Positions 1-64,000 of a stretch of DNA of 64,000 nucleotides are shown in pieces. The position numbers were made by a program, and so were the translations under genes. Each line of letters starts with the position of its first letter. Positions within the stretch are counted from its first letter, which is position 1. Origin of the DNA: Anaerococcus degeneri. Its GTDB lineage: Bacteria; Bacillota; Clostridia; Tissierellales; Peptoniphilaceae. The notes below the pieces were generated by a model. The model searched no databases, was not told the origin of the DNA, and was given only the letters and a program-made list of their open reading frames with translations. The DNA lies in contig NZ_JAGGLO010000001.1 in NCBI RefSeq assembly GCF_017874475.1, positions 558,001 through 622,000 on the forward strand, written 5' to 3'.

Positions 1-279
1 AGATACAGCTATTATTTTTTCTGGGTGAGCTTCTTTTATTTTTTTAAGAGATGAAACTTGTCCATAAAGTTTAAGCTCCGCATTTTCCCTTACCAAACAG
101 GTATTAAACAAAATAAAATCAGCCTTTTTCCTATCTTCCTCATAGCTATAACCTAAATCTTCAAGGATAAAGGAAATTCTCTCAGAATCGTGTTCATTCA
201 TTTGGCAACCAAAGGTTGTTATATTGTAGGTCTTACCTTTGAAATAATCCTTGTACTTATCTAATATTTTATTTGCCAT
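1..279 (-). CDS. miaB: MiaB tRNA methylthiotransferase, N-terminal part (cut by window edge)
   Basis: Radical-SAM methylthiotransferase that converts i6A37 to ms2i6A37 in tRNAs. The 93 visible codons begin MANKILDKYKDYF and carry the N-terminal UPF0004 domain: FGCQMNEHDSERI, with the first cluster cysteine, and FNTCLVRENAE, with the second. The third cysteine and the radical-SAM CxxxCxxC motif lie beyond base 1. The ATG at 277-279 has a good ribosome site (AAGGAG) four bases upstream. It follows the ispH-S1 gene across a hairpin terminator at about 298-323, so it may depend on readthrough. MiaB is favoured over the relatives MtaB and RimO because of the CQMNEHDSE motif. Confidence 0.9.
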   Translation of the reverse strand, partial: MANKILDKYKDYFKGKTYNITTFGCQMNEHDSERISFILEDLGYSYEEDRKKADFILFNTCLVRENAELKLYGQVSSLKKIKEAHPEKIIAVS

Positions 280-291
280 ACTGCTCCTTAA

Positions 292-323
292 GTAAAAAAA
301 GAGATGAACTAAGTCATCCCTTT
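292..323 (-). terminator. Intrinsic terminator between ispH-S1 and miaB
   Basis: On the minus strand a ten-pair stem (314-323 with 298-307, one G-U pair, six-base loop) is followed by seven Ts. The T run ends only about a dozen bases before the miaB start, so the miaB ribosome site directly follows it. Confidence 0.75.
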
Positions 324-348
324 TTAATTATCAATTTTACTCAGCGTC

Positions 349-2406
349 TTATTCGATAGAACCTAGTAAATCTTCTGATCCTTGTTCTGATAAAGCTTGA
401 GCAAGCATATCTCCAAGGTTGTTATTTAGGTCATCATCACCAAAGGCTTTTGAGTTATCTCTTTCAACTTTTCTTCTTGGTTTATCGTTGGTTCTAGCTT
501 GTTTTCTTGGCTTTCTTTCTGGTCTTTCTGGCGCTTCTTTAAGAGCTTTGATAGAAAGTCCAACTTTTTCTTCTTCCTTATCAATTGAGATTATTTTAAC
601 TTCAATTGTATCACCAACATTTAATTCATCTGATGGTTTTTCTACGTGTTCCCAAGAAATTTCAGAAACGTGTACTAGACCTTCAACGCCATCTGCTACT
701 TCTACGAAAGCACCAAAGTCAAGTAGGTTTACAACCTTACCTTCAACAACGCCGCCAACTTCGTGTTCGTTAACAAATTTTTCGAATGGTTTTTCAATAA
801 GTTGTTTACGTCCAAGAGAGATTCTGTTTTTCTCTTTGTTTAGTTTTAGAATCTTAACTTCAATGTCATCGCCAACACTTAAAACATCTGATGGATGTTC
901 TACTCTTGTCCAAGCAATGTCAGAAACGTGAAGTAGACCATCAAGACCATTTACTTCTACGAATGCACCAAAGTCAGTAAGTCTTGCAACTTTACCTTCT
1001 ACTACTTGACCTTCTTCAAGCTCTTCCCAAAGGTCATCTAATTCTGCTTCTAAAACATCTTTTCTAGATAAAACTAGTCTATTTTTTCTTTCATCAATGC
1101 TGATGATTTTAAGATCCCATTCTTCACCAACGAATTTCTTTAAATTTTTAACGAAATATGTTGCAATTTGGCTAGCTGGTACAAAACCATTTACGCCATT
1201 AACTTCAACTGTAAGGCCACCCTTATTGAAGCTTACAACCTTACCATGAACTAGTTCATCATTTTCATATTTTTTAGCTAATTCTGTCCAAGCTTTCATT
1301 CCTTCCACTCTTCTTGTAGAAAGGGATACATTGCCTTCACCGTCGTCAAGTTTGATAACATATACATCAATGTCATCTCCAACTTCAAAACTGTTTTTTG
1401 GATCTTTTTTTTCTTCTTCAGTCATTTCGTCTAGTTTAACAATACCATCTGCACGATATTGGATATCAACAAATACTTCATCATCCTTAACGTTGATTAC
1501 TGTACCTTTGATTACCTCTTTTGGGTAAATCTTCTTTAAACTATCCTCCAGACTGTTCATAAATTCTTCTTTTGTGAATTCATCCATACTACTTACTACC
1601 TCCTCGATAATCGACTCAGGCGTAGACGCTCCTGCGATTATTCCTAATTTTTTAAATTTAGAGAGCTTTTGCAAAGGTAGATCTTTAACAGTTTCAATCC
1701 TAAAAACATTTTTACAAAACAAACTAGCTACTTGATATAGCTTATTTGTATTAGAACTATTAAAACCACCAACTACAATCATGCAATCCACTTGACTCGC
1801 AAGTTTTTTTGCCGAGTCTTGCCTTAATTTAGTTGCATTGCAGATTGTGTTTTCTATTACTACACTATCATTATTTTCTTCTAACTTGTTAGCAATATTT
1901 CTGAAAAATTCTAACCTATTTGTGGTTTGGCTTACCACATATAGCTTATCATAATTCTTAATATTTTTTGCTTCAGTCTCATCTTCAACTATTATACCCT
2001 TATTTAATAAAGAGTCCATAGCAATTATTTCTGGATGACTTTTATCTCCAACAATAATTACCTGGTAGCCTTCTTTTTCTTTCTCTCTAATCTTTTTATA
2101 TATATTAATAAGGACAGGGCATGTTGCGTCAAAAAGCTCATTTCCATTTTCAATAAGTTTTTCTTTGAGGTCATTGCTTTCACCGTGAGCCCTAATTACA
2201 ATCAAGCTATCCTTAATATTTAAAGCTTTTTTATGGTCAATGACAGTTAAGCCTCTTTTTTCGAAATCTTCTACTAGCTGGGGATTGTGAATTAAAGGGC
2301 CAAGGCAATACGCTTTTTTGCCACTTTCAAGAGCCATTTTTGCCAAATCAACACTTCTTTTAACCCCAAAACAAAAACCAGAATTTTCTGCTTTAATTAT
2401 TTCCAT
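349..2406 (-). CDS. ispH: IspH fused to ribosomal protein S1
   Basis: Bifunctional 685-residue protein. Residues 1 to about 285 are 4-hydroxy-3-methylbut-2-enyl diphosphate reductase, the last MEP-pathway enzyme, making IPP and DMAPP. The three 4Fe-4S cysteines are visible at 12 (FCFGVKRSV), 96 (DATCP) and 189 (TICNATKLRQ), with the closing GAST motif near 259-262. From about 290 there are four S1 RNA-binding repeats (for example GKVARLTDFGAFVEVNGLDG), then a basic, disordered tail. The fusion is known in Clostridia and relatives, where it is usually annotated as a bifunctional protein. It overlaps plsC by 14 bases and is the last gene before a terminator. No frameshift separates the two halves. 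Confidence 0.95.
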   Translation of the reverse strand: MEIIKAENSGFCFGVKRSVDLAKMALESGKKAYCLGPLIHNPQLVEDFEKRGLTVIDHKKALNIKDSLIVIRAHGESNDLKEKLIENGNELFDATCPVLINIYKKIREKEKEGYQVIIVGDKSHPEIIAMDSLLNKGIIVEDETEAKNIKNYDKLYVVSQTTNRLEFFRNIANKLEENNDSVVIENTICNATKLRQDSAKKLASQVDCMIVVGGFNSSNTNKLYQVASLFCKNVFRIETVKDLPLQKLSKFKKLGIIAGASTPESIIEEVVSSMDEFTKEEFMNSLEDSLKKIYPKEVIKGTVINVKDDEVFVDIQYRADGIVKLDEMTEEEKKDPKNSFEVGDDIDVYVIKLDDGEGNVSLSTRRVEGMKAWTELAKKYENDELVHGKVVSFNKGGLTVEVNGVNGFVPASQIATYFVKNLKKFVGEEWDLKIISIDERKNRLVLSRKDVLEAELDDLWEELEEGQVVEGKVARLTDFGAFVEVNGLDGLLHVSDIAWTRVEHPSDVLSVGDDIEVKILKLNKEKNRISLGRKQLIEKPFEKFVNEHEVGGVVEGKVVNLLDFGAFVEVADGVEGLVHVSEISWEHVEKPSDELNVGDTIEVKIISIDKEEEKVGLSIKALKEAPERPERKPRKQARTNDKPRRKVERDNSKAFGDDDLNNNLGDMLAQALSEQGSEDLLGSIE

Positions 2407-3001
2407 TATTTTCTCTTTCTAAGACATTTCTATGCTCGTAAATATTTGCAAATATTTCATCACTTATCATATTCATAGCTTCTTTATTTTTTATTTCCTG
2501 AAATTTTCTAATATCTATAGGTTCTTTTACGTAAATATCAACCCTAGAAAACAGTTTATAATTTGTAACAATTTCAATTGGAAGTATATCTGCTTTAGCC
2601 TTAAGGGCAATAAAACCAACACCTTCGTGCATATTATCTCTTGATATTTGTTTAACCCTAGTTCCTTCAGGAAAAATCCCCAAAGTTTTACCATCTTTTA
2701 TTAGTCCTATTGCATATCTTAGAGCTTTTAGGTCATTTCCTTGACGGTTTATAGGAAATACTCCAGCTGCCTTTAGGATATTTCTTAAAACTGGTATTTC
2801 AAACAATTCTTTTTTTGCCATAAAATTAAAACTTATCGGTAAGCCTAAGGCTAGGAAAAAAGGATCTAGATTCGACCAATGATTTGCACATGCGATTATA
2901 TCAGAATTTTCTGGGATATTGTCTTTACCATGGACCCTGATTCTGTAAAACGGGAAAAATAAAACTCTTAAAATCGAGACTACCACCCTATAAAACATCA
3001 T
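2393..3001 (-). CDS. plsC: 1-acyl-sn-glycerol-3-phosphate acyltransferase (PlsC family)
   Basis: Transfers the second acyl chain in phosphatidic acid synthesis at the membrane. The 202 residues show the HX4D catalytic motif (H41 to D46, NHWSNLDPF) and the FPEGTR glycerol-phosphate-binding motif at 110-115. A hydrophobic N-terminus (residues 3-20) probably anchors it. It lies between cmk and ispH, overlapping both by 14 bases, the classic cmk-plsC-ispH order of Firmicutes. Substrate specificity is inferred from the family. Confidence 0.9.
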   Translation of the reverse strand: MMFYRVVVSILRVLFFPFYRIRVHGKDNIPENSDIIACANHWSNLDPFFLALGLPISFNFMAKKELFEIPVLRNILKAAGVFPINRQGNDLKALRYAIGLIKDGKTLGIFPEGTRVKQISRDNMHEGVGFIALKAKADILPIEIVTNYKLFSRVDIYVKEPIDIRKFQEIKNKEAMNMISDEIFANIYEHRNVLERENNGNN

Positions 3002-3641
3002 TTTTCTCCATATAAGATAGTATTTTATCGACTGTCTGGTTAATGTTTAAATCAGAACTATCTATAACAACTGCACCTTCTGCTATCTTAAGAGGAGAAA
3101 CCTTCCTGTTTGAATCATAATTATCTCTTTTTATAATAGCTTTTTCAATTTCCTCCACAGTCATGTCAGATTCTCCTTGGTCAAAACGTCTTCTAGCCCT
3201 TGTTAGGGCAGAAGCTGTGAGATAAAACTTATACTTAGCATCTGGAAAAACAACACTTCCAATATCTCTGCCATCAAGTATAAATGATGTATTTTCTGCA
3301 ATTTTTCTTTGGAGGTCTACCATTTTCTCCCTTACATAACTTCTTGCAGAAACCCAAGAAACATTTGCTGTAACCTCATCGTTTCTTAACTTATCTGTCA
3401 CATCTATTCCATTTAATAATAATTTATTATCCTTAAAATCAATACTTATTTCTTCTAAAATTCCTTTAAGGATTTTATCATCTGTTTCTTCATCAAGATC
3501 TTTGTCAAGAAAATATTTTGTAACAGCCCTATACATAAGACCAGTGTTTAAGTACTCTATTTTTAATTTTTCTGCTATAATTTGTGATATAGTTGATTTT
3601 CCAGACCCGCTCGGTCCATCAACTGCGATTATATAAGTCAT
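2988..3641 (-). CDS. cmk: Cytidylate kinase
   Basis: Phosphorylates CMP and dCMP to the diphosphates using ATP. The Walker A loop GPSGSGKST is at residues 9-17. LDGRDIGSVVFPDA and the RRRFDQ lid region match the bacterial CMP kinase family, and 217 residues is the normal length. It overlaps the upstream flavoprotein gene by four bases (ATGA-type junction) and plsC by 14, so the three are almost certainly co-transcribed. Confidence 0.95.
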   Translation of the reverse strand: MTYIIAVDGPSGSGKSTISQIIAEKLKIEYLNTGLMYRAVTKYFLDKDLDEETDDKILKGILEEISIDFKDNKLLLNGIDVTDKLRNDEVTANVSWVSARSYVREKMVDLQRKIAENTSFILDGRDIGSVVFPDAKYKFYLTASALTRARRRFDQGESDMTVEEIEKAIIKRDNYDSNRKVSPLKIAEGAVVIDSSDLNINQTVDKILSYMEKNDVL

Positions 3642-4852
3642 GTGTTCTCCTTAATGAAAGTTCCAGCAGCATAGGCTGTTGATATATATGTCTGTAAATT
3701 GAATCCACCTGTAAGGCTATCTATATCTAAGATTTCTCCGACAAAAAATAAGCCATCTACAAGTTTAGATTCCATATTTTGTGGATTAACTTCTTTTAAA
3801 TCAATTCCACCCCTAGTTACAACTGCCGATTCAAAAGAACCGATCCTATCAAAGTCTATTTTGAAATCTTTTATATAAGATACTATAGTCTTTCTATCTT
3901 CTTTTGTAAGCTCGCTTACATTTTTATTAATGTCAATTTTTCCTAATCTTAAAATTTCTTCAAAAAGAGGAAAGTTAATTAACGGCTTCAAAGCATTGCC
4001 TAGAGTCTTTTTTGGATTATCTCCTATCAAGTCTAAGATTTTCTTTTCTATTTCATTATAAGTTAGGTCAGGTGAAAAATCTATAGAAAATTCCACTATA
4101 TTTTTTCCTAATATGAATGAACTAGCCTTAAGTGCTGCTGGTCCAGTAATTAAATTTCCATTTATCAACAAATCTCCACTAACAGTTATGTTTTCAACAT
4201 TTGTTTTTATATTCAAACTCACGTCCTTAAAGGACTGTGCCCTTAATGATAATTTTTCATTTAAATAGATAGGCACAAGTACCGCCCTTGGATCAATAAT
4301 CTTATGTCCTAGTTTACTTGCCAATGAATAACCATTTCCGTCTGATCCAGTCCTTGGATAAGACTTGCCACCTGTTGCTATTATTAAATAATCAAAAGTA
4401 TATGATTTATCATTTTGGTCGGTTAGGTAAAAATATTTATCCTTATAAACTTTTTTAATTTTTGTCTTAGTCTTTATGTCAATAGATTTTTCTTTAATTA
4501 TATTTTCAAAAAAACTTACGACATCTCCTGCCTTTTCGCTTTTTGGAAAAACCCTACCATCTTCTTCTATAATTGTCTCTAAACCATTTTGATTTAAGAA
4601 ATCTATTAAGGCAAAATTATCAAAGTTTGTAAAAGCCGAGTAGATAAATTTTTTATTAGTGACTACATTTTCTAAAAAATCATCAAAATAGGCAGAATTT
4701 GTAATGTTGCACCTTCCGCCACCTGTCATTAAGAGTTTCTTTCCTACTTTATCGTTAATATCGAATATGGTTACGTGATTATTTTTATTTTTTGCACATA
4801 TGGCTGCCATAAGGCCTGCTGGCCCTCCGCCAATAATACCGATTCTTTTCAT
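3638..4852 (-). CDS. HI0933/BaiN-family FAD-dependent oxidoreductase
   Basis: Flavoprotein of 404 residues in the HI0933 (YhiN/BaiN-like) family. The N-terminal Rossmann FAD motif GGGPAG is at 8-13, GGGRCNITN at 44-52, and the family-typical C-terminal GEILDIDSLTGGFNLQ ends the FAD site. The physiological substrate is unknown; one relative, BaiN, acts in bile-acid dehydroxylation, but that should not be transferred here. The start ATG lies only about a dozen bases after the T run of the rluB terminator, with a modest ribosome site (GTGGGA), so it is expressed either by readthrough or from a promoter inside rluB. Confidence 0.88.
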   Translation of the reverse strand: MKRIGIIGGGPAGLMAAICAKNKNNHVTIFDINDKVGKKLLMTGGGRCNITNSAYFDDFLENVVTNKKFIYSAFTNFDNFALIDFLNQNGLETIIEEDGRVFPKSEKAGDVVSFFENIIKEKSIDIKTKTKIKKVYKDKYFYLTDQNDKSYTFDYLIIATGGKSYPRTGSDGNGYSLASKLGHKIIDPRAVLVPIYLNEKLSLRAQSFKDVSLNIKTNVENITVSGDLLINGNLITGPAALKASSFILGKNIVEFSIDFSPDLTYNEIEKKILDLIGDNPKKTLGNALKPLINFPLFEEILRLGKIDINKNVSELTKEDRKTIVSYIKDFKIDFDRIGSFESAVVTRGGIDLKEVNPQNMESKLVDGLFFVGEILDIDSLTGGFNLQTYISTAYAAGTFIKENT

Positions 4853-4862
4853 ATTTATCCCA

Positions 4863-4885
4863 CAAAAAAAGATAGTCGCCTATCT
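4863..4885 (-). terminator. Intrinsic terminator overlapping the rluB stop codon
   Basis: On the minus strand AGATAG, loop GCGA, CTATCT is followed by seven Ts. The rluB TAG stop (4880-4882) lies inside the first arm of the stem. The next gene starts at 4852, leaving no room for a conventional promoter. Confidence 0.75.
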
Positions 4886-5575
4886 TCTAATTTCTTCTAC
4901 AAATTTTAATTCTTCTTCATTAAAATATCTGTACTCTTTTTCTTTAAGATTAGAGAGTTTAATTTTTCCAATCCTAATCCTTTTTAGGTTAATAACTTTA
5001 GCATTGAAAACCTTAAACATCCTTCTTATCTGCCTATTATAACCTTGGTGGATTATTACCCTATAGGTATTATCCCCCAGGTATTCTAGTTTAGCATCTG
5101 AAGTCTTTTCATCATTTCCTATATCTAGACCCTTTTCAAATCTTTTTTCTTGAACTTCTTTTAATTTTTTATCAATTTTAACTATATATTCCTTATCAAG
5201 TTTGAATTTTGGGTGGATTAAGTTGTTGGTAAAATCACCATCATTAGTTATTATCAATAGCCCTTCGCTATCCTTGTCTAGTCTTCCTGCTGCAAAAAAT
5301 CTCTCATCAATATCTATAAGGTCATTTAGGTCTTTTTCGTTATATGGATCAAAGTTAGAAGTTATAAAGCCTACTGGCTTATACAATTTTATATAAAACT
5401 TTTTTTCTATTTCTAAAACTTTCCCCTCAACTTCTATCCTATCTCCGTCGTTAACTTTAATACCAGGTTCATTAATAACTTGCCCATTAATTTTAACTTT
5501 ACCGGCAATAATAAGATCATCAGCCTTTCGTCTTGATGTATAACCTGAATGGGCAATATATTTATTAATCCTCAT
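4880..5575 (-). CDS. rluB: Pseudouridine synthase, RluB/RsuA family
   Basis: Isomerises uridine in rRNA; position next to scpB suggests RluB (23S rRNA). An S4 RNA-binding domain (residues 1 to about 48, MRINKYIAHSGYTSRRKADD) precedes the synthase domain with catalytic Asp100 in GRLDKDSEGLLI. The ATG at 5573-5575 is preferred over an in-frame TTG at 5582-5584: AAGGA lies nine bases before the ATG but directly against the TTG, and MRINKYIA is the usual N-terminus. It overlaps the end of scpB. RluB versus a related RsuA-type enzyme is not fully settled. Confidence 0.88.
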   Translation of the reverse strand: MRINKYIAHSGYTSRRKADDLIIAGKVKINGQVINEPGIKVNDGDRIEVEGKVLEIEKKFYIKLYKPVGFITSNFDPYNEKDLNDLIDIDERFFAAGRLDKDSEGLLIITNDGDFTNNLIHPKFKLDKEYIVKIDKKLKEVQEKRFEKGLDIGNDEKTSDAKLEYLGDNTYRVIIHQGYNRQIRRMFKVFNAKVINLKRIRIGKIKLSNLKEKEYRYFNEEELKFVEEIRR

Positions 5576-6089
5576 TTTTATCAATCCTTATCTCAGGTAA
5601 GTCTTCAAGGGAATTTAAGTTAAAATATTTTAAAAACTCAGAAGTTGTACCATAAATAATAGGTTTACCAATCTTATCTAGCCTGCCTTTCTCAGTTATG
5701 AGTTTCTTATCAAGGAGCGAATCGATAGTCGATTGGGAATTAACTCCCCTAATCTTATCAATTTCTACTCTTGTGATTGGCTGTTTATAGGCAATTATCG
5801 AAAGGGTCTCAAGGGTCGAATTTGTTAGTTTTTTTTCTGATTTTGACAAAAGTGACTCAAAATACTTATCGCTGGCCTTTCTAGTTGTAAACTGATACGA
5901 ACCGTTAAAATTTCTAATTATGAGACCACTATCTAAATCTTCTCTTCCTTTTATCATTTCATCAAGGCAATTTTTAATATCAGCCTTAGAAAAATCATAT
6001 AAAATTTTACTTAATTCATCTATACTTATAGGCTCTGCCCATACATATAGAACCTCTTCAATAAGGCCTTTTAAGTAAGTATCTATCAT
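5565..6089 (-). CDS. scpB: Segregation and condensation protein B
   Basis: Winged-helix kleisin-interacting subunit of the SMC-ScpAB condensin that compacts chromosomes. The 174 residues contain two winged-helix domains; STLETLSIIAYKQPITRVEIDKIRGV is the family signature (residues about 93-117). It overlaps scpA by four bases and rluB by about 11, the standard scpA-scpB-rluB arrangement. Confidence 0.93.
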   Translation of the reverse strand: MIDTYLKGLIEEVLYVWAEPISIDELSKILYDFSKADIKNCLDEMIKGREDLDSGLIIRNFNGSYQFTTRKASDKYFESLLSKSEKKLTNSTLETLSIIAYKQPITRVEIDKIRGVNSQSTIDSLLDKKLITEKGRLDKIGKPIIYGTTSEFLKYFNLNSLEDLPEIRIDKNED

Positions 6090-6784
6090 TTAACCCTCTT
6101 AACAATTTTAAATGAGTTTATCTCTGTTTGTTTTATATATATTTCATTAAGCCTTACCATCTCTAATAAAGCCAAAAATGTTGCTATACACTCTGCCTTA
6201 GAATTTATTCTCCTAGTTATGTCTACAAGATTTAATTCTTTAGAAAAATTTAAAGTTTTTCTAAGACTTATTAGATAAGTATTAACATCAGGTATTTTCA
6301 CCTGTTCAAATATCTTTTCTTCACTCTGTTTTTCTTTTTCTAGCCTTTTTATCAATTTAGAAAATTCGTGTGATAAGATATCTACGTCTTGAGAGATTAC
6401 TAAAGTCTCTTTTTGAAATACTGAAAGGTCTTCTTGGTATTTGGAGTGAACCTTTCTAGCTTCTTCTTCTAGAATTTTAAAATCATCTTGAACTGACTTT
6501 ATTTTTTTATATTCTATAAGGTAAGATAAAAAGTCTTCTTCAAGATTTTCATTTTCTGGTTTTGGCAAAAGTTTATTAGCCTTAATAGTTAAAAGTATTG
6601 ACGATGTATATATAAATTCAGATAACATTGATATATCAATATCCATCTTAGCCATTTCTTCTAAAAACGGATTTGTTATTTCTTCTATTTTTACATCGTA
6701 AATATCAATTTTTTCCCTATCAATTAACTTTAAAAGCAAATCAAAGGGACCTTCAAAATCTTCAAGCTTAATATTAAGCTTCAT
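6086..6784 (-). CDS. scpA: Segregation and condensation protein A (kleisin)
   Basis: Kleisin subunit bridging the two SMC heads. The N-terminal LEDFEGPFDLLLKLIDREKIDIYDV is diagnostic. The C-terminus has the winged helix ending in RLNEIYIKQTEINSFKIV. At 232 residues it is typical. It starts inside the last codons of the upstream Nudix gene (11-base overlap). Confidence 0.95.
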   Translation of the reverse strand: MKLNIKLEDFEGPFDLLLKLIDREKIDIYDVKIEEITNPFLEEMAKMDIDISMLSEFIYTSSILLTIKANKLLPKPENENLEEDFLSYLIEYKKIKSVQDDFKILEEEARKVHSKYQEDLSVFQKETLVISQDVDILSHEFSKLIKRLEKEKQSEEKIFEQVKIPDVNTYLISLRKTLNFSKELNLVDITRRINSKAECIATFLALLEMVRLNEIYIKQTEINSFKIVKRVK

Positions 6785-7322
6785 TTATTTTTCTTAGGGC
6801 ATAGAAAATAGCAATAATTGACTTTGCATCAGTAATTTCACCATTTTCTACCATTTGATATAGATCTGTAATCTGATAAGACTTGCAAGTTAGGTTCTCA
6901 TCTTCATCTAAATCTAAAGATGATTCTACCAAATCTTCTGCCACAAAAAAAGATAACTTATCGTTGGTAAATCCTGGAGATGCGTGCATATCAAATAGAT
7001 AGGTCACCTTTTCTGGGAAATATCCAACTTCTTCTTGTAGTTCTCTTTTAGCTGTTTCAATTGGTAACTCACCTGGATCAACAAGACCTGCTGGAATTTC
7101 CAAAGTTACTTTATCAATAGCCTTTCTATATTGGCTTACCATCCATATCTTATCAGGTCCGTCAAAGGCAATAATTCCTACTCCTTTTTGATGGTCAACT
7201 ATTTCCCTTTTTGAATATCTCTTATTCTCAAGTTCTACAGTCTCAACTCTTAATTTTAGTATCTTTCCATCATAGATTGTATCAGATTTTATTGTCTTCT
7301 CATAAAACTTTTCTTCATTCAT
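6774..7322 (-). CDS. Nudix hydrolase, ADP-ribose pyrophosphatase type
   Basis: Predicted to cleave ADP-ribose or a similar nucleoside diphosphate sugar. The Nudix box runs from G79 (GLVDPGE) to REL QEEVG at 93-100, with the metal-binding glutamates E97 and E98. An upstream IPAGL and the length of 182 residues match the NudF/YqkG subfamily. It sits between recN and scpA with overlaps on both sides, so it belongs to the same operon. Confidence 0.88.
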   Translation of the reverse strand: MNEEKFYEKTIKSDTIYDGKILKLRVETVELENKRYSKREIVDHQKGVGIIAFDGPDKIWMVSQYRKAIDKVTLEIPAGLVDPGELPIETAKRELQEEVGYFPEKVTYLFDMHASPGFTNDKLSFFVAEDLVESSLDLDEDENLTCKSYQITDLYQMVENGEITDAKSIIAIFYALRKINEA

Positions 7323-9003
7323 TTCTTAGATCCTCCGCCATTTCTAATATCTCTCTGGCTGATTTAATAGTAGTATCGGTTATATCTACCCCACCAATTA
7401 ACCTTGCTATTTCAAGGGTTCTCTCGCCTTCTTTGATATTTTTCGAACTAGATATAGTAAAGTTACCATCATCTTCCTTACTAATTAATATGTGGTTATT
7501 AGCAAGAGATGCTATTTGTGGCAAATGACTTATGGCTATTACCTGTCTTTTCTTTGATAAATCTAGGATTTTTTCTCCAACTATCTGAGCAGTTCTACCA
7601 CTTATACCTGTATCAATTTCATCAAATATCATTGTATCTATATCATCAAAACTTGCAAAAACTTCCTTAAAGGCAAGCATAATTCTTGAAATTTCACCGC
7701 CTGAAGCTGTCTTAGTTAGTGAAGTTAAATTTTCTCCCTTATTTGTTCTAATCAGAAAATCAATATCATCAAAGCCAAGCTTATCGATATTATCTTTCTT
7801 TTTAAGGTCGACTTTAAACTTACCATTTTTTATATTTAATTCCACTATTTCTTTATTAAGAGATTTCTCAAGGCTTTCTATCTTCTTAAGTCTAATCTCA
7901 TGAATTTCCTCAGAGTTGGCAACCATTTTCTTATCAATATTGTCTAATATACTAGTTAGGTTATTTCTTAAATCGTCAATTTGATCTAATTCCTCTAGTC
8001 TTTCTTTCATTGACTCATAATAATCTTTAATCTCTTCTATATTATTGCCATATTTTCTTTTAAGGTCAAAAAGTTTTTTGTTTAAATCTTCAAGGCTTTC
8101 TAATTTTTCTGGATCAGTAGCTAAAAAATCCACATATGAATCAGCTTCTGAGTAAATATCATTAAGCTCATCTGATAAGGCAACTAGTCTATTATAAAGT
8201 TCAGATGATTTGTTGTCTATGTCGATGAAATCTCCAATATTTGATGAGGCCTCACTTAAAAGACTGGTGATAGATGGCATATCGTAGTCATTTGAATCAA
8301 TAATTTCAAGAGTCTTATAGAATCCTTCTTTTAGACTAGAAATATTTGTAAGCCTTTTATATTCGTGCTCTAGTTCTTCTTCGTCTATATTAAAAAGATC
8401 TACACTATCAATCTCATCAATCTGATATTTTACAAGATCTCTTTCCCTAGTCAATTCTTCATCTGTAAGGTCAAAATCTTTGAAACGCCTTAGGTAGTCA
8501 TTCTTTTCCTTGGATAGGTCCGAAAGATTCTTTCTTAGCTCTGTGGTTCTTTGGTCATTTTGATAAGAATCAATAAGGTCAATGTAATTAGTCTTGTTCA
8601 TATAGATATTAGAATCACCTTGCTTGTAAATATCAATTAGGTCATCGCTTATTTCTTTTAGAATATTTATGTTTGATAGTCTACCATTAATCCTAATACT
8701 TGATGAATTCTTACCAATATTTCTAGTTATAATTAGTTTCTCATCATCAAAACTTATGCCAAGTCCTTCCAGTTTATGGATTAATGGATCTTCCAATACA
8801 AAAACCGCTTCTATAATGGTCTGGTCTTTGAAATTGCCAATGGTATCCTTACTTGCTCTTTTTCCTAAAAGCAGATTTATTGCTTCAAGGATAATAGACT
8901 TACCAGAGCCCGTCTCGCCTGTTAGTACGTTAAATTTATCTTCAAAAAAGATATGATCTTTTTTAATTATGATAAAATTATCTATATATAGCTCAGCAAG
9001 CAT
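7315..9003 (-). CDS. recN: DNA repair protein RecN
   Basis: SMC-like ATPase recruited early to double-strand breaks. The Walker A motif GETGSGKS is at 29-36, a long coiled coil fills about residues 150-380, and the signature TASGGEISRIMLAFK and Walker B MIFDEIDTGISG lie in the C-terminal third. At 562 residues it is full length. Its ATG shares one base with the argR stop (TAATG), implying translational coupling; argR-recN adjacency is widespread in Firmicutes. Confidence 0.96.
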   Translation of the reverse strand: MLAELYIDNFIIIKKDHIFFEDKFNVLTGETGSGKSIILEAINLLLGKRASKDTIGNFKDQTIIEAVFVLEDPLIHKLEGLGISFDDEKLIITRNIGKNSSSIRINGRLSNINILKEISDDLIDIYKQGDSNIYMNKTNYIDLIDSYQNDQRTTELRKNLSDLSKEKNDYLRRFKDFDLTDEELTRERDLVKYQIDEIDSVDLFNIDEEELEHEYKRLTNISSLKEGFYKTLEIIDSNDYDMPSITSLLSEASSNIGDFIDIDNKSSELYNRLVALSDELNDIYSEADSYVDFLATDPEKLESLEDLNKKLFDLKRKYGNNIEEIKDYYESMKERLEELDQIDDLRNNLTSILDNIDKKMVANSEEIHEIRLKKIESLEKSLNKEIVELNIKNGKFKVDLKKKDNIDKLGFDDIDFLIRTNKGENLTSLTKTASGGEISRIMLAFKEVFASFDDIDTMIFDEIDTGISGRTAQIVGEKILDLSKKRQVIAISHLPQIASLANNHILISKEDDGNFTISSSKNIKEGERTLEIARLIGGVDITDTTIKSAREILEMAEDLRNE

Positions 9004-9455
9004 TATTTAACAAGATTCCTAATTTCTTCTACAAGGTCATCAATTGATTCAAAGTCTTTTGGAGTAATAAATATTGTATCAATCCCTGTAACCATACCAC
9101 CAATATTCTCTAATTTTTCATTTGTTATGTATTGACCACAAACAGTTGCACAGTAAGATATTGTTTTAATTACAATCATATGAGCAGATTTTTCTACTGA
9201 AAGCACTGCTTCCTTAAAAATCTTCTCAATTCTTTCTGTAAGTGTATCATATACAGCATCTACTACAGTATATTTATATTCATAATCATCGCTTTGAACC
9301 TTTGATATTCTAAGCTCTTTAATATCTCTAGAAATAGTTGCTTGTGTAGCGTTTACTCCTTGAGATTTTAACATATCAGAAAGTTGACTTTGGGTTCTGA
9401 CGTCATTATTTTGAATAATATCTAATATTAATCTTTGTCTAGTGTATTTTTTCAT
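9003..9455 (-). CDS. argR: Arginine repressor ArgR/AhrC
   Basis: Arginine-responsive hexameric regulator of 150 residues. The N-terminal winged helix has QATISRDIKELRISKV (about residues 37-52). The C-terminal oligomerisation and arginine-binding domain contains CATVCGQYITNEKLENIGGM and GIDTIF. No arginine biosynthesis or deiminase genes are nearby, so its targets lie elsewhere. Confidence 0.94.
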   Translation of the reverse strand: MKKYTRQRLILDIIQNNDVRTQSQLSDMLKSQGVNATQATISRDIKELRISKVQSDDYEYKYTVVDAVYDTLTERIEKIFKEAVLSVEKSAHMIVIKTISYCATVCGQYITNEKLENIGGMVTGIDTIFITPKDFESIDDLVEEIRNLVK

Positions 9456-9463
9456 AATTTCCC

Positions 9464-10294
9464 CTAATAACTTCGACTTGATAGGTAGTCAATTAAATAT
9501 GATAAAACTTCATTATTTTGAAAATCTTTTATTGAATCTTTCGCTCTTTTATTAACCTTATCTAAAAGCACTATTGCTTCGTCTTTTGACATGACATTTA
9601 AGATATTTAATTCATCTTCATATGTTTCTTCTAATAAATCATCCTGGATTTGGAAGGCAAGTCCTAAATTTGAAGCAAAAATTTCTATTTTTTCCAAATA
9701 CTCTTTACTTACTCTAGATGCAAGACCTGCAGATACACAGGCTGCCTTAAATAAGTCTGATGTTTTTTTCTTATAAACATCCAAGAGATAATCTAAATCA
9801 TAGGATGCGCCTCTTCTTAAGTCTAAAACTTGACCGCCTATCATTCCAAACCTTGATGCTCTTTGAAGTATATACAATCCAGCTTTGATATATGAATCAT
9901 TATCTTTTGCAAGTTGAAAAAGCATTATAGCAGCTTCATTCAGAAGGGCATCACCTGTAAGAATTCCTATATCTTCTCCATACTTTTTATGAGTACTTGG
10001 CTGTCCTCTCCTAAAATCATCATTATCCATTGCAGGTAAGTCATCATGGACAAGAGAATAGGCATGAATAAATTCTAAGGCTAGAGCAAATTTATAATCA
10101 TTTTCACATAAATTACATGAAAACATTTTCTTACACTCTAGATACAGAAAAGCCCTTATCCTCTTTCCTCCACCTGTTGCATAGGCCATGGCCTCCTCTA
10201 AGATGCCATCTGGACTAAAGTAAGATTTAACTTTCTTATCTATTATATCCTTATCATCGTTAAAAATTTTCAAAAACTTTTCTTTATTCATCAT
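9464..10294 (-). CDS. ispA: Polyprenyl (farnesyl) diphosphate synthase
   Basis: Condenses IPP with DMAPP and geranyl diphosphate. The first aspartate-rich motif DDLPAMD is at 84-90 (followed by NDDFRRG) and the second, FQIQDDLLE, near residue 215. At 276 residues, placed directly after xseB as in Bacillus and clostridia, farnesyl diphosphate synthase is the best guess; product chain length cannot be read with certainty. It overlaps xseB by 11 bases. Confidence 0.92.
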   Translation of the reverse strand: MMNKEKFLKIFNDDKDIIDKKVKSYFSPDGILEEAMAYATGGGKRIRAFLYLECKKMFSCNLCENDYKFALALEFIHAYSLVHDDLPAMDNDDFRRGQPSTHKKYGEDIGILTGDALLNEAAIMLFQLAKDNDSYIKAGLYILQRASRFGMIGGQVLDLRRGASYDLDYLLDVYKKKTSDLFKAACVSAGLASRVSKEYLEKIEIFASNLGLAFQIQDDLLEETYEDELNILNVMSKDEAIVLLDKVNKRAKDSIKDFQNNEVLSYLIDYLSSRSY

Positions 10295-10469
10295 TACTTA
10301 TAACTTCCACCTTCGCCCTATAATCCATAAGTCTTGCTTCAAGATCCCTATACATTTTCTTAGCTTGGTCATAGAGCTTGATCGATTCATCTAGATTATC
10401 CCTGTTATTTTCAATTTCATCTAAAATTTCTTCTATTTTTTTATATTGGTCTTCAAAAGATTTATCCAT
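10284..10469 (-). CDS. xseB: Exonuclease VII small subunit
   Basis: The 61-residue helical small subunit needed for exonuclease VII activity. SFEDQYKKIEEILDEIEN and LDESIKLYDQ are typical of the family. The ATG at 10467-10469 is preferred over the TTG one codon upstream because AGGA sits six bases before the ATG. It overlaps xseA and ispA. Confidence 0.92.
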   Translation of the reverse strand: MDKSFEDQYKKIEEILDEIENNRDNLDESIKLYDQAKKMYRDLEARLMDYRAKVEVISNDE

Positions 10470-11646
10470 CAATTATCCTCGCCTTTAATTTTCCATCGCT
10501 AAATATTAAGTCAAACTCATCGCCTATCTTCATACTATGAACCGAATAGATATTTTTACCATCAAAATTTATTTCAATCTGATTCTTTCTCATATCTATA
10601 AGCTTGGCTAGGTATCCAAATTTGTTTGTTAAACTTTTTAGCTTGGTTTCGTTGTAGGTCAGTGATCTTTCTATAGCCTTATCAAGGTTTTTATTTAAAG
10701 ACTCAAGTTCTTTAATTTTTTCATCAATGAGTTTCCCTGGAGACAGGCCTTCTAACTTCGATTCTAAAATCTTAAGGCTTAAAGCATACATATCTAGGCT
10801 AGATTGAATCTTTGATCTTGCTCTTACAAATTTTTCTTTTAGAAATTTTTCATAGTCTATGTAGTCAGCTATTAGATAAGATCCTGCTTCTGTTGGAGTT
10901 TGTAAACTTAAATCACTTGTGAAATCTACTAACGTTGTATCAATATTATGGCCTATCGCGGAAATAATAGGAGTTTTTGCATCATGGACTGATTCTATTA
11001 TTTTTCTTTGATTGAAGCTTGAAAGGTCTTCATTAGACCCTCCGCCTCTGGTTATGACGATTACATCAAGTCCTAGTTTATCAAGCCTCTTTATAGCCTT
11101 AGCTACTAAATCCTCAGCTTGGTCACCTTGAACCTTGACTGGGTCTAAATAGATATGTATGTCATTAGCCTTGCTGTTGATCATAGCAAGAAAATCAACA
11201 AGAGCAGCCCCATCCTTTGATGTTATGAGACCCACCTTGTTAACAAGTTTTGGAATTGGCTTTTTATTTTCTTTATCAAAATAGCCCTTTGCTTTAAATT
11301 CCTCTTGCATTTTAAGAAATTCTTTAAATTCTTTGGATAATCCCACATCTTCAATCTCAGAAGCAACTATAATTAATCGTGATGAGTAGTTATTAAAGGA
11401 TAAGTTGCCCCTGATAATTACTTCCTTACCAGGGCTAAAATCAAAACTTATTTCCTTATCTTCATAATAATAGATTACAGCATCAATGATGTCAGTTCCT
11501 TCTTTCAAAGAAAAATAAAGATGGTAATTATTAACTCTTATATTGCAAAGCTCACCAATTAAATTTATTCTCTGGAAAATTGGATCATGTTTAATATTTG
11601 ATTTTATATATTCATTAAATTGCTTTACACTTAAGGGTTTTCTCAT
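10462..11646 (-). CDS. xseA: Exonuclease VII large subunit
   Basis: Catalytic subunit of single-strand-specific exonuclease VII. An OB-fold occupies about residues 1-100 (QRINLIGELCNIRVNNYHLYFSLK). The nuclease core carries VGLITSKDGAALVDF, ITRGGGSNEDLSSFN and ISAIGHNIDTTLVDF, followed by a coiled coil. Its 394 residues are slightly short in the coiled-coil part compared with Bacillus. It starts within four bases of the nusB stop. Confidence 0.95.
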   Translation of the reverse strand: MRKPLSVKQFNEYIKSNIKHDPIFQRINLIGELCNIRVNNYHLYFSLKEGTDIIDAVIYYYEDKEISFDFSPGKEVIIRGNLSFNNYSSRLIIVASEIEDVGLSKEFKEFLKMQEEFKAKGYFDKENKKPIPKLVNKVGLITSKDGAALVDFLAMINSKANDIHIYLDPVKVQGDQAEDLVAKAIKRLDKLGLDVIVITRGGGSNEDLSSFNQRKIIESVHDAKTPIISAIGHNIDTTLVDFTSDLSLQTPTEAGSYLIADYIDYEKFLKEKFVRARSKIQSSLDMYALSLKILESKLEGLSPGKLIDEKIKELESLNKNLDKAIERSLTYNETKLKSLTNKFGYLAKLIDMRKNQIEINFDGKNIYSVHSMKIGDEFDLIFSDGKLKARIIDG

Positions 11647-12029
11647 TTATTATCATTTCTTACGATATTGCCTAAAATAAGGTTAACTATCTTGTAGTCA
11701 TCTTCAGCTGAAAACTTTTTAGCAAGGTTAACAGCTTCATTTATAGATACTGACACTGGAATATCTAAAAAATAGATTTCATTTATAGATAAATAAATAA
11801 TAGACTTAACCACTCTACTTAATTTTGGCATACCCTTAGGAATATTTGCCTGAATAATTTGATCGATTTTTTCAAAATTTTTCTTATAGGATTTGATGGA
11901 ATCGACGATAAATGTTTCATCACAGCTAAGGTTGTGGTTTGCTAATATTTCTTCATCATCTTCAATTTTGTTAATTGTATCTTGAAAAATGAGTTTGAAA
12001 ACCCATTCTCTTTGGTCAGTTCGCTTCAT
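11643..12029 (-). CDS. nusB: Transcription antitermination factor NusB
   Basis: Binds boxA with NusE/S10 during rRNA transcription. The C-terminal block PVSVSINEAVNLAKKFSAED is the clearest NusB signature, and 128 residues is a normal length. Its ATG overlaps the stop of the Asp23-like gene by one base. The efp-Asp23-nusB order is a standard Firmicutes arrangement. Confidence 0.93.
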   Translation of the reverse strand: MKRTDQREWVFKLIFQDTINKIEDDEEILANHNLSCDETFIVDSIKSYKKNFEKIDQIIQANIPKGMPKLSRVVKSIIYLSINEIYFLDIPVSVSINEAVNLAKKFSAEDDYKIVNLILGNIVRNDNK

Positions 12030-12358
12030 TAGATTTCTAATTTACTTATATTAACGTTAATTTTGCTAACGCTAAGACCTGTCATGGTCTCAACAACATT
12101 TTTGACATTTTCTTGGATCTTTTTAACAGTTTTTCTTACGTTAACATTTTTATCCAAGGAAAGGTCAAGATCGATAACAAGATTTCCGCCAACATTTCTG
12201 ATTGATGTTTTTGTTGTCTTTGCTTGGAGTGAATGAATAAATCCTTCATCAGAATTATCCTCATAAACTCCATAAACATCATTAGCTGCTTGGATAGCTA
12301 TTTGATCTAAAACCTCGTCAGCTATTTTTACTGAACCATCTTTGAATTTATTTGACAT
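12029..12358 (-). CDS. Asp23/Gls24 family protein (YqhY-like)
   Basis: A 109-residue Asp23/Gls24 (DUF322) protein. VKIADEVLDQIAIQAANDVYGV and NVRKTVKKIQENVKNVVETM are typical. In Bacillus the YqhY relative sits next to the accBC and nusB genes and has been linked to acetyl-CoA carboxylase control; here only its position before nusB is shared. A second family member is at 19334-19687. Confidence 0.88.
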   Translation of the reverse strand: MSNKFKDGSVKIADEVLDQIAIQAANDVYGVYEDNSDEGFIHSLQAKTTKTSIRNVGGNLVIDLDLSLDKNVNVRKTVKKIQENVKNVVETMTGLSVSKINVNISKLEI

Positions 12359-12367
12359 TAATATCTC

Positions 12368-12925
12368 CTAAGCTCTTGATAGGTATTCGCCACTTCTAGT
12401 ATCTATTTTAATTACATCGCCTTCGTTTACAAATATTGGTACATTTATTACTGCTCCAGTTTCTACTGTAGCTGGTTTTGTAACGTTAGTAGCAGTATCT
12501 CCCTTAACACCTGGCTCTGTTTTTACTACCTGAAGTTCTACAAAGTTTTGTGGATCAATAGAGAATGGTTTACCTTGGTAAAATTTGATAAGAACTGTAT
12601 CATTCTCTCTTACATAAATGATGGCATCTTTAACATTGTCTTCTTCAATTCCGATTTGTTCGAAACTTTCTGGGTCCATAAAATAATATAATTGACCATC
12701 ATTGTATAAATATTGCATTTCCTTTGTAGTAATAATAGCATTTTCAAATTTTTCGCTTGGGTTAAAGGTTACGTCTTTTGCACCACCGTTCATTACAGAT
12801 CTAATTTTTGCTCTAACAAAAGCAGCTCCCTTACCTGGTTTAACGTGTTGGAAATCTACTACTTGATATACATCATTATCGTAAACGAATGTTACACCTT
12901 TTCTTAAATCATTTGCTGAAATCAT
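12368..12925 (-). CDS. efp: Translation elongation factor P
   Basis: Relieves ribosome stalling at polyproline. The 185 residues show the KOW-like N-terminal domain and two OB domains. The loop KPGKGAAF carries the conserved Lys32, the site of modification in other bacteria. It is the first gene of the long minus-strand operon and has a good Shine-Dalgarno (AGGAGG) and an extended -10 promoter upstream. Confidence 0.97.
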
Positions 12926-12954
12926 AATTCCTCCTAGTTGATATTTCTTTAATT

Positions 12955-12983
12955 ATTATACCATAATCACCCCTTAATTGAAA
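12955..12983 (-). promoter_or_regulatory. Extended -10 promoter of the efp operon
   Basis: On the minus strand a perfect TATAAT (12955-12960) is preceded by TGG, forming an extended -10. A weak -35 (TTTCAA, 12978-12983) lies 17 bases upstream. It is the only strong promoter signal before the efp to rluB gene run. Confidence 0.7.
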
Positions 12984-13079
12984 ATTTTATTCATAAATAT
13001 CAATCATATTCCATAAAAAATATGTATCTAATGATAAGTTTAATAAAATTAGTATAGTATGATAAATAAAGGAGTTTAT

Positions 13080-14243
13080 ATGAATACTTTAGGAATAATT
13101 TCTGAATTTAACCCCTTTCACAATGGGCATAAATATTTATTAGATAAAGCAAAAAAAGAATTAAAGCCTGACCTAGCTATCTCTATAATGAGCGGCGACT
13201 TTGTTCAAAGAGGTGAGGCTGCAATTATGGATAAATTTTCAAGAGCAAGGGTTGCTATTAATTGTGGCTTTGACCTCGTAATTGAAATGCCTGGCTTTGT
13301 AACTCTTCAATCCGCAGAATTTTTTGCTGAAAAATCTGTACATATTTTAAATAAAATGGATATTGATTATATAGTCTTTGGTATTGAGAACATAAATCCA
13401 GATGAGTTTTTGAAAGCAAGTCAAATTATTATAGAAAATGAAAGTAAAGTTGACTCTTTAATACAAAAACTCCTTGCTAGTGGGCTTTCCTATCCAAAAG
13501 CCCACAGCGAAGCCCTCCTAGGTTTTGTTTGCAAAGATTATTTATCTGCTAATAATATATTGGCCCTTGAATATATGAGAGCCCTTCATAGAACAAATTC
13601 AAAAATCAAAGCTTATCCTATAATGAGGATTAAAACAAAAAACGAAGACAAAAAGATAAATGATAAAAATTTCGCATCCTCAACAGCAATTCGAAATAAT
13701 TTGAACAAGGATGTTAAAAACTTAATGCCCGATTCATCTTATAAAGAGCTTATTGATTTTAGCACCGAATATAAATCTTTCGATTATGATTATATTTACA
13801 AGATTTTTAAATATAAAATTCTCATAGAAAAATCTCCTATGAGTAATATTTTAGGCTATGAAGAAGGAATTGATAATTACTTATCTAAGATAGCTAGAAT
13901 CAGCAATTCATATGATAATTTCCTAGACAAAGCAACATCTCTAAGATATACAAAATCTAGAATTAAAAGGCTTGTTATAAATTATATACTAGCTTATACT
14001 CTTGATTTAAATGATTACGACCTATCATTTATTAACATTCTTGCCTATAACAAAAAGGCCGCAGAAAATTTTAAAAATTTAAATAAAAACATAGATATCG
14101 TTATAAATAAAAGCGACTTAAAAAAATTAAATAACTCAGATTTATTAGTTTACAAAAAAATAATTGAAGCGTCAAACCTCTATAGCCTAGTAATAGGCAG
14201 AGAAATTGACTATGATTTTAGGCACAATAATAGACCTATCTAA
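13080..14243 (+). CDS. tmcAL: tRNA(Met) cytidine acetate ligase
   Basis: Forms N4-acetylcytidine at the wobble position of elongator tRNA-Met from acetate and ATP (YlbM/TmcAL family). The nucleotidyltransferase motif HNGH is at residues 14-17 and GIISEFNPFHNGHKYL is diagnostic. The start at 13080 is preferred to an ATG seven codons upstream because AAAGGAG (13068-13074) is correctly spaced from it and MNTLGIISEFNPFHNGH is the family N-terminus. The stop codon lies in the loop of its own terminator. It is convergent with the coiled-coil gene downstream. Confidence 0.93.
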   Translation: MNTLGIISEFNPFHNGHKYLLDKAKKELKPDLAISIMSGDFVQRGEAAIMDKFSRARVAINCGFDLVIEMPGFVTLQSAEFFAEKSVHILNKMDIDYIVFGIENINPDEFLKASQIIIENESKVDSLIQKLLASGLSYPKAHSEALLGFVCKDYLSANNILALEYMRALHRTNSKIKAYPIMRIKTKNEDKKINDKNFASSTAIRNNLNKDVKNLMPDSSYKELIDFSTEYKSFDYDYIYKIFKYKILIEKSPMSNILGYEEGIDNYLSKIARISNSYDNFLDKATSLRYTKSRIKRLVINYILAYTLDLNDYDLSFINILAYNKKAAENFKNLNKNIDIVINKSDLKKLNNSDLLVYKKIIEASNLYSLVIGREIDYDFRHNNRPI

Positions 14244-14260
14244 CGATAGGTCTAATTTTT
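14232..14260 (+). terminator. Intrinsic terminator of tmcAL
   Basis: A perfect nine-pair stem (14232-14240 with 14245-14253), loop TAAC, is followed by AATTTTT. The loop bases TAA at 14241-14243 are the tmcAL stop codon. The T run reaches the end of the convergent gene. Confidence 0.8.
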
Positions 14261-14744
14261 ATTTGTTTTCTAGAATTTTATTTTTATTTTGTTCTAGTTG
14301 TTGAGCAAGTTTGCTAAAGTTTGCCGCAGAACCTGTGAATAATCTATCAACATATTCATAAGATTGTTGTCTTATTTTCTTAGCTTCAGCTGCAGCTTCT
14401 TGTAGGATTCTGTCAGCTTCATTTCTTGCTTGTATGGTTAGTTCATGTTCACTCACCATTTTTTGGTATTGGCTCTTAGCTTGTTCCTTAAAGTTTTTGA
14501 TTTCACCTTCTGCTTGGCTTCGTCTGTTATCAGCTTCTGCAGACGCTTCAGATAAAATCCTATCTTTTTCGTCAGTAACCCATTGAGCTTGTTTGATTTC
14601 TTCTGGAAGAGAATCTTTCATCTCGTTTAAAATTTCATAAATCTCATCTGGATCTACTGCTATTTTTTTTGAAAAAGGTACAGAGCTTGCCCCATCCATT
14701 ATATCTTCCATCTCAAGAATAAGATCAGTAATTTTGTTTGCCAT
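14259..14744 (-). CDS. Coiled-coil protein of unknown function, ATP-synthase-subunit-like
   Basis: I do not recognise a function. The 161 residues are mostly helical; about residues 55-130 are rich in Ala, Glu, Gln and Arg with heptad character (SEASAEADNRRSQAEGEIKN), similar in composition to ATP synthase subunit b/E or DivIVA-like stalks. No signal peptide or membrane segment is seen. It is the last gene of the recG-rsmD-coaD operon, nine bases after coaD, a conserved place for such proteins in clostridial relatives. Confidence 0.75.
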   Translation of the reverse strand: MANKITDLILEMEDIMDGASSVPFSKKIAVDPDEIYEILNEMKDSLPEEIKQAQWVTDEKDRILSEASAEADNRRSQAEGEIKNFKEQAKSQYQKMVSEHELTIQARNEADRILQEAAAEAKKIRQQSYEYVDRLFTGSAANFSKLAQQLEQNKNKILENK

Positions 14745-14752
14745 TTTTCCTC

Positions 14753-15235
14753 CTAATAATTAAATTTCTCTTTAATTTTCTTTTCAACGCTTGGACTTAC
14801 AAAGGCTGATACATCGCCTTTAAAAGCTGCAATTTCTCTAACACCACTAGAGCTTACGAATGAATATGAAGGATTACTTAAAAGAAAGATTGTTTCAAGT
14901 CCTTCATATAAAGTCGAATTAACCCTTGCAATATTTTTTTCATACTCATAGTCTGTCACCCCTCTAAGCCCTCTAGCTACAAGCTTTACATCCATATCTT
15001 TAGCAAAGTTTACTAAAAGACCATCAAAAGAGTGAATTGAAATGTTAGTTAACTTTTTTTCTCTAATAGCCTCTTCTATAATGTCTTCTCTTTCTTCGAC
15101 AGTAAATAGAGAGTTCTTGTTTTCATTATTTAATATAGCGACAATCACTTCATCAAACATATTACTTAATCTTTTGATAATGTCCATATGGCCCTCAGTG
15201 AGGGGATCGAAGCTACCTGGGTAAATTACTTTCAT
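14753..15235 (-). CDS. coaD: Phosphopantetheine adenylyltransferase
   Basis: Penultimate step of coenzyme A synthesis: ATP plus 4'-phosphopantetheine to dephospho-CoA. The nucleotidyltransferase TxGH motif is TEGH at residues 13-16, with YPGSFDPLTEGH at the N-terminus, VARGLRGVTDYEYE in the middle and SSSGVREIAAFKGDVS near the end. At 160 residues it is full length. It overlaps rsmD by four bases. Confidence 0.96.
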   Translation of the reverse strand: MKVIYPGSFDPLTEGHMDIIKRLSNMFDEVIVAILNNENKNSLFTVEEREDIIEEAIREKKLTNISIHSFDGLLVNFAKDMDVKLVARGLRGVTDYEYEKNIARVNSTLYEGLETIFLLSNPSYSFVSSSGVREIAAFKGDVSAFVSPSVEKKIKEKFNY

Positions 15236-15774
15236 TTTGTATAAAATTTAATAAATTTCCTTCCATAGGATTTATCTTTTAAAACATTTAAGCCATATTT
15301 TTCAGAAAAATCCATATCCTTACTAGATTCAGTAATAACTATACCTTCTTCATCTAATAAGTCATATTCTAAAATATAAAACAAGGCTTTGTCGATGAAA
15401 TCAGTTTCATAAGGAGGATCAAGAAAAATATAATCAAATTTAAGATTTTCCTGTCCGAAATCTTTTAAACACCTAACAAAATCATTTTTATATGTAAAAA
15501 CATCCGGAGAATTTATCTTGTCTAAATTTTGTTTAAGGATAGAAAAATTAGAATAATTTTTTTCGTTAAAGTAAACTTCCTTCGCTCCTCTAGATAAAAA
15601 TTCTATACCCATTTGGCCTGTACCTGCAAATAGGTCTAAGGCCTTGAAATCAGGCTTAAAAGGATAAAGCATATCAAAAATCGCTTCCTTTACCTTATTA
15701 TCAGTAGGTCTTGATGTTTTTGATTTAGGGCTTAATAGATTGTATCCCTTGTATTTTCCTGCTACTACTTTCAT
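15232..15774 (-). CDS. rsmD: 16S rRNA (guanine966-N2)-methyltransferase
   Basis: SAM-dependent methyltransferase modifying G966 of 16S rRNA. The SAM loop LDLFAGTGQMG is at 46-56 and the N2-methyltransferase signature DPPY at 119-122. The N-terminal RPTDNKVKEAIFDML is diagnostic. At 180 residues, it is placed directly between recG and coaD as in most Firmicutes. Confidence 0.94.
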   Translation of the reverse strand: MKVVAGKYKGYNLLSPKSKTSRPTDNKVKEAIFDMLYPFKPDFKALDLFAGTGQMGIEFLSRGAKEVYFNEKNYSNFSILKQNLDKINSPDVFTYKNDFVRCLKDFGQENLKFDYIFLDPPYETDFIDKALFYILEYDLLDEEGIVITESSKDMDFSEKYGLNVLKDKSYGRKFIKFYTK

Positions 15775-17801
15775 CAGTTTAAAATAATATCCTTATCTTC
15801 ATCAAAATAATCTTTTATATAATCAAGATTTACACCTTCAAAAGAATTTTCTCTTAAATAATCAAAAATTTCAAAGGTTTTTTCAGTATCTTCTTCGCTC
15901 ATTTTTAAGTATTCTATCTCAGAAAGATTTTTACCATGCTGAATGAGGGATAAAATCTTTCCCCCTCCTCTTAACTCATAATCTTTTTGAGAGATTACAA
16001 AACCGTCATTAGAATCAACTAAAATTTTTAGCTTACTATTGGGATTTGTATCCTTACTTATTAAATAACAATAAGACTCATATTCTCCCCTTCCAACCCT
16101 ACCCCTAAGTTGGTGGAGCTGGGATAAGCCAAAATTATTTGAATTATAAATAACCATGGTGTTTGCATTTGCAACATCGATTCCGACTTCTATTACAGTT
16201 GTGGAAACAATAATATCTATTTCATGATTATTAAACTTAGTTAAAATATCTTCTTTTATGCTAGACTTTAATTTGCCATGAAGTTTTTCTACCCTATAGG
16301 GTTTGAAAATTTTCTTATATTTATTATAAAGGTTTTCTACAGAATTTGTATCTTCTGCGTCAATATTTGTTGTTACGGCGTAAACTTGCCTACCTTTTTT
16401 GAGGCTATCTTTTATGTTTTCAAAGACAATTTCTTGATGGTCCTCATTTATAATACTAGTAAAAACTTCTGCCCTTCCCTTTGGAAGTTCATTTATTATG
16501 CTTAAATCAAGTATCTTATTTATCCTAAGACTTAAAGTCCTTGGAATTGGTGTGGCGGTCATTGTGAGATAATTTGTATTAATGCCTTTTCTCGCAAGTT
16601 CCTGTCTTTGTCTAACTCCAAACCTATGTTGCTCATCATTTACAACTAGTCTTAGATCCTTAAATTTAACGTCTTCTTCAATTAGGGCATGGGTTCCCAC
16701 AACCATATCTATAGAGCCATCTTTAAGGCCTGCTTTTATCTCATCTTTTTGCCTTGTGGAACCAGTTAAAAGTGCAAGTTTTACACCAAGACAATCCATA
16801 AAATTCTTATACTTTTCAAATTGCTGGATAGCAAGGACTTCTGTTGGCACCATCATCGCTGATTGGTAGGAATTTTTTGCAAATACAAGCATTGCAAGCA
16901 TAGCAACAATAGTCTTTCCTGAACCTACGTCACCGATTAAGAGCCTATTCATTGAAATTTCTTTACCTGAATCTTCTAATATTTCTTTTAGAGAACTTAA
17001 TTGGGACCTAGTTAAAGAAAAATCAAGTTTTGATAAAATTTCATCCAAATTATAAGTTAAACTTATCTCTTGCTTTGTTCTTTGTAGCTTTCCTGCATAG
17101 TCTAAGAAAATTAATTCCTTTAACAAATCTCCTATTTTTATATCAGATTTCGCCTTAAATAAGGCATCAATATCTTTAGGGAAATGGACTTCATTTAAAG
17201 CTTCTTCCCTATCCAAAAGGTTGAATTTTTCTTTTATTTCTTTAGATAAAATTTCTTCCCTAGGATCAAAATTTTTGAGAGCTTCTTTTATAAAAGAATT
17301 TAGATTTTTCTGACTTAAGCCAGACGTTAAAGGATAGATAGAATAGATTCCACCTATTTCTTCACCATCCAAGTCCTCAAACAATGGATTTACAGATTCG
17401 TAAAAACCGTCTTTGTAAGTGACTTTTGTATAAAATTTATAAGTAGTATTTAATTTTATTTTTCTAATTGAAAACCTATCATTAAACCAAACAACCCTAA
17501 TTTTCTTAAAATCACCTTCTGCGAAATACATATAAGAAATTGTCATATTCTTAAGTCTTTTGACATAGGGTTTAGATATTGCCTTCCATTCAAAATAGTA
17601 AGACCTTGTTGGAGTAGCCTTTAAAACACTTGACTTAAGCCTTCTATCTTCATATTCTCTCGGATAAAAGGAGTATAGGTCACTTATTGTATAAATATCA
17701 AGTCTAGCAAGGGCTTGAGCCTTTTTAGGCCCAATTCCCTTTAAGCTTGTTACATCTCTACTCAAGGGTAGCTTGGTAGTAATAAACTGGCTGACCGCCA
17801 T
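15774..17801 (-). CDS. recG: ATP-dependent DNA helicase RecG
   Basis: Branch-migration helicase that reverses stalled forks. A wedge/OB domain (about 60-170) precedes helicase motifs I (GDVGSGKT), II (NDEQH), III (MTATPIPRT) and VI (QLRGRVGRG). The start is uncertain. The ATG at 17801 gives 675 residues but overlaps the DAK gene by 44 bases and has no clear ribosome site. A TTG at 17765, overlapping the DAK stop codon, would give 663 residues beginning at SRDVTSLKGIGP, closer to the usual N-terminus, and suggests coupled translation. Confidence 0.95.
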   Translation of the reverse strand: MAVSQFITTKLPLSRDVTSLKGIGPKKAQALARLDIYTISDLYSFYPREYEDRRLKSSVLKATPTRSYYFEWKAISKPYVKRLKNMTISYMYFAEGDFKKIRVVWFNDRFSIRKIKLNTTYKFYTKVTYKDGFYESVNPLFEDLDGEEIGGIYSIYPLTSGLSQKNLNSFIKEALKNFDPREEILSKEIKEKFNLLDREEALNEVHFPKDIDALFKAKSDIKIGDLLKELIFLDYAGKLQRTKQEISLTYNLDEILSKLDFSLTRSQLSSLKEILEDSGKEISMNRLLIGDVGSGKTIVAMLAMLVFAKNSYQSAMMVPTEVLAIQQFEKYKNFMDCLGVKLALLTGSTRQKDEIKAGLKDGSIDMVVGTHALIEEDVKFKDLRLVVNDEQHRFGVRQRQELARKGINTNYLTMTATPIPRTLSLRINKILDLSIINELPKGRAEVFTSIINEDHQEIVFENIKDSLKKGRQVYAVTTNIDAEDTNSVENLYNKYKKIFKPYRVEKLHGKLKSSIKEDILTKFNNHEIDIIVSTTVIEVGIDVANANTMVIYNSNNFGLSQLHQLRGRVGRGEYESYCYLISKDTNPNSKLKILVDSNDGFVISQKDYELRGGGKILSLIQHGKNLSEIEYLKMSEEDTEKTFEIFDYLRENSFEGVNLDYIKDYFDEDKDIILN

Positions 17802-19326
17802 AGACTAATTCGACATCTATATCCTTATAATCTTTGGAAAGCTTTTTAACAAGGTCTTTAGCCTTTCTCTTATCAGCTTCCTCACCATAATATAGGGTTA
17901 TCAAAGAAATGTCATCGTCTTTATCAATGGCAACCTTGATTGCTTCTCTAGTAGTTTCCTCAATATTAGATTTAGTAGCTACAATATTACCATCTAGGAT
18001 TCCTATATAGTCATCTTTTTTTATTTCAATATTGTTTACGCTTGTGTTTCTAATAGATATAGAAACTTCGACTGTATGCATATCAGCAATTGCATCTGTC
18101 ATATTTTCAATGTTTTCTTCTATATCACTATCTTCATCAAATTCAAGCATAGCTGTGAAAGTTTCAGGTATTGATCTTGTTTCCAAAACCTGAGCATTTT
18201 TTTCAGTCAATTCACAAGCTTGTTTTGATGACATGATAATATTTTTATTATTTGGGAAAATAATTATATTTTCTGCAGCAATTTCTTCGATATTTTTATA
18301 GATGTCTTCTGTAGATGGGTTCATAGTTTGACCACCAGAAATAATCTTATCTATGTTCATAGATTTTAATATTTCATCAAAACCCTCGCCCCTTGAAACA
18401 GCTATAAATCCATATTTTTTTAAATTTTCTTCTTTTGACTCATTAACTTCTACATCCGGATTTGTATTTTCAACTTCAAGCTTAATTAGAAGTCCATCAA
18501 CTAAAATCTTTGATATTATTTGTTGAGGATATTCAGAACGGGCCTCAGCCTTTAGATGACCATCCTTATACTCATAATCGAAATTAGTTGATATAGAGTC
18601 AATAGCATTACTTATATTTTTAAATTCATCTTCTTTGATTACAAGTTCAAATTTAATTATATAAGATCCTTCTTCTTCGCTTGCTGAAGATGAAAGGTCA
18701 ATATCCCTATCAATATCTCCATTAAGAGCATTAAGAGCTCCTCTTAGAAGGAAAATCAAACCTTGTCCGCCTGAGTCAACTACTCCCGCTTCCTTAAGGA
18801 CAGGAAGTTGCTTTGGTGTATTATCAAGAGCTATCTGACCTTCAGTGATAATTTCAACAAGATAATCATCTAGGTCCTTAGATTCATCAAAAGCTTCTTC
18901 AGCCTTTTCAGCCATTTTTCTTGCAACAGTTAGAATAGTACCTTCTGTTGGTTGCATAACAGCTCTATAAGCAGTTTTAGCTGCATTTTTAAATATTTCT
19001 CTTACTTCTATAGCGCCAATTTCATCCTTACCCTTAAGAGATTTTGACATTCCTCTCACTAATTGAGATAAAATAACTCCCGAGTTTCCTCTAGCACCCA
19101 TAAGAGTACCTTGGCTTAAAGCTTTAGCTATTTCTTCAACACTTAATCCGCTGGTTTGATTTACCTTATCAACACCAGATTTCATGGTCATATTCATATT
19201 TGTACCAGTATCCCCATCAGGAACTGGGAATACATTTAATTCGTCTACAAGAGACTTATTCTCTTCTAAATATTTATAGGCTCCAATGACCATTTGTTGG
19301 AGCTTAACTGCATCAATAACTTTCAT
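17758..19326 (-). CDS. DAK1/DegV-type kinase, FakA/YloV-like
   Basis: Resembles FakA, the ATP-binding subunit of fatty acid kinase that works with DegV-family FakB proteins. The DhaL/DAK2 domain has VFPVPDGDTGTNMNMTMKSG near the N-terminus. SQGTLMGARGNSGVILSQLVRG and EAGVVDSGGQGLIFLLRGAL follow, with a C-terminal YloV-type domain. The start at 19326 (522 residues, MKVIDAVKLQQM) is chosen because AGGAG at 19331-19335 fits it; the frame extends ten codons upstream into the Asp23-like gene. A DegV-family gene, a potential FakB partner, is at 41194-42081. Confidence 0.87.
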   Translation of the reverse strand: MKVIDAVKLQQMVIGAYKYLEENKSLVDELNVFPVPDGDTGTNMNMTMKSGVDKVNQTSGLSVEEIAKALSQGTLMGARGNSGVILSQLVRGMSKSLKGKDEIGAIEVREIFKNAAKTAYRAVMQPTEGTILTVARKMAEKAEEAFDESKDLDDYLVEIITEGQIALDNTPKQLPVLKEAGVVDSGGQGLIFLLRGALNALNGDIDRDIDLSSSASEEEGSYIIKFELVIKEDEFKNISNAIDSISTNFDYEYKDGHLKAEARSEYPQQIISKILVDGLLIKLEVENTNPDVEVNESKEENLKKYGFIAVSRGEGFDEILKSMNIDKIISGGQTMNPSTEDIYKNIEEIAAENIIIFPNNKNIIMSSKQACELTEKNAQVLETRSIPETFTAMLEFDEDSDIEENIENMTDAIADMHTVEVSISIRNTSVNNIEIKKDDYIGILDGNIVATKSNIEETTREAIKVAIDKDDDISLITLYYGEEADKRKAKDLVKKLSKDYKDIDVELVYGGQPVYYYQATLE

Positions 19327-19333
19327 ACTTCTC

Positions 19334-19687
19334 CTATCTATTGATTCCTTGAACATAGATATTTACTTCAGCAACATTAACATTCAAAGATTTTTCAATA
19401 TTATATTTAACATTTTCGATTATATTTTGACATACCACAGGTATTCTTATTCCATATTCTAAGAATAGTGAAATGTAAATAGCAACTGTACCATTATCTC
19501 TTCTTATAACCTCAACGCCTCTTTGCATGTTATTAACTCCAAGAAGCTTATATAATCCATCCTTAGCTGATCTAGATGCAAGGCCTACAACTCCATAAGA
19601 TTGCATAACACTTGCCACAGCAATATTTGCTATAACGGAATCATCGATTGTTACTTTTCCTAAATTATTTACATATCTGATCGTCAT
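19334..19687 (-). CDS. Asp23/Gls24 family protein (YloU-like)
   Basis: A 117-residue Asp23/Gls24 protein, the usual partner upstream of the YloV/FakA-like gene. TIRYVNNLGKVTIDDSVIAN and GIRIPVVCQNIIENVKYNIE match the family. Function is unproven; relatives have been associated with envelope stress and fatty-acid metabolism. It leads the operon with recG, rsmD and coaD. Confidence 0.87.
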   Translation of the reverse strand: MTIRYVNNLGKVTIDDSVIANIAVASVMQSYGVVGLASRSAKDGLYKLLGVNNMQRGVEVIRRDNGTVAIYISLFLEYGIRIPVVCQNIIENVKYNIEKSLNVNVAEVNIYVQGINR

Positions 19688-19730
19688 AATACCTCCAATG
19701 TGTATTAACAGTATATATTCATTTTATTTT

Positions 19731-19759
19731 ATTATACCATAAAATTGCCAAGCTGATAA
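19731..19759 (-). promoter_or_regulatory. Promoter of the yloU-fakA-recG operon
   Basis: On the minus strand TTATCA (19754-19759) is 17 bases from a perfect TATAAT (19731-19736) preceded by TGG, an extended -10 like that of efp. The remaining bases up to the nifJ terminator near 19839 hold no gene. Confidence 0.7.
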
Positions 19760-19834
19760 ATTATTGACACTTATATGGTTCTTAAAATAATTATATAAGA
19801 ATTAGTTAGGTAAATTATGTATTTTTTCACATAG

Positions 19835-19859
19835 AAAAAATCGCCTCTAATGGGCGATT
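19835..19859 (-). terminator. Intrinsic terminator of the first nifJ gene
   Basis: On the minus strand AATCGCC, a seven-base loop and GGCGATT (19839-19859) are followed by a T run. It lies about 20 bases after the stop codon. Confidence 0.8.
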
Positions 19860-19877
19860 CTTTCTTGCTTATAATAT

Positions 19878-22800
19878 TTATTTGTTAGCTAGTTTTTTGT
19901 AAGCTTCATATCTTTCCTTAGCAGCTTTTTCAGCTTCTTGGTAAAGCTCGTCAGCTGTTTCTGGGAATGATCTCTTAAGTGATGAGTACCTTACCTCACC
20001 TTGGATAAATTCTTGGAATGATCCAGAAGGTTCTCTAGAGTCAAGTTGGAATGGATTTTTGCCCTCGTCAGCAAGTCTTGGGTCAAATCTCCATAAGTGC
20101 CAGTAACCAGCTTCTACAGCTTGTTTTTCTCTAAATTGTGATTTACCCATACCAATTCTGATACCGTGGTTAATACATGGAGCGTAAGCGATTATGATAG
20201 ATGGACCATCATAGCTTTCAGCTTCCTTAATAGCTTTTAGAGTTTGGTTTTGGTTAGCACCCATAGCCACTTGTGCAACGTAGATATAACCATAAGAAGT
20301 CATCATTAGACCAAGGTCTTTCTTTCTAACCTTTTTACCAGATGCAGCGAATTGTGCTACTGCTGATAATGGTGTAGCTTTAGAAGATTGGCCACCTGTG
20401 TTAGAGTAAACTTCTGTATCGAATACGAAGATATTGATGTTTTCACCACTTGCTAGTACATGGTCAACACCGCCAAATCCGATATCGTAGCTCCATCCGT
20501 CACCACCAAAGATCCAAACAGATTTTTTAATCATGTAGTCTTTTAGTTTAAGGATGTTGTTTAGATATTTCTTAGCTTCTTCGCCTCCTACTTCTTCTTT
20601 TACATTTAGGATAGCTGCTGTAGCTTCTTTAGAAGCTTTTACATCATCTTTTCCTTCTAACCATGCTTTAAATGGTTCGTTGTATTGAGAGTCAAGACCT
20701 AGTTCTAGGAACTTAGCCATGTTATCTTCTAATAAGTGAGTATTTGCTTCAGCTGCAAGTTTCATACCATATCCGTATTCAGCAGCATCTTCAAATAATG
20801 AGTTACCCCAAGCTGGACCCTTACCTGTTGCAAGGTTCTTTGTATATGACATAGCTGGTGCAGAAGCTCCCCAGATTGAAGAACATCCTGTTGCGTTTGC
20901 TATATACATTCTATCACCAAATAATTGAGTGATTAATTTAGCGTATGGAGTTTCACCACAACCAGCACATGCACCTGAGAATTCGAATAATGGTTGTTTG
21001 AATTGGCTTCCCTTAAGTGTCATGTCATCCATAACATCTTCTTTGTAGCCAACAACTTCGTGAGCATATGTCCAGTTGTCTTTTTCTTTTTCTACTTCTT
21101 CTTCGAAAGGTTTCATTAGAAGAGCTTTCTTTGGAGCTGGACATACGTCAGCGCAGTTACCACAACCTGTACAGTCTAGTGGAGAAACTTGGATTCTGAA
21201 GTCATATCCGTCCATGCCCTTACCGATAGCTTTTTTAGTTTCAAAACCCTCAGGAGCATTAGCTTTTTCGTCTTCTGTTACTAAGAACGGTCTAATTACA
21301 GCGTGTGGACAAACGTATGAACATTGGTTACATTGGATACAGTTGTCTATTTGCCATTCTGGAACGTTAAGAGCTATACCTCTCTTTTCGTAAGCAGTTG
21401 TACCTGATTCGAATTCACCGTTTTCAATACCTGTGAAAGCAGAAACTGGAATGTCATCTTCTTTTTGTTCAAGCATTGGTTTAACGATATTTTTGATGAA
21501 TTCTGGAAGTTCTCTTTCTTCTTTAACTTCATCAACAGCGTCTTTCCACTCAGCTGGTACTTCTACCTTGATTGGAGCTTCAAGACCTTGGTCTACTGCG
21601 TTGTAGTTCATGTTTACAATATCTTCACCCTTGTGACCATAAGATTTAACTATTGATTCTTTTAGGAATCTAACAGCATCTTCTACTGGAATAACTTTTG
21701 TTAGGTTGAAGAAAGCAGATTGCATGATCATGTTTGTTCTTCCACCAAGACCGATATTTTGAGCTATATGGCTTGCATCTAGGATGTAGAAGTCAATGTT
21801 CTTTTCAGCAAGAACTCTCTTCATATTAGCTGGAAGATGGTTTTCAAGATCTTCAACTGACCAAACAGTATTTAGTAAGAAAGTACCACCTTCTTTAATA
21901 CCTGCTAGTAGGTCATATTGGTTAACGTAAGCTTGTTTTGAACAAGAAATAAAGTCAGCTTCGTCTAATAGGTATGTTGAAAGAATTGGTTCTTTACCAA
22001 ATCTTAAGTGAGATACTGTTAGACCACCTGATTTTTTAGAGTCGTAGTCAAAGTAACCTTGAGCATACATGTCTGTATTATCACCGATGATCTTGATAGC
22101 TTGTTTGTTAGCACCTACAGTACCATCAGAACCGAATCCCCAGAATTTACATCTGCTAGTGCCTTCATTTCTAACTTTGAAGTCATCTCTTGGAAGTGAT
22201 TTGTTAGTAACATCGTCTGTAATTGATAATGTGAAGTCGTGTTTTGGTTCATCTTTATCAAGATTATCATAAACAGCTTTGATATCTGCTGGAATAGTAT
22301 CTTTTGATGATAGACCGAAGATACCGCCAATGATTAGTGGTCTTTCTTCTTCATCATAATAGCAAGCTTTAACATCTAAGTAAAGTGGGCTTCCAACAGC
22401 ACCTTTTTCTTTTGTTCTGTCAAGGACAGCAATTTTCTTTACTGAAGCTGGGATAGCTTTTAGTAAGTGTTCTTTAGAGAATGGTCTGTAAAGGTGAACT
22501 TCTACCATACCAACTTTTCTGCCTTCTTTTAGAAGAACATCGATAGTTTCTCTTGCTGTTTGACATACAGAACCCATAGCAACGATGATATTTTCAGCAT
22601 CATCAGCGCCATAGTAAGTGAATAAACCGTAGTTTGTATCAATAAGTTCATTGATTTTGTTCATATAGTTTTCAACTATACCAACTATATCTGTATAAGC
22701 GTGGTTGCTTGCTTCTGTTCTTTGGAAGAAGATATTCTTTTCAGCTGTACCCATGTGTTTTGGTCTTTCTGGGTTAAGTGAGTGGTTTTTGAATTCTTCT

Positions 22801-23405
22801 ACTGCTTCGTAGTCAAGTAGTGGAGCTAGGTCTTTGTAATCCCAAACTGCTACTTTTTGAATTTCGTGACTTGTTCTGAATCCGTCAAAGAAGTTGATGA
22901 ATGGTAATCTACCTTCTATAGCTGATAAGTGAGCTACTGGTGATAGGTCCATTACTTCTTGAACTGAGTTAGATACAAGCATAGCACAACCTGTTTGTCT
23001 TGCTGCCATTACGTCTGAATGGTCGCCGTAGATTGATAAAGCATGTGTGGCTATTGTTCTTGCAGATACATGGAATACTCCTGGTAGTCTTTCACCAGCT
23101 ATTTTATACATGTTAGGAATCATTAATAATAGACCCTGACTTGCTGTGTATGTAGATGTAAGTGCTCCTGCTGCTAGTGAACCGTGCATAGCTCCTGCTG
23201 CACCTGCTTCTGATTGCATCTCTTTAACTTTAACTTCTTGACCAAATAAGTTTTTACGTCCGTTTGCTGCCCAAACGTCAACGCTTTCTGGCATTGGTGA
23301 AGAAGGAGTGATTGGATATATAGTAGCTACATCAGTAAACGCATATGATACGTGTGCTGCTGCTGTGTTACCATCCATTGTCTTCATTGCTCTAGTAACT
23401 GTCAT
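19878..23405 (-). CDS. nifJ: Pyruvate:ferredoxin (flavodoxin) oxidoreductase, copy 1
   Basis: Oxidatively decarboxylates pyruvate to acetyl-CoA, reducing ferredoxin; the central anaerobic pyruvate enzyme. It is a single-chain 1175-residue PFOR. The N-terminal pyruvate/TPP region has IYPITPSSPMPESVDVWAA. The two-cluster ferredoxin domain (CIQCNQCSYVCP and CTGCGNCADVCP) lies near residues 690-750. The TPP domain follows with GACAGCGETPY, GDGWSYDIGFGG and ACINHGI. It has its own strong promoter and terminator. It is paralogous to the adjacent copy at 23715-27239; parts of the two genes are identical at DNA level. Confidence 0.96.
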   Translation of the reverse strand: MTVTRAMKTMDGNTAAAHVSYAFTDVATIYPITPSSPMPESVDVWAANGRKNLFGQEVKVKEMQSEAGAAGAMHGSLAAGALTSTYTASQGLLLMIPNMYKIAGERLPGVFHVSARTIATHALSIYGDHSDVMAARQTGCAMLVSNSVQEVMDLSPVAHLSAIEGRLPFINFFDGFRTSHEIQKVAVWDYKDLAPLLDYEAVEEFKNHSLNPERPKHMGTAEKNIFFQRTEASNHAYTDIVGIVENYMNKINELIDTNYGLFTYYGADDAENIIVAMGSVCQTARETIDVLLKEGRKVGMVEVHLYRPFSKEHLLKAIPASVKKIAVLDRTKEKGAVGSPLYLDVKACYYDEEERPLIIGGIFGLSSKDTIPADIKAVYDNLDKDEPKHDFTLSITDDVTNKSLPRDDFKVRNEGTSRCKFWGFGSDGTVGANKQAIKIIGDNTDMYAQGYFDYDSKKSGGLTVSHLRFGKEPILSTYLLDEADFISCSKQAYVNQYDLLAGIKEGGTFLLNTVWSVEDLENHLPANMKRVLAEKNIDFYILDASHIAQNIGLGGRTNMIMQSAFFNLTKVIPVEDAVRFLKESIVKSYGHKGEDIVNMNYNAVDQGLEAPIKVEVPAEWKDAVDEVKEERELPEFIKNIVKPMLEQKEDDIPVSAFTGIENGEFESGTTAYEKRGIALNVPEWQIDNCIQCNQCSYVCPHAVIRPFLVTEDEKANAPEGFETKKAIGKGMDGYDFRIQVSPLDCTGCGNCADVCPAPKKALLMKPFEEEVEKEKDNWTYAHEVVGYKEDVMDDMTLKGSQFKQPLFEFSGACAGCGETPYAKLITQLFGDRMYIANATGCSSIWGASAPAMSYTKNLATGKGPAWGNSLFEDAAEYGYGMKLAAEANTHLLEDNMAKFLELGLDSQYNEPFKAWLEGKDDVKASKEATAAILNVKEEVGGEEAKKYLNNILKLKDYMIKKSVWIFGGDGWSYDIGFGGVDHVLASGENINIFVFDTEVYSNTGGQSSKATPLSAVAQFAASGKKVRKKDLGLMMTSYGYIYVAQVAMGANQNQTLKAIKEAESYDGPSIIIAYAPCINHGIRIGMGKSQFREKQAVEAGYWHLWRFDPRLADEGKNPFQLDSREPSGSFQEFIQGEVRYSSLKRSFPETADELYQEAEKAAKERYEAYKKLANK

Positions 23406-23453
23406 CTAGACCTCCTAATATAATTATAAGCAATTATCGTTAACACTACTATA

Positions 23454-23482
23454 AGTATAATTAATTATATATTTTTTGTCAA
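23454..23482 (-). promoter_or_regulatory. Strong promoter of nifJ copy 1
   Basis: On the minus strand a consensus TTGACA (23477-23482) and TATACT (23454-23459) are separated by exactly 17 A/T-rich bases. Among the best promoters in the window, consistent with high expression. The rest of the 309-base gap holds the copy 2 terminator and no gene. Confidence 0.8.
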
Positions 23483-23676
23483 GGGCATAAAAAAATATTT
23501 GCATTCTTTATTCACAAGGATACTTTAACCTCTATTATTCACCCTTTTCCAAACAATGATTTTTATCCATTTGTATATTTGAAATCTTTAATAAAATATT
23601 AATATATGAATAAATATGCCTGTTATCAAAACTATTATGAATAATATTTTATTTCTTTAAAGTTGTACATAGTCAT

Positions 23677-23705
23677 AAAAAGAAGCAAGCATCCGCCTGC
23701 TTCTT
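23677..23705 (-). terminator. Intrinsic terminator of nifJ copy 2
   Basis: On the minus strand AAGAAGCA and TGCTTCTT (23680-23705) enclose a ten-base loop, followed by a short T run. It separates the two nifJ transcription units. Confidence 0.7.
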
Positions 23706-23714
23706 TATTTGAAA

Positions 23715-26700
23715 TTATTTTCCTGCTAGTCTCTTATAGGTATTATATCTCGCCTTGGCTGCTTTTTCTGCTTCTTCATAAAGTTGGTCAGCGGTTTCTG
23801 GGAAAGATCTCTTAAGTGATGAATACCTAACTTCTCCTTGGATAAATTCTTGGAAGGATTCTGTTGGCTCCTTAGAATCTAATTGGAATGGATTCTTACC
23901 CTCATCTTCTAGCCTTGGGTCATATCTCCAAAGGTGCCAGTAACCAGCATCAACAGCTTGTTTTTCCCTGTATTGAGATTTACCCATACCCATCCTTATT
24001 CCGTGGTTGATACAAGGAGCGTAGGCAATTATGATGGATGGACCGTCGTAGCTTTCAGCCTCTCTCATAGCCTTCAAGCATTGGTTTTGGTTGGCTCCCA
24101 TAGCTACTTGGGCTACATAAATGTATCCGTAGGTTGATAACATCAGACCAAGGTCTTTTTTCCTTACTTTCTTACCTGAAGCCGCAAATTGAGCAACTGC
24201 AGCAAGTGGTGTTGCCTTTGAAGATTGGCCACCAGTGTTTGAATAAACTTCTGTATCAAAAACTAGGATATTTACGTCTTCACCACTAGCTAGAACATGG
24301 TCTACTCCTCCGTAACCAATATCATAAGACCATCCGTCTCCGCCAAAAATCCAAACAGATTTTTTGATGAGGTAATCTTTAAGATCGTAAATTTTTTCTA
24401 TAAGTTCCTGGCCTTTTTCATTAGAAACTTTTTCTTCCTTAAGTCTTAATATTTCAGCTGTTGCTTCTTTTGAACCCTTGACATCATCTTTGTTTTCTAT
24501 CCAACTTTCAAAAGCCTTATTTAACGGACTATCAAGTTTAAGGTCTAGGAAATCTTTCATATAAACTTCTAGTAAGTGTTTATTAGAATCAGTTGCAAGT
24601 TTCATACCATAGCCATACTCAGCGTTATCTTCAAATAGTGAGTTTGCCCAAGATGGACCCTTGCCTTCACAGTTTTTCGCATAAGAAACTGAAGGTGCAC
24701 TTGCTCCCCAAATTGATGAACATCCTGATGCATTTGCAATTAGCATCCTATCTCCGAATAATTGGGTGATTACAGTTGCATATGGAGTTTCACCACAGCC
24801 TGCACATGCACCAGAAAATTCAAGTAGTGGTCTCTTAAATTGGCTGCCCTTGACAGAAGAATCATCCATTACATCTTCTTTGTACCCAACAACTTCGTGT
24901 GCATATGTCCAGTTGTCTTTTTCTTTTTCTACTTCTTCTTCGAAAGGTTTCATTAGAAGAGCTTTCTTTGGAGCTGGACATACGTCAGCACAGTTGCCAC
25001 AGCCTGTACAGTCAAGTGGTGAGATTTGAATTCTGAAATCATAACCATCCATGCCCTTACCAATAGCCTTCTTTGTTTCAAAGCCGGCTGGTGCCTTAGC
25101 TTTTTCTTCTTCTGTTACTAAGAATGGTCTTATTACTGCATGTGGACATACAAATGAACATTGGTTACATTGGATACACTTATCAATTTGCCATTCTGGT
25201 ACATTTAGAGCAACGCCCCTCTTTTCATATTGGGTTGTAGCTGTTTCCCATGCACCATTATCAATATCTTTAAAAGCTGAAACCGGAATATCATCTTCTT
25301 TTTGTTCTTCCATTGGTTTTACAATATTTTTAATAAAATCTGGAAGGTCTAATTCTTTTTTATCTTCGTCTTTAGCATCAAACCAAGCTTCCGGAATATC
25401 AATCTTTTCATAAGCGCTAGAGCCCATATCTACAGCCTTGTAGTTCATGGCAACTATATCTTCACCCTTATGGCCATAAGCCTTTACAATAGAGTCTTTA
25501 AGATATCTCATTGCGTCATCTGTATCTATAACCTTAGTTAAGTTAAAGAAGGCTGACTGCATAATCATATTGGTCCTAGAACCAAGTCCAATTTCTTCTG
25601 CGATGTGACTAGCATCAATGATGTAGAAGTTAATCTTGTGTTTAGCTAGGTATCTCTTCATGGATCCTGGAAGATGGTCTTCGAGTTCTTCTTTTGACCA
25701 AACTGTATTTAATAAGAATATTCCATCGTCCTTTAATCCATAAAGAAGATCATAATTAAATACATAAGCTTGCTTTGAACAAGAAATGAAGTCTGCTTCA
25801 TCTAATAAATAGGTTGAAAGAATAGGTTCCTTGCCAAATCTTAAGTGAGATACTGTTAGACCACCTGATTTTTTAGAATCGTAATCAAAGTAGGCTTGGA
25901 CATACATGTCGGTATTGTCGCCTATTATTTTAATAGCTTCCTTATTGGCACCAACCGTTCCGTCAGAACCAAAGCCCCAGAACTTGCATCTTGATTGGCC
26001 TTCATGTCTGATTCTTAAGTCTGTTCTTTGGAGAGATTTAAAGGTCACATCATCATGGATAGCTAAGGTGAAGTCTTTTTTCATTTCCCCCTTAAGATTA
26101 TCAAAGGCTGCTTCAATATCAGCTGGGATTGTATCCTTAGATCCCAATCCAAACCTACCGCCAATGATTTCTGGTTTGTTTTCTTCGTCATAAAAAGCAG
26201 TAACAACGTCTTTATAAAGCGGTTCACCGTCAGCACCTTTTTCTTTAGTCCTATCAAGAACCGCAATTCTTTTGACTGTTTTTGGTATTACTTTTAATAA
26301 GTGTTCTTTAGAGAAAGGTCTAAAAAGGTGAACTTCAACAAGTCCTACTTTTTCTCCTTTTTTTCTTATTTCGTCAATAGTTTCCCTAATAGCTTGGCAG
26401 CCAGAACCCATAGCTATTAAAATCCTGTCTGCTTCAGGATCTCCATAATAATTAAATAGTCCGTAGTTTGTACCTATGAGTTCATTAATTTTATTCATAT
26501 AATCTTCCACTATGCCAGGAAGTTCCTGGTAAATTGTATTTGAAGCTTCAGTAGCTTGGAAAAATATATTCTTCTGAGCTGTGCCCATGGTCTTTGGTCT
26601 TTCTGGGTTTAGTGATGAATTTTTGAATTTTTTAACTGCTTCATAGTCAACTAATGGACAAAGATCTTTATAATCCCAAACATCAATCTTTTGGATTTCA

Positions 26701-27239
26701 TGGCTTGTTCTAAATCCATCAAAGAATTGTAAGAATGGAATCCTGGCCTTAATTGCTGATAAGTGGGCAACAGCACCTAGGTCCATTACCTCTTGGACAG
26801 AATTAGCTGCCATCATTGCCACGCCTGTTTGTCTAACAGCCATTACGTCAGAATGATCGCCATAAATTGATAAAGCGTGAGTTGCAAGAGTTCTTGCTGC
26901 AACGTGGAATACTCCAGGCAGACGTTCTCCTGCTATCTTATAAAGGTTAGGAATCATTAATAATAGTCCCTGGCTAGATGAATATGTAGTAGTAAGGGCA
27001 CCGGCTCCTAAAGCACCGTGCATAGCTCCAGCTGCTCCACCTTCTGATTCCATTTCTTTAACTATAACTTCTTTGCCAAAAATATTCTTTCTTCCATTGG
27101 CTGCCCAAACATCAACGCACTCAGGCATTGGTGACGATGGAGTAATTGGAAATATAGTTGCTACTTCTGTAAATGCATATGAAATATGAGCTGCCGCTGT
27201 ATTTCCATCCATTGTTTTCTTAGCTCTTTTTATTGTCAT
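23715..27239 (-). CDS. nifJ: Pyruvate:ferredoxin (flavodoxin) oxidoreductase, copy 2
   Basis: Second full-length PFOR (1174 residues), colinear with copy 1 and lacking no obvious motif: IFPITPSSPMPECVDVWAA, CIQCNQCSFVCP, CTGCGNCADVCP, GACAGCGETPY and GDGWSYDIGYGG. It diverges most in linkers, for example near the DDVKGSKEATAEIL region. Whether it prefers another 2-oxoacid or another electron acceptor cannot be read from sequence. Separate promoters suggest different conditions of use. A tract of 89 bases (24901-24989) is identical to copy 1. Confidence 0.95.
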   Translation of the reverse strand: MTIKRAKKTMDGNTAAAHISYAFTEVATIFPITPSSPMPECVDVWAANGRKNIFGKEVIVKEMESEGGAAGAMHGALGAGALTTTYSSSQGLLLMIPNLYKIAGERLPGVFHVAARTLATHALSIYGDHSDVMAVRQTGVAMMAANSVQEVMDLGAVAHLSAIKARIPFLQFFDGFRTSHEIQKIDVWDYKDLCPLVDYEAVKKFKNSSLNPERPKTMGTAQKNIFFQATEASNTIYQELPGIVEDYMNKINELIGTNYGLFNYYGDPEADRILIAMGSGCQAIRETIDEIRKKGEKVGLVEVHLFRPFSKEHLLKVIPKTVKRIAVLDRTKEKGADGEPLYKDVVTAFYDEENKPEIIGGRFGLGSKDTIPADIEAAFDNLKGEMKKDFTLAIHDDVTFKSLQRTDLRIRHEGQSRCKFWGFGSDGTVGANKEAIKIIGDNTDMYVQAYFDYDSKKSGGLTVSHLRFGKEPILSTYLLDEADFISCSKQAYVFNYDLLYGLKDDGIFLLNTVWSKEELEDHLPGSMKRYLAKHKINFYIIDASHIAEEIGLGSRTNMIMQSAFFNLTKVIDTDDAMRYLKDSIVKAYGHKGEDIVAMNYKAVDMGSSAYEKIDIPEAWFDAKDEDKKELDLPDFIKNIVKPMEEQKEDDIPVSAFKDIDNGAWETATTQYEKRGVALNVPEWQIDKCIQCNQCSFVCPHAVIRPFLVTEEEKAKAPAGFETKKAIGKGMDGYDFRIQISPLDCTGCGNCADVCPAPKKALLMKPFEEEVEKEKDNWTYAHEVVGYKEDVMDDSSVKGSQFKRPLLEFSGACAGCGETPYATVITQLFGDRMLIANASGCSSIWGASAPSVSYAKNCEGKGPSWANSLFEDNAEYGYGMKLATDSNKHLLEVYMKDFLDLKLDSPLNKAFESWIENKDDVKGSKEATAEILRLKEEKVSNEKGQELIEKIYDLKDYLIKKSVWIFGGDGWSYDIGYGGVDHVLASGEDVNILVFDTEVYSNTGGQSSKATPLAAVAQFAASGKKVRKKDLGLMLSTYGYIYVAQVAMGANQNQCLKAMREAESYDGPSIIIAYAPCINHGIRMGMGKSQYREKQAVDAGYWHLWRYDPRLEDEGKNPFQLDSKEPTESFQEFIQGEVRYSSLKRSFPETADQLYEEAEKAAKARYNTYKRLAGK

Positions 27240-27311
27240 AACTTACCTTCCTTTTGTTATTTCTAAATAGAGAAATATGTATTATGGGATAATTTATACT
27301 CCCACAATTTT

Positions 27312-27340
27312 ATTATATAGGAAAAAGTTATCCTTTACAA
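27312..27340 (-). promoter_or_regulatory. Promoter of nifJ copy 2
   Basis: On the minus strand TTGTAA (27335-27340) and TATAAT (27312-27317) are 17 bases apart. The untranslated leader is about 65 bases, longer than that of most genes here. Confidence 0.65.
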
Positions 27341-27352
27341 ATATTTATCCAC

Positions 27353-27377
27353 AAAAAAATAGGAGCTATGCTCCTAT
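27353..27377 (-). terminator. Intrinsic terminator overlapping the hprK stop codon
   Basis: On the minus strand ATAGGAGC, loop ATA, GCTCCTAT (27359-27377) is followed by seven Ts. The hprK TAG (27374-27376) is inside the first arm. Confidence 0.85.
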
Positions 27378-28375
27378 AATTCTTTTTCTTCCTCAAGTCT
27401 TTCAGGGTGAAAAATACTATCTGTCATCACTCTTGCGGCATTATATCCAAAAGCCTTTTCTCTTTGGTTCATGGCTGCGACTTCGATTATTAGGGCAATA
27501 TTTCTACCTGCCCTTACTGGTACAACTAGGTGGGGAAGCTTAATTCCCAAAAGTTCGATATAGTGCTCATCAATACCAAGCCTATCGTACTCGTAATCAT
27601 CCTTCCATTGTTCTAGCTCAATTACCATATCTACTTCGGCTTGCATTTTTATAGCACCCGAACCATAAAGTCTACGAACATTTATAATTCCAAGACCCCT
27701 TAGTTCCATGAAATGCCTGATATTTTCTGGCGCTTCTCCAATGATTTTTTTATCAATAGCTGTTATATCAACCATATCATCCGCGACTAACCTGTGGCCC
27801 CTTGCTACAAGTTCAAGAGCAGTTTCAGACTTACCAACAGATGATTTTCCCATTATTAAGACACCAATACCAAAAACTTCTAGGAGTTCACCATGAACAT
27901 TAGTTGTAGGTGCTAGTTGGTATTCTAGCTGATCAGATATATCCGAAATTAACTTGGTTGTCTTGGCAGGTGACCTCAAAAGAGTGATATTATAGTATCT
28001 AGCAAGGTCAACTATATCTTCATTTATTTCCCTATTAGAAGAAAAAATCACAGCGGGTATATCGTAAGATAAGATTCCCCTAAATCTCTCATATTGCATC
28101 TTACTATCAAGACTTGTTAGATAATTATATTCAACAGTCCCAATTACCTGGAGCCTCTTATATGGAAATCTCTCCATGTAACCGGTTAGCTGAAGACCAG
28201 GCCTATTTACATCTGCATTTTCAAGAACAATCTCATCATAATCTGTGGATGAGCTTATAATTTCAAGACCCAGATTTTCCACAACTTTAGAAAGATGAAC
28301 AGTCTTCTCACTTGCTCCCGAATTTACTTCTGTTATTTCATCACTCTTATCTTTTATATCATTAAATTCTGTCAT
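27374..28375 (-). CDS. hprK: HPr kinase/phosphorylase
   Basis: Phosphorylates and dephosphorylates Ser46 of HPr, linking sugar supply to catabolite control. The conserved His161 (HGELLEVFGIG), P-loop GKSSVGKS at 176-183, D199-D200 and the signature RHFMELRGLGIINVRRLYG are all present. The 333 residues are about 20 longer than usual, the extra being an acidic N-terminus (residues 1-25). No PTS genes are in the window. It follows uvrC by three bases, so pepP-uvrC-hprK is one operon. Confidence 0.95.
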   Translation of the reverse strand: MTEFNDIKDKSDEITEVNSGASEKTVHLSKVVENLGLEIISSSTDYDEIVLENADVNRPGLQLTGYMERFPYKRLQVIGTVEYNYLTSLDSKMQYERFRGILSYDIPAVIFSSNREINEDIVDLARYYNITLLRSPAKTTKLISDISDQLEYQLAPTTNVHGELLEVFGIGVLIMGKSSVGKSETALELVARGHRLVADDMVDITAIDKKIIGEAPENIRHFMELRGLGIINVRRLYGSGAIKMQAEVDMVIELEQWKDDYEYDRLGIDEHYIELLGIKLPHLVVPVRAGRNIALIIEVAAMNQREKAFGYNAARVMTDSIFHPERLEEEKEL

Positions 28376-28378
28376 TAA

Positions 28379-30229
28379 CTATCCTTTCAGCCTAAAATAC
28401 TTATAGATTTCAAGCGCACCTTCTTTGCCAACTAATGGTACTTCCATAAGTTCTTCAACACTCGCTTTTTTTATATTAGCTATTGTTTTAAAATGCTTAT
28501 ACAAATTGGCCTTGGTTTTCTTGCCTACTCCCTTGATATTATCAAGCTCTGACTTTTTCATGGACTTTCTCATTAGAGACCTGTGGTAATTTATAGCAAA
28601 CCTGTGAGCTTCCTCTTGGATTTCATATATTAACTTATAGACTGGATCTCTCCTTTTTATAGGAATTTCCTCGTTGTTATAAATTATTCCCCTAGTCGTG
28701 TGCTTATCGTCTTTAACAAGGCCTGCAACTTCTATATCAATTTCCATTTCCTTAAAAACTTCCTTGGCTACTGTCACTTGGCCCTTGCCACCATCCATCA
28801 AAATCAAATCAGGAAGCTTACCAAAACCTGTGTGAGTACTTCCCTTTGCAATTTCTTTCTTTGCATTAGTAAACCTGCGGGTTAGAACTTCTTTGAGAGA
28901 TGCATAATCATTTGGTCCTTCTATAGTTTTAATCTTAAATTTCCTATATTCCTTAGGACTTGAAATTCCATTTTCAAACACCACCATGGAGCCAACAGAT
29001 TGGACTCCTGAAGTATTTGAAATATCGTAGGCCTCAATCCTGTTTATCTTTTCTATATTCAATATTTCCTTTAACTGGTTAAGTCCCGAAGATTTATTTC
29101 TTTCTTTTTTATCAATTCTTTTTTCGTATTTAATTCGCATGTCTGCAGCATTTCTGCTAGCCATGGTAACAAGTTCAAGTTTCTTTCCTAACTTTGGTTG
29201 ATGGATAATAACCTTAGATCCTTTTTTCTGACTTAGGTATTCTGCGATGGTTTCGACATCACTAGGCAAGCTTTGAACAAAAACTTCCTTTGGAATAAAC
29301 AATAAGTCTAAATAAAATTGCTTCATGAATGAGGACATAATATCATCTTCTTTTTCAGCAAAGTCATTTTTGATAATAAAGTGTTCCCTATCAACTATAT
29401 GTCCTTTTCTCATAAAGAATACTTGGACAACTATGATAGACATACCCTTGCTAAAGGCGATTATGTCTACATCTTCACCCGTTGTTTCTGTAACGTATTG
29501 TCTTTCAGAAATTATAGAAAGTGCCCTGTAGTAATCTCTATACTTGGCGGCCATCTCAAAATTAAGTTTGGCGCTTTCTGCATTCATTTTACAAAGAACC
29601 TTATCTGGAATAGTCCTATCCTTCTTATCAAGAAAGAGCCTAACGTCTTCCATATTTTTTAGGTATCTAGTCTCATCCTCAGCCCCTATGCATGGTCCAT
29701 TACACTTTTTTATAAAATAATTTAGGCAGGGCCTATCGAGGCTTTGACCCTTGTCGAAATTCAAATTACATGTCCTAAAGGGATAATAATCATGAAATAG
29801 ATCGATAGCGTCATTTACAGCATAGGCATCTGGATATGGCCCAAAATAATCTGCCCCATCCTTATGGACTTGTCTTACTTTTTGGATTCTTGGAAATTTT
29901 TCTTTATTTATCTTTATATAGGGATATTGTTTGTCATCCCTTAAAACAATATTGTATTTTGGTCTATTTTTTTTAATTAGGTTAGACTCAAGGACCAAGG
30001 CTTCCACTTCATTTTGAACAATTATATATTCAAAATCAGCTATATGACTAACCATAGCAAGTACTTTGGCTCCCTTGTTTTTGTTGTTGTCAAAATACTG
30101 TCTAACCCTATTTTTTAGAGAAATGGCCTTGCCGACATAAATTATTTCGCCTTGGTCATTTCTCATTATATATACACCAGGTTTTTCTGGCAGTTCTTTT
30201 AATTTTTCTTTAAGTTCTTTACGACTCAA
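28379..30229 (-). CDS. uvrC: Excinuclease ABC subunit C
   Basis: Makes both incisions in nucleotide excision repair. The GIY-YIG nuclease (PGVYIMRNDQGEIIYVGKA) is N-terminal. A UvrB-binding UVR motif lies near residues 195-230 and the RNase H-like endonuclease domain has EAYDISNTSGVQSVGSMVVF. Helix-hairpin-helix motifs close the protein (NIKGVGKKTKANLYKHF). At 616 residues it is full length. It overlaps pepP by four bases. Confidence 0.96.
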   Translation of the reverse strand: MSRKELKEKLKELPEKPGVYIMRNDQGEIIYVGKAISLKNRVRQYFDNNKNKGAKVLAMVSHIADFEYIIVQNEVEALVLESNLIKKNRPKYNIVLRDDKQYPYIKINKEKFPRIQKVRQVHKDGADYFGPYPDAYAVNDAIDLFHDYYPFRTCNLNFDKGQSLDRPCLNYFIKKCNGPCIGAEDETRYLKNMEDVRLFLDKKDRTIPDKVLCKMNAESAKLNFEMAAKYRDYYRALSIISERQYVTETTGEDVDIIAFSKGMSIIVVQVFFMRKGHIVDREHFIIKNDFAEKEDDIMSSFMKQFYLDLLFIPKEVFVQSLPSDVETIAEYLSQKKGSKVIIHQPKLGKKLELVTMASRNAADMRIKYEKRIDKKERNKSSGLNQLKEILNIEKINRIEAYDISNTSGVQSVGSMVVFENGISSPKEYRKFKIKTIEGPNDYASLKEVLTRRFTNAKKEIAKGSTHTGFGKLPDLILMDGGKGQVTVAKEVFKEMEIDIEVAGLVKDDKHTTRGIIYNNEEIPIKRRDPVYKLIYEIQEEAHRFAINYHRSLMRKSMKKSELDNIKGVGKKTKANLYKHFKTIANIKKASVEELMEVPLVGKEGALEIYKYFRLKG

Positions 30230-31995
30230 ATTTCCTTACAACTCTCTTTCAAGTAATCTAAATCATGACCTTCAAGGTATGGACTTAGAAGTTCGTAGCA
30301 TTTTCTGTTATAGGCATTTACCCAATCAATTTCTTCTGTACTTAGCATCTCTGATTTTATTGGTCTAGTATCAAGTGGTACATAGGTTAAAGTTTCAAAT
30401 TCCAAGAAATGACCAAATTCATTATCAAAAGCCTTTTTAACATAGGCTTCATTTTCTATCCTAATACCATGGCTATTTTCGATATAAAGTCCAGGTTCTA
30501 TTGAAGTTGTCATATTTTCTACAAATTCAACTTCATTTCTTTCCGAAATTGCCTGTGGGCCTTCGTGTACTGTGAGAACAAAACCAACTCCATGGCCTGT
30601 GCCGTGGAAAAAGTCCTTACCCGCCTTCCAAAGTGGGTATTTAGCAATCATATCTAATCTAGAACCCTTAGTCCTATTTTTAAATTTGGCTAAAAATAGA
30701 GATAAAAATGATTTTAAAACTAGGGTGTAATCTATTTTTTCATTTTCTCTTAGGCTTCCTAAAGCTATAGTCCTAGTAATATCTGTAGTTCCTTCTTTAT
30801 AATGTCCACCTGAATCAACAAGGATTAAGCCCTCATCTCTTATAGTTTTAGAACCAGTTTTGGATGGTGCATAGTGAACTATAGCTGCATTTTCCTTATA
30901 ACCTGCTATAGTTTCAAATGAATCTTCAATAAAGCTTTCATTCTCAGCTCTTAAGTCATGAAGTTTATTTGATGCCACAAGCTCGTTTAAAGATCCAGTT
31001 TTTGCCCCAACTTCAAGCCAGTTAAAGAATTTCACAAGGCTAACACCGTCTAAGATATAGGCCTTTTTAATATTTTCTATCTCTGTATCTGTCTTGATAG
31101 ATTTCATGTAAGTTGTAAGGTTTGTCCCTTGACTTATTTTGACATTTGAATTTATAGAATCATATACAGCAACATTTGTCCTTGCTGGATCTAGGTAAAT
31201 TCTGTTTTTACCTGGAATGTTTTTTAATAAGGTGTAAATATAATCGTAAGAATAAATTGTAATGTCATTTTCTTCTAGATAATCACGTACACTCCCTTCT
31301 AACTTGTCCTCATCTATACATAGGTAGGCCTTATCTTGTGATACAAGCATATAAGAAAGGATAACTGGATTAAAATCTACGTCATTGCCTCGGATATTTA
31401 GTAGGTAGCAAATATCTTCTGGTGCACCAATAAAAGTATAGTCGCTATCATTTTCTGACATTTTTTCTCTTAGGATTGTAAGTTTATCTTTAAGACTTAA
31501 ACCACAATATTTTTCATCGTGTATCCAAGCCTTATCTTTTGGCAATTCAGGTCTATCTGTCCAAATCTGTGAAATATAATCAAGGTCTGAAACTAAGATC
31601 CTTGCCCCCATATTTTCAGATAATTCCTTATAACCAGTTACTGAATAGCATTTTCCATCAAAACCAATTTTCCCAAATTCTGCTATATTTTGATCCAAAT
31701 ATTCTAAAATAGTTGGATAACCTTCAACACCCATCTTCATTAGTTCAAACTCAGATGTAGCTAATTCTTTTTGAGCTTGGAGAAAATATCTTGAATCAGT
31801 CCAAAGTCTTGCCTCTTTTAAAGTAATCACAGCTGTTCCTGCAGAACCAGTAAAGCCTGAAATAAATTCTCTAGTTTTGTAATGATCAGCTAAATACTCT
31901 GATTGGTGAGGGTCTGAACTGGCAACTATATAAGCATCAATTTTTCTATCTTTCATCAAAGATCTTAATTCTTCTAATCTTTTATCAATATTCAT
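30226..31995 (-). CDS. pepP: Xaa-Pro aminopeptidase, M24B family
   Basis: Releases N-terminal residues before proline. This is the long, 589-residue form with two creatinase-like N-terminal domains and a C-terminal pita-bread domain. Metal-binding regions are visible in ILVDSGGHYKEGTTDITRT, FFHGTGHGVGF and NMTTSIEPGLYIE. It is cytoplasmic (no signal peptide) and leads the operon with uvrC and hprK, a grouping with no obvious functional logic. Confidence 0.92.
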   Translation of the reverse strand: MNIDKRLEELRSLMKDRKIDAYIVASSDPHQSEYLADHYKTREFISGFTGSAGTAVITLKEARLWTDSRYFLQAQKELATSEFELMKMGVEGYPTILEYLDQNIAEFGKIGFDGKCYSVTGYKELSENMGARILVSDLDYISQIWTDRPELPKDKAWIHDEKYCGLSLKDKLTILREKMSENDSDYTFIGAPEDICYLLNIRGNDVDFNPVILSYMLVSQDKAYLCIDEDKLEGSVRDYLEENDITIYSYDYIYTLLKNIPGKNRIYLDPARTNVAVYDSINSNVKISQGTNLTTYMKSIKTDTEIENIKKAYILDGVSLVKFFNWLEVGAKTGSLNELVASNKLHDLRAENESFIEDSFETIAGYKENAAIVHYAPSKTGSKTIRDEGLILVDSGGHYKEGTTDITRTIALGSLRENEKIDYTLVLKSFLSLFLAKFKNRTKGSRLDMIAKYPLWKAGKDFFHGTGHGVGFVLTVHEGPQAISERNEVEFVENMTTSIEPGLYIENSHGIRIENEAYVKKAFDNEFGHFLEFETLTYVPLDTRPIKSEMLSTEEIDWVNAYNRKCYELLSPYLEGHDLDYLKESCKEI

Positions 31996-32125
31996 CCTTT
32001 TCTCCTAATTATTAAATTGGGCAATTTTTCCTTGCCATAAGTCTTAATAATATTTTATCATAGTTTAATATTATTTCTATATACAATTATACCTGACTTA
32101 AGTCTTATTATAAGCATGATTTTGA

Positions 32126-32153
32126 TTGATTTTTTCTTTAAATCCATTATAAT
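32126..32153 (+). promoter_or_regulatory. Promoter of ychF-tdk
   Basis: TTGATT (32126-32131), 16 bases, then a perfect TATAAT (32148-32153). The pepP start is on the other side of this 188-base divergent gap, which also holds a ten-base palindrome, GACTTAAGTC, at about 32094-32103. Confidence 0.7.
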
Positions 32154-32192
32154 ATAAGCGTTATATAAATTAAAAAAGAGAGAGTGAATAAG

Positions 32193-33290
32193 ATGAAACT
32201 AGGAATTGTCGGCCTACCTAATGTTGGCAAATCAACATTATTTAATGCCATAACCAAAGCAGGTGCCCTTGTGGCAAACTATCCATTTGCTACTATCGAT
32301 CCTAATGTAGGACTCGTTAATGTGCCTGATGAGAGATTAAATGTTCTGTCTGAAATGAGTAAATCTAAAAAGATTGTTCCAGCTGTTGTTGAATTTTACG
32401 ATATAGCTGGACTTGTAAAGGGAGCTAGTAAGGGCGAAGGACTTGGAAATAAGTTCTTATCAAATATCAGAGAAACTGATGCTATTGTTGAAGTTTTAAG
32501 ATGTTTTGACGACCCAAATGTAACCCATGTTGATGGTTCTGTTGACCCATTAAGGGATATTGAAACAATAAATTTAGAACTTATCTTATCTGACCTTGAA
32601 CTTGTGGACAAAGTTTTGGAAAAGAAAAGAAAAGTTGCTAGAGCTGATAAGAGTGCAAGAGCAGAGGTTGAAGTTTTAGAAAAAATCGTAGCAGTCCTTG
32701 AAGAAGGAAAGTCAGCAAGGATTCTTGATCTTAATGAAGAAGAGAAAAAACTCTTAAGGTCCTACCAACTTTTATCAACTAAGCCTATTATCTATGTTTG
32801 TAACGTCAACGAAGAAGATGCCGCAGATGACGGTGCCAGCAACAAGTACGTAGAAATCGTAAGAAATTTTGCCAAAAACGAAGGCGCAGAAGTTTCTGTA
32901 GTATCAGCCAAAATTGAACAAGAGATTTCAGAGCTTGAAACCGAAGAAGAAAGAGCTGAATTTTTAGAAATGATTGGTCTATCTGAATCTGGTACAGATA
33001 GAGTAATTAAAGATTCTTACAAAACCCTAAACCTCATTTCATACCTAACAACAGGTGAAGTTGAGACTCGTGCTTGGACTATAACAAAGGGAACTCGCGC
33101 ACAAGATGCAGCTGGTAAAATCCACTCAGACATTGCTCGTGGCTTTATCATGGCAGATATTGTTTCTTATGATGATTTAGTTGCTGCAGGTAGTGAAGCA
33201 AAAGCTAAGGAAGCTGGCAAACTCCGCATGGAAGGCAAGGACTACATCATGCAAGACGGCGATGTAGTGGAATTTAAGTTTAATGTATAA
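32193..33290 (+). CDS. ychF: Redox-regulated ATPase YchF
   Basis: Obg-family P-loop ATPase that binds ribosomes. The G1 motif is GLPNVGKST near the N-terminus, FYDIAGLVKGASKGEGLGN is the switch region, and the C-terminal TGS domain ends GDVVEFKFNV. A GTG three codons upstream (32184) could also start the frame, but the ATG at 32193 is better spaced from GAGAGAG and gives the usual MKLGIVGLPNVGKS. The product has 365 residues. It overlaps tdk by eight bases. Confidence 0.95.
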   Translation: MKLGIVGLPNVGKSTLFNAITKAGALVANYPFATIDPNVGLVNVPDERLNVLSEMSKSKKIVPAVVEFYDIAGLVKGASKGEGLGNKFLSNIRETDAIVEVLRCFDDPNVTHVDGSVDPLRDIETINLELILSDLELVDKVLEKKRKVARADKSARAEVEVLEKIVAVLEEGKSARILDLNEEEKKLLRSYQLLSTKPIIYVCNVNEEDAADDGASNKYVEIVRNFAKNEGAEVSVVSAKIEQEISELETEEERAEFLEMIGLSESGTDRVIKDSYKTLNLISYLTTGEVETRAWTITKGTRAQDAAGKIHSDIARGFIMADIVSYDDLVAAGSEAKAKEAGKLRMEGKDYIMQDGDVVEFKFNV

Positions 33291-33909
33291 AAAAATGATT
33301 AAAAAGCAGGGCAAGCTTATAGTTCACACTGGATCAATGTTTTCTGGTAAAACCACATCTCTATGGAGAGAGCTTTACAGAATGACCATTGCAAATTATA
33401 AAACTGTTGCGTTTAAACCTGCTGTTGATAATAGAGATAGCGATAAAAAAATTGTCTCCCACGATAACCTATCCCTTGATGCGATTAAGATTGAAAACCT
33501 TAATGAAATCATAGACTATGTTAAGAAAAATGAAATAGATGCAATCGGGATTGATGAACTTCAGTTTTTCCCAAATGAACCAAGCGAAGTTGTTGATATT
33601 TTCAACAAGCTTATGGCTAAAAACATTACTATTGTTGTATCAGGACTAGATATGGATTATAAAACAAAACCATTTGAAATTATAAAGGAAATTATGCCCT
33701 TAGCAGATGAGTTAATCAAACACCACGCCATCTGCGCTTCATGTGGTGAAGATGCTTGGGCATCCTACAGAAAATCTAGTGATGATTCGAGAATTCAAAT
33801 AGGATCTGAAGACGTGTACGAACCTTTGTGCAGGTCTTGCTACAACGAAAAAATGAGTGAAAGAGAAAAAACCAAAAACCAAATTCAACTTGATTTAGAC
33901 AAGCAATAA
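33283..33909 (+). CDS. tdk: Thymidine kinase
   Basis: Salvages thymidine to dTMP (type II thymidine kinase). The P-loop GSMFSGKTT is at 17-25, with IGIDELQFF as Walker B. The structural zinc ribbon is formed by CASCGE and CRSCY near the C-terminus. At 208 residues it has no obvious independent ribosome site and starts inside ychF, so translation is probably coupled. It ends at a bidirectional terminator. Confidence 0.93.
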   Translation: MYKKMIKKQGKLIVHTGSMFSGKTTSLWRELYRMTIANYKTVAFKPAVDNRDSDKKIVSHDNLSLDAIKIENLNEIIDYVKKNEIDAIGIDELQFFPNEPSEVVDIFNKLMAKNITIVVSGLDMDYKTKPFEIIKEIMPLADELIKHHAICASCGEDAWASYRKSSDDSRIQIGSEDVYEPLCRSCYNEKMSEREKTKNQIQLDLDKQ

Positions 33910-33941
33910 AAAATCTACCCAATGCGGGTAGATTTTTTTCC
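33910..33941. terminator. Bidirectional terminator between tdk and map
   Basis: An eleven-pair stem (33910-33920 with 33926-33936) with a five-base loop and T runs on both strands serves the convergent tdk and map genes. Confidence 0.85.
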
Positions 33942-34748
33942 TTAAAATTTATAGTTCTTTATAAATTCTAAATCTTCTTCTGTTAATTTATACAAGCTTT
34001 GATCTGTTATGATTTCTGGTCCATCTTCATGGATTATAAGCTGGTGTTCAAACTGACTTACCTTTGATCCATCAACTGTCCTCGCAGTCCAACCATTATC
34101 ATCAAGCTTCATATGCCAATCACCTAAAGCAATCATTGGCTCAATTGTAAAGACCATGCCAGGTTGAATCCTAGGTCCCCTACCTGCTTTGCCATAGTGA
34201 GGAACTTGTGGGTCTTCGTGCATTTCCTTACCAATTCCGTGTCCGATAAAGTCACGAATTACGGAAAATCCGTTTTCACCTTCTACACATTCTTGGATAG
34301 CGGCGCCAATATCACCAATCCTATTGCCAGGAAGCGCCACTTTTATGGCCCTATTTAAGGCTTCTAGATTTACATCAACTAATTTTTGATCTTCTTCGCT
34401 CATCTTACCTATTTTATAGGTCCAACATGAATCAGCAAGGCCACCGTCAAGGTTAATTACATTGTCTATTGATAAAATATCCCCTTCCCTAAGTGGTCTG
34501 TCTGTTGGATAGCCGTGGCATATCTCATCATTAACTGACGTACATAAAGTAAATGGAAATCCTTGGTAACCAAGTTGAGCTGGTATTGCCTTTTTGTGAT
34601 CAACAATAAATTTATTGGCGAATTTATCAAGGTCGTTAGTTGTTAGGCCTGGTCTAATTACTTCTTTTAAGGCAAGGTGGGTTTGACATAAAACCTCAGC
34701 TGCCTTTCTCATTTTTTCAAAATATGTTTCGTTATAAATTCTAATCAA
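33942..34748 (-). CDS. map: Methionine aminopeptidase, type I
   Basis: Removes the initiator methionine. The five metal ligands are D95, D106, H170, E203 and E234, with H78 in CHGY. At 268 residues it is slightly longer than the minimal type I enzyme, with a C-terminal tail ending LTEEDLEFIKNYKF. The start is a TTG (34746-34748) preceded by AGGAGAG; no ATG or GTG fits. That ribosome site directly follows the T run of the nitroreductase terminator. Confidence 0.95.
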   Translation of the reverse strand: MIRIYNETYFEKMRKAAEVLCQTHLALKEVIRPGLTTNDLDKFANKFIVDHKKAIPAQLGYQGFPFTLCTSVNDEICHGYPTDRPLREGDILSIDNVINLDGGLADSCWTYKIGKMSEEDQKLVDVNLEALNRAIKVALPGNRIGDIGAAIQECVEGENGFSVIRDFIGHGIGKEMHEDPQVPHYGKAGRGPRIQPGMVFTIEPMIALGDWHMKLDDNGWTARTVDGSKVSQFEHQLIIHEDGPEIITDQSLYKLTEEDLEFIKNYKF

Positions 34749-34761
34749 TATTTCACTCTCC

Positions 34762-34785
34762 TAAAAAGGACGCCTTGGCGCCCTT
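34762..34785 (-). terminator. Intrinsic terminator between nitroreductase and map
   Basis: On the minus strand AAGGGCGCC and GGCGTCCTT (34766-34785, one G-U pair) are followed by Ts, then at once by the map ribosome site. The map start codon is 14 bases beyond the T run. Confidence 0.75.
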
Positions 34786-34789
34786 TATC

Positions 34790-35587
34790 TTATAGTTGTT
34801 TGCTTGCTATATAGACGTATTTGTCGTCATTAATTTCTGGTTTTATATCCCATTTTGATCCCATTGAGATAGATTCTCCAAGCTTATCAAGGTAGTACAT
34901 AATTATACCTGCGTCGAGTAAATTTACTTCTCCCTTGTAATCTTCGATATAAAGTTTAATTAAATCATCAACAAGGACAAATCTCCAAGGTTGGGCGTTG
35001 TAGGCAGATGGTGCAAATCTTGCATAGGCAAAAATCTCATCTAGACCTCTTTGTTCAAGGTCTTCATTTGTAGCTTTTTTTCCAAGTTGGTCTATAAATA
35101 CAAATTCACCTATACCCTTCCTGTCGTCGAATTGGTGTTCTCTAACAGTCTCATCTACAGGATAACCTATAGCAAGAAGAAGTCTAACCTCTCCCTTGTC
35201 ATAATCAAATGCACCTTTTTTAACAGAATCTTCTACGTCAGCTACTGTTATCCAGCAATTGCCAATGCCCATCTTGTCTAATTCTGTAATTATTTCTTCT
35301 ATACCATAAGCACCCTTTACTAAGCTTGCTGAATCATCATTTAAAATATTAAGAGCTAAGTAAGCTGGAGCCTTAATCATAACTCCCTTGTAGCCAGCCT
35401 TTCCTTCTAGGGCCTTAAAAACTTTTTCTCCATCAGTTTGCACTATAAAAGCTAGGTCGTCCTTGCCTAATTTTATAATTTCTGAATCAATAATCTTATC
35501 GAGTTTTTCTAGATCAGCTTTATTAAGCTCCATATCTTTGAAATCTCTTGTTGAAGTTCTAGATTTTAAAAATTGTGTTGTAAGCAT
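34790..35587 (-). CDS. Nitroreductase family protein
   Basis: FMN-dependent oxidoreductase fold. LKSRTSTRDFKDMEL at the N-terminus and FARFAPSAYNAQPWRFVL near residue 190 (FMN and active-site loop) identify the family. At 265 residues it resembles the longer tandem-half nitroreductases with two-part folds. The substrate is unknown. The start at 35587 is chosen for the GGGGG ribosome site; a second ATG lies four codons upstream. It is divergent from the helicase gene. Confidence 0.8.
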   Translation of the reverse strand: MLTTQFLKSRTSTRDFKDMELNKADLEKLDKIIDSEIIKLGKDDLAFIVQTDGEKVFKALEGKAGYKGVMIKAPAYLALNILNDDSASLVKGAYGIEEIITELDKMGIGNCWITVADVEDSVKKGAFDYDKGEVRLLLAIGYPVDETVREHQFDDRKGIGEFVFIDQLGKKATNEDLEQRGLDEIFAYARFAPSAYNAQPWRFVLVDDLIKLYIEDYKGEVNLLDAGIIMYYLDKLGESISMGSKWDIKPEINDDKYVYIASKQL

Positions 35588-35671
35588 ATTATCCCCCATA
35601 TTTTTATTCTACTTCTATTATTATACTATACCTACCTACTATTTTATCATATTTTTCAAAAAAATATATGG

Positions 35672-35677
35672 TATGAT
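35672..35677 (+). promoter_or_regulatory. Extended -10 of the UvrD-like helicase gene
   Basis: TATGAT (35672-35677) preceded by TGG; no recognisable -35. The expected transcription start falls on or beside the ATG at 35684, and no Shine-Dalgarno is present, so the mRNA may be leaderless or nearly so. Confidence 0.45.
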
Positions 35678-35683
35678 GATAAT

Positions 35684-37480
35684 ATGATATTAACAGATGT
35701 ACAAAATAAGGCTGCAAACTTTGTAGATGGACCCTGCCTAGTCCTTGCAGTGCCAGGTGCTGGCAAAACTACAATGCTCCTAGAAAGAATTAATAATTTA
35801 AGTAAAAATATTCCACAAAATAAGATTTTAACCTTAACTTTTTCTAGGACCCAGGCAATCGATATGAAAAATCGCTTCGGATCTGATGATACAAACATAA
35901 TGACCATCCACGCTTTTTGCTACCTTATTATAAGAAATTACCTAAAAAAATACCATAAAGAATTAAGACTTCTTGAATCAACTGATGCCTATAACAAATA
36001 CGACCTAGTAAGACGCATCTACCAGGATATTAATAATAAAAAAGTTTCAAGAGAAGATGTTTTAACATTTTTTACAGAAACATCCTACATGAAAAATGCA
36101 ATGCTTGATGAGGCTTACCTTCAACAAGTCAGGATTAAAAATATAGAAAAAGTCTATGAAGTTTATGAAAATTTTAAAAAATCAAATAACTACATAGACT
36201 TTGATGATATGCAGACCATTGCCCTTAGGCTCCTTGATGAAAATCCGAGACTTTTAAAATCAATCCAGAAAAAATACCAATACTTCCAGTTGGACGAAGG
36301 TCAAGACACTTCGCTCTTGCAATTTGAAATTTTAAACAGAATTGTCGGCCTAAATAATAATTTTATGGTGGTTGCTGATGACGACCAGTCTATCTATTCA
36401 TTTAGGGCAGCTAATCCTGATTATCTATTAAATTTTAAAGATTATTATCCAGGAGCTGAAATTATTATTATGAATGAAAATCATAGGTCAAGCAAAAATA
36501 TAGCGAAGCTTGCTGGAGATTTTATCAAAGATAATAATTTTCGTTACGAAAAAGACCTTATCAGTAAAAAATCTGATGGTGAAAAAATTATAATTAAAAC
36601 TCTTAAAGATGCTTATGATCAGTATAATTTTATCAAAAAGAATATAGATTTATCAAAGTCAAATGCGATTTTATTTAGAAATAATATTTCAGCCATCAAC
36701 CTAGTTACTTTCCTTCTTGATGATGGGATGGATTTTGCTATTAATAATGACTTTTTGGATTTTTTTAAGTCTCAAATAATCGATGATTTCTTTGATATAA
36801 TCAAGTTTTCAGACGATTTTTCAAATGTAGAAGCTTTTGAAAATGTTTATTACAAGATAAAGACCTATCTCAAAAAAACTGAAGTAGAAAAACTAAGAAC
36901 GAAACCTATAAACCTAGATATTTTCGACTTTTTCTACGAAATTTTAGATTATGACAGGAAAAATTCTTTATATGATATAGAGAAAAAATTAAGACATATG
37001 CGTAAGCTTCCCCTATCAAGGAAAATTTCCTACATTTACAAATACCTAGGTTACAAAGAATACTCCTCACTTAAGGCAAATAAATTTGCAGAAGAAGTCA
37101 TTAATAAGGACCTCTTTGTAGAAAGCTTAATAAATTTTACCAAAGACCTAGAAACAATAGAAGATTTTGATAGGAAAATTCTAAATTTGAAGAAAAAAAT
37201 CAAGCTCATGCCACCATCAAATCTCATCCTTCAAAGCATTCATAGGTCTAAAGGTCTTGAATATGACAAGACATTTATAATAGATATGAACAAAAATGAA
37301 TTTCCTATAATAGATTATGATAAAGATCCGGAGGCAAGTCTCGAGGAAGAAAGAAGGGTCTTTTATGTAGGAATGACCCGTGCAAGGGAAAATTTATATA
37401 TCCTAGCTTTAAAGAAAAGAAATGGTAAAAAAACCCTTCCGTCTGAATTTTATTCTTCAGCAAAAAATCTAATTAAGTAA
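35684..37480 (+). CDS. UvrD/Rep-family ATP-dependent helicase
   Basis: Superfamily 1 3'-5' DNA helicase. Motifs in order: I VPGAGKTT at 23-30, Ia TLTFSRTQA, II LDEGQDTS (DEGQ instead of the usual DEAQ or DECQ), III ADDDQSIYSFRAA, IV NHRSSKNI, V QSIHRSKGLEYD and VI FYVGMTRARENLYI. At 598 residues it is shorter than PcrA/UvrD (about 720), mainly in 2B and the C-terminus. The start at 35684 (MILTDVQNKAANF) replaces a frame extending 37 codons upstream that would add an implausible hydrophobic leader overlapping the divergent gene. Confidence 0.9.
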   Translation: MILTDVQNKAANFVDGPCLVLAVPGAGKTTMLLERINNLSKNIPQNKILTLTFSRTQAIDMKNRFGSDDTNIMTIHAFCYLIIRNYLKKYHKELRLLESTDAYNKYDLVRRIYQDINNKKVSREDVLTFFTETSYMKNAMLDEAYLQQVRIKNIEKVYEVYENFKKSNNYIDFDDMQTIALRLLDENPRLLKSIQKKYQYFQLDEGQDTSLLQFEILNRIVGLNNNFMVVADDDQSIYSFRAANPDYLLNFKDYYPGAEIIIMNENHRSSKNIAKLAGDFIKDNNFRYEKDLISKKSDGEKIIIKTLKDAYDQYNFIKKNIDLSKSNAILFRNNISAINLVTFLLDDGMDFAINNDFLDFFKSQIIDDFFDIIKFSDDFSNVEAFENVYYKIKTYLKKTEVEKLRTKPINLDIFDFFYEILDYDRKNSLYDIEKKLRHMRKLPLSRKISYIYKYLGYKEYSSLKANKFAEEVINKDLFVESLINFTKDLETIEDFDRKILNLKKKIKLMPPSNLILQSIHRSKGLEYDKTFIIDMNKNEFPIIDYDKDPEASLEEERRVFYVGMTRARENLYILALKKRNGKKTLPSEFYSSAKNLIK

Positions 37481-37518
37481 AAAAATCGTCCCTTGACTAG
37501 AGTCTTTGGACGATTTTT
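37481..37518. terminator. Bidirectional terminator between helicase and folC
   Basis: An eleven-pair stem (37481-37491 with 37508-37518) follows the helicase stop codon directly, with T runs on both strands. The inner segment holds a second small palindrome (GACTAGAGTC). Its right arm is shared with the terminator at 56677-56733. Confidence 0.85.
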
Positions 37519-37544
37519 TACTAGACAGGTTATAGAAATTGAAA

Positions 37545-38819
37545 CTATTTTCCTATAAATGATAAGATTTTCCCAACAAGATAAAGAGACCCACACCAAA
37601 GAATCAAATCTTTCTCTCCGGCTTGTTTTAAAGAATATTCATAAGCTTCTTTGTTATCTTCAATAATAACAATGTCTGAAGCAAAATCACTCGCCTCATT
37701 TTCTATTTCTTTTGTATCAAGAGCTCTTGGATTTTCATCAATATAAGTTATGATTAGCTTGTCAGAAAGGCCTGCAATATCTCTTATTATATCTTTATGG
37801 TCCTTATCTTTTAGTATTGAAAAACCAACAATCAATTTTTCGTATTCAAAATTTTTAAGACTTTCTAAAAGAGCGTCTATCGATTCCTTATTATGAGATC
37901 CATCTAATAGGACTCTAGGGTTTGTCCTTACTAAGTCAAGTCTTCCAGGATTGTAAGTTTCTTTTATTCCATCTTTTATATCTTCTTCGCTAAGGTTAAA
38001 GTCATCTTTAAAATAATCTAAAACCATAAGAACAAGGCTGGCATTATAAATTTGGTGCTTACCTCGAAGACTTGTATGTATATCCTTATAGGTCTGAAAA
38101 TCAAAAATATTTCCCTCATTAGAAACTTCTTTTATTTTTATTTCATCTTTTTCAAAAGTAAATAATTCTGAGTCCTCTTCCCTAGCTTTTTCTTTTATAA
38201 TATCAAAAGCTTTATCACTTGTTTGTGGATAAACAAAAACAGGGCGGTTCTTTTTTATTATTCCTGCCTTATTTGAAGCAATTTCTTCAATAGTAGATCC
38301 CAAAACATTCATATGGTCCATTGAAATCGAGCAAATCACAGATGCCAATGGACTTTTTATAATATTTGTAGAATCAAGACTGCCGCCAAGACCCACTTCT
38401 ATTACTGCAACATCTACTTTCTGCTCATAAAAATAAATATAAACCATTGCTGTTAAAAACTCAAAATAGGTTATGTGGTAACCTTCCTCATCACACTTTT
38501 CAGCAACAGGTCGAATCCTATCCATAAGGTCACAAAAGTCTTCATCACTTATATCTACTCCATTGATTGAAATTTCCTCATTTATCCTAACCATATAAGG
38601 CGATGTAAATATGCCGCATTTAATTTTTTTTGAAAGAACATTAGCAAGCATCTTTGCTGTAGAGCCCTTGCCATTTGTCCCTGCAACGTGAATAACTTTT
38701 ATCTTATCTTGGGGATTGTCAAAAGCTTCCATTACTTTTCTTATATTTCTAAGGGTGTGGTCTTCCCCAGAAGAGCCTCTCCCATATAAATAATCTAAAT
38801 AATCATCAAAATTTTTCAT
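37545..38819 (-). CDS. folC: Folylpolyglutamate synthase/dihydrofolate synthase
   Basis: Mur-ligase-like enzyme adding glutamate to folates. The ATP loop GTNGKGST is at 47-54, followed by FTSPYMVRINEEISING, GLGGSLDSTNI and DGSHNKESIDALL. At 424 residues it is full length. No other folate genes are nearby. Start MKNFDDYLDYL has an upstream GGAGG. Confidence 0.93.
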   Translation of the reverse strand: MKNFDDYLDYLYGRGSSGEDHTLRNIRKVMEAFDNPQDKIKVIHVAGTNGKGSTAKMLANVLSKKIKCGIFTSPYMVRINEEISINGVDISDEDFCDLMDRIRPVAEKCDEEGYHITYFEFLTAMVYIYFYEQKVDVAVIEVGLGGSLDSTNIIKSPLASVICSISMDHMNVLGSTIEEIASNKAGIIKKNRPVFVYPQTSDKAFDIIKEKAREEDSELFTFEKDEIKIKEVSNEGNIFDFQTYKDIHTSLRGKHQIYNASLVLMVLDYFKDDFNLSEEDIKDGIKETYNPGRLDLVRTNPRVLLDGSHNKESIDALLESLKNFEYEKLIVGFSILKDKDHKDIIRDIAGLSDKLIITYIDENPRALDTKEIENEASDFASDIVIIEDNKEAYEYSLKQAGEKDLILWCGSLYLVGKILSFIGK

Positions 38820-38881
38820 ATTTCCTCCAGAAACTTTATAAGTTTATTTTACCTTATGTTATAATAAAGTGAGGAGATTTT

Positions 38882-39589
38882 ATGAAAAGAATAAAAATAA
38901 TAGACACTTTCAGAGGATTTACAATAATTTCTATGGTCCTCTTTCACTTATTTTACAATATAAACTACTATTGGACCTTGGATTTTTATGATGGGACTGT
39001 TTTTAATAAAATTTGGCAGTTATCTATCGCCATGTCATTTTTTACCATTTCTGGTATTACCTCTAGTTTTTTAAATCCAAAGAAAAATATAAAAAGAGGA
39101 ATAATCACTAGCTTAATTGGATTTGCGATCACACTAGTCACATATTTTTTTGCAAAAGACCAATTAATTATTTGGGGAGTTTTAAACGGCCTGGGCCTAT
39201 CAATGGTAATCGCTGGTTTGGTACAAAATTTAATTAGCCCTAAACTATGGCCAGTTTTCCTACTTGCCTTTGCCTTTTCCTACAAAATTCCAGCTGGACT
39301 TTTATGGGATAATAGTTTTTTTAATGGCCTTTACCAAACGAATCTATTTCCTATAGGCTTTCCATCATTTGACTTTTATTCAAATGACTACTTTCCATTA
39401 GTCCCTTGGCTTTTTGCCTTTTTAGCAGGTCTTTCTTTGGGAAAATTTTTACAGGAGAAAAACTTTTATGATTTTGACATAAAAGAAAATCTACTAGGAA
39501 AAATCGGTAGATATTCAATGCCAATATATCTCACCCATCAAATAATCCTCTATCCCTTAGTTAGCCTAATCTATAAGTTGACTTTGTGA
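38882..39589 (+). CDS. Membrane acyltransferase-like protein, HGSNAT/DUF1624 family
   Basis: Polytopic membrane protein of 235 residues with about seven hydrophobic segments. The N-terminal IDTFRGFTIISMVLFHLFYN and the closing PIYLTHQIILYPLVSLIY match the DUF1624/heparan-alpha-glucosaminide N-acetyltransferase-like family. Its role in this organism is unknown; transfer of acetyl groups to an envelope glycan is a guess from the family. It has a GAGGAG ribosome site and is divergent from folC. Confidence 0.8.
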   Translation: MKRIKIIDTFRGFTIISMVLFHLFYNINYYWTLDFYDGTVFNKIWQLSIAMSFFTISGITSSFLNPKKNIKRGIITSLIGFAITLVTYFFAKDQLIIWGVLNGLGLSMVIAGLVQNLISPKLWPVFLLAFAFSYKIPAGLLWDNSFFNGLYQTNLFPIGFPSFDFYSNDYFPLVPWLFAFLAGLSLGKFLQEKNFYDFDIKENLLGKIGRYSMPIYLTHQIILYPLVSLIYKLTL

Positions 39590-39595
39590 TCCAAG

Positions 39596-39623
39596 TTGAT
39601 TTTTGACCATATAAGCTTATAAT
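39596..39623 (+). promoter_or_regulatory. Promoter of the 43-codon small ORF
   Basis: TTGATT (39596-39601), 16 bases, TATAAT (39618-39623): the same hexamers and spacing as the ychF promoter. It lies in the gap after the DUF1624 gene. Confidence 0.7.
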
Positions 39624-39671
39624 AACAAATAACTAAATACAAGAACAGAAAATGTAAGTGGAGGAAAATTT

Positions 39672-39803
39672 ATGGAGCATATAAAAAAATATAAAAAAGA
39701 TTACCCAGCATCTTATTTCATACTAGCATCTCTCATAACCATCTTTCTAATTTATAAGTTTGGCTATGCATTAGGAAAATTTGGAGCGCATCTCGGATTA
39801 TAA
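39672..39803 (+). CDS. Small membrane protein, 43 residues, unknown function
   Basis: I do not recognise this protein. The ORF begins ATG GAG CAT with a strong ribosome site (GGAGG, eight bases upstream) and a near-consensus promoter 49 bases before the start. A basic N-terminus (MEHIKKYKKDYPAS) precedes one hydrophobic helix of about 16-18 residues (YFILASLITIFLIYKF), then a Gly-rich tail ending GKFGAHLGL. A terminator follows within 40 bases. It is therefore a complete, independent transcription unit. Confidence 0.7.
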   Translation: MEHIKKYKKDYPASYFILASLITIFLIYKFGYALGKFGAHLGL

Positions 39804-39837
39804 TCATTACTTTAAATTTTTACTGAAAGCTACCAAT

Positions 39838-39873
39838 AAAAATACCCTTAGAATCTATATCCTAAGGGTATTT
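39838..39873. terminator. Bidirectional terminator after the small ORF
   Basis: A twelve-pair stem (about 39840-39851 with 39862-39873) with a ten-base loop and T runs on both strands serves the small ORF (+) and the DUF4230 gene (-). Confidence 0.85.
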
Positions 39874-39874
39874 T

Positions 39875-40471
39875 TTAGTTAAATTCGATTGTATATTCTT
39901 CTAATAGTGGGTTTATCTTGAGGATTTCTACTATAGCCTCCTTGGTTTTCTCGTCAGCTTCTTGTAAAAATCCCTTTTCTTCAAGATCTTTTTCAACCTT
40001 TTTCATTTCATCTTTTCTAAAGTCAGAAAAATCTTTGACTTCTAATTGATTGAATATTGAGTGTTTCTCATCAAAAATAGTTAGAGAATCTTCATCTATT
40101 ACATGGTTTAAAATTACTGCATGTGGAATTTGGATATTTATTTTTTTATCATCCTCATTTAGGCTAACCTTGGCTTCCTCAAGATTAATCCCAGCATTTA
40201 CCTCCCCATCATAAGAAATAATGAACTTCTTTTGGGTAAAAGGTAATTTCATTCCATAGAATTCTTGTTGGTTTTCAAAAGAACCTACATTTGTGTATTT
40301 ATACTTTAGAGTTGTCAATTCCTTAACTGAAAGAATTTGATTTTTTATAATATCTGATGAAACCTTTGTCTCTGAGTTAAACAGCATGTTTTTCATACCA
40401 AAGAAATATGAAGCAAAAACTATTACTATTAGACCCAAAAGTCCCAAAAACATTTTTTTAGCTTTTTTCAT
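39875..40471 (-). CDS. DUF4230 domain-containing membrane-anchored protein
   Basis: A 198-residue protein with one N-terminal membrane segment (about residues 7-25, MFLGLLGLIVIVFASYFFG) and an outside domain matching DUF4230. YDGEVNAGINLEEAKVSLN and KINIQIPHAVILNHVID are the recognisable core. The function of this family is unknown. It is downstream of trmB by 54 bases. Confidence 0.8.
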   Translation of the reverse strand: MKKAKKMFLGLLGLIVIVFASYFFGMKNMLFNSETKVSSDIIKNQILSVKELTTLKYKYTNVGSFENQQEFYGMKLPFTQKKFIISYDGEVNAGINLEEAKVSLNEDDKKINIQIPHAVILNHVIDEDSLTIFDEKHSIFNQLEVKDFSDFRKDEMKKVEKDLEEKGFLQEADEKTKEAIVEILKINPLLEEYTIEFN

Positions 40472-40525
40472 TTATTCTCCCTAAATATTTATTTACTTAA
40501 ACTGTACTTTGTTTTTTCTAATATT

Positions 40526-41152
40526 CTATTTAAATTTTCCTATTAAATGAAATATCGGCATATTTCTATTTCTAAATTTTCTCTCATATTCAGTTACAAT
40601 AGAATTTTCTTCAGACAGATTTCTGTTAACCTCAATTATTTCCATACCAAAGTCTTTCATATAGTCTAGGCTAGCATCAAAAAATACTTCATTATCTGTC
40701 TTAAGCTCAATCTCTGCTCCAGTTTTACAAATAACTTGGTATAGTTTAAGGAAATTTTCGTGAGAAAGTCTCCTTTTGTTGTGGCGTTTTTTTGGCCATG
40801 GAGTAGAAAAATTCAAGTAAATCTTTGATACTTCATTTTCTCCAAACATTTCAATCAAGTCTTCAGCCTTACCAACTATTCCATAGACATTTCTAAGCTC
40901 GTTTTCTTCTATTTTCTTACAAGCAGATACAAAAGCATTTGTATTCATCTCCAGTGCAAGGAAATTTTTATCGGTCTCTTTCATCGCCTTATTTACAATA
41001 AAATCTCCCTTGCCAGCTCCTATCTCAAGTTCTATTTCATTATTATTCTTAAATAAATCATTCCAGGAGCCCTTATATTTTTCTGGATTAAATATTATGT
41101 ATGGACTTTCTTGCATGTGTGGAATAGCATTTGGTTTGTGTCTTAATCTCAT
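40526..41152 (-). CDS. trmB: tRNA (guanine46-N7)-methyltransferase
   Basis: Makes m7G46 in tRNA. The SAM motif LEIGAGKGDF lies near residues 41-50, followed by LNFSTPWPKKRHNKRRL with the family PWPKKRH signature. At 208 residues it is full length. Its start is about a dozen bases beyond the T run of the degV terminator, with the ribosome site GAGG in between. Confidence 0.94.
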   Translation of the reverse strand: MRLRHKPNAIPHMQESPYIIFNPEKYKGSWNDLFKNNNEIELEIGAGKGDFIVNKAMKETDKNFLALEMNTNAFVSACKKIEENELRNVYGIVGKAEDLIEMFGENEVSKIYLNFSTPWPKKRHNKRRLSHENFLKLYQVICKTGAEIELKTDNEVFFDASLDYMKDFGMEIIEVNRNLSEENSIVTEYERKFRNRNMPIFHLIGKFK

Positions 41153-41163
41153 AATTTACCTCA

Positions 41164-41195
41164 TAAAAAAAGGAGCCGCCCGAGCGGACATCCTT
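41164..41195 (-). terminator. Intrinsic terminator between degV and trmB
   Basis: On the minus strand AAGGA and CCGC arms pair with GCGG and TCCTT across a small asymmetric bulge (41170-41195), followed by seven Ts. The stem is imperfect, so strength is uncertain. Confidence 0.6.
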
Positions 41196-42081
41196 ATATA
41201 GTTTTTCCCTCTCCCCAGAAACATGCACCAACAGTTCCTGGCCCTAAGTGACTACCTACAGTTGTTCCTATTTCGTATATTTTTATATCACATCTATAAT
41301 CTTCTAGTGATTTTTCAAGCCTATCTTTAAGCTCAAGTGCATCATCGTAAGCATGGGTGTGAACAATAAATATTTCGTGTTTATAAGGAAAATCCTTAAT
41401 TAAACGACTCATTATTTTCTTAACCAAAGCCTTCATGGCTTTTTTCTTTGTTCTGATTTTATCTATCACAATAATCTTACCCTCAGAATTTGCTTCCATG
41501 ATTGGGCAGATATTTAACATATTACCAAAAGAACCTGCTGCCTTTGATAACCTGCCTCCCCTTACAAGATAAGTTAGATCTGAAGTGAAAAATACAGCAT
41601 TCGCCTTAATCCTATTTGCTTCTGCCCAATTAAATACCTCTTCAATTGGTTTACCTTCTTTTCGAAGTTCATTTATAGCAAGCAGAAGCAGGCCTTCACA
41701 GGATGTAGCTGTAAGGCTATCTAAAATGTATATTTTTCTATCAGGATACTTTTCTTCAAGCTCTTTTTTTGCCATAAGGGCTTGTTGGTACTCACCTGTC
41801 ATTCCTGATGAAAGACACATGTGTAAAATGTCCTTACCTTCTTCTAGTAAGTCTTTAAAATATTTTATATATGTTAGATAGGTTATTTGACTAGTTGTTG
41901 CCAAAGCTCCTTCATCAAGCTTTTGATAAAATTCATCTAAACTTATAGTTAGACCCAAATCATCTATATAATCTACACCATCAATTTGATAGGGAAAGCC
42001 AATCCATTTTATATTTTCTTTTTCTAGCTCTTCCCTAGGAATATCAACGGTCGAACTAGCGCTCAGTATAAAATCACTCAT
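41194..42081 (-). CDS. DegV family fatty-acid-binding protein
   Basis: A 295-residue DegV-fold protein that binds a fatty acid; in the FakAB system such proteins (FakB) present the acid to the kinase. SASSTVDIPREELEK with GFPYQID at the N-terminus, LSSGMTGEYQQA and FLVRGGRLSKAAG-like YLVRGGRLSKAAGSFGNML are typical. It could partner the FakA-like protein at 17758-19326, but that pairing is inferred. The promoter at about 42109-42136 makes it the first gene of a unit with trmB. Confidence 0.88.
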   Translation of the reverse strand: MSDFILSASSTVDIPREELEKENIKWIGFPYQIDGVDYIDDLGLTISLDEFYQKLDEGALATTSQITYLTYIKYFKDLLEEGKDILHMCLSSGMTGEYQQALMAKKELEEKYPDRKIYILDSLTATSCEGLLLLAINELRKEGKPIEEVFNWAEANRIKANAVFFTSDLTYLVRGGRLSKAAGSFGNMLNICPIMEANSEGKIIVIDKIRTKKKAMKALVKKIMSRLIKDFPYKHEIFIVHTHAYDDALELKDRLEKSLEDYRCDIKIYEIGTTVGSHLGPGTVGACFWGEGKTI

Positions 42082-42108
42082 ATTAACCTCTCAAAAAATC
42101 TAATAAGT

Positions 42109-42136
42109 ATCATACTTTTTATTAATTTTAATTCAA
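42109..42136 (-). promoter_or_regulatory. Promoter of degV
   Basis: On the minus strand TTGAAT (42131-42136), 16 bases, TATGAT (42109-42114). The -10 sits inside the palindrome AAGTATGATACTT. The -35 overlaps the last codons of brnQ. Confidence 0.6.
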
Positions 42137-43476
42137 TTTAAAGCACGTTTCTTATCAATTATTAGTGCTATTCCAAAAGCAAGCAAGCTTGGTAAAATCC
42201 ATGCAAAACCTGTCTCAAAACCTGGAAGGATACTACTTGATATATCAATAACTTTCACAACAAGATTTGATTTGCTAATAAAATCAGGACTTGACTTTAA
42301 AAAGTCTAGAAAAGCAAATAAGGCGGTGATTCCAAGGCTTACTTGATATACAAATTTCCTCTTTCCTATAAATATTGAAATGATAGAAAGACCTATCAAG
42401 ACTATTGATATTGGATAAATGAACATTAGCACTGGCAAAGACAAGGCTATAATTTGTTTAAGACCCAAATTAGCTATCAAGAGTGATACAAAGGAAAATA
42501 TTATGCAATATGTTTTGTATGTAAGTCTATTTTTAAACATCTCTTCAAACATTTCAGAGCATGCGGATACAAGACCAATTGCAGTTTTTAAACATGCCAA
42601 AAAAACAATTATCGAAAGTAGAATGTGGCCAAGATTTCCTAAATAATATTCAGAAATATTTGATAAAATAACAGCCCCATTTTCATACTTATCTAATATG
42701 TTTGCAGAAGCTCCTCCCATATAGGAAAGGCCTGCATATATTAGTGACATAGCAAAAAGACAAACAACTCCTGATTTTAATGTCTCAAGAGCCATTGATT
42801 TTTTATCTGTTACTCCCAAATCTTTTATATTTGATATAATAATAATCGCAAAGGCTAGACCAGCCGGAGCATCTAATGTATTATATCCATCTACGATACC
42901 TACTGGTATAGGGTTCTTTGAATACTTAAGGTCTGGAGCTGATATCCCTACTGGACCCATAGGTCTAAAAATAGTTAATATTAATAAAAAAGACAACAGG
43001 ATCAAAAATATAGGTGTCATAAATTTTCCGATAGTATCAATAAGTTTTGCTTTTTTTATTGAAAAATACAATACCAAGGCAAAAAACACCAAAGAAAAAA
43101 TCAAGAGCCCAAATGAATTGTAAAAACTCTCATTACCTTCAAAAACAACCTCATATGTTGTTGTAGCTGTCCTTGGAATAGCAAATCCAGGCCCTATTGT
43201 TATGTATAAAAGCGTTGTAAAAAAGTAGGCAAACTTTCTTCCTGCAGCCTTTGACAAATCAAATAGACTCTCACTATCACTTGCTGCAGTTGCAACTACT
43301 GCAAGGATTGGCAAGCTAACTGCCGATAGCAAAAATCCAATAGTTACTAACGAAATATTGGCTCCTGATCTTTGGCCTAATTCTAGTGGGAAAATCAAGT
43401 TTCCAGCACCAAAAAACAAACCAAATAACAAGGAGCCAATTAATAAGTTTTCTGATAAAGTTAATTTTTTTCTCAT
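42133..43476 (-). CDS. brnQ: Branched-chain amino acid transporter, BrnQ (LIVCS) family
   Basis: Cation-coupled uptake of Leu, Ile and Val. The 447 residues have about twelve hydrophobic segments; GSLLFGLFFGAGNLIFPLELGQRSG at the N-terminus and DGYNTLDAPAGLAFA near residue 195 are family hallmarks. It complements the ABC importer at 48214-52784. No T-box precedes it, unlike the liv operon. Confidence 0.94.
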   Translation of the reverse strand: MRKKLTLSENLLIGSLLFGLFFGAGNLIFPLELGQRSGANISLVTIGFLLSAVSLPILAVVATAASDSESLFDLSKAAGRKFAYFFTTLLYITIGPGFAIPRTATTTYEVVFEGNESFYNSFGLLIFSLVFFALVLYFSIKKAKLIDTIGKFMTPIFLILLSFLLILTIFRPMGPVGISAPDLKYSKNPIPVGIVDGYNTLDAPAGLAFAIIIISNIKDLGVTDKKSMALETLKSGVVCLFAMSLIYAGLSYMGGASANILDKYENGAVILSNISEYYLGNLGHILLSIIVFLACLKTAIGLVSACSEMFEEMFKNRLTYKTYCIIFSFVSLLIANLGLKQIIALSLPVLMFIYPISIVLIGLSIISIFIGKRKFVYQVSLGITALFAFLDFLKSSPDFISKSNLVVKVIDISSSILPGFETGFAWILPSLLAFGIALIIDKKRALN

Positions 43477-43499
43477 ATCTAACCCCTAAAGTTTTTAAT

Positions 43500-43528
43500 A
43501 TGATACACCTTTATCAGTGATTTTGCAA
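43500..43528 (-). promoter_or_regulatory. Promoter of brnQ
   Basis: On the minus strand TTGCAA (43523-43528), 17 bases, TATCAT (43500-43505), followed by a short leader with a GGGG ribosome site. Confidence 0.6.
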
Positions 43529-43532
43529 TGTT

Positions 43533-43883
43533 TTATAAGGCTTCAACGTATTTTCTAACGTCAGGACCAACAAGAATCTGTCCATCATCTAATAATAGAA
43601 TTGGTCTTTTTACAAGCATTCCATCAGTGGCAAGCTTTTCGTATTTCTCATCAAGGCTCATTCCGTCAAGCTTATCTTTAAGATTTTCTTGCCTATAGAT
43701 CATTCCAGAAGTATTGAAAAATCTCTTTATATCGTAATCTGTAGCTTCGTGCCATTTTTTGATTTCTTTCTTAGTCGGATTTTCTTCCTTAATATCCCTT
43801 ATTTCGTATTTTAATCCTTTTTCATCCATTATCTTTAATACACTTTTACAAGTCGAACACTTGCTATAGCAAATAATTTTCAT
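43533..43883 (-). CDS. ArsC/Spx family protein
   Basis: Thioredoxin-fold protein of 116 residues. CSTC at 9-12 (after Cys5) is the redox motif, followed by EIRDIKEENPTKKEIKKW and KRPILLLDDGQILVG. These fit the arsenate-reductase-like YffB/Spx superfamily. The Arg after KRP is consistent with either. Whether it is an RNA-polymerase-binding Spx or an enzyme is unresolved; without arsenic genes nearby, a redox regulator or reductase is equally possible. Confidence 0.82.
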   Translation of the reverse strand: MKIICYSKCSTCKSVLKIMDEKGLKYEIRDIKEENPTKKEIKKWHEATDYDIKRFFNTSGMIYRQENLKDKLDGMSLDEKYEKLATDGMLVKRPILLLDDGQILVGPDVRKYVEAL

Positions 43884-43930
43884 TTTTCCTCCTATGGTTT
43901 TTATCTCTCTACTTAATACCCCACTACAAG

Positions 43931-44215
43931 TTAAATTAATCTCTGCATATTTTCTTCTAGGATTTCAACCTGATAATTATCCTCAATCCTTTTTATGACT
44001 TTTTCTAAAAGAGATTTTGAAAATTCATTATCATTTGAAACAGCCACAAAGGCGAGGCTTGCCATATTTACAAATTCATGGTCACTAACTTCTGATGCAG
44101 ATATAGACAAATTATTCCTAGCATAGTCTAAAATACTTTTTACAGTCCTCCTCTTATCCTTAAGCGAGAAACTATCATATATTTTTATCCTTACTTCTAA
44201 TAAATATAAATAAAT
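43931..44215 (-). CDS. DUF503/YlxP family protein with apparent ATT start codon
   Basis: The frame translates to YLYLLEVRIKIYDSFSLKDK, then RRTVKSILDYARNNLSISAS and EVSDHEFVNMASLAFVAVSN, which matches DUF503 (YlxP) from end to end; 94 residues is the family length. No ATG, GTG or TTG exists upstream in frame back to the stop codon near 44253. The codon where the family has its initiator Met is ATT (44213-44215), six bases after a perfect AAGGAGG. It lies one base after the stop of the MprF-like gene, so translation may also be coupled. Function of DUF503 is poorly known; it is usually found beside rbfA and infB, unlike here. Confidence 0.75.
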   Translation of the reverse strand: MYLYLLEVRIKIYDSFSLKDKRRTVKSILDYARNNLSISASEVSDHEFVNMASLAFVAVSNDNEFSKSLLEKVIKRIEDNYQVEILEENMQRLI

Positions 44216-44216
44216 T

Positions 44217-45995
44217 TTAATCCTCCTTAATTTTCCCCTTATCTGCTGCGATTATTGCAAATATTGATGTGATTATAAAATTCCCTTTGGCAAAGCAAGT
44301 GTACCTACTCTCCCATTTTGTTGCATATTTTGATTTATAATTACGAAGACCCTTAAAAGGATAAAGGCTATCAGCGTACTTAAAAATAAAAGATGCTATT
44401 CTTTCAGAAAGATAAGCTGACTTGTAAATTCCAACATTAGAAAGTGGCGCCATGCCAAGATTAAAATACTTAAAGCCCTTATCTTTTGCATAAATAAATA
44501 AATTCAAAAATAAATAGTCCATCATAGAATTTACATTCATATCAGTATCATAACGCATAAGGTCTATTGTCATAATGTTTTCGTCGTAATTTGGCATAAT
44601 ACTAGTAAAGGCTGTTATTTCTTGATTTTGATCAAGGACCAGCGCAAGACTTGAATTACTCAAATAATCCCTGTCAAAAAATCCCATAGTAAAGCCCTTT
44701 TCTTCACGGCCTTTAAGCCACTTATTGGATATAATTTCAAGTCTATCTAGGGTGGAATCATCATAAGGTGGACTTACAATCTTAAATTCATACCCATCTT
44801 TCTCAAACCTATTTAATATATTCCTAAGGCTAGACTTCTTCCTACCAGCCAAGCTAAATTCATCTAGTTCTAAGAAGGCATTTTCCCCAAATTTCATAAA
44901 GTCATAGCCATAATCATGGAGCAAAAGAGTGAAATCTCTTCTTACTTCGTAAAAAATTGGATTTAAAGATAGGGCTTGACACTTATTTATAAAATCATTT
45001 AGACCTTCCTCAAGATATTCTCTTTTTCCAATTGGCTCACCCATAACAATTATTTTGTTATTTACAATTTGATAAGTGAAAGCTAAATTTTTTTCATCTT
45101 CTTTTTCATAATAATAAATATATTTATCTCCCAGAAGTCCAAGACCTGCTGAGGTTGATGAATTTTCATTGTTTTTTATTAAAAATTCCTTAAATTCATC
45201 TAAATCTGGTTTTACTAAAAAATCTTCATGGCCTTTCATAAACTTTAGCAAAAGCTTTAATACCAATCCCATAGATAAAAAAGTAAAAGCGAAAAATATT
45301 GATTTATAAACAATCGGGAAATTTGTTAGAGGCCTAGCAGCAAAGGTGTTTTTAAAATACATAATTACCCAGAAACCACCAAGAAGAAAATCAATCAAGA
45401 TTTCTTCAAAACTGTATATAAAACTTTTCTTGACTAAGACATCCCTTGTAAAATATGCAGTCAAGCCGATTATACCAAGAGGAATAAGGGCTATTAATGT
45501 TTCACCAACTAGGTACAAATATATGCCTGTGAAAGTCAGAAGTGGGCAAAGGATTTTTAAAGATTTTTCTTGCCTTGAAAATGAAAATCTGGCTAAAACT
45601 ATAAATAAAAAACCTATCATCAACTCAACAAAGGACCTAAACAAGCCTACTGTTACTATAGAAAATTCATTGAAGGGAAAATACTCTAAATATCCACTAA
45701 AATCGGCACTTAATATAAAAGCGAGACCGTAGAATCCTATAAAAGCAGAGTTTATCTTTTGTATAGCTTCCTTGAAAAGTCTGGCTGCAGTTTCTCCATA
45801 AGAATCTTTTATTTTTATAAATACATCTTTAAAATTCAAAAATACCTTAAGGAAAAATCCTATCAATGCAAGGCCAATTAAGACCCTTAACCAAATATTT
45901 AAAGTAGATTTGGCCAAATAATATAAAGATATTACTATTAATATCAAAAATAAAATATTAAGCAAACTTTGTTTATATTTTTTAAATTTTTTCAT
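44217..45995 (-). CDS. Short MprF-like phosphatidylglycerol lysyltransferase-domain protein
   Basis: The C-terminal half (about 275-590) is the DUF2156 aminoacyl-tRNA-dependent lipid transferase domain: VMGEPIGKREYLEEGLNDF, FMKFGENAFLELDEF, KKSSLRNILNRFEKDGYEF and FNLGMAPLSNVG. The N-terminal half has about seven hydrophobic segments. At 592 residues it is much shorter than classical MprF (about 840), so most of the flippase half is missing. Predicted to add lysine or another amino acid to phosphatidylglycerol and alter surface charge; the amino acid is unknown. It overlaps the alpha/beta hydrolase gene by four bases. Confidence 0.82.
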   Translation of the reverse strand: MKKFKKYKQSLLNILFLILIVISLYYLAKSTLNIWLRVLIGLALIGFFLKVFLNFKDVFIKIKDSYGETAARLFKEAIQKINSAFIGFYGLAFILSADFSGYLEYFPFNEFSIVTVGLFRSFVELMIGFLFIVLARFSFSRQEKSLKILCPLLTFTGIYLYLVGETLIALIPLGIIGLTAYFTRDVLVKKSFIYSFEEILIDFLLGGFWVIMYFKNTFAARPLTNFPIVYKSIFFAFTFLSMGLVLKLLLKFMKGHEDFLVKPDLDEFKEFLIKNNENSSTSAGLGLLGDKYIYYYEKEDEKNLAFTYQIVNNKIIVMGEPIGKREYLEEGLNDFINKCQALSLNPIFYEVRRDFTLLLHDYGYDFMKFGENAFLELDEFSLAGRKKSSLRNILNRFEKDGYEFKIVSPPYDDSTLDRLEIISNKWLKGREEKGFTMGFFDRDYLSNSSLALVLDQNQEITAFTSIMPNYDENIMTIDLMRYDTDMNVNSMMDYLFLNLFIYAKDKGFKYFNLGMAPLSNVGIYKSAYLSERIASFIFKYADSLYPFKGLRNYKSKYATKWESRYTCFAKGNFIITSIFAIIAADKGKIKED

Positions 45996-46693
45996 AATCG
46001 TCCTTCCAAAAAATCGTAAACCAATTTATTAAAAATTTCAGGTGCTGTTCTTGCCAACCTGTGTCCTTGGTTTTTAACAATAACTAGTTTTGATCCATCA
46101 ATATTTTTTGCAATTTTTTTAATATGGGAAATCCTGATTAAATCATTAGATCCTGCTAATATTAGAGTATCATTGTCAATATTTCTTAAGTCATCAAGTT
46201 CAATTTCTAAGTCTGATAATAGGAGTCTTGCCACCCTTTTATTTCTCTTAAAAAATGGCAAAATCGTCCAAAATATATTTTCTAAAACCATAAGGATTTT
46301 TCCTGCAAAGGTAATTGCCTTAAACCTGGCATTGGGAGCGTTTAATATCATTTTATTTACATAGGTTGGGTATAGTTTATGAAAAACCAGGCAGAGATTT
46401 GCCCCATCTGAAAAACCTAATAAACTTGCTTGTTTTATTCCCAACTGATCATAAACTTCCTTTAGATCATTGGCTAAAAGCTCAAAATTTAACTTATTTT
46501 TTTCATTAGTAGAGAACCCATGGTCCCTAAAGTCAATTAGAATTAAGTGGAAATATCTTGATAAATAACCTATTTGGTACTCAAAATAAGTCATATCACC
46601 ATCATTGCCGTGAAGAAGAAATAAATCTTCACCTCGACCATATTCCTTATAATATATCCTTGTCTTATCTTTTAGAATAATTTCCTTTCCCAT
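45992..46693 (-). CDS. Alpha/beta hydrolase
   Basis: A 233-residue alpha/beta hydrolase. The oxyanion region is LLHGNDG (27-32), the nucleophile Ser95 lies in LLGFSDGANL, and AGSNDLI and NQGHR supply the likely Asp and His. No signal peptide. The substrate is unknown. It is translationally linked to the MprF-like gene; hydrolases next to lipid aminoacyl transferases in other bacteria can remove the amino acid from the lipid, a possible role here by analogy only. Confidence 0.82.
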   Translation of the reverse strand: MGKEIILKDKTRIYYKEYGRGEDLFLLHGNDGDMTYFEYQIGYLSRYFHLILIDFRDHGFSTNEKNKLNFELLANDLKEVYDQLGIKQASLLGFSDGANLCLVFHKLYPTYVNKMILNAPNARFKAITFAGKILMVLENIFWTILPFFKRNKRVARLLLSDLEIELDDLRNIDNDTLILAGSNDLIRISHIKKIAKNIDGSKLVIVKNQGHRLARTAPEIFNKLVYDFLEGRL

Positions 46694-46796
46694 AAGAGCA
46701 CCTCACCTATATTATATCCTATTATTTGTTAAAGAAAGATTAAATAAACGTATGAATATATGGTAAAAAAATGTATGATAAATTAAGGAGGATTAT

Positions 46797-48164
46797 ATGA
46801 ATTCTAATATTAATAATAATGATACAAACCAAATTCAATTTGCCTTTAAAAATCAAATTGAAAACAAATATTTTAAGGCCAATAAAGGTGAAATTTTTGC
46901 AAATGACGGAGTAATCTTACTTGGTCTTGGAGATGAAGATAAGTTTAATAAAGAGATTTTTAAAGAAGCGGTTTGCGCTCTTGGTAAATTTATTAAGGAG
47001 AAAGAGCTTGTAGAGATTTCTATAAAGGAAAATCCAACAAACTTAGATGACAAAACCTTCGCCTTAAGTCTTGTTGAGGCTTTGGTAGTTTCTGCTTATG
47101 ACTTTAACTATTATAAATCAGATAAAAAAGAAAATAAATTTATTAATGTAAATTTTGACGAAAAATTAAATTCCTATGGCAAAGAAATTGAAGAACTTAT
47201 CAAGGTTCTAGATGGACAATTTTGGGCAAGAGACTTGGTAAATCTTAGATCAAATGATATTTATCCAGAAAGTCTAGCCCAAAAAGTAGTTGAAAATCTT
47301 TCAGACCTAGGAGTAGATGTAAAAGTTTATGGTAAGGACCAAATCCTTGATATGGGTCTAACAGCCTTTTATGAAGTAGCAAAAGGTTCTGATAAGGAAC
47401 CAAGATTTATAGTTATGGAATACCTCAAAGGAGAACCTGGAAAAGCTCCTCTTGCCCTTGTTGGCAAAGGCCTAACCTATGACGCAGGTGGTTATTCTAT
47501 AAAAACATCAAAGGGAATGAAGACCATGCACACCGATATGGGTGGAGCAGGATCAGTAATTGGAGCAATGCACGCTATAGCCCTAAATGAACTAAAGGTC
47601 AATGTGGTTGCTATTGTTGCATCCTGTGAAAACCTAATTTCAGGTAGAGCCTATAAACCAGGTGATATTATAAAGGCTCGCAACGGTATGACAATTGACG
47701 TTGATAATACTGATGCTGAAGGAAGAATTACCCTTGCTGATGCTGTAAACTACGCAGCTACAGAATATAAACCAGCTATGATAGTTGATCTAGCAACCCT
47801 AACTGGTGCAGCCCTAGGTGCACTCGGAGAAACATACACAGCTTCAATTACAAATGATGAAGATGCCTTCAGAAAAATCCTTAAGGCAAGCAAGAAAATG
47901 GATGAAAAAATTTGGCTATTACCAAATGATCCATTCTATAAAACCTATAACGAATCAGATGATGCAGATGTTAAAAACTCTGGCGGACCACTTGCTGGCT
48001 CAATAACTGCCGGACAATTTATCGAAAACTTTGTCGAAGGATATCCTTGGGTTCACTTAGATATAGCAGGAACTGCTCACCTATCTGCACCACAAGGTAT
48101 AAATGGCAAGGGTGCAACAGGCGTCCACGTAAAAACACTTTATGAATTAGCCAAAGAATTTTAA
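46797..48164 (+). CDS. pepA: Leucyl aminopeptidase, M17 family
   Basis: Dizinc cytosolic aminopeptidase. Metal and catalytic residues are visible in VGKGLTYDAGGYSIK and in the M17 signature NTDAEGRITLADA. PGDIIKARNGMTIDV and VDLATLTGAALGALG complete the catalytic half. At 455 residues, with a divergent N-terminal domain as usual. It has an AAGGAGG ribosome site and is a single-gene unit ending at the bidirectional terminator near 48172-48215. Confidence 0.94.
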   Translation: MNSNINNNDTNQIQFAFKNQIENKYFKANKGEIFANDGVILLGLGDEDKFNKEIFKEAVCALGKFIKEKELVEISIKENPTNLDDKTFALSLVEALVVSAYDFNYYKSDKKENKFINVNFDEKLNSYGKEIEELIKVLDGQFWARDLVNLRSNDIYPESLAQKVVENLSDLGVDVKVYGKDQILDMGLTAFYEVAKGSDKEPRFIVMEYLKGEPGKAPLALVGKGLTYDAGGYSIKTSKGMKTMHTDMGGAGSVIGAMHAIALNELKVNVVAIVASCENLISGRAYKPGDIIKARNGMTIDVDNTDAEGRITLADAVNYAATEYKPAMIVDLATLTGAALGALGETYTASITNDEDAFRKILKASKKMDEKIWLLPNDPFYKTYNESDDADVKNSGGPLAGSITAGQFIENFVEGYPWVHLDIAGTAHLSAPQGINGKGATGVHVKTLYELAKEF

Positions 48165-48171
48165 TAAGTAA

Positions 48172-48215
48172 AAAATAAGCCCTCCTTACTTTTTAAGTAA
48201 AGAGAGGCTTATTTT
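48172..48215. terminator. Bidirectional terminator between pepA and livF
   Basis: Outer arms 48172-48181 and 48206-48215 pair for ten bases and enclose a second hairpin around CTTACTTTTTAAGTAAAG. T runs lie on both strands. The livF stop codon begins at its right edge. Confidence 0.8.
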
Positions 48216-48927
48216 ATATACCAAGATAAGCAGCCTTAACGTCTGGATCTGTCTTAAGATCTGATGCTCTTCCTTCTTTTACAATTTTTCCTGTTTCTAA
48301 AACATAGGCCCTGTCGGCTATGTCTAAGGCTAGGTTAGCATTTTGCTCGACAAGTAAAATTGTCCTGCCTTCTTCTTTCAAAATCCTTATTGTATCGAAA
48401 ATCTTATCTACAAACAAAGGTGAAAGTCCCATAGAAGGTTCGTCTAAAAGAAGGACCTTTGGATTTGTCAAAAGCGCCCTACCCATAGCAAGCATTTGCT
48501 GCTCACCGCCTGAAAGAGTACCGGATTTTTGTTTTTTTCTTTCTTTTAATACTGGGAAGAGTTTATAAATCTTATCAAGTTCAAGTTTCAATTCCTCTGG
48601 ACTCCAGCCAACTGAAATCGAACCTAATTTGAGGTTATCTTCAACGGAAAGATCCTTAAAAACCCTCCTACCTTCGGGAACTTGAGCAAGACCTGCTCTT
48701 GTAATTTTATATGACTTTTCTTTTTTAATTGACTTATCATTAAAGAAAATATCGCCTTCTTTTATAGGAAGTAGGCCAGAAATTGTTTGAAGTGTAGTAG
48801 TCTTTCCTGCTCCATTGGCACCAATTAAGGATACTACTTCACCTTCTTCTACTCTTAGGCTAATCCCTTTTAAGGCCTTGATATTACCGTAGGATACAAC
48901 TAAATTTTCTATTCTTAAAATACTCAT
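48214..48927 (-). CDS. livF: Branched-chain amino acid ABC transporter, ATP-binding protein LivF
   Basis: One of the two ATPases of the Leu/Ile/Val importer. Walker A GANGAGKTT is near residue 40, the signature LSGGEQQ near 138 and Walker B LLLDEPSMGL near 158. At 237 residues it matches LivF rather than LivG in length and in the ALTNPKVLLLDEPSMGLSPLFV stretch. It is the last gene of the liv operon, eight bases after livG. Confidence 0.95.
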   Translation of the reverse strand: MSILRIENLVVSYGNIKALKGISLRVEEGEVVSLIGANGAGKTTTLQTISGLLPIKEGDIFFNDKSIKKEKSYKITRAGLAQVPEGRRVFKDLSVEDNLKLGSISVGWSPEELKLELDKIYKLFPVLKERKKQKSGTLSGGEQQMLAMGRALLTNPKVLLLDEPSMGLSPLFVDKIFDTIRILKEEGRTILLVEQNANLALDIADRAYVLETGKIVKEGRASDLKTDPDVKAAYLGI

Positions 48928-48935
48928 TTTTTCTC

Positions 48936-49718
48936 CTAACTACCAAGATAGGCCTTAACTACTTCTTTATTAGAAATTACATCATGAGGATCACCCTCTG
49001 CGAGGATTTCTCCATAATTTAACACTATAAGTCTTTCTGTAATTCCCAAAACTAGGTTCATATCGTGTTCTATTAGTAGGATTGAAACACCAGTTTTTTC
49101 CCTAATTAACCTTATTGAATCCATAAGGTCTTGAGTTTCAGACTCATTCATACCTGCCGCTGGCTCATCTAAGAGCAAAACTTTTGGACGGGTTGCCATG
49201 GCCCTTGCAATTTCTAATTTTCTTTGGGCTCCATATGGCAAAGATCCTGCAAAGGTCCTAAAATATTTTTCTAGGTCAAATAATTTAAGGATTTCTAGTG
49301 CCTTATCAGTTGCTTCATTTTCTTCTTTCCAATAGTTGGGAAGTCTGAACATACCTGTTAGCATGCCATAATTCATGTACTGGTTCATGGCAAGTTTTAC
49401 ATTATCAAGAACTGTGAGGTTATCAAAAAGTCTTATATTTTGAAAAGTCCTAGCAACACCAAGTTTTGAAAGCTTGTCTGGTCTAGTTCCATTCACTTTT
49501 TGCCCATCAAGAATTATATCGCCACTTGTTGGTGTATAAACTCCTGAAAGCATATTAAATAGGGTAGTTTTTCCAGCCCCATTTGGTCCTATAAGTCCAA
49601 GTAGTTCTCCATTTTTAAGTCTAAAAGATACATCTTGAACTGCCTTAAGTCCTCCAAAAGAGATGCTTAAATTATTAATTTCTAGAACATTTTCATTTCT
49701 TACTTCTTTACTGTTCAC
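48936..49718 (-). CDS. livG: Branched-chain amino acid ABC transporter, ATP-binding protein LivG
   Basis: The second ATPase, with Walker A GPNGAGKTT, signature LPYGAQRKLEIARA and Walker B VLLLDEPAAGMN, plus the C-terminal LivG extension. The start is uncertain. GTG at 49718 (260 residues) sits nine bases after AAGGAG and is preferred; ATG codons at 49727 and 49748 are in frame, but the first abuts the ribosome site and the second runs deep into livM. Confidence 0.93.
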   Translation of the reverse strand: MNSKEVRNENVLEINNLSISFGGLKAVQDVSFRLKNGELLGLIGPNGAGKTTLFNMLSGVYTPTSGDIILDGQKVNGTRPDKLSKLGVARTFQNIRLFDNLTVLDNVKLAMNQYMNYGMLTGMFRLPNYWKEENEATDKALEILKLFDLEKYFRTFAGSLPYGAQRKLEIARAMATRPKVLLLDEPAAGMNESETQDLMDSIRLIREKTGVSILLIEHDMNLVLGITERLIVLNYGEILAEGDPHDVISNKEVVKAYLGS

Positions 49719-50685
49719 CTTCCACATCTCCTTTCTTGTACTTATCAAGATTTAAAAACCTTCTTATAGAAAATTCCTTCCTACCAAGTAGGCCTTGAGG
49801 TCTAAAAATCATTACAACAATTAAGATAATAGCATAGATTACCATTCTCCATTCAGCTAGTGGTTTTAAAAGTTCAGGTATAATTGTAAGTCCAATTGAT
49901 GAGAAAATCGCTCCGGTAATTGAACCCATTCCACCAAGCACAACCATTACCAAATAGTCAAAAGACTTGTTATAATTAAATATATTTGCAGCGAGAACTC
50001 CTATATTTTGGGCATAAAGTGCACCAGCTATACCAGCAAAAATCGCTGATAAGGTAAAGGCTTGTGTCTTATATTTAGTAATATTTATCCCACAAGCTTC
50101 TGCTGCAAGTTCATTATCTCTTATAGATAAAACCGTCCTTCCGTGACGGCTTTCAGCCCAGGTGAAAATCATTGTTATAACAAAAACTGCCATAAAGAAA
50201 AATTTCCAAAAATCATTTGTTTTTGGGATTCCCGCAAGACCTTGGGCTCCACCTGTAAAACCTAAGTTTTCTATCAAAACCCTAATAATTTCACCAAAAG
50301 CTAGAGTTACTATTGCAAGATAATCTCCTGTTAACCTTAAAACAGGTAGACCGATGAGAATACCAAATATAGCAGCAACAAAACCACCTACTATCAAACT
50401 AAGAACGAAAGCTGGAAGACCTGTTACAATCCCAGTTTTTAAAAAAAGACCTGCAGAATAGGCTCCTATTGCCATAAAGCCAGCGTGTCCTAGGTTGATT
50501 TGTCCAAGAACACCGACAGTAAGGTTAAGGCTTACTGCCATTATCATATTTATACAAATTAAATTTAAAATCCCTTGCCAGTACCTACTTAAGATATTTG
50601 CAGAAATAAGAACTTGGACTAAGACAAAAAATAATATAACTAATCCGGTTGTGATAAGATAAGATTTCTTTTTATTTTTTGACAT
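49708..50685 (-). CDS. livM: Branched-chain amino acid ABC transporter permease LivM
   Basis: Inner-membrane permease with about nine hydrophobic segments in 325 residues. GQINLGHAGFMAIGAYSAG and LAIVTLAFGEIIRVLIEN are LivM hallmarks, and the EAA-like loop is AEACGINITKYKTQAFTLSA. It overlaps livG slightly and lies one base after livH. Confidence 0.95.
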   Translation of the reverse strand: MSKNKKKSYLITTGLVILFFVLVQVLISANILSRYWQGILNLICINMIMAVSLNLTVGVLGQINLGHAGFMAIGAYSAGLFLKTGIVTGLPAFVLSLIVGGFVAAIFGILIGLPVLRLTGDYLAIVTLAFGEIIRVLIENLGFTGGAQGLAGIPKTNDFWKFFFMAVFVITMIFTWAESRHGRTVLSIRDNELAAEACGINITKYKTQAFTLSAIFAGIAGALYAQNIGVLAANIFNYNKSFDYLVMVVLGGMGSITGAIFSSIGLTIIPELLKPLAEWRMVIYAIILIVVMIFRPQGLLGRKEFSIRRFLNLDKYKKGDVEGEQ

Positions 50686-50686
50686 A

Positions 50687-51574
50687 TCACACCTTTTCTT
50701 TCTCTAATTTTCCAAATAAACCATTTGGTTGTACAAGTAAAACAACGATTAAAACTACAAATACTATGGCGTCTGCATAGGCACTTGATAGATAAGCTCT
50801 AGTTAAAACTTCGATTATACCAAGAATTAGACCACCAACTACAGCTCCTGGAATTAATCCAATCCCTCCTAAAACAGCTGCAGTAAAAGCTTTGATACCA
50901 AGCATTGACCCCATAAAGGGTTGAATTTGAGGATAGCTAGCCACATACAAAACTGATGCCACGCCTGCAAGAGCAGACCCTATAGCAAAGGTCAATGTCA
51001 TTACCTGATTTACATTTATCCCTACAAGTTCGGCTGCCCCATAATCTTCACTAACAGCAAGCATAGCCTTGCCATGCTTGGTTTTATTTACAAATAAACT
51101 AAGTACATAGGTCAAGAAAATTGTTGTAACTATAGTGATGATTGTAGCAAAAGAAAGGTGAACTCCCCCAAAATTTATAGAAAATTGTGGGAATATTGCT
51201 GGTATAGGTTTAGCACTTGAAGTGAATATTTTTACAAAAAAGTTCTGTAAAAATAAGGATACACCTATTGTTGTGATGAGTAAGGAAATTCTTGAAGAAT
51301 TTCTTAGGGGTTTATAGGCCACTCTCTCGATGACTACTCCTAGGATTGTACAAACTAAAATTGCAGGAATAATAGCCAACCATAATGGAAGGCCAGCCTT
51401 AAATAAAGGTAGTTGGATTGCTAAAAAAACAGTATAACCACCCACCATGATAATATCACCGTGGGCGAAATTTATTAATTTTGCAATTCCATAAACCATT
51501 GTATATCCAAGGGCTACAAGGGCATAAATACTGCCCAGCTGAAGCCCGTTAAACAATTGGGTTACAAAATCCAT
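50687..51574 (-). CDS. livH: Branched-chain amino acid ABC transporter permease LivH
   Basis: Partner permease of 295 residues with about eight hydrophobic segments. LGYTMVYGIAKLINFAHGDI near the N-terminus and AAELVGINVNQVMTLTFAIG (the coupling loop) identify LivH. Placed between livK and livM as usual. Confidence 0.95.
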   Translation of the reverse strand: MDFVTQLFNGLQLGSIYALVALGYTMVYGIAKLINFAHGDIIMVGGYTVFLAIQLPLFKAGLPLWLAIIPAILVCTILGVVIERVAYKPLRNSSRISLLITTIGVSLFLQNFFVKIFTSSAKPIPAIFPQFSINFGGVHLSFATIITIVTTIFLTYVLSLFVNKTKHGKAMLAVSEDYGAAELVGINVNQVMTLTFAIGSALAGVASVLYVASYPQIQPFMGSMLGIKAFTAAVLGGIGLIPGAVVGGLILGIIEVLTRAYLSSAYADAIVFVVLIVVLLVQPNGLFGKLEKEKV

Positions 51575-51593
51575 TTTAATCTCCTTTTATATA

Positions 51594-52784
51594 TTACTTG
51601 TTGGATTCAACCCCAAGATCGCTGTCAAATTTATATTCTCCATTTACTATTTTTATCATTTTTGCTGTTTTTATAGGGTTGTGATTTTCATCATATGTGA
51701 ATGATCCAGTTATACCATCAAATTTTATATTCTTTAGGGCTTCGATTACCTTATCCCACTCTGTTGTGCCAGCTTCTTCTGCTGCTTGTTTATATAGATA
51801 AACTGTATCGTAACCTTCTGCAGCAAAGGTTGATGGTTTTTCACCGTATTTTTCTTCGTAAGCTTTTATAAAGTTTTGAACTTTTTCACTTGGATCTTCT
51901 AGGGTAAATTGATTTGCAAAGTATGAACCTTCTATTGCTTTAAAGTTTGACTGATCCATTACAGATAAAACTGTATCCCAACCGTCAGCACCAACTAAGG
52001 TTGCGTCTATTCCAGCCTCTCTAACTTGTGGAACTATTAAAGCTACTTTTTCATAATAATCTGGGATAAATAATACATCTGGTTCTTCTTTTCTAACCTT
52101 TGTAAGCTGAGCTTTAAAGTCTGTATCACTATCTCCGTATGATTCATCAGCAACAACTTCCATGCCTAATTCTCCAGCTTTCTTGCTAAATACATCAGCA
52201 ACACCCATAGAAAAATCTGATGATTGGTTTCTTAGTATAGCTACTTTTTTAGCCTCAAGTTTGTTTTTAGAAAAGTTTGCAAGAACTTCACCTTGGAAAG
52301 GATCTGTAAAGCAAGTTCTAAAGGCATTTTTCTTACCTTCTGTTATGTTTGCTTGAGTTCCTGTTGGTGTGATAAATACAACTTCGTCCTTGGCAGCGGA
52401 TTCTGCTATAGCAAGTGATGGTTTTGATGGTACACCACCAAATATCGCTTCTACTTCATCTTGCATAAGGTTGTTGTAGTTTGTAACAGCGTCGGTTATT
52501 TCACCCTTGTCATCATATTCAGACCACTCAATTTGTTTTCCTAGGATTCCACCATTAGCATTTACTTCATCAATTGCTAGTTTTATACCATTATTTGTTG
52601 TTATACCATAAACTGAAACTTGTCCAGTTAATGGTGATGAGTTTCCTAGTTTTAAAGTTTCACTCGCTTCTTTCTTTGAACCTTCATCTGCTTTTTTGCC
52701 TTCATTTCCACCATTATTTGAGCAAGCTGTTAAAAACATACCTGCTAGTAACATTCCAACTGCTAATTTGTTTTTTAATTTCAT
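51594..52784 (-). CDS. livK: Branched-chain amino acid ABC transporter, substrate-binding lipoprotein
   Basis: Extracellular receptor of the importer. The signal peptide MKLKNKLAVGMLLAGMFLTA ends in a lipobox (LTAC), with lipidated Cys21. A low-complexity linker rich in Gly, Glu and Lys follows, then a type I periplasmic-binding fold (LGNSSPLTGQVSVYGITTNN, NLMQDEVEAIFGGVPS). At 396 residues it is typical of LivK/BraC. It is the first gene after the T-box leader and has an AGGAGG ribosome site. Confidence 0.94.
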   Translation of the reverse strand: MKLKNKLAVGMLLAGMFLTACSNNGGNEGKKADEGSKKEASETLKLGNSSPLTGQVSVYGITTNNGIKLAIDEVNANGGILGKQIEWSEYDDKGEITDAVTNYNNLMQDEVEAIFGGVPSKPSLAIAESAAKDEVVFITPTGTQANITEGKKNAFRTCFTDPFQGEVLANFSKNKLEAKKVAILRNQSSDFSMGVADVFSKKAGELGMEVVADESYGDSDTDFKAQLTKVRKEEPDVLFIPDYYEKVALIVPQVREAGIDATLVGADGWDTVLSVMDQSNFKAIEGSYFANQFTLEDPSEKVQNFIKAYEEKYGEKPSTFAAEGYDTVYLYKQAAEEAGTTEWDKVIEALKNIKFDGITGSFTYDENHNPIKTAKMIKIVNGEYKFDSDLGVESNK

Positions 52785-52808
52785 AATTTCCTCCTAAATT
52801 TTAGGGAA

Positions 52809-52855
52809 TAAAAAAACCTTCGTCTCCTTACTCCACTTGGATAAAGAGACGAAGG
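52809..52855 (-). terminator. Regulated terminator of the liv T-box
   Basis: CCTTCGTCTC and GAGACGAAGG pair perfectly (52846-52855 with 52817-52826) and seven Ts follow. The upstream arm competes with the T-box GCGGAAGG for pairing. Confidence 0.9.
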
Positions 52856-53084
52856 GTAATTACATAATTTTTACCTTCCGCGGTACCACTCTTCTTCATC
52901 TAATGATGCACTTAATTCATTTAATGAATAGCTCTATAACGGGAGCTCCCGTCAACCACTTACATTTCAGTGGGAAGCTTGATGGTGATTTTCGTTAAAA
53001 TATCCTAGTATCTTCCACCAGCCGATACCTCTCTAAAAAGATTCTCCTAACTACTCTTCCATGTCATAGCTTTTATTTATCGTT
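52809..53084 (-). promoter_or_regulatory. T-box riboswitch, isoleucine-type, controlling livKHMGF
   Basis: The leader has the T-box elements in order on the minus strand. A stem I has an AGAGAG motif (about 53029-53034) and a CGGCTGGTGGAAG apical loop. A specifier region reads GAAAATCACC (about 52986-52995), giving ATC, an isoleucine codon. The T-box itself is AGAGTGGTACCGCGGAAGG (about 52873-52891). It is followed by a competing terminator (52817-52826 with 52846-52855, then a T run). Uncharged tRNA-Ile is expected to prevent termination and raise importer expression. The specifier call depends on the fold and is less certain than the T-box itself. Confidence 0.9.
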
Positions 53085-53090
53085 AGGTAG

Positions 53091-53119
53091 AATATACACC
53101 AGCAAATTTATCTTGTCAA
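53091..53119 (-). promoter_or_regulatory. Promoter of the liv operon
   Basis: On the minus strand a consensus TTGACA (53114-53119) and TATATT (53091-53096) are separated by 17 bases. Transcription should begin near 53084, just before the T-box stem I. Confidence 0.8.
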
Positions 53120-53204
53120 ATATTTTTTTGATAATTATTAATAAAACTTGATTATTATAAATAATTTCCTTGAAAATAGCCACTTTCTTTAAATAATAAA
53201 AATA

Positions 53205-53235
53205 AAAAACCACACACTAATACAAGCATGCGGTT
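53205..53235 (-). terminator. Intrinsic terminator of mgtE
   Basis: On the minus strand AACCGCATGC pairs with GTGTGTGGTT (53208-53235; four G-U pairs) around an eight-base loop, followed by Ts. Between this and the liv promoter nothing else is seen. Confidence 0.65.
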
Positions 53236-53254
53236 AAAATTTGTAATCAGATTT

Positions 53255-54580
53255 TTATAATCCTAATAATAATGATGCAACTTCAAAATAAATTAAAAGT
53301 ACACCAGTATCTACAATAGTTGTAATAAGTGGACCTGCCATTACTGTTGGGTCTATATTTAATTTATCAGCTACTAGTGGTAGCAAACCACCTACTATAT
53401 TCGAGATAACTATTGTTAAAAATAAGGTTAAGGAGACAGTTAAGTTTACAGCCAAATTTACATTATCAACTATGAGTATCCTTAAAAAGTTAATTACAAC
53501 TAGCACCAAAGAAACTAGGGTACCAACCTTCATTTCCTTAAAAATTACCTTAATAAAATCTTTTGCAGTTAAATTTCCTGAAAATAATTGGGTCATGATT
53601 GTTGTTGAGGCCTGACTACCTGCATTTCCACCAGAGTCCATCAGCATTGGTATGTAGGCTGTTAGAACTACTGCTTTGGCAAGGAGGCTTTCATACCTTT
53701 GGATAATGAAACCTGTCATTGTTGCTGTGATTAAACATATTACAAGCCAGGTTGTCCTGTTTTTTGCTATCTTAAGTGATGATTCATCTAAATAAGATTC
53801 TGCCTGGTCTGAAATACCTGTTATATTTGCAAAGTCTTCCTGTAACTCTTCATGAACTACGTCGATTACGTCTTCTGCTGGTACGATACCGATAAGTCTG
53901 CCTTCTGAGTCAATAACAGGAACTTCCCCTAGGTCATACCTGATAGATAGCTTTGCTACTACTTCTTGGTCATCAGTTGGGCTTACTGCTGCTGTTATTT
54001 GTTGGGTGATTGATTCTATGGTTGCCTTTTTGTTCCTAATAAGGTCTGCAATAAAAACAAAGCCAGTTAGGACTAGAGATTCATCTGTAACCCAAATTTG
54101 TTCAAGTTTTTCCGCGTCTAGGTCGCTTTCCATGACTTTTTTCATAGCTGCTGCAGGAGTTTCTGTTGACTTCACTGATAGGAAGTTAACTGTCATGATA
54201 GAACCGACAGATTCTTCTGGATAGCCTAGAAGTGCATTAATAATTTCCCTTCTGTCGCTATCAATATGTCTAGTCATTAACTTCTTAACCATATTTGCAG
54301 GAAGCTCTTGCAAGGTATCTACAAGTTCGTCTTCGTCTAGTTCTTTTACAAGGTCTTTGATATTTTCTTCTGATAGGATTTTCAAAACCCTATCCTTGTT
54401 TTCTGGTTTTAGTTCTGTAAAGGTATCAGCCAGCAAATCCTTATTTAATAGCTTAATCCAAATAGCTACAGATTTTTCTGGCAATACCTCAAGTCTATCG
54501 GCTATATCAACCGGGTTCATCTTGTTGATCTCTAATTGGAGTTGTTTAAGATTATCAACGTTATAATTTCTTTCTGCCAT
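53255..54580 (-). CDS. mgtE: Magnesium transporter MgtE
   Basis: Mg2+ channel gated by cytoplasmic Mg2+. The 441 residues comprise a helical N domain (about 1-130), two CBS domains (about 130-255; GSIMTVNFLSVKSTETPAAAM and ISIRYDLGEVPVIDSEGRL-like), a plug helix and five membrane segments. The pore signature is MLMDSGGNAGSQASTT. It is full length and a single-gene unit. Its 200-base leader carries a short peptide ORF and two hairpins. Confidence 0.95.
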   Translation of the reverse strand: MAERNYNVDNLKQLQLEINKMNPVDIADRLEVLPEKSVAIWIKLLNKDLLADTFTELKPENKDRVLKILSEENIKDLVKELDEDELVDTLQELPANMVKKLMTRHIDSDRREIINALLGYPEESVGSIMTVNFLSVKSTETPAAAMKKVMESDLDAEKLEQIWVTDESLVLTGFVFIADLIRNKKATIESITQQITAAVSPTDDQEVVAKLSIRYDLGEVPVIDSEGRLIGIVPAEDVIDVVHEELQEDFANITGISDQAESYLDESSLKIAKNRTTWLVICLITATMTGFIIQRYESLLAKAVVLTAYIPMLMDSGGNAGSQASTTIMTQLFSGNLTAKDFIKVIFKEMKVGTLVSLVLVVINFLRILIVDNVNLAVNLTVSLTLFLTIVISNIVGGLLPLVADKLNIDPTVMAGPLITTIVDTGVLLIYFEVASLLLGL

Positions 54581-54605
54581 TTATTTCTCCTATTAAGTTA
54601 AAATA

Positions 54606-54651
54606 TTCCTTAGAATATTTTTTGCATAATGGCAAATAGAAATCCGCCACT
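54606..54651 (-). promoter_or_regulatory. Two successive hairpins in the mgtE leader
   Basis: After the leader peptide the minus strand forms ATAGTGGC/GCCATTAT (one G-U pair, twelve-base loop). A perfect AAAATATTC/GAATATTTT with loop TAAG follows, ending close to the mgtE ribosome site AGGAG. No M-box consensus was recognised. They could act as attenuator or anti-attenuator elements. Confidence 0.5.
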
Positions 54652-54654
54652 ATA

Positions 54655-54702
54655 CTAGTCTCTTATTTTCTTACACCTTCGATAGGGCGACGCCTTATCC
54701 AT
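54655..54702 (-). CDS. Leader peptide upstream of mgtE, 15 residues
   Basis: A 15-codon ORF, MDKASPYRRCKKIRD, ends in TAG 74 bases before mgtE. It has the strongest kind of ribosome site, AAGGAGGAG, two bases before its ATG, and a promoter upstream. The composition (Asp, Pro, then a basic cluster) is unlike a membrane peptide. Position and ribosome site suggest a regulatory leader peptide. I do not know a published family for it. MgtL of Salmonella mgtA is a functional analogy only. Confidence 0.6.
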   Translation of the reverse strand: MDKASPYRRCKKIRD

Positions 54703-54745
54703 TTCTCCTCCTTGATTTTAAAAGTTTTCATAAATAAAAATATTT

Positions 54746-54764
54746 TTATGTAAGATTTACATAA
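54746..54764 (-). repeat. Perfect inverted repeat in the mgtE leader
   Basis: TTATGTAA, three bases, TTACATAA, between the promoter and the leader peptide. It could be an operator or the 5' stabilising hairpin of the mRNA. Confidence 0.5.
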
Positions 54765-54777
54765 AACTTCCTTCAAC

Positions 54778-54806
54778 ATTATACATTTTTCGCAAGTTTT
54801 CTGCAA
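54778..54806 (-). promoter_or_regulatory. Promoter of mgtE
   Basis: On the minus strand TTGCAG (54801-54806), 17 bases, TATAAT (54778-54783). It directly abuts the stop codon of the HAD gene, and gives a leader of nearly 190 bases before mgtE. Confidence 0.7.
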
Positions 54807-55502
54807 TCATTCAAATATTTTTGCTAGACAATCCTCAACTTCGTTTAGGGAACTTATCTCAAAATCAATTGGTAAATTCAAGTGATTTTTCTTCTTATAT
54901 GGGTTAAACCAAATAGTTTTGATTTTTGCTTTAATCCCACCTAGCATATCTGATGTCAGAGAATCTCCTATTATTACATAATCTTCAAGGACCCTTGATC
55001 CAATTTTATCAAATACATATTCAAAAAACCTCTCGTCGGGTTTTTCAAAACCTATTAGCTCCGATATAAAGGATTCCTTAAAAATTTTATTCAAATCAGA
55101 ACCTTCTAACTTTCCCCTTTGGGCTGTTAGAGATCCATTTGTGACTGCATATTGGTCATATTTATCAGAAATTTTTTTTACAACCTCCTTGCCGAAAGGA
55201 TTAAAAACATAGGTCTTTCCAAGTTCAATTTGATAATTGTGATTGAAGTCTTCAACTATATCAGTTTTGATCCCATATTTTTCAAAAAAGTCCCTAAACC
55301 TACCCAATAGTACCTCATCCCTAGTAACCTCATTTCGCTCAAGCCTTTCCCAATAAATATTGTTTATATTTTTGTAGGCCGTAAGCATGTCTTCGGTCGG
55401 TTTTTCTAAATTAAATATCTCAAAACACTTATTTATAGCGCTAGTTTCTGCCAGATCAAAATTTAAAAGTGTCCCATCTATATCCCATAAAATTTTCTTC
55501 AT
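54807..55502 (-). CDS. HAD-superfamily hydrolase, YjjG-like nucleotidase
   Basis: Phosphatase of 231 residues. Catalytic Asp7 and Asp9 are in WDIDGTLLNF, motif II in YAVTNGS, and motif IV in VIIGDSLTSDMLGGIKA. The overall pattern matches YjjG-type house-cleaning pyrimidine nucleotidases. Substrate is inferred. Single gene, divergent from the endonuclease/exonuclease/phosphatase gene. Confidence 0.85.
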   Translation of the reverse strand: MKKILWDIDGTLLNFDLAETSAINKCFEIFNLEKPTEDMLTAYKNINNIYWERLERNEVTRDEVLLGRFRDFFEKYGIKTDIVEDFNHNYQIELGKTYVFNPFGKEVVKKISDKYDQYAVTNGSLTAQRGKLEGSDLNKIFKESFISELIGFEKPDERFFEYVFDKIGSRVLEDYVIIGDSLTSDMLGGIKAKIKTIWFNPYKKKNHLNLPIDFEISSLNEVEDCLAKIFE

Positions 55503-55607
55503 GTAATCTCCCCTTTATATAAATATTTTACTACACTATAAATATTATAAAACTATTTACTTTAATGCTTATTAATGTTATCCTTAACATAAGAATGTGA
55601 GGTATTT

Positions 55608-56663
55608 ATGAAAAAAGTTATGAAAATTATAGTTTATTTAATACTCTTATTGATAATTGCCTTTTTATGCCTACTAGCATATCTCATGGCAACCGAATAT
55701 AAGCCAAAAGACATAGAGGAAGTCGCTATAGCCGGTTCATCTGAAGATAAAATAAAAATGAATGAAACATATAAAGCCCTAAGCTGGAACATTGGCTACG
55801 GCGGTTTGGACAAGGATACAGATTTCTTTATGGATGGCGGCAAGATGGTAAATCCTATATCAAAAGACCACGTCGAAAACGCCCTAGCAGGTATTACAAA
55901 AGAGATAAAGGATATAAACCCTGATTTAGTCTTATTACAAGAAGTAGATTCTGATTCTAAAAGGACCTACCATATAAATGAAGTAGGATATTTTGACAAA
56001 GAATTTTATGGTGCGTCAACCTTCGCCTATAATTACAAAGTGAACTTCGTACCATTTCCTATTCCACCAATGGGTAAGGTAAATTCCGGAATATATACCA
56101 ATTCCAAATTTGCCATAGAATCATCTTACAGGTACCAACAGCCAATCCCACACAAATGGCCAGTAAGGCTAGCCAACCTCAAAAGAGGCTTCAACGCCTC
56201 CTACCTTCCTATAGAAGGATCCGATAAATACCTAGTATTGGTAAATGTCCACCTTGATGCCTACGAATCCGGCTCAAGCGGCAGACTTGCCCAAACAAAA
56301 CAAATAATCGCCTTTATGACAGAAGAATACAACAAGGGAAATTATTTAATAGTCGGTGGTGATCTTAACCAAGAATTAAGAAAAGATTATGTAGCAAATG
56401 TACCAGAAGGCATTTGGAACCCATCACCTTTCCCATACGATTACCTAACAGACAAAATCAAACCAATTTTTGATGAATCTAACCACTCATCAAGACTAAA
56501 CCACAAGCCTTACGACCCAAATGACTCTTATGAGTGTATTATAGACGGATTTTTAGTAACAGATAATGTAGAAATAAAATCCGTAAAAGGCCAAGCATTG
56601 GGCTTCGTAAACAGCGACCACAACCCTGTTTTGTTAGAATTTAGTCTAAAAGAAAATAATTAA
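55608..56663 (+). CDS. Membrane-anchored endonuclease/exonuclease/phosphatase family protein
   Basis: Residues 5-27 form a membrane anchor or uncleaved signal (KIIVYLILLLIIAFLCLLAY). The outer domain is an EEP fold: LVLLQEVD, VNVHLDA, IVGGDLNQ and the closing SDHNPVLLEF. It resembles extracellular phosphodiesterases or sphingomyelinase-like enzymes rather than DNA repair enzymes. The substrate is unknown. At 351 residues, it is a single gene with its own terminator. Confidence 0.8.
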   Translation: MKKVMKIIVYLILLLIIAFLCLLAYLMATEYKPKDIEEVAIAGSSEDKIKMNETYKALSWNIGYGGLDKDTDFFMDGGKMVNPISKDHVENALAGITKEIKDINPDLVLLQEVDSDSKRTYHINEVGYFDKEFYGASTFAYNYKVNFVPFPIPPMGKVNSGIYTNSKFAIESSYRYQQPIPHKWPVRLANLKRGFNASYLPIEGSDKYLVLVNVHLDAYESGSSGRLAQTKQIIAFMTEEYNKGNYLIVGGDLNQELRKDYVANVPEGIWNPSPFPYDYLTDKIKPIFDESNHSSRLNHKPYDPNDSYECIIDGFLVTDNVEIKSVKGQALGFVNSDHNPVLLEFSLKENN

Positions 56664-56676
56664 AATTAGTATAATT

Positions 56677-56733
56677 AAAATCGTCCAGGATATTCAGCTC
56701 AAGATTTGAGTCTAAATGTCTTTGGACGATTTT
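56677..56733. terminator. Bidirectional terminator after the EEP gene
   Basis: Arms AAAATCGTCC (56677-56686) and GGACGATTTT (56724-56733) enclose an inner hairpin CTCAAGATTTGAG. T runs lie on both strands. The right arm with its flanks is identical over 19 bases to that of the terminator at 37481-37518. Confidence 0.8.
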
Positions 56734-56747
56734 TTATTTTTAAGATT

Positions 56748-57215
56748 TCATTTTAAATCTAATTTATACATTTCTTTGCCGATTTTTTCAAAATCATGAC
56801 TTTTAAATAATCTTTGTGAAACTTGGTTAAAATCATAGATTTCTGCCTTTAGGTATGGCAAGTCTGTTTCCTTAGCCAAGGATATCAACATATCCAAAAC
56901 CTTGCTTCCTATTTTCCTTCCCCTATATTCTTTTGAAATCACTATAGCTACCATATTGTCATCAAAAATTGCACAGTCTCCTATTAGTCTATTTTTATAG
57001 GCAATATAAAACAAAGTTCCATTTTTATTTAAATATTCATACATTTTTTCTAGCTGATTTAGGTCGTAAGACATTTCAGAATTATCAACCATTTTTACCG
57101 TTTCCTTATCTTCATACCAAGGAAGGGATAATCTATAGGCTGGAAAGTATTTTACAAGACATAGGCCATCAACAAAGTCTTTTTTATTGTATTTGTTTGC
57201 CTCAATTATTTTCAT
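56748..57215 (-). CDS. GNAT family N-acetyltransferase
   Basis: A 155-residue GCN5-related acetyltransferase. The acetyl-CoA site is visible as VVISKEYRGRKIGSKVLDML-like IVISKEYRGRKIGSKVLDM, and the C-terminal QRLFKSHDFEKIG is typical. Substrate unknown. It ends a four-gene unit with an unknown protein, an XRE regulator and a membrane protein. Confidence 0.82.
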   Translation of the reverse strand: MKIIEANKYNKKDFVDGLCLVKYFPAYRLSLPWYEDKETVKMVDNSEMSYDLNQLEKMYEYLNKNGTLFYIAYKNRLIGDCAIFDDNMVAIVISKEYRGRKIGSKVLDMLISLAKETDLPYLKAEIYDFNQVSQRLFKSHDFEKIGKEMYKLDLK

Positions 57216-57232
57216 ATATTATCCAGACTTTA

Positions 57233-57652
57233 TTAATCAATCCTATACCAATTATTTTCTATAAGTTCGGTCAGGTTCTTATAATTGTTTTTAAATAACC
57301 TACCATTAAGCTCTACTTCGTATTGGTAGAGTTTACCTAGGTGGTTAATTTTAAGTATTTTTTTATTTCCCTCTACTAGTTCAAAGTCTTCTATTTCATT
57401 CCAAGCCATAAAGAGAAAATCTTTTTTATCTGTGTTTGAAATCTCTGATTCATAGACTCCTTTAGGGTCAAAGTATAAAATGAAGGTCCTTGATGAATCC
57501 ATTGTATAGTAAAGGCCGCCGATTAAAAACCATTTGCTAATATCCTTAGCCGGACTATTGTGCTTAAAAACTATTAAATAAGACTTATCGTCTCCAAATT
57601 TTTCCCTTACTTTTTTGTCCATATCATCGCTGGTGTTAAATAATAATCCCAT
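57233..57652 (-). CDS. Protein of unknown function, PH-like
   Basis: I do not recognise the 139-residue protein. It is beta-rich with alternating hydrophobic residues (TFILYFDPKGVYESEI, DFELVEGNKKILKINHLGK) and ends in a helix (NLTELIENNWYRI), a pattern like bacterial PH-domain proteins such as YcxB. No membrane segment or catalytic motif is evident. It lies eight bases after the XRE regulator. Confidence 0.65.
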   Translation of the reverse strand: MGLLFNTSDDMDKKVREKFGDDKSYLIVFKHNSPAKDISKWFLIGGLYYTMDSSRTFILYFDPKGVYESEISNTDKKDFLFMAWNEIEDFELVEGNKKILKINHLGKLYQYEVELNGRLFKNNYKNLTELIENNWYRID

Positions 57653-57660
57653 ATTTTCTC

Positions 57661-57864
57661 CTATTTAAATATAAATACTTCCTTAATATCTTTATCAAAA
57701 ACCTTGCAAATTTTGTAGGCTGTCTCTAGGGTTGGGCTTATGGTGTTACTTTCATAAGCCATTATAGATCTCCTTTTAAGTCCTACCATTTTTGCCAAGG
57801 CGTTTTGGGAAAGTCCCATTTCCTTCCTAAATTCTCTAATCCTATTTTCTATTACTACATCCAA
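57661..57864 (-). CDS. XRE-family helix-turn-helix regulator
   Basis: A 67-residue stand-alone HTH: IREFRKEMGLSQNALAKMVG, then RRSIMAYESNTISPTLETAYKI. No sensor domain. Such minimal regulators are often paired with small membrane proteins in Firmicutes, as here. It probably binds the twin repeats upstream of the cassette, but that is inferred. Confidence 0.88.
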   Translation of the reverse strand: MDVVIENRIREFRKEMGLSQNALAKMVGLKRRSIMAYESNTISPTLETAYKICKVFDKDIKEVFIFK

Positions 57865-57887
57865 GCAAAAACCACTCCTTTTCTTAT

Positions 57888-58241
57888 CTATAAATCTTTA
57901 ACATATTTTATCCTTGCAATTAAGGTATAAATTACAAAAATACATAAAGTTACATATAGCTTAAAGACCTTTGGATCTAATACCTCACTTGGGTCATATC
58001 CTATTGTTAGCGATTGAACTACACCTAAGCTCAAAACTATAATAATCGATATTAAAGCACTTAATAAAAATGTCTTCAAGGTGTAATATTTTTGCACCTT
58101 ACCACCTTCGTTTTTAAAATAATAAAAAGAAATGTAAAAAAATACTCCTAAGCCTATTATTATCGGCAAATAATTTGGTACTTCTACAAAAAACATTGTG
58201 ACTAACAATATAAAATAAGCGGCTATTGCAAAACTTATCAT
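57888..58241 (-). CDS. Small four-helix membrane protein paired with XRE regulator
   Basis: A 117-residue protein with four hydrophobic segments (MISFAIAAYFILLVTMFF, LPIIIGLGVFFYISFYYF, LLSALISIIIVLSLGVVQSL and LYVTLCIFVIYTLIARI). The start at 58241 is chosen because GGAG lies seven bases upstream. The frame extends 37 codons further, but that part would run through the repeats and has no ribosome site. Function unknown; it resembles the DUF2178-type membrane partners of XRE regulators in layout. Confidence 0.75.
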   Translation of the reverse strand: MISFAIAAYFILLVTMFFVEVPNYLPIIIGLGVFFYISFYYFKNEGGKVQKYYTLKTFLLSALISIIIVLSLGVVQSLTIGYDPSEVLDPKVFKLYVTLCIFVIYTLIARIKYVKDL

Positions 58242-58259
58242 AAATTTCTCCTTAAAATC

Positions 58260-58299
58260 TGTTACATTTATAGTACTATTTGTGTTACATTTATAGTAC
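58260..58299. repeat. Two direct 17-bp repeats upstream of the XRE cassette
   Basis: TGTTACATTTATAGTAC occurs at 58260-58276 and again, unchanged, at 58283-58299, a period of 23 bases. The repeats are A/T-rich, each contains a possible -10 (TATAAA on the minus strand) and they lie just before the ribosome site of the membrane-protein gene. A tandem operator for the XRE protein is the likeliest reading. Confidence 0.7.
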
Positions 58300-58330
58300 C
58301 ATATTGTAAAAATCATGCAAGGCTTTTTGT

Positions 58331-58371
58331 AAAAAATAAAGTCTTCAAACAAATTAATGTCTAAAGACTTT
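58331..58371 (-). terminator. Intrinsic terminator of the HEPN-like gene
   Basis: AAAGTCTT and AAGACTTT (58338-58345 with 58364-58371) with an 18-base loop, followed on the minus strand by a T-rich stretch. Confidence 0.6.
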
Positions 58372-58378
58372 TTTCTTA

Positions 58379-59287
58379 TTAAACAAATATATCCATAACT
58401 GTCTCTGGCATATCTATGAGTCTATTTAAGTCAAGGACTATCAAGCCATCGTATTTTCCCGCTATTTCCCAACAATCCTTTGTTAATCTTGCCTCATCTA
58501 TCACCAGCACCAACTTTGTGTTTCTATCGTCTAGAGCCTTTCTATATTTTTCTATACTTGCTAAGATTCTCTCGAATTCACCAAGGCTTAAATAAGTCTT
58601 ATAGCTAATATCCTTAATCTCGACTATATATTTTAGCCCATCTTTTTCTGCCAATATATCCAAATAATAAATTCTCTTAGTTTCCTTATCGACAATTTTA
58701 GGCTCAACCTGAGTGTTAAAACCATTTTTCCTAAGATTTGCATCTATTAATTTTGCTTTGTTATATTCACTTTGAATTGAAATGTTGCTTAGAGCACGAA
58801 TTAAGTTTCTAGGTCTTATCTTAATTATGGCCTTTTTTTCACCCTTGTGTTCGTTAAAACCGACAAACATATCTCCAACTACAGTAAAATCACCGTGGGC
58901 AACAGCATTTCTAATGCACCTAAGTAAATCTTCGGTCTTTGTTTTGGATTTTTGCCTAACTATTATTATCTTTTGGCAAGAGGTGCATATTTCTCCCTGA
59001 TAATAATCCCAATATTCATCAAAAATTTCTCCACCAGGTTTTATAAATAAAACATCTTTTTTACTCATTCCAAGGCAGTCTAATACATAATCGAAGGTCA
59101 AATTTTCAAAAGCCTTGCTCCTAATTAGATTATCGCTGAAAGATTGGACAGAATCGATATTTGGTATATACCACAACAACATTTGAATAGCATCCATCAC
59201 GTCCTTATCCCAATCTTTTGGCCTTGGCATGTGGTAAATCTGATATTTTTTCGTATTTCTATCTGAGCAACATTTCTCAAACTTCAT
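58379..59287 (-). CDS. HEPN-like plus PD-(D/E)XK-like protein, unknown function
   Basis: The 302-residue protein is not recognised as a whole. The N-terminal part (about 30-165) is helical and carries RNAVAH at 126-131, the Rx4H pattern of HEPN ribonucleases, in the context LLRCIRNAVAHGDF. The C-terminal part (about 200-300) reads like a PD-(D/E)XK nuclease core: LDILAEKDGLKYIVEIKD with D210, E223 and K225, followed by a helix and a beta strand (KLVLVIDEA). CTSC at 101-104 may bind metal. Proteins combining such domains are common in phage defence. The thioesterase gene ends six bases upstream, so the two are co-transcribed. Confidence 0.6.
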   Translation of the reverse strand: MKFEKCCSDRNTKKYQIYHMPRPKDWDKDVMDAIQMLLWYIPNIDSVQSFSDNLIRSKAFENLTFDYVLDCLGMSKKDVLFIKPGGEIFDEYWDYYQGEICTSCQKIIIVRQKSKTKTEDLLRCIRNAVAHGDFTVVGDMFVGFNEHKGEKKAIIKIRPRNLIRALSNISIQSEYNKAKLIDANLRKNGFNTQVEPKIVDKETKRIYYLDILAEKDGLKYIVEIKDISYKTYLSLGEFERILASIEKYRKALDDRNTKLVLVIDEARLTKDCWEIAGKYDGLIVLDLNRLIDMPETVMDIFV

Positions 59288-59293
59288 AATAAC

Positions 59294-59770
59294 CTACATA
59301 TTATCCTTAACTGCTACAGCCACCATCTTGGCCTTGGCCCTGACTTCTCCCTTGCAAGTTAAAACCATATTTACAATAGCCTTCCTCTCACCTAATTCTT
59401 CAAGGCTTGCGACAACTTCAACTTCCTCATCCATTGGAGTTGGCTTTTTAAAATCCACTTCTAGGTGGGCTGTGATAAATCTTTCGATAATAGTATCTTC
59501 AGAAAGGTCAAGTCCCTTGGCACAGTGCTTGAAAAATGCAGCACTAGCTGTGCCATGGCAGTCAAAAATCATGGCTATCATTCCTCCAAATAAATTATTT
59601 GGGACTCCACCTGTAAAAGCCTTTCCAGGCCTAACCTTAGTTATTACTTCTTTTCCATCTTCACTTGGGTAAGATTTTAGGTGTAAACCCTCTTCGTTTT
59701 TTGGTCCACATCCCCAACAATACTGAAACCTTTGACCATAAGTATCTTGAATCGCAATTTTTTCTCTCAT
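59294..59770 (-). CDS. PaaI-type hotdog thioesterase
   Basis: A 158-residue single hotdog domain. CWGCGPKNEEGLHL at the N-terminus and GGVPNNLFGGMIAMIFDCHG (central helix with the acidic Asp) indicate the PaaI/YbgC-like acyl-CoA thioesterase group. The substrate is unknown. Its link with the downstream HEPN-like gene is positional only. Confidence 0.8.
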   Translation of the reverse strand: MREKIAIQDTYGQRFQYCWGCGPKNEEGLHLKSYPSEDGKEVITKVRPGKAFTGGVPNNLFGGMIAMIFDCHGTASAAFFKHCAKGLDLSEDTIIERFITAHLEVDFKKPTPMDEEVEVVASLEELGERKAIVNMVLTCKGEVRAKAKMVAVAVKDNM

Positions 59771-59836
59771 TCTTCTTTCCTTTCTCGATTAAAATTCAAA
59801 ATCAACTAAGAAATTTAATCTATTAGATTAATTTTA

Positions 59837-60324
59837 TTAATTATCTATTTTTCTAATAACAACTTTGGTTTCTTCTAGAAGTAAAGGGAGGTTTTCGTAA
59901 GAAAAATATTCAATATTCACAACCTCAGCTATAGTTTCCCTGCCGTGATTTCCACCGGTACAAGGACCTTATCCCCAACCTTAATTGTTTCGTCATCAGT
60001 CCTATAGTAATAGCTTTTACTATCGGGGCTAAATTCCACAGATAAGTAAATATAATCAGACTCACTTCTAATTATTTTTCCGTAAATATTTGGATCTAGG
60101 ATATCTGGTATAGATGAATCCAAGAGAATTTCTGTGATATTTCCTATAAAGATAGGGAAAAAATACGGTAGATTTCTCCTATCATAGGAGAATGACTTTA
60201 CAAAGATAGTTCCATCTATATCAATAACTAAGACTTGCTTATCTTCTGTATCTGGCCTAGTAGCTAAGTCCGATCCTCCAATATCAGTTTTTATTATTAG
60301 TTTATTGAATATATTATAATGCAA
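59837..60324 (-). pseudogene. Frameshifted conserved hypothetical gene
   Basis: From a TTG start (60322-60324, AGAGGAG six bases upstream) the frame reads 131 codons and ends at 59929 in VEITAGKL. A second frame (+1 base) continues from the same point with HGRETIAEVVNIEYFSYENL and PLLLEETKVVIRKIDN, ending in TAA at 59837-59839. Restoring one G near GTGG at about 59947-59952 would give a continuous protein of 162 residues. The reason for calling a frameshift is that the overflow continues with plausible, codon-like sequence and no start of its own. Function unknown. Confidence 0.6.
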
Positions 60325-60384
60325 AGCTTACTCCTCTAACTTTTTATACCCAATAAAACTATGTTAATAACTATTAATAGAAAG

Positions 60385-60413
60385 AAAAATCGCCCTCAAT
60401 TTTTAGGCGATTT
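60385..60413 (-). terminator. Intrinsic terminator downstream of the GTPase gene
   Basis: AATCGCC and GGCGATT arms (60388-60412) around an eleven-base loop with a T-rich end on the minus strand. It resembles the arms of the nifJ terminator at 19839-19859. It is about 90 bases past the GTPase stop; that gap holds no gene. Confidence 0.65.
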
Positions 60414-60501
60414 AAATTTGTTTATATTTTTAATAGACTTTTGATTTAGGATGTTTCTTATATTTGCGAATTGCTCAGTCAAATAAATTCTAATCTTCTT
60501 G

Positions 60502-61674
60502 TTATTTATTTTGAGACCTCTCCAAAATTTTCATAAGATTTTCTCTACCATTTTTTAGATTTTCTTTAAAAATATTTGCTATGGTTTCCTTTCCTTCCTT
60601 GCTAGTTAGGTCTTCTATGTTCATCTCTCCCTTATAGACAAGTTCCATGAAGGCTATGTAGGCACTACCTAAAGCTGCTGTAATTACACCTGCTGTTGCC
60701 GCCGATATTGCTCCGCCGGCAATTGATCCTGCAGCTGGGACTAGTTTTAAAATATTTGCCACAACTGCCCTACCAAGTAAGGTTGCCCCGCCAGAGCCTA
60801 TTGTCGATGATAAAAGGGCTGTGATTACAGACTTATTTACATCAAACCCAAATATAACTGTAATTGAAGCTATCATTCCCACCTGGGTTGGGATTAACAA
60901 GGTTGCATCTGCAAAAGGTATTGGTGCCGCCCCTTGGCCTGTAGCTGCAAGGGCAGCTGTGGCTACGACCTTAGAGGCTCGACGCTTTTTTTCGGATAAA
61001 CTCGCTATCTGCACGTGCTGAAGAGTATCAAGGAGTTCATCCGGCAGGGCCTCACCCATGACCTCAATCAATTTTTCAAGTCCAAAAGATTTTACAATTC
61101 CAACATCTTCTATCTCATAGTCTTTGGCAAGGACAGGAATTACTTGGATAATATCTAAATTTTCATCCAAAATCATCTGCCTCATCTTTTCGGCATTTTT
61201 TCTTGAAATTGACTGGGTTAGGACCACAATTATTGGTACTTGGGTGACATGATTTTCTCTTGATAATTCTCTAAGCCATTCTATCTCCTCTGGTTCAATC
61301 CTATTTGAAGCTGTATTTATGCAATACCAAATACAGTGAATAGCTTTATTAATATCCTTAGTCGCAAGTCCCTTGTTAATTGTGTCAAAAACTTCTTTTT
61401 TAACATCTTCCTGAACATCCTTACCCAGCTCAAAACCCCTAGTGTCATAGATTACAAGGGGAATATCTTTTTTTGTAATCTTTCTCATATGATTTGTTAC
61501 AGGCCTACCCATGCCTGTTTCAGCAAGTTCGTCCTTAAAAACAGCATTAATTAGTGTAGACTTGCCTACGCCAGTTTTCCCTGCAACAATTATATTCAAA
61601 GTAGAAAGATTTTGAATTTTCTCATTAATTGCATCAATTGTATCTTGAGCAACCTTACCTAGGTCATTTAGCAT
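60502..61674 (-). CDS. Dynamin/Era-like GTPase with DUF697 membrane domain
   Basis: A 390-residue GTPase. G1 is AGKTGVGKST at 31-40 and G3 is DTRG at 77-80. The expected G4 (N/TKxD) is replaced by LTQS. The C-terminal half (about 215-375) is a DUF697-type domain with two hydrophobic, glycine/alanine-rich hairpins (ALAATGQGAAPIPFADATLL and AGSIAGGAISAATAGVITAA). Function unknown; probably membrane-associated. A single gene with a weak -10 (TATAAT near 61708) upstream. Confidence 0.8.
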   Translation of the reverse strand: MLNDLGKVAQDTIDAINEKIQNLSTLNIIVAGKTGVGKSTLINAVFKDELAETGMGRPVTNHMRKITKKDIPLVIYDTRGFELGKDVQEDVKKEVFDTINKGLATKDINKAIHCIWYCINTASNRIEPEEIEWLRELSRENHVTQVPIIVVLTQSISRKNAEKMRQMILDENLDIIQVIPVLAKDYEIEDVGIVKSFGLEKLIEVMGEALPDELLDTLQHVQIASLSEKKRRASKVVATAALAATGQGAAPIPFADATLLIPTQVGMIASITVIFGFDVNKSVITALLSSTIGSGGATLLGRAVVANILKLVPAAGSIAGGAISAATAGVITAALGSAYIAFMELVYKGEMNIEDLTSKEGKETIANIFKENLKNGRENLMKILERSQNK

Positions 61675-61762
61675 ACAAACTCCTTAGTTTTTCACTCTAA
61701 TAAATGAATTATAGGAATATTGTACTTTTTAGCCTTTTTTTAACAATGTGCAAAGAGGAATC

Positions 61763-61795
61763 AAAAATACCTGCAAAGCTAAACTTCACAGGTAT
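61763..61795 (-). terminator. Intrinsic terminator of tenA
   Basis: Arms ATACCTG and CAGGTAT (61767-61795) with a second short inner stem, followed by TTTTT on the minus strand. The remaining 60 bases of the gap hold no gene. Confidence 0.75.
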
Positions 61796-61817
61796 CTCTA
61801 ACTTTTAATATTTTATT

Positions 61818-62495
61818 TTAAATTTCTGGCCAAGTTTCTTGGTTGTAACACATATCCCAAAACATATATTCAAATAAGCCGGTTTTTACTACTATTTCTT
61901 CAAGTACCTTTAATTCTCTTTCAGGTTTGCCTTCGGCAAGCTTATTAATAAGATCCATGGCGTTTTCATTTAGGTCTGTAAATTCATCTGATGAATACAT
62001 TTCTATCCACGACCCATAATTTTCGTCCTCCAAGGCTCCAGGTATTTTAGCAAGCTCAAGGCCTATATAATTATAGCACCATGAACAGGCAAGTAGGGCT
62101 GCCGCTACGTTTTCTACTCCACCTGCCTGGGCTTTATTTAACATATAAGAAGTGTAGGCGGTATTGATTGCGGATTGTTCTGTCGCTTCAAGATCTTCTT
62201 CTGGAATACCGAAAGTCTTGGCATAGGCCCTATGAAGGTCCATTTCCACAAATAAAACTCCGTCTAGACCCTTGGCAAAAGAATTCATTGTAGTAAGGTC
62301 TGTAGCCTTTGATGTGCCAATTGCAAATAATCTAGCATATTCTATAAGATAGACATAATCTTGCTTTAACCAATGTTTAAATTTTTCGAGGTCCAAAGAC
62401 CCATCTCCCATGCCTTGAACAAATGGATGCTTATAGCAAGCCTCCCAAATCCCTTTGATTTTTGGATAAATCCTATCTGTAAATTTTTCTGACAT
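61818..62495 (-). CDS. tenA: Aminopyrimidine aminohydrolase / thiaminase II
   Basis: Salvages thiamin pyrimidine by hydrolysing aminopyrimidine forms. The family core with the active-site Cys reads ALLACSWCYNYIG, and FKHWLKQDYVYLIEYARLFA and MYSSDEF match TenA. At 225 residues it is full length. The start at 62495 is fixed by AAGGAGG six bases upstream; the frame extends seven codons into the riboswitch terminator. No thi synthesis genes are nearby. It is preceded by a TPP riboswitch. Confidence 0.92.
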   Translation of the reverse strand: MSEKFTDRIYPKIKGIWEACYKHPFVQGMGDGSLDLEKFKHWLKQDYVYLIEYARLFAIGTSKATDLTTMNSFAKGLDGVLFVEMDLHRAYAKTFGIPEEDLEATEQSAINTAYTSYMLNKAQAGGVENVAAALLACSWCYNYIGLELAKIPGALEDENYGSWIEMYSSDEFTDLNENAMDLINKLAEGKPERELKVLEEIVVKTGLFEYMFWDMCYNQETWPEI

Positions 62496-62522
62496 AAAAA
62501 ACCTCCTTGTCTTCACAAGGAG
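62496..62522 (-). terminator. TPP-riboswitch terminator containing the tenA ribosome site
   Basis: CTCCTTGT, loop GAAG, ACAAGGAG (62503-62522) is a perfect eight-pair stem followed by six Ts and the tenA ATG. The second arm contains the Shine-Dalgarno AAGGAGG, so one hairpin can both end transcription and hide the ribosome site. Confidence 0.8.
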
Positions 62523-62538
62523 CTATAATTTGCCTATT

Positions 62539-62619
62539 TCACATCCCTCCGCTAGTCCTAACTAGATCAGGTTAAAGAGTTCGATTTCTCGTCTCAGCCT
62601 AAGCACCCCTCGTGTTAAT
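62539..62619 (-). promoter_or_regulatory. TPP (thiamin pyrophosphate) riboswitch
   Basis: The minus-strand leader has the THI-element blocks in order: ACGAGGGGTGC, GGCTGAGA, CCTGATC and AGCGGAGGGATGTG, with a P3 stem between. The aptamer should fold when thiamin pyrophosphate is abundant and switch off tenA. Confidence 0.92.
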
Positions 62620-62622
62620 CCT

Positions 62623-62651
62623 ATTATATCTAATAGGAAAATTATTGGCAA
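62623..62651 (-). promoter_or_regulatory. Promoter of the TPP riboswitch-tenA unit
   Basis: On the minus strand TTGCCA (62646-62651), 17 bases, TATAAT (62623-62628). The -35 lies within the last codons of DUF523. The -10 is inside a perfect inverted repeat, CCTATTAGATATAATAGG (62620-62637). Confidence 0.7.
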
Positions 62652-63073
62652 ATTTTTATAAATTCTTCAACATCAATAGCTTTTATCCCTTCTTTGTTTA
62701 ATGTCTTAACAAAAATTCCATTTCCCTCGATTAATTTCCCACTAAAGGACCCATCATAAATTACCCCCACACCACAAGACGGACTCCTCGATTGCAAAAC
62801 TACAAGATCTGCACCAGATTTTTTCACAAGGTCTAAGGCTATTTCTGCTCCCTTTTTAAATTCAGCATCAACTGACCTTCCTTCTTTTGTTAAGACTACC
62901 CCATTTACAACCTCAGCTGGTGTTCTCGGTGTAGGAAGACCTCCCATGACCTCAGGGCATATGGGAATCACATCATATTTTTCAAGAATTTCCCCTAATT
63001 CGTATGAGTAATTATTCCCACCATTATATTTACAATTTTCTCCTAATAAACATGCACTCACAGCAATTTTCAT
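62642..63073 (-). CDS. DUF523 domain-containing protein
   Basis: A 143-residue DUF523 protein. SACLLGENCKYNGGNNYS, CPEVMGGLPTPRTPAEV and QSRSPSCGVGVIYDGSFSGK with conserved cysteines (CLLG, CPEV, SPSCG) are the family signature and suggest a metal or Fe-S site. Function unknown. It is followed directly by the riboswitch promoter. Confidence 0.85.
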   Translation of the reverse strand: MKIAVSACLLGENCKYNGGNNYSYELGEILEKYDVIPICPEVMGGLPTPRTPAEVVNGVVLTKEGRSVDAEFKKGAEIALDLVKKSGADLVVLQSRSPSCGVGVIYDGSFSGKLIEGNGIFVKTLNKEGIKAIDVEEFIKICQ

Positions 63074-63186
63074 TCATTCACCTCATTTTCCCACTCGATT
63101 TGCAAACATTTTCTCCACTCAAAATATATCTTACCACAAAAAATAATGAAAAAAAATTAAAAAAAAGTTTTAATTATTAATTTTGG

Positions 63187-63195
63187 TGGTATGAT
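63187..63195 (+). promoter_or_regulatory. Extended -10 of the NSS transporter gene
   Basis: TGGTATGAT at 63187-63195 without a clear -35, 35 bases before the start codon; an AGAGGA ribosome site lies in between. Confidence 0.5.
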
Positions 63196-63230
63196 AGACT
63201 TATTAATTTATAAATGAAAGAGGAATTATT

Positions 63231-64000
63231 ATGAAAGAACATAAGGGATTTACGGGCCAGCTTGGTTTTATCTTGGCTGCGGCTGGTTCTGCAGTAGGTG
63301 TAGGTAACCTTTGGCGTTTCCCATATCTTGCAGCCAAAAATGGTGGAGGAGTCTTCCTTATCATATATTTACTAATGGTTTTTACAGTAGGTTTTGCCCT
63401 CTTAACAACAGACCTAGCCATAGGTCGTAAAACTGGAAAAAGTGCAATCTATGCCTACCAATCTATGAATTCAAAATGGAAATTTTTAGGTATATTTACA
63501 TTTTTTGTACCAGTAATTATCATGACCTACTACGCAGTAATTGGCGGTTGGATACTTAATTACATAAAATATTTTTTAACCGGCCAGGTAACACTAGCGG
63601 CTGATGATGCTTGTTTTTCAAATTTCATTTCATCAAACTCATCAGTTTATTGGTCATTAGCCTTCATGGTACTTACAGCTGTGATTGTTTTTGGCGGAGT
63701 TGAAAAAGGAATTGAAAGAGTTTCTAAAATTATTATGCCAATTCTTTTGATAATGGTATTAGGAATTGCGATTTTCTCACTAACCCTAAAGTCAACTACA
63801 GATAATGGTGACCTTAGGACCGGACTTGAAGGTCTATTAGTTTATTTGAAGCCAGATTTTACTGGAATGACTATAAGAAGATTTTTACAAATATCTCTTG
63901 ATGCCATGAGCCAACTATTTTTCTCACTTTCTGTATCTATGGGAATCATGATTACCTATGGATCTTATGTAAAAAAAGAAGTTGACCTAGCAAAGTCTGT
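63231..64000 (+). CDS. Sodium-dependent transporter, NSS/SNF family (cut by window edge)
   Basis: Sodium-coupled amino-acid importer of the neurotransmitter:sodium symporter family. The first 256 codons begin MKEHKGFTGQLGFILAAAGS and contain the TM1 hallmark VGVGNLWRFPYL and GGGVFLIIYL. At least five further hydrophobic segments follow, ending MTYGSYVKKEVDLAKSV-like in the window. The substrate cannot be read. The start is the ATG at 63231 with AGAGGA upstream. The frame is open at the window end. Confidence 0.92.
   Translation, partial: MKEHKGFTGQLGFILAAAGSAVGVGNLWRFPYLAAKNGGGVFLIIYLLMVFTVGFALLTTDLAIGRKTGKSAIYAYQSMNSKWKFLGIFTFFVPVIIMTYYAVIGGWILNYIKYFLTGQVTLAADDACFSNFISSNSSVYWSLAFMVLTAVIVFGGVEKGIERVSKIIMPILLIMVLGIAIFSLTLKSTTDNGDLRTGLEGLLVYLKPDFTGMTIRRFLQISLDAMSQLFFSLSVSMGIMITYGSYVKKEVDLAKS

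Follow-up and report, generated by a model that had tools for sequence, protein, structure and literature searches.

A candidate Mg2+-responsive leader-peptide attenuator upstream of mgtE in Anaerococcus degeneri and related Bacillota

The leader region of mgtE in the stretch of DNA analysed here (64,000 nucleotides of an Anaerococcus degeneri contig, hereafter the window) is, in our judgement, fairly probably a ribosome-mediated attenuator that would sense low Mg2+ by way of a short leader peptide. Across relatives we observed a conserved peptide start, conserved RNA structures that exclude one another, linkage to mgtE and, in some genomes, an M-box in tandem with the leader; we infer translation of the leader, Mg2+ as the signal, drop-off or pausing of the ribosome, and the direction of control. 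A leader-peptide regulator had been suggested in a preliminary description of this DNA, and the constrained start of the peptide together with the RNA alternatives conserved in relatives supports that reading at the level of sequence. The region comprises, in 5′ to 3′ order:

54806-54801, minus strand: −35-like hexamer TTGCAG, matching at three of six positions, with a 17-nt spacer to the −10
54783-54778, minus strand: −10 hexamer TATAAT
54766-54744, minus strand: 5′ stem TTTTATGTAA/TTACATAAAA, adjoining the predicted transcript start
54713-54705, minus strand: Shine-Dalgarno sequence of the leader ORF, AAGGAGGAG
54702-54655, minus strand: SD-led ORF MDKASPYRRCKKIRD, 15 codons, stop TAG; candidate leader peptide
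54655-54642 / 54637-54624, minus strand: hairpin 1, 14 bp (2:3, the proposed ON structure); segment 2 is the 5′ arm and segment 3 the 3′ arm
54636-54628, minus strand: stretch of segment 3, UUUGCCAUU, able to pair with the mgtE start (3:4, OFF)
54621-54613 / 54608-54600, minus strand: hairpin 2, 9 bp
54592-54587, minus strand: Shine-Dalgarno sequence of mgtE, TAGGAG
54581-54573, minus strand: segment 4, AAUGGCAGA, which includes the mgtE start codon
54580-53255, minus strand: mgtE, Mg2+ transporter, 441 aa (Pfam MgtE, MgtE_N, CBS)

The gene downstream of the leader encodes MgtE, with the three Pfam domains each above cut-off. As first described, a 15-codon ORF lies between a promoter and mgtE in a leader of about 190 nt, counted from the predicted promoter, and its Shine-Dalgarno sequence (SD; AAGGAGGAG) is stronger than the TAGGAG of mgtE. 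The promoter had been called good, which fits the TATAAT and the 17-nt spacer but overstates the −35, and a strict promoter scan of the window left the TTGCAG/TATAAT pair off its list. By eye, TGTATAAT recurs at the −10 in L001-L005 (loci of the window's genus, L001 being the window), with TTGnnn about 16-17 nt upstream of it. The window leader folded better than 200/200 shuffled sequences (z −3.75). Both hairpins reported to follow the ORF were found, hairpin 1 beginning on the final base of the leader stop codon, but hairpin 2 stops 7 nt short of the mgtE SD and not at it. Among 12 genus leaders hairpin 2 occurs only in L001-L003, the window and its two closest relatives; it was rejected as a component of the switch on this ground and is probably accessory. 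Inverted repeats resembling the 5′ stem of the window are present in L002-L004, and the arms vary between species with complementarity kept by eye (TTTTATGTAA/TTACATAAAA, TTCTATG/CATAGAA and GCCTATA/TATAGGC in L001-L004). The predicted fold of L003 did not select its 5′ repeat; the 5′ stem of L001-L004 is perhaps an mRNA-protecting element. The Rfam check proposed beforehand returned zero families at gathering score for the window leader, and a permissive search of it gave matches far under cut-off, with SAM-II highest at 22 versus 44 bits. Extending the search to the leaders of the window and 16 related loci again yielded no Rfam family at gathering score.

We then followed the leader ORF through related genomes. 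The window's type of mgtE is present in 12/31 genomes of the genus (E up to 1e-150), and all of these loci carry a leader ORF (12/12), with peptides starting MDKASP, MDKAVP, MDNSSP, ME[NK]GGP, MDLSEP and MDKSGP. When the best SD-led short ORF upstream was picked blind to its peptide, an M[DE] start with proline at positions 5-7 was recovered at 12/12 genus loci, and from this the leader ORF is present beyond chance in the genus. Within the family, window-type mgtE was found in 37/130 genomes (E up to 1e-115), and 26 of the 31 loci read have a leader of the form M-[DE]-x-[SGA]-x-P (MDTSRP, MDASGP and MDSGDP among them). The leader ORF is absent from the other five (L195, L198-L201), where by eye a terminator-like hairpin lies directly 5′ of the mgtE SD instead (e.g. 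GGATTGAG...CTCGATCC, then a T run). Loci from other families of the order carried the leader in 63/71 cases, the remaining 8/71 lacking one by rule, with the consensus M-[DE]-S-[GSDE]-P-[LVI]-[PCS]. A first family set, made up chiefly of other mgtE types, was without a leader by rule at 30/44 loci.

Leaders were admitted by a rule requiring D or E at position 2 and P at position 5 or 6 (one exception, MESDD, was admitted), so constancy at these two positions proves nothing by itself. Without any peptide rule, D or E at position 2 was seen in 12/12 genus blind picks. Under a strict SD test outside the family, peptide-blind picking gave an SD-led ORF at 46/71 loci, of which 31 read M[DE]..P, six began farther upstream in the same frame (e.g. 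MKMDSGP) and nine lay in other frames. Those nine were mostly MISGFW..., a frame opened by an ATG 7 nt 5′ of the GTG and served by the same SD in many GTG-start leaders (e.g. L032-L038), so the start is uncertain in GTG-start leaders. The 77 leaders used below exclude duplicates (L016, L017, L022-L024) and L087, whose ORF (MESGNSS) lacks proline and lies at a distance of 264 nt, and L085 (TTG start, MESGPEPCC) and L117 (MESQSQTEYRSC, strong SD) were counted as without a leader. A redundancy filter (sequence ratio ≥0.90) reduced the 77 leaders to 62, and removal of nine from the window's family left 53 (alignment A1). One genus locus, L009, is an exception to the window-type model; its leader ORF has no early stop like those of its neighbours and extends across hairpin 1, ending 21 nt short of mgtE.

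The start of the ORF evolves as a coding sequence. Over codons 2-7 of the 53 non-redundant other-family leaders, pS was 0.62 and pN 0.20 (pN/pS 0.316), and at codons 3, 4, 6 and 7, which the selection rule leaves untouched, pN/pS was 0.408. The ratio rose to 1.13 over codons 8-14 and 1.03 over codons 10-20, and reading codons 3-7 in the two shifted frames gave 1.18 and 1.46. Serine 3 is kept in 51/53 leaders, leucine 6 in 44/53 and proline 7 in 36/53, using several codons, and a second acidic residue occupies position 4 in 10/53. The window's family, with 18 non-redundant leaders, gave 0.51 over codons 2-6 (selected positions included) and 0.92 over codons 7-12; its Pro6 codons were CCC (13), CCT (4) and CCG (1). 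The window peptide itself has Asp2 as the single acidic residue before its last and a single proline. Stop positions ranged between 74 nt 5′ of mgtE and 59 nt into it (77 leaders), yet the leader start lies 95-125 nt from the mgtE start in 73/77, and this drifting stop with steady start spacing indicates that the first 5-7 codons are what counts for the ribosome. The preliminary description had named loss of the frame in relatives, with RNA structure kept, as one outcome that would speak against it; the frame is conserved (pN/pS 0.32, codons 2-7). The reading frame is under amino-acid constraint, so the leader is more than an RNA element, and by these ratios it reads as an SD-led short ORF constrained as protein.

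The RNA alternatives are described first for families of the order beyond the window's own. There, segment 1 (leader SD and start) is complementary to a downstream segment 2. This segment coincides in part with the 5′ arm of a hairpin, and the 3′ arm of that hairpin, segment 3, precedes the mgtE SD (segment 4). On A1, helix 2:3 was 86% paired, with 60 cells changed on both sides versus 21.5 ± 3.6 in shuffles, and its slid versions reached at most 58%; helix 1:2 was 81% paired, with 58 such cells versus 21.8 ± 4.2, and its slid versions reached at most 56.5% (the shuffles do not remove relatedness, and the slid versions preserve it). The two helices share segment 2, are mutually exclusive and both covary in these families. 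Pairing of 1:2 fell at z<−2 in 57/77 leaders, and control SD-led short ORFs elsewhere showed 1:2-type pairing at z≤−2 in 7/164 cases. Pairing of 3:4 passed z<−2 in 29/77; it is the weakest link, since 34% of swapped partners equalled the median leader for 3:4, versus 9.5% for 1:2. Scarcely any covariation was found for 3:4 where the SD is fixed, and because the mgtE SD hardly varies, covariation is uninformative for segment 3 with that SD. RNAalifold on the 53-leader alignment returned chiefly hairpin 2:3 and two pairs inside the leader start and not 1:2, since 1:2 cannot form together with 2:3 and some leaders are shifted by one column. The helices were therefore tested one by one, 1:2 on the unedited alignment and the covariation of 3:4 with the shifted set realigned and a bulged base set aside.

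The window's genus has a variant of its own. Hairpin 2:3 is predicted in 12/12 genus leaders (L001-L012), and 1:2 found no support in any of them (z −1.7 to +0.7). Pairing of 3:4 passed z<−2 in 7/12 (L005, L006, L008-L012), the window standing at −1.8. Throughout L001-L005, segment 3 can base-pair with the region of the mgtE start codon (UUUGCCAUU with AAUGGCAGA in the window), a pairing kept in L004 and, as GUGGCAGA with a GTG start, in L005. The predicted 3:4 helix of the window hides the mgtE start codon, and 2:3 and 3:4 are thereby modelled as alternative, mutually exclusive structures. By constrained folding with model energies, openness of the window's mgtE start was 0.72 ribosome-free, 0.77 with a ribosome at Pro6 and 0.50 with a ribosome at the stop. 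A ribosome at Pro opened the mgtE start more than one at the stop in 10/11 genus leaders (the exception being L010, with L009 outside the count), but exceeded ribosome-free openness in only 6/12. Across other families a ribosome at Pro raised mean openness from 0.50 to 0.56 (up in 48/63 leaders), and the modelled effect of ribosome position is modest. A scan also placed an intrinsic-terminator-like hairpin between leader and mgtE in 7/89 leaders (L185, L186, L187, L190, L194, L196, L197), which suggests a transcriptional instead of a translational platform in these seven relatives. An example of these hairpins reads CCGCTTAGACAGCGG, then a T run.

We propose that the strong SD would drive translation of the leader, whose first 5-7 residues (acidic 2, proline 5-7) would be hard for the ribosome. 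At low Mg2+ the ribosome would drop off or linger in the early codons, leaving segment 2 free to pair with segment 3 as hairpin 1, so that the mgtE start and SD would be exposed and MgtE made. With sufficient Mg2+ the ribosome would translate through to the leader's stop; covering segment 2 there in the window, it would leave segment 3 to pair with the start codon of mgtE, and less MgtE would be made. A ribosome leaving the window's leader at codon 5-6 would not cover segment 2. Other families would add 1:2, in which segment 2 pairs with the leader's SD and start, so that ribosome residence on the first codons would free 2:3. A counterpoint is that many other-family leaders stop next to or inside mgtE, where full translation could favour reinitiation.

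The same RNA switch might instead answer another signal, such as prolyl-tRNA charging, EF-P or ABCF status, or a general slowing of translation, and we consider this unlikely, though a serious contender. Its appeal comes from proline 7, which was unselected yet is kept in 36/53 leaders, and from Salmonella mgtP, for which the parts of the report concerned give proline codons and charged tRNA-Pro as signals (PMC8092293). Those parts also have Salmonella mgtQ depending on its Asp/Glu codons and not on its Pro (PMC8092293). The linkage data likewise speak for magnesium, as 9/9 non-chance matches of the genome scan described below precede an MgtE-like ORF and an M-box stands in tandem with the leader in seven genomes.

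The remaining readings dispense with the peptide as a sensor. Were the RNA alone a sensor of Mg2+ or another metal and the ORF incidental, covarying stable helices and a fold better than shuffled would be accounted for; against this, third positions vary and amino acids are kept at codons 3-7, which lie outside the helices, Rfam offers no family at gathering score for the window leader or its counterparts at 16 related loci, and the helices resemble simple switches in an alignment that by eye shows no further conserved pocket. On the pN/pS of 0.316 at codons 2-7 we judged an RNA-only element very unlikely. A constitutive translational booster, in which the leader loads ribosomes or opens hairpins without regulation, fits the many other-family leaders whose stop lies 10-20 nt 5′ of the mgtE start, a coupling distance, but requires neither conserved residues 3-7 nor a helix that sequesters the SD of the leader itself, and we hold it to be highly improbable. 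Least probable of all is a small protein of the same operon acting in trans (e.g. on MgtE): the ORF is conserved, has a strong SD and adjoins mgtE, but its constraint is limited to the first 5-7 codons with the remainder at pN/pS of about 1, its length is variable, and its stop may fall as far as 59 nt into mgtE. We therefore retain the Mg2+-responsive, ribosome-mediated attenuator as the preferred reading.

The M-box riboswitch (RF00380) controls mgtE-type genes by Mg2+. The preliminary description had recognised no M-box, and the covariance model indeed matched neither the window leader nor the window genome (under strict filters, which lose weak matches). The leaders themselves match no M-box, but in 7/80 genomes (G031, G038, G042, G058, G069, G084, G094) an M-box lies directly 5′ of leader and mgtE, and this tandem indirectly ties the leader-mgtE unit to Mg2+. 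Eight more of the 80 genomes have an M-box over cut-off elsewhere. A terminator-like hairpin was seen by eye between M-box and leader in L014, L018 and L027.

A scan of named genomes with one form of the leader start, restricted to a 3-4 base gap and so missing leaders with one more base, gave 14 matches, nine of which are leaders 73-110 nt 5′ of an MgtE ORF (444-457 aa, by eye). These nine belong to Tissierella praeacuta, T. simiarum, T. pigra, Tissierella sp. P1, three Tissierellia assemblies, an uncultured Clostridia and an uncultured Haloplasmataceae assembly; the other 5/14 are chance matches, and no non-chance match precedes another kind of gene. Pairing of 1:2 was strong in the uncultured Clostridia leader (z −4.8) but reached only −1.8 in that of Haloplasmataceae. 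A phylum pattern search returned 0/398, which is not evidence of absence since only three genomes of the window's own order were drawn and the pattern misfits some leaders there.

Other families of the phylum had an mgtE match in 51/80 genomes, and 50 upstream regions were read from 46 of them. SD-led ORFs of the form M[DE]x(0-3)[PDE] numbered 8 in 6.5 kb upstream of mgtE (MDPDLCRRC, MDGDSNRQ, MDVPWHPQ, MESEEGDYY, MDAEPGGL, METVPRQ, MDGNPCSRR and MESVPWRR), compared with one across 24 kb of far-upstream sequence, two across 123 kb of opposite strand and none across 33 kb within mgtE (binomial p 3e-10, which is optimistic because the pattern was picked after the candidates had been viewed). Most of the 50 regions are without such an ORF; candidates with a weaker SD include METDPGRS, MDADPSNE and MDSGPEGGL. 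Of 21 phylum candidates hand-picked by peptide, 16 reached z≤−2.0 for pairing of the 1:2 type (including two situated >340 nt from mgtE), as did only four of the eight patterned ORFs. Together, these data support but do not prove that the phylum-wide candidates form one class.

Attenuation by a ribosome on a leader ORF has precedents. In macrolide-induced leaders of the ermC type, a ribosome stalled on the leader ORF drives translational attenuation through four segments; the system described here shares the four-segment, ribosome-driven logic and differs in signal, peptide and gene. Nearer in function is mgtQ, the leader of mgtB in the mgtCBR operon of Salmonella, for which the relevant passages of the report describe mutants that reveal a 1:2+3:4 versus 2:3 logic with Asp2 and Glu5, codons that hinder leader translation, favour 2:3 over 3:4 and so release the mgtB ribosome-binding site (PMC8092293). 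As far as it is described there, mgtQ resembles our leaders in its short ORF with a strong SD, its Asp2, its 1:2/3:4 versus 2:3 segments and a 3:4 helix that hides the transporter's initiation region; that hindered leader translation turns the transporter on is likewise common to both, here as a proposal. On the same description mgtQ is enterobacterial, 8 aa long, has Asp2/Glu5 with Pro4, and serves mgtB, a P-type ATPase within an operon, whereas the leaders reported here belong to Bacillota, precede mgtE from its own promoter and start M-[DE]-x-[SGDE]-..P. The window departs further from mgtQ in having its mgtE start codon within 3:4 and no support for 1:2, and some relatives have an intrinsic-terminator-like hairpin. 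Because 1:2 fails in the genus and both gene and platform differ, we did not file the window leader as a member of mgtQ.

The preliminary description had likened the region to MgtL and mgtA; the leader-peptide kind is supported, but Salmonella mgtQ/mgtB is the closer match. MgtL, which leads mgtA in E. coli and Salmonella, is described in the portions consulted as having an EPDP start (Glu2, Asp4) that causes ribosome dissociation at low Mg2+ and as working through Rho-dependent termination, incomplete leader translation turning mgtA on (PMC11282234, PMC11552253). Our leaders share with it, on that description, an acidic and proline-bearing N-terminus and a downstream Mg2+ transporter, and differ in that the predicted switch acts on translation start or an intrinsic terminator. 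Acidic residue 2 is common to the leaders here, MgtL and mgtQ, and outside the window's family the leaders also share proline 5 with MgtL, so far as those sources describe the two peptides. The comparison with MgtL implies no sequence homology, and the window peptide, with weaker acidic and proline content than EPDP and with mgtE as its gene, falls outside the mgtL family. By analogy, the window may work like the mgtQ and mgtL leaders. A third system joins an M-box to a conserved small ORF, as in our tandem loci: in M. tuberculosis the M-box is followed by the uORF rv1805A, with proline 7 in most peptides and the pe20 operon downstream, and, in the sections of that report consulted, the switch targets the uORF and involves Rho-dependent termination, the role of the peptide is left open and no attenuator is proposed (PMC12810186). 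It differs, on that account, in its pe20 target and in a switch that acts on the uORF.

No report of a leader peptide controlling mgtE in Bacillota was found among the open-access papers listed (most subscription papers and preprints lay outside this scope), in keeping with the earlier remark that an mgtE version would be new for the group. We tentatively put forward, as nearly as likely as not, a Bacillota-wide class of mgtE leader peptides that would use the Mg2+ dependence of the ribosome as sensor, with an acidic/proline N-terminus, an SD paired with a downstream switch, a translational or transcriptional platform, and a role interchangeable with or stacked on the M-box. In the literature found, Mg2+ sensing by ribosome-destabilising nascent peptides is confined to enterobacteria. 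If true, the class would be independent of, or older than, enterobacterial mgtL/mgtQ and may be a common non-riboswitch route of Mg2+ sensing in Gram-positives; spread across many Bacillota families, it would make peptide-based Mg2+ sensing a general strategy and help account for mgtE control where the M-box is absent. The natural pairs (leader alone versus M-box and leader) could show why both are used, and variable peptides around a fixed core of 5-7 residues would be material for studying, in purified translation systems, ribosome failure at low Mg2+.

Several minor observations concern the mgtE loci and the rest of the window. A second mgtE copy at G041:C1:2174466-2175767, 84% identical to the query and interrupted by ten internal stops (one TGA, seven TAG, two TAA), is a decayed duplicate. 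On the 3′ side of the window's mgtE, a T-box leader (RF00230, 123.5 bits) lies at 53076-52842 on the minus strand, between mgtE and a pair of ORFs resembling a substrate-binding protein and a permease (51594-52784 and 50687-51574, function by eye), and a T-box is also found near mgtE in L004, L005 and L009. Farther off, a TPP riboswitch aptamer at 62620-62527 on the minus strand scored 55.4 bits against a gathering score of 54.3.
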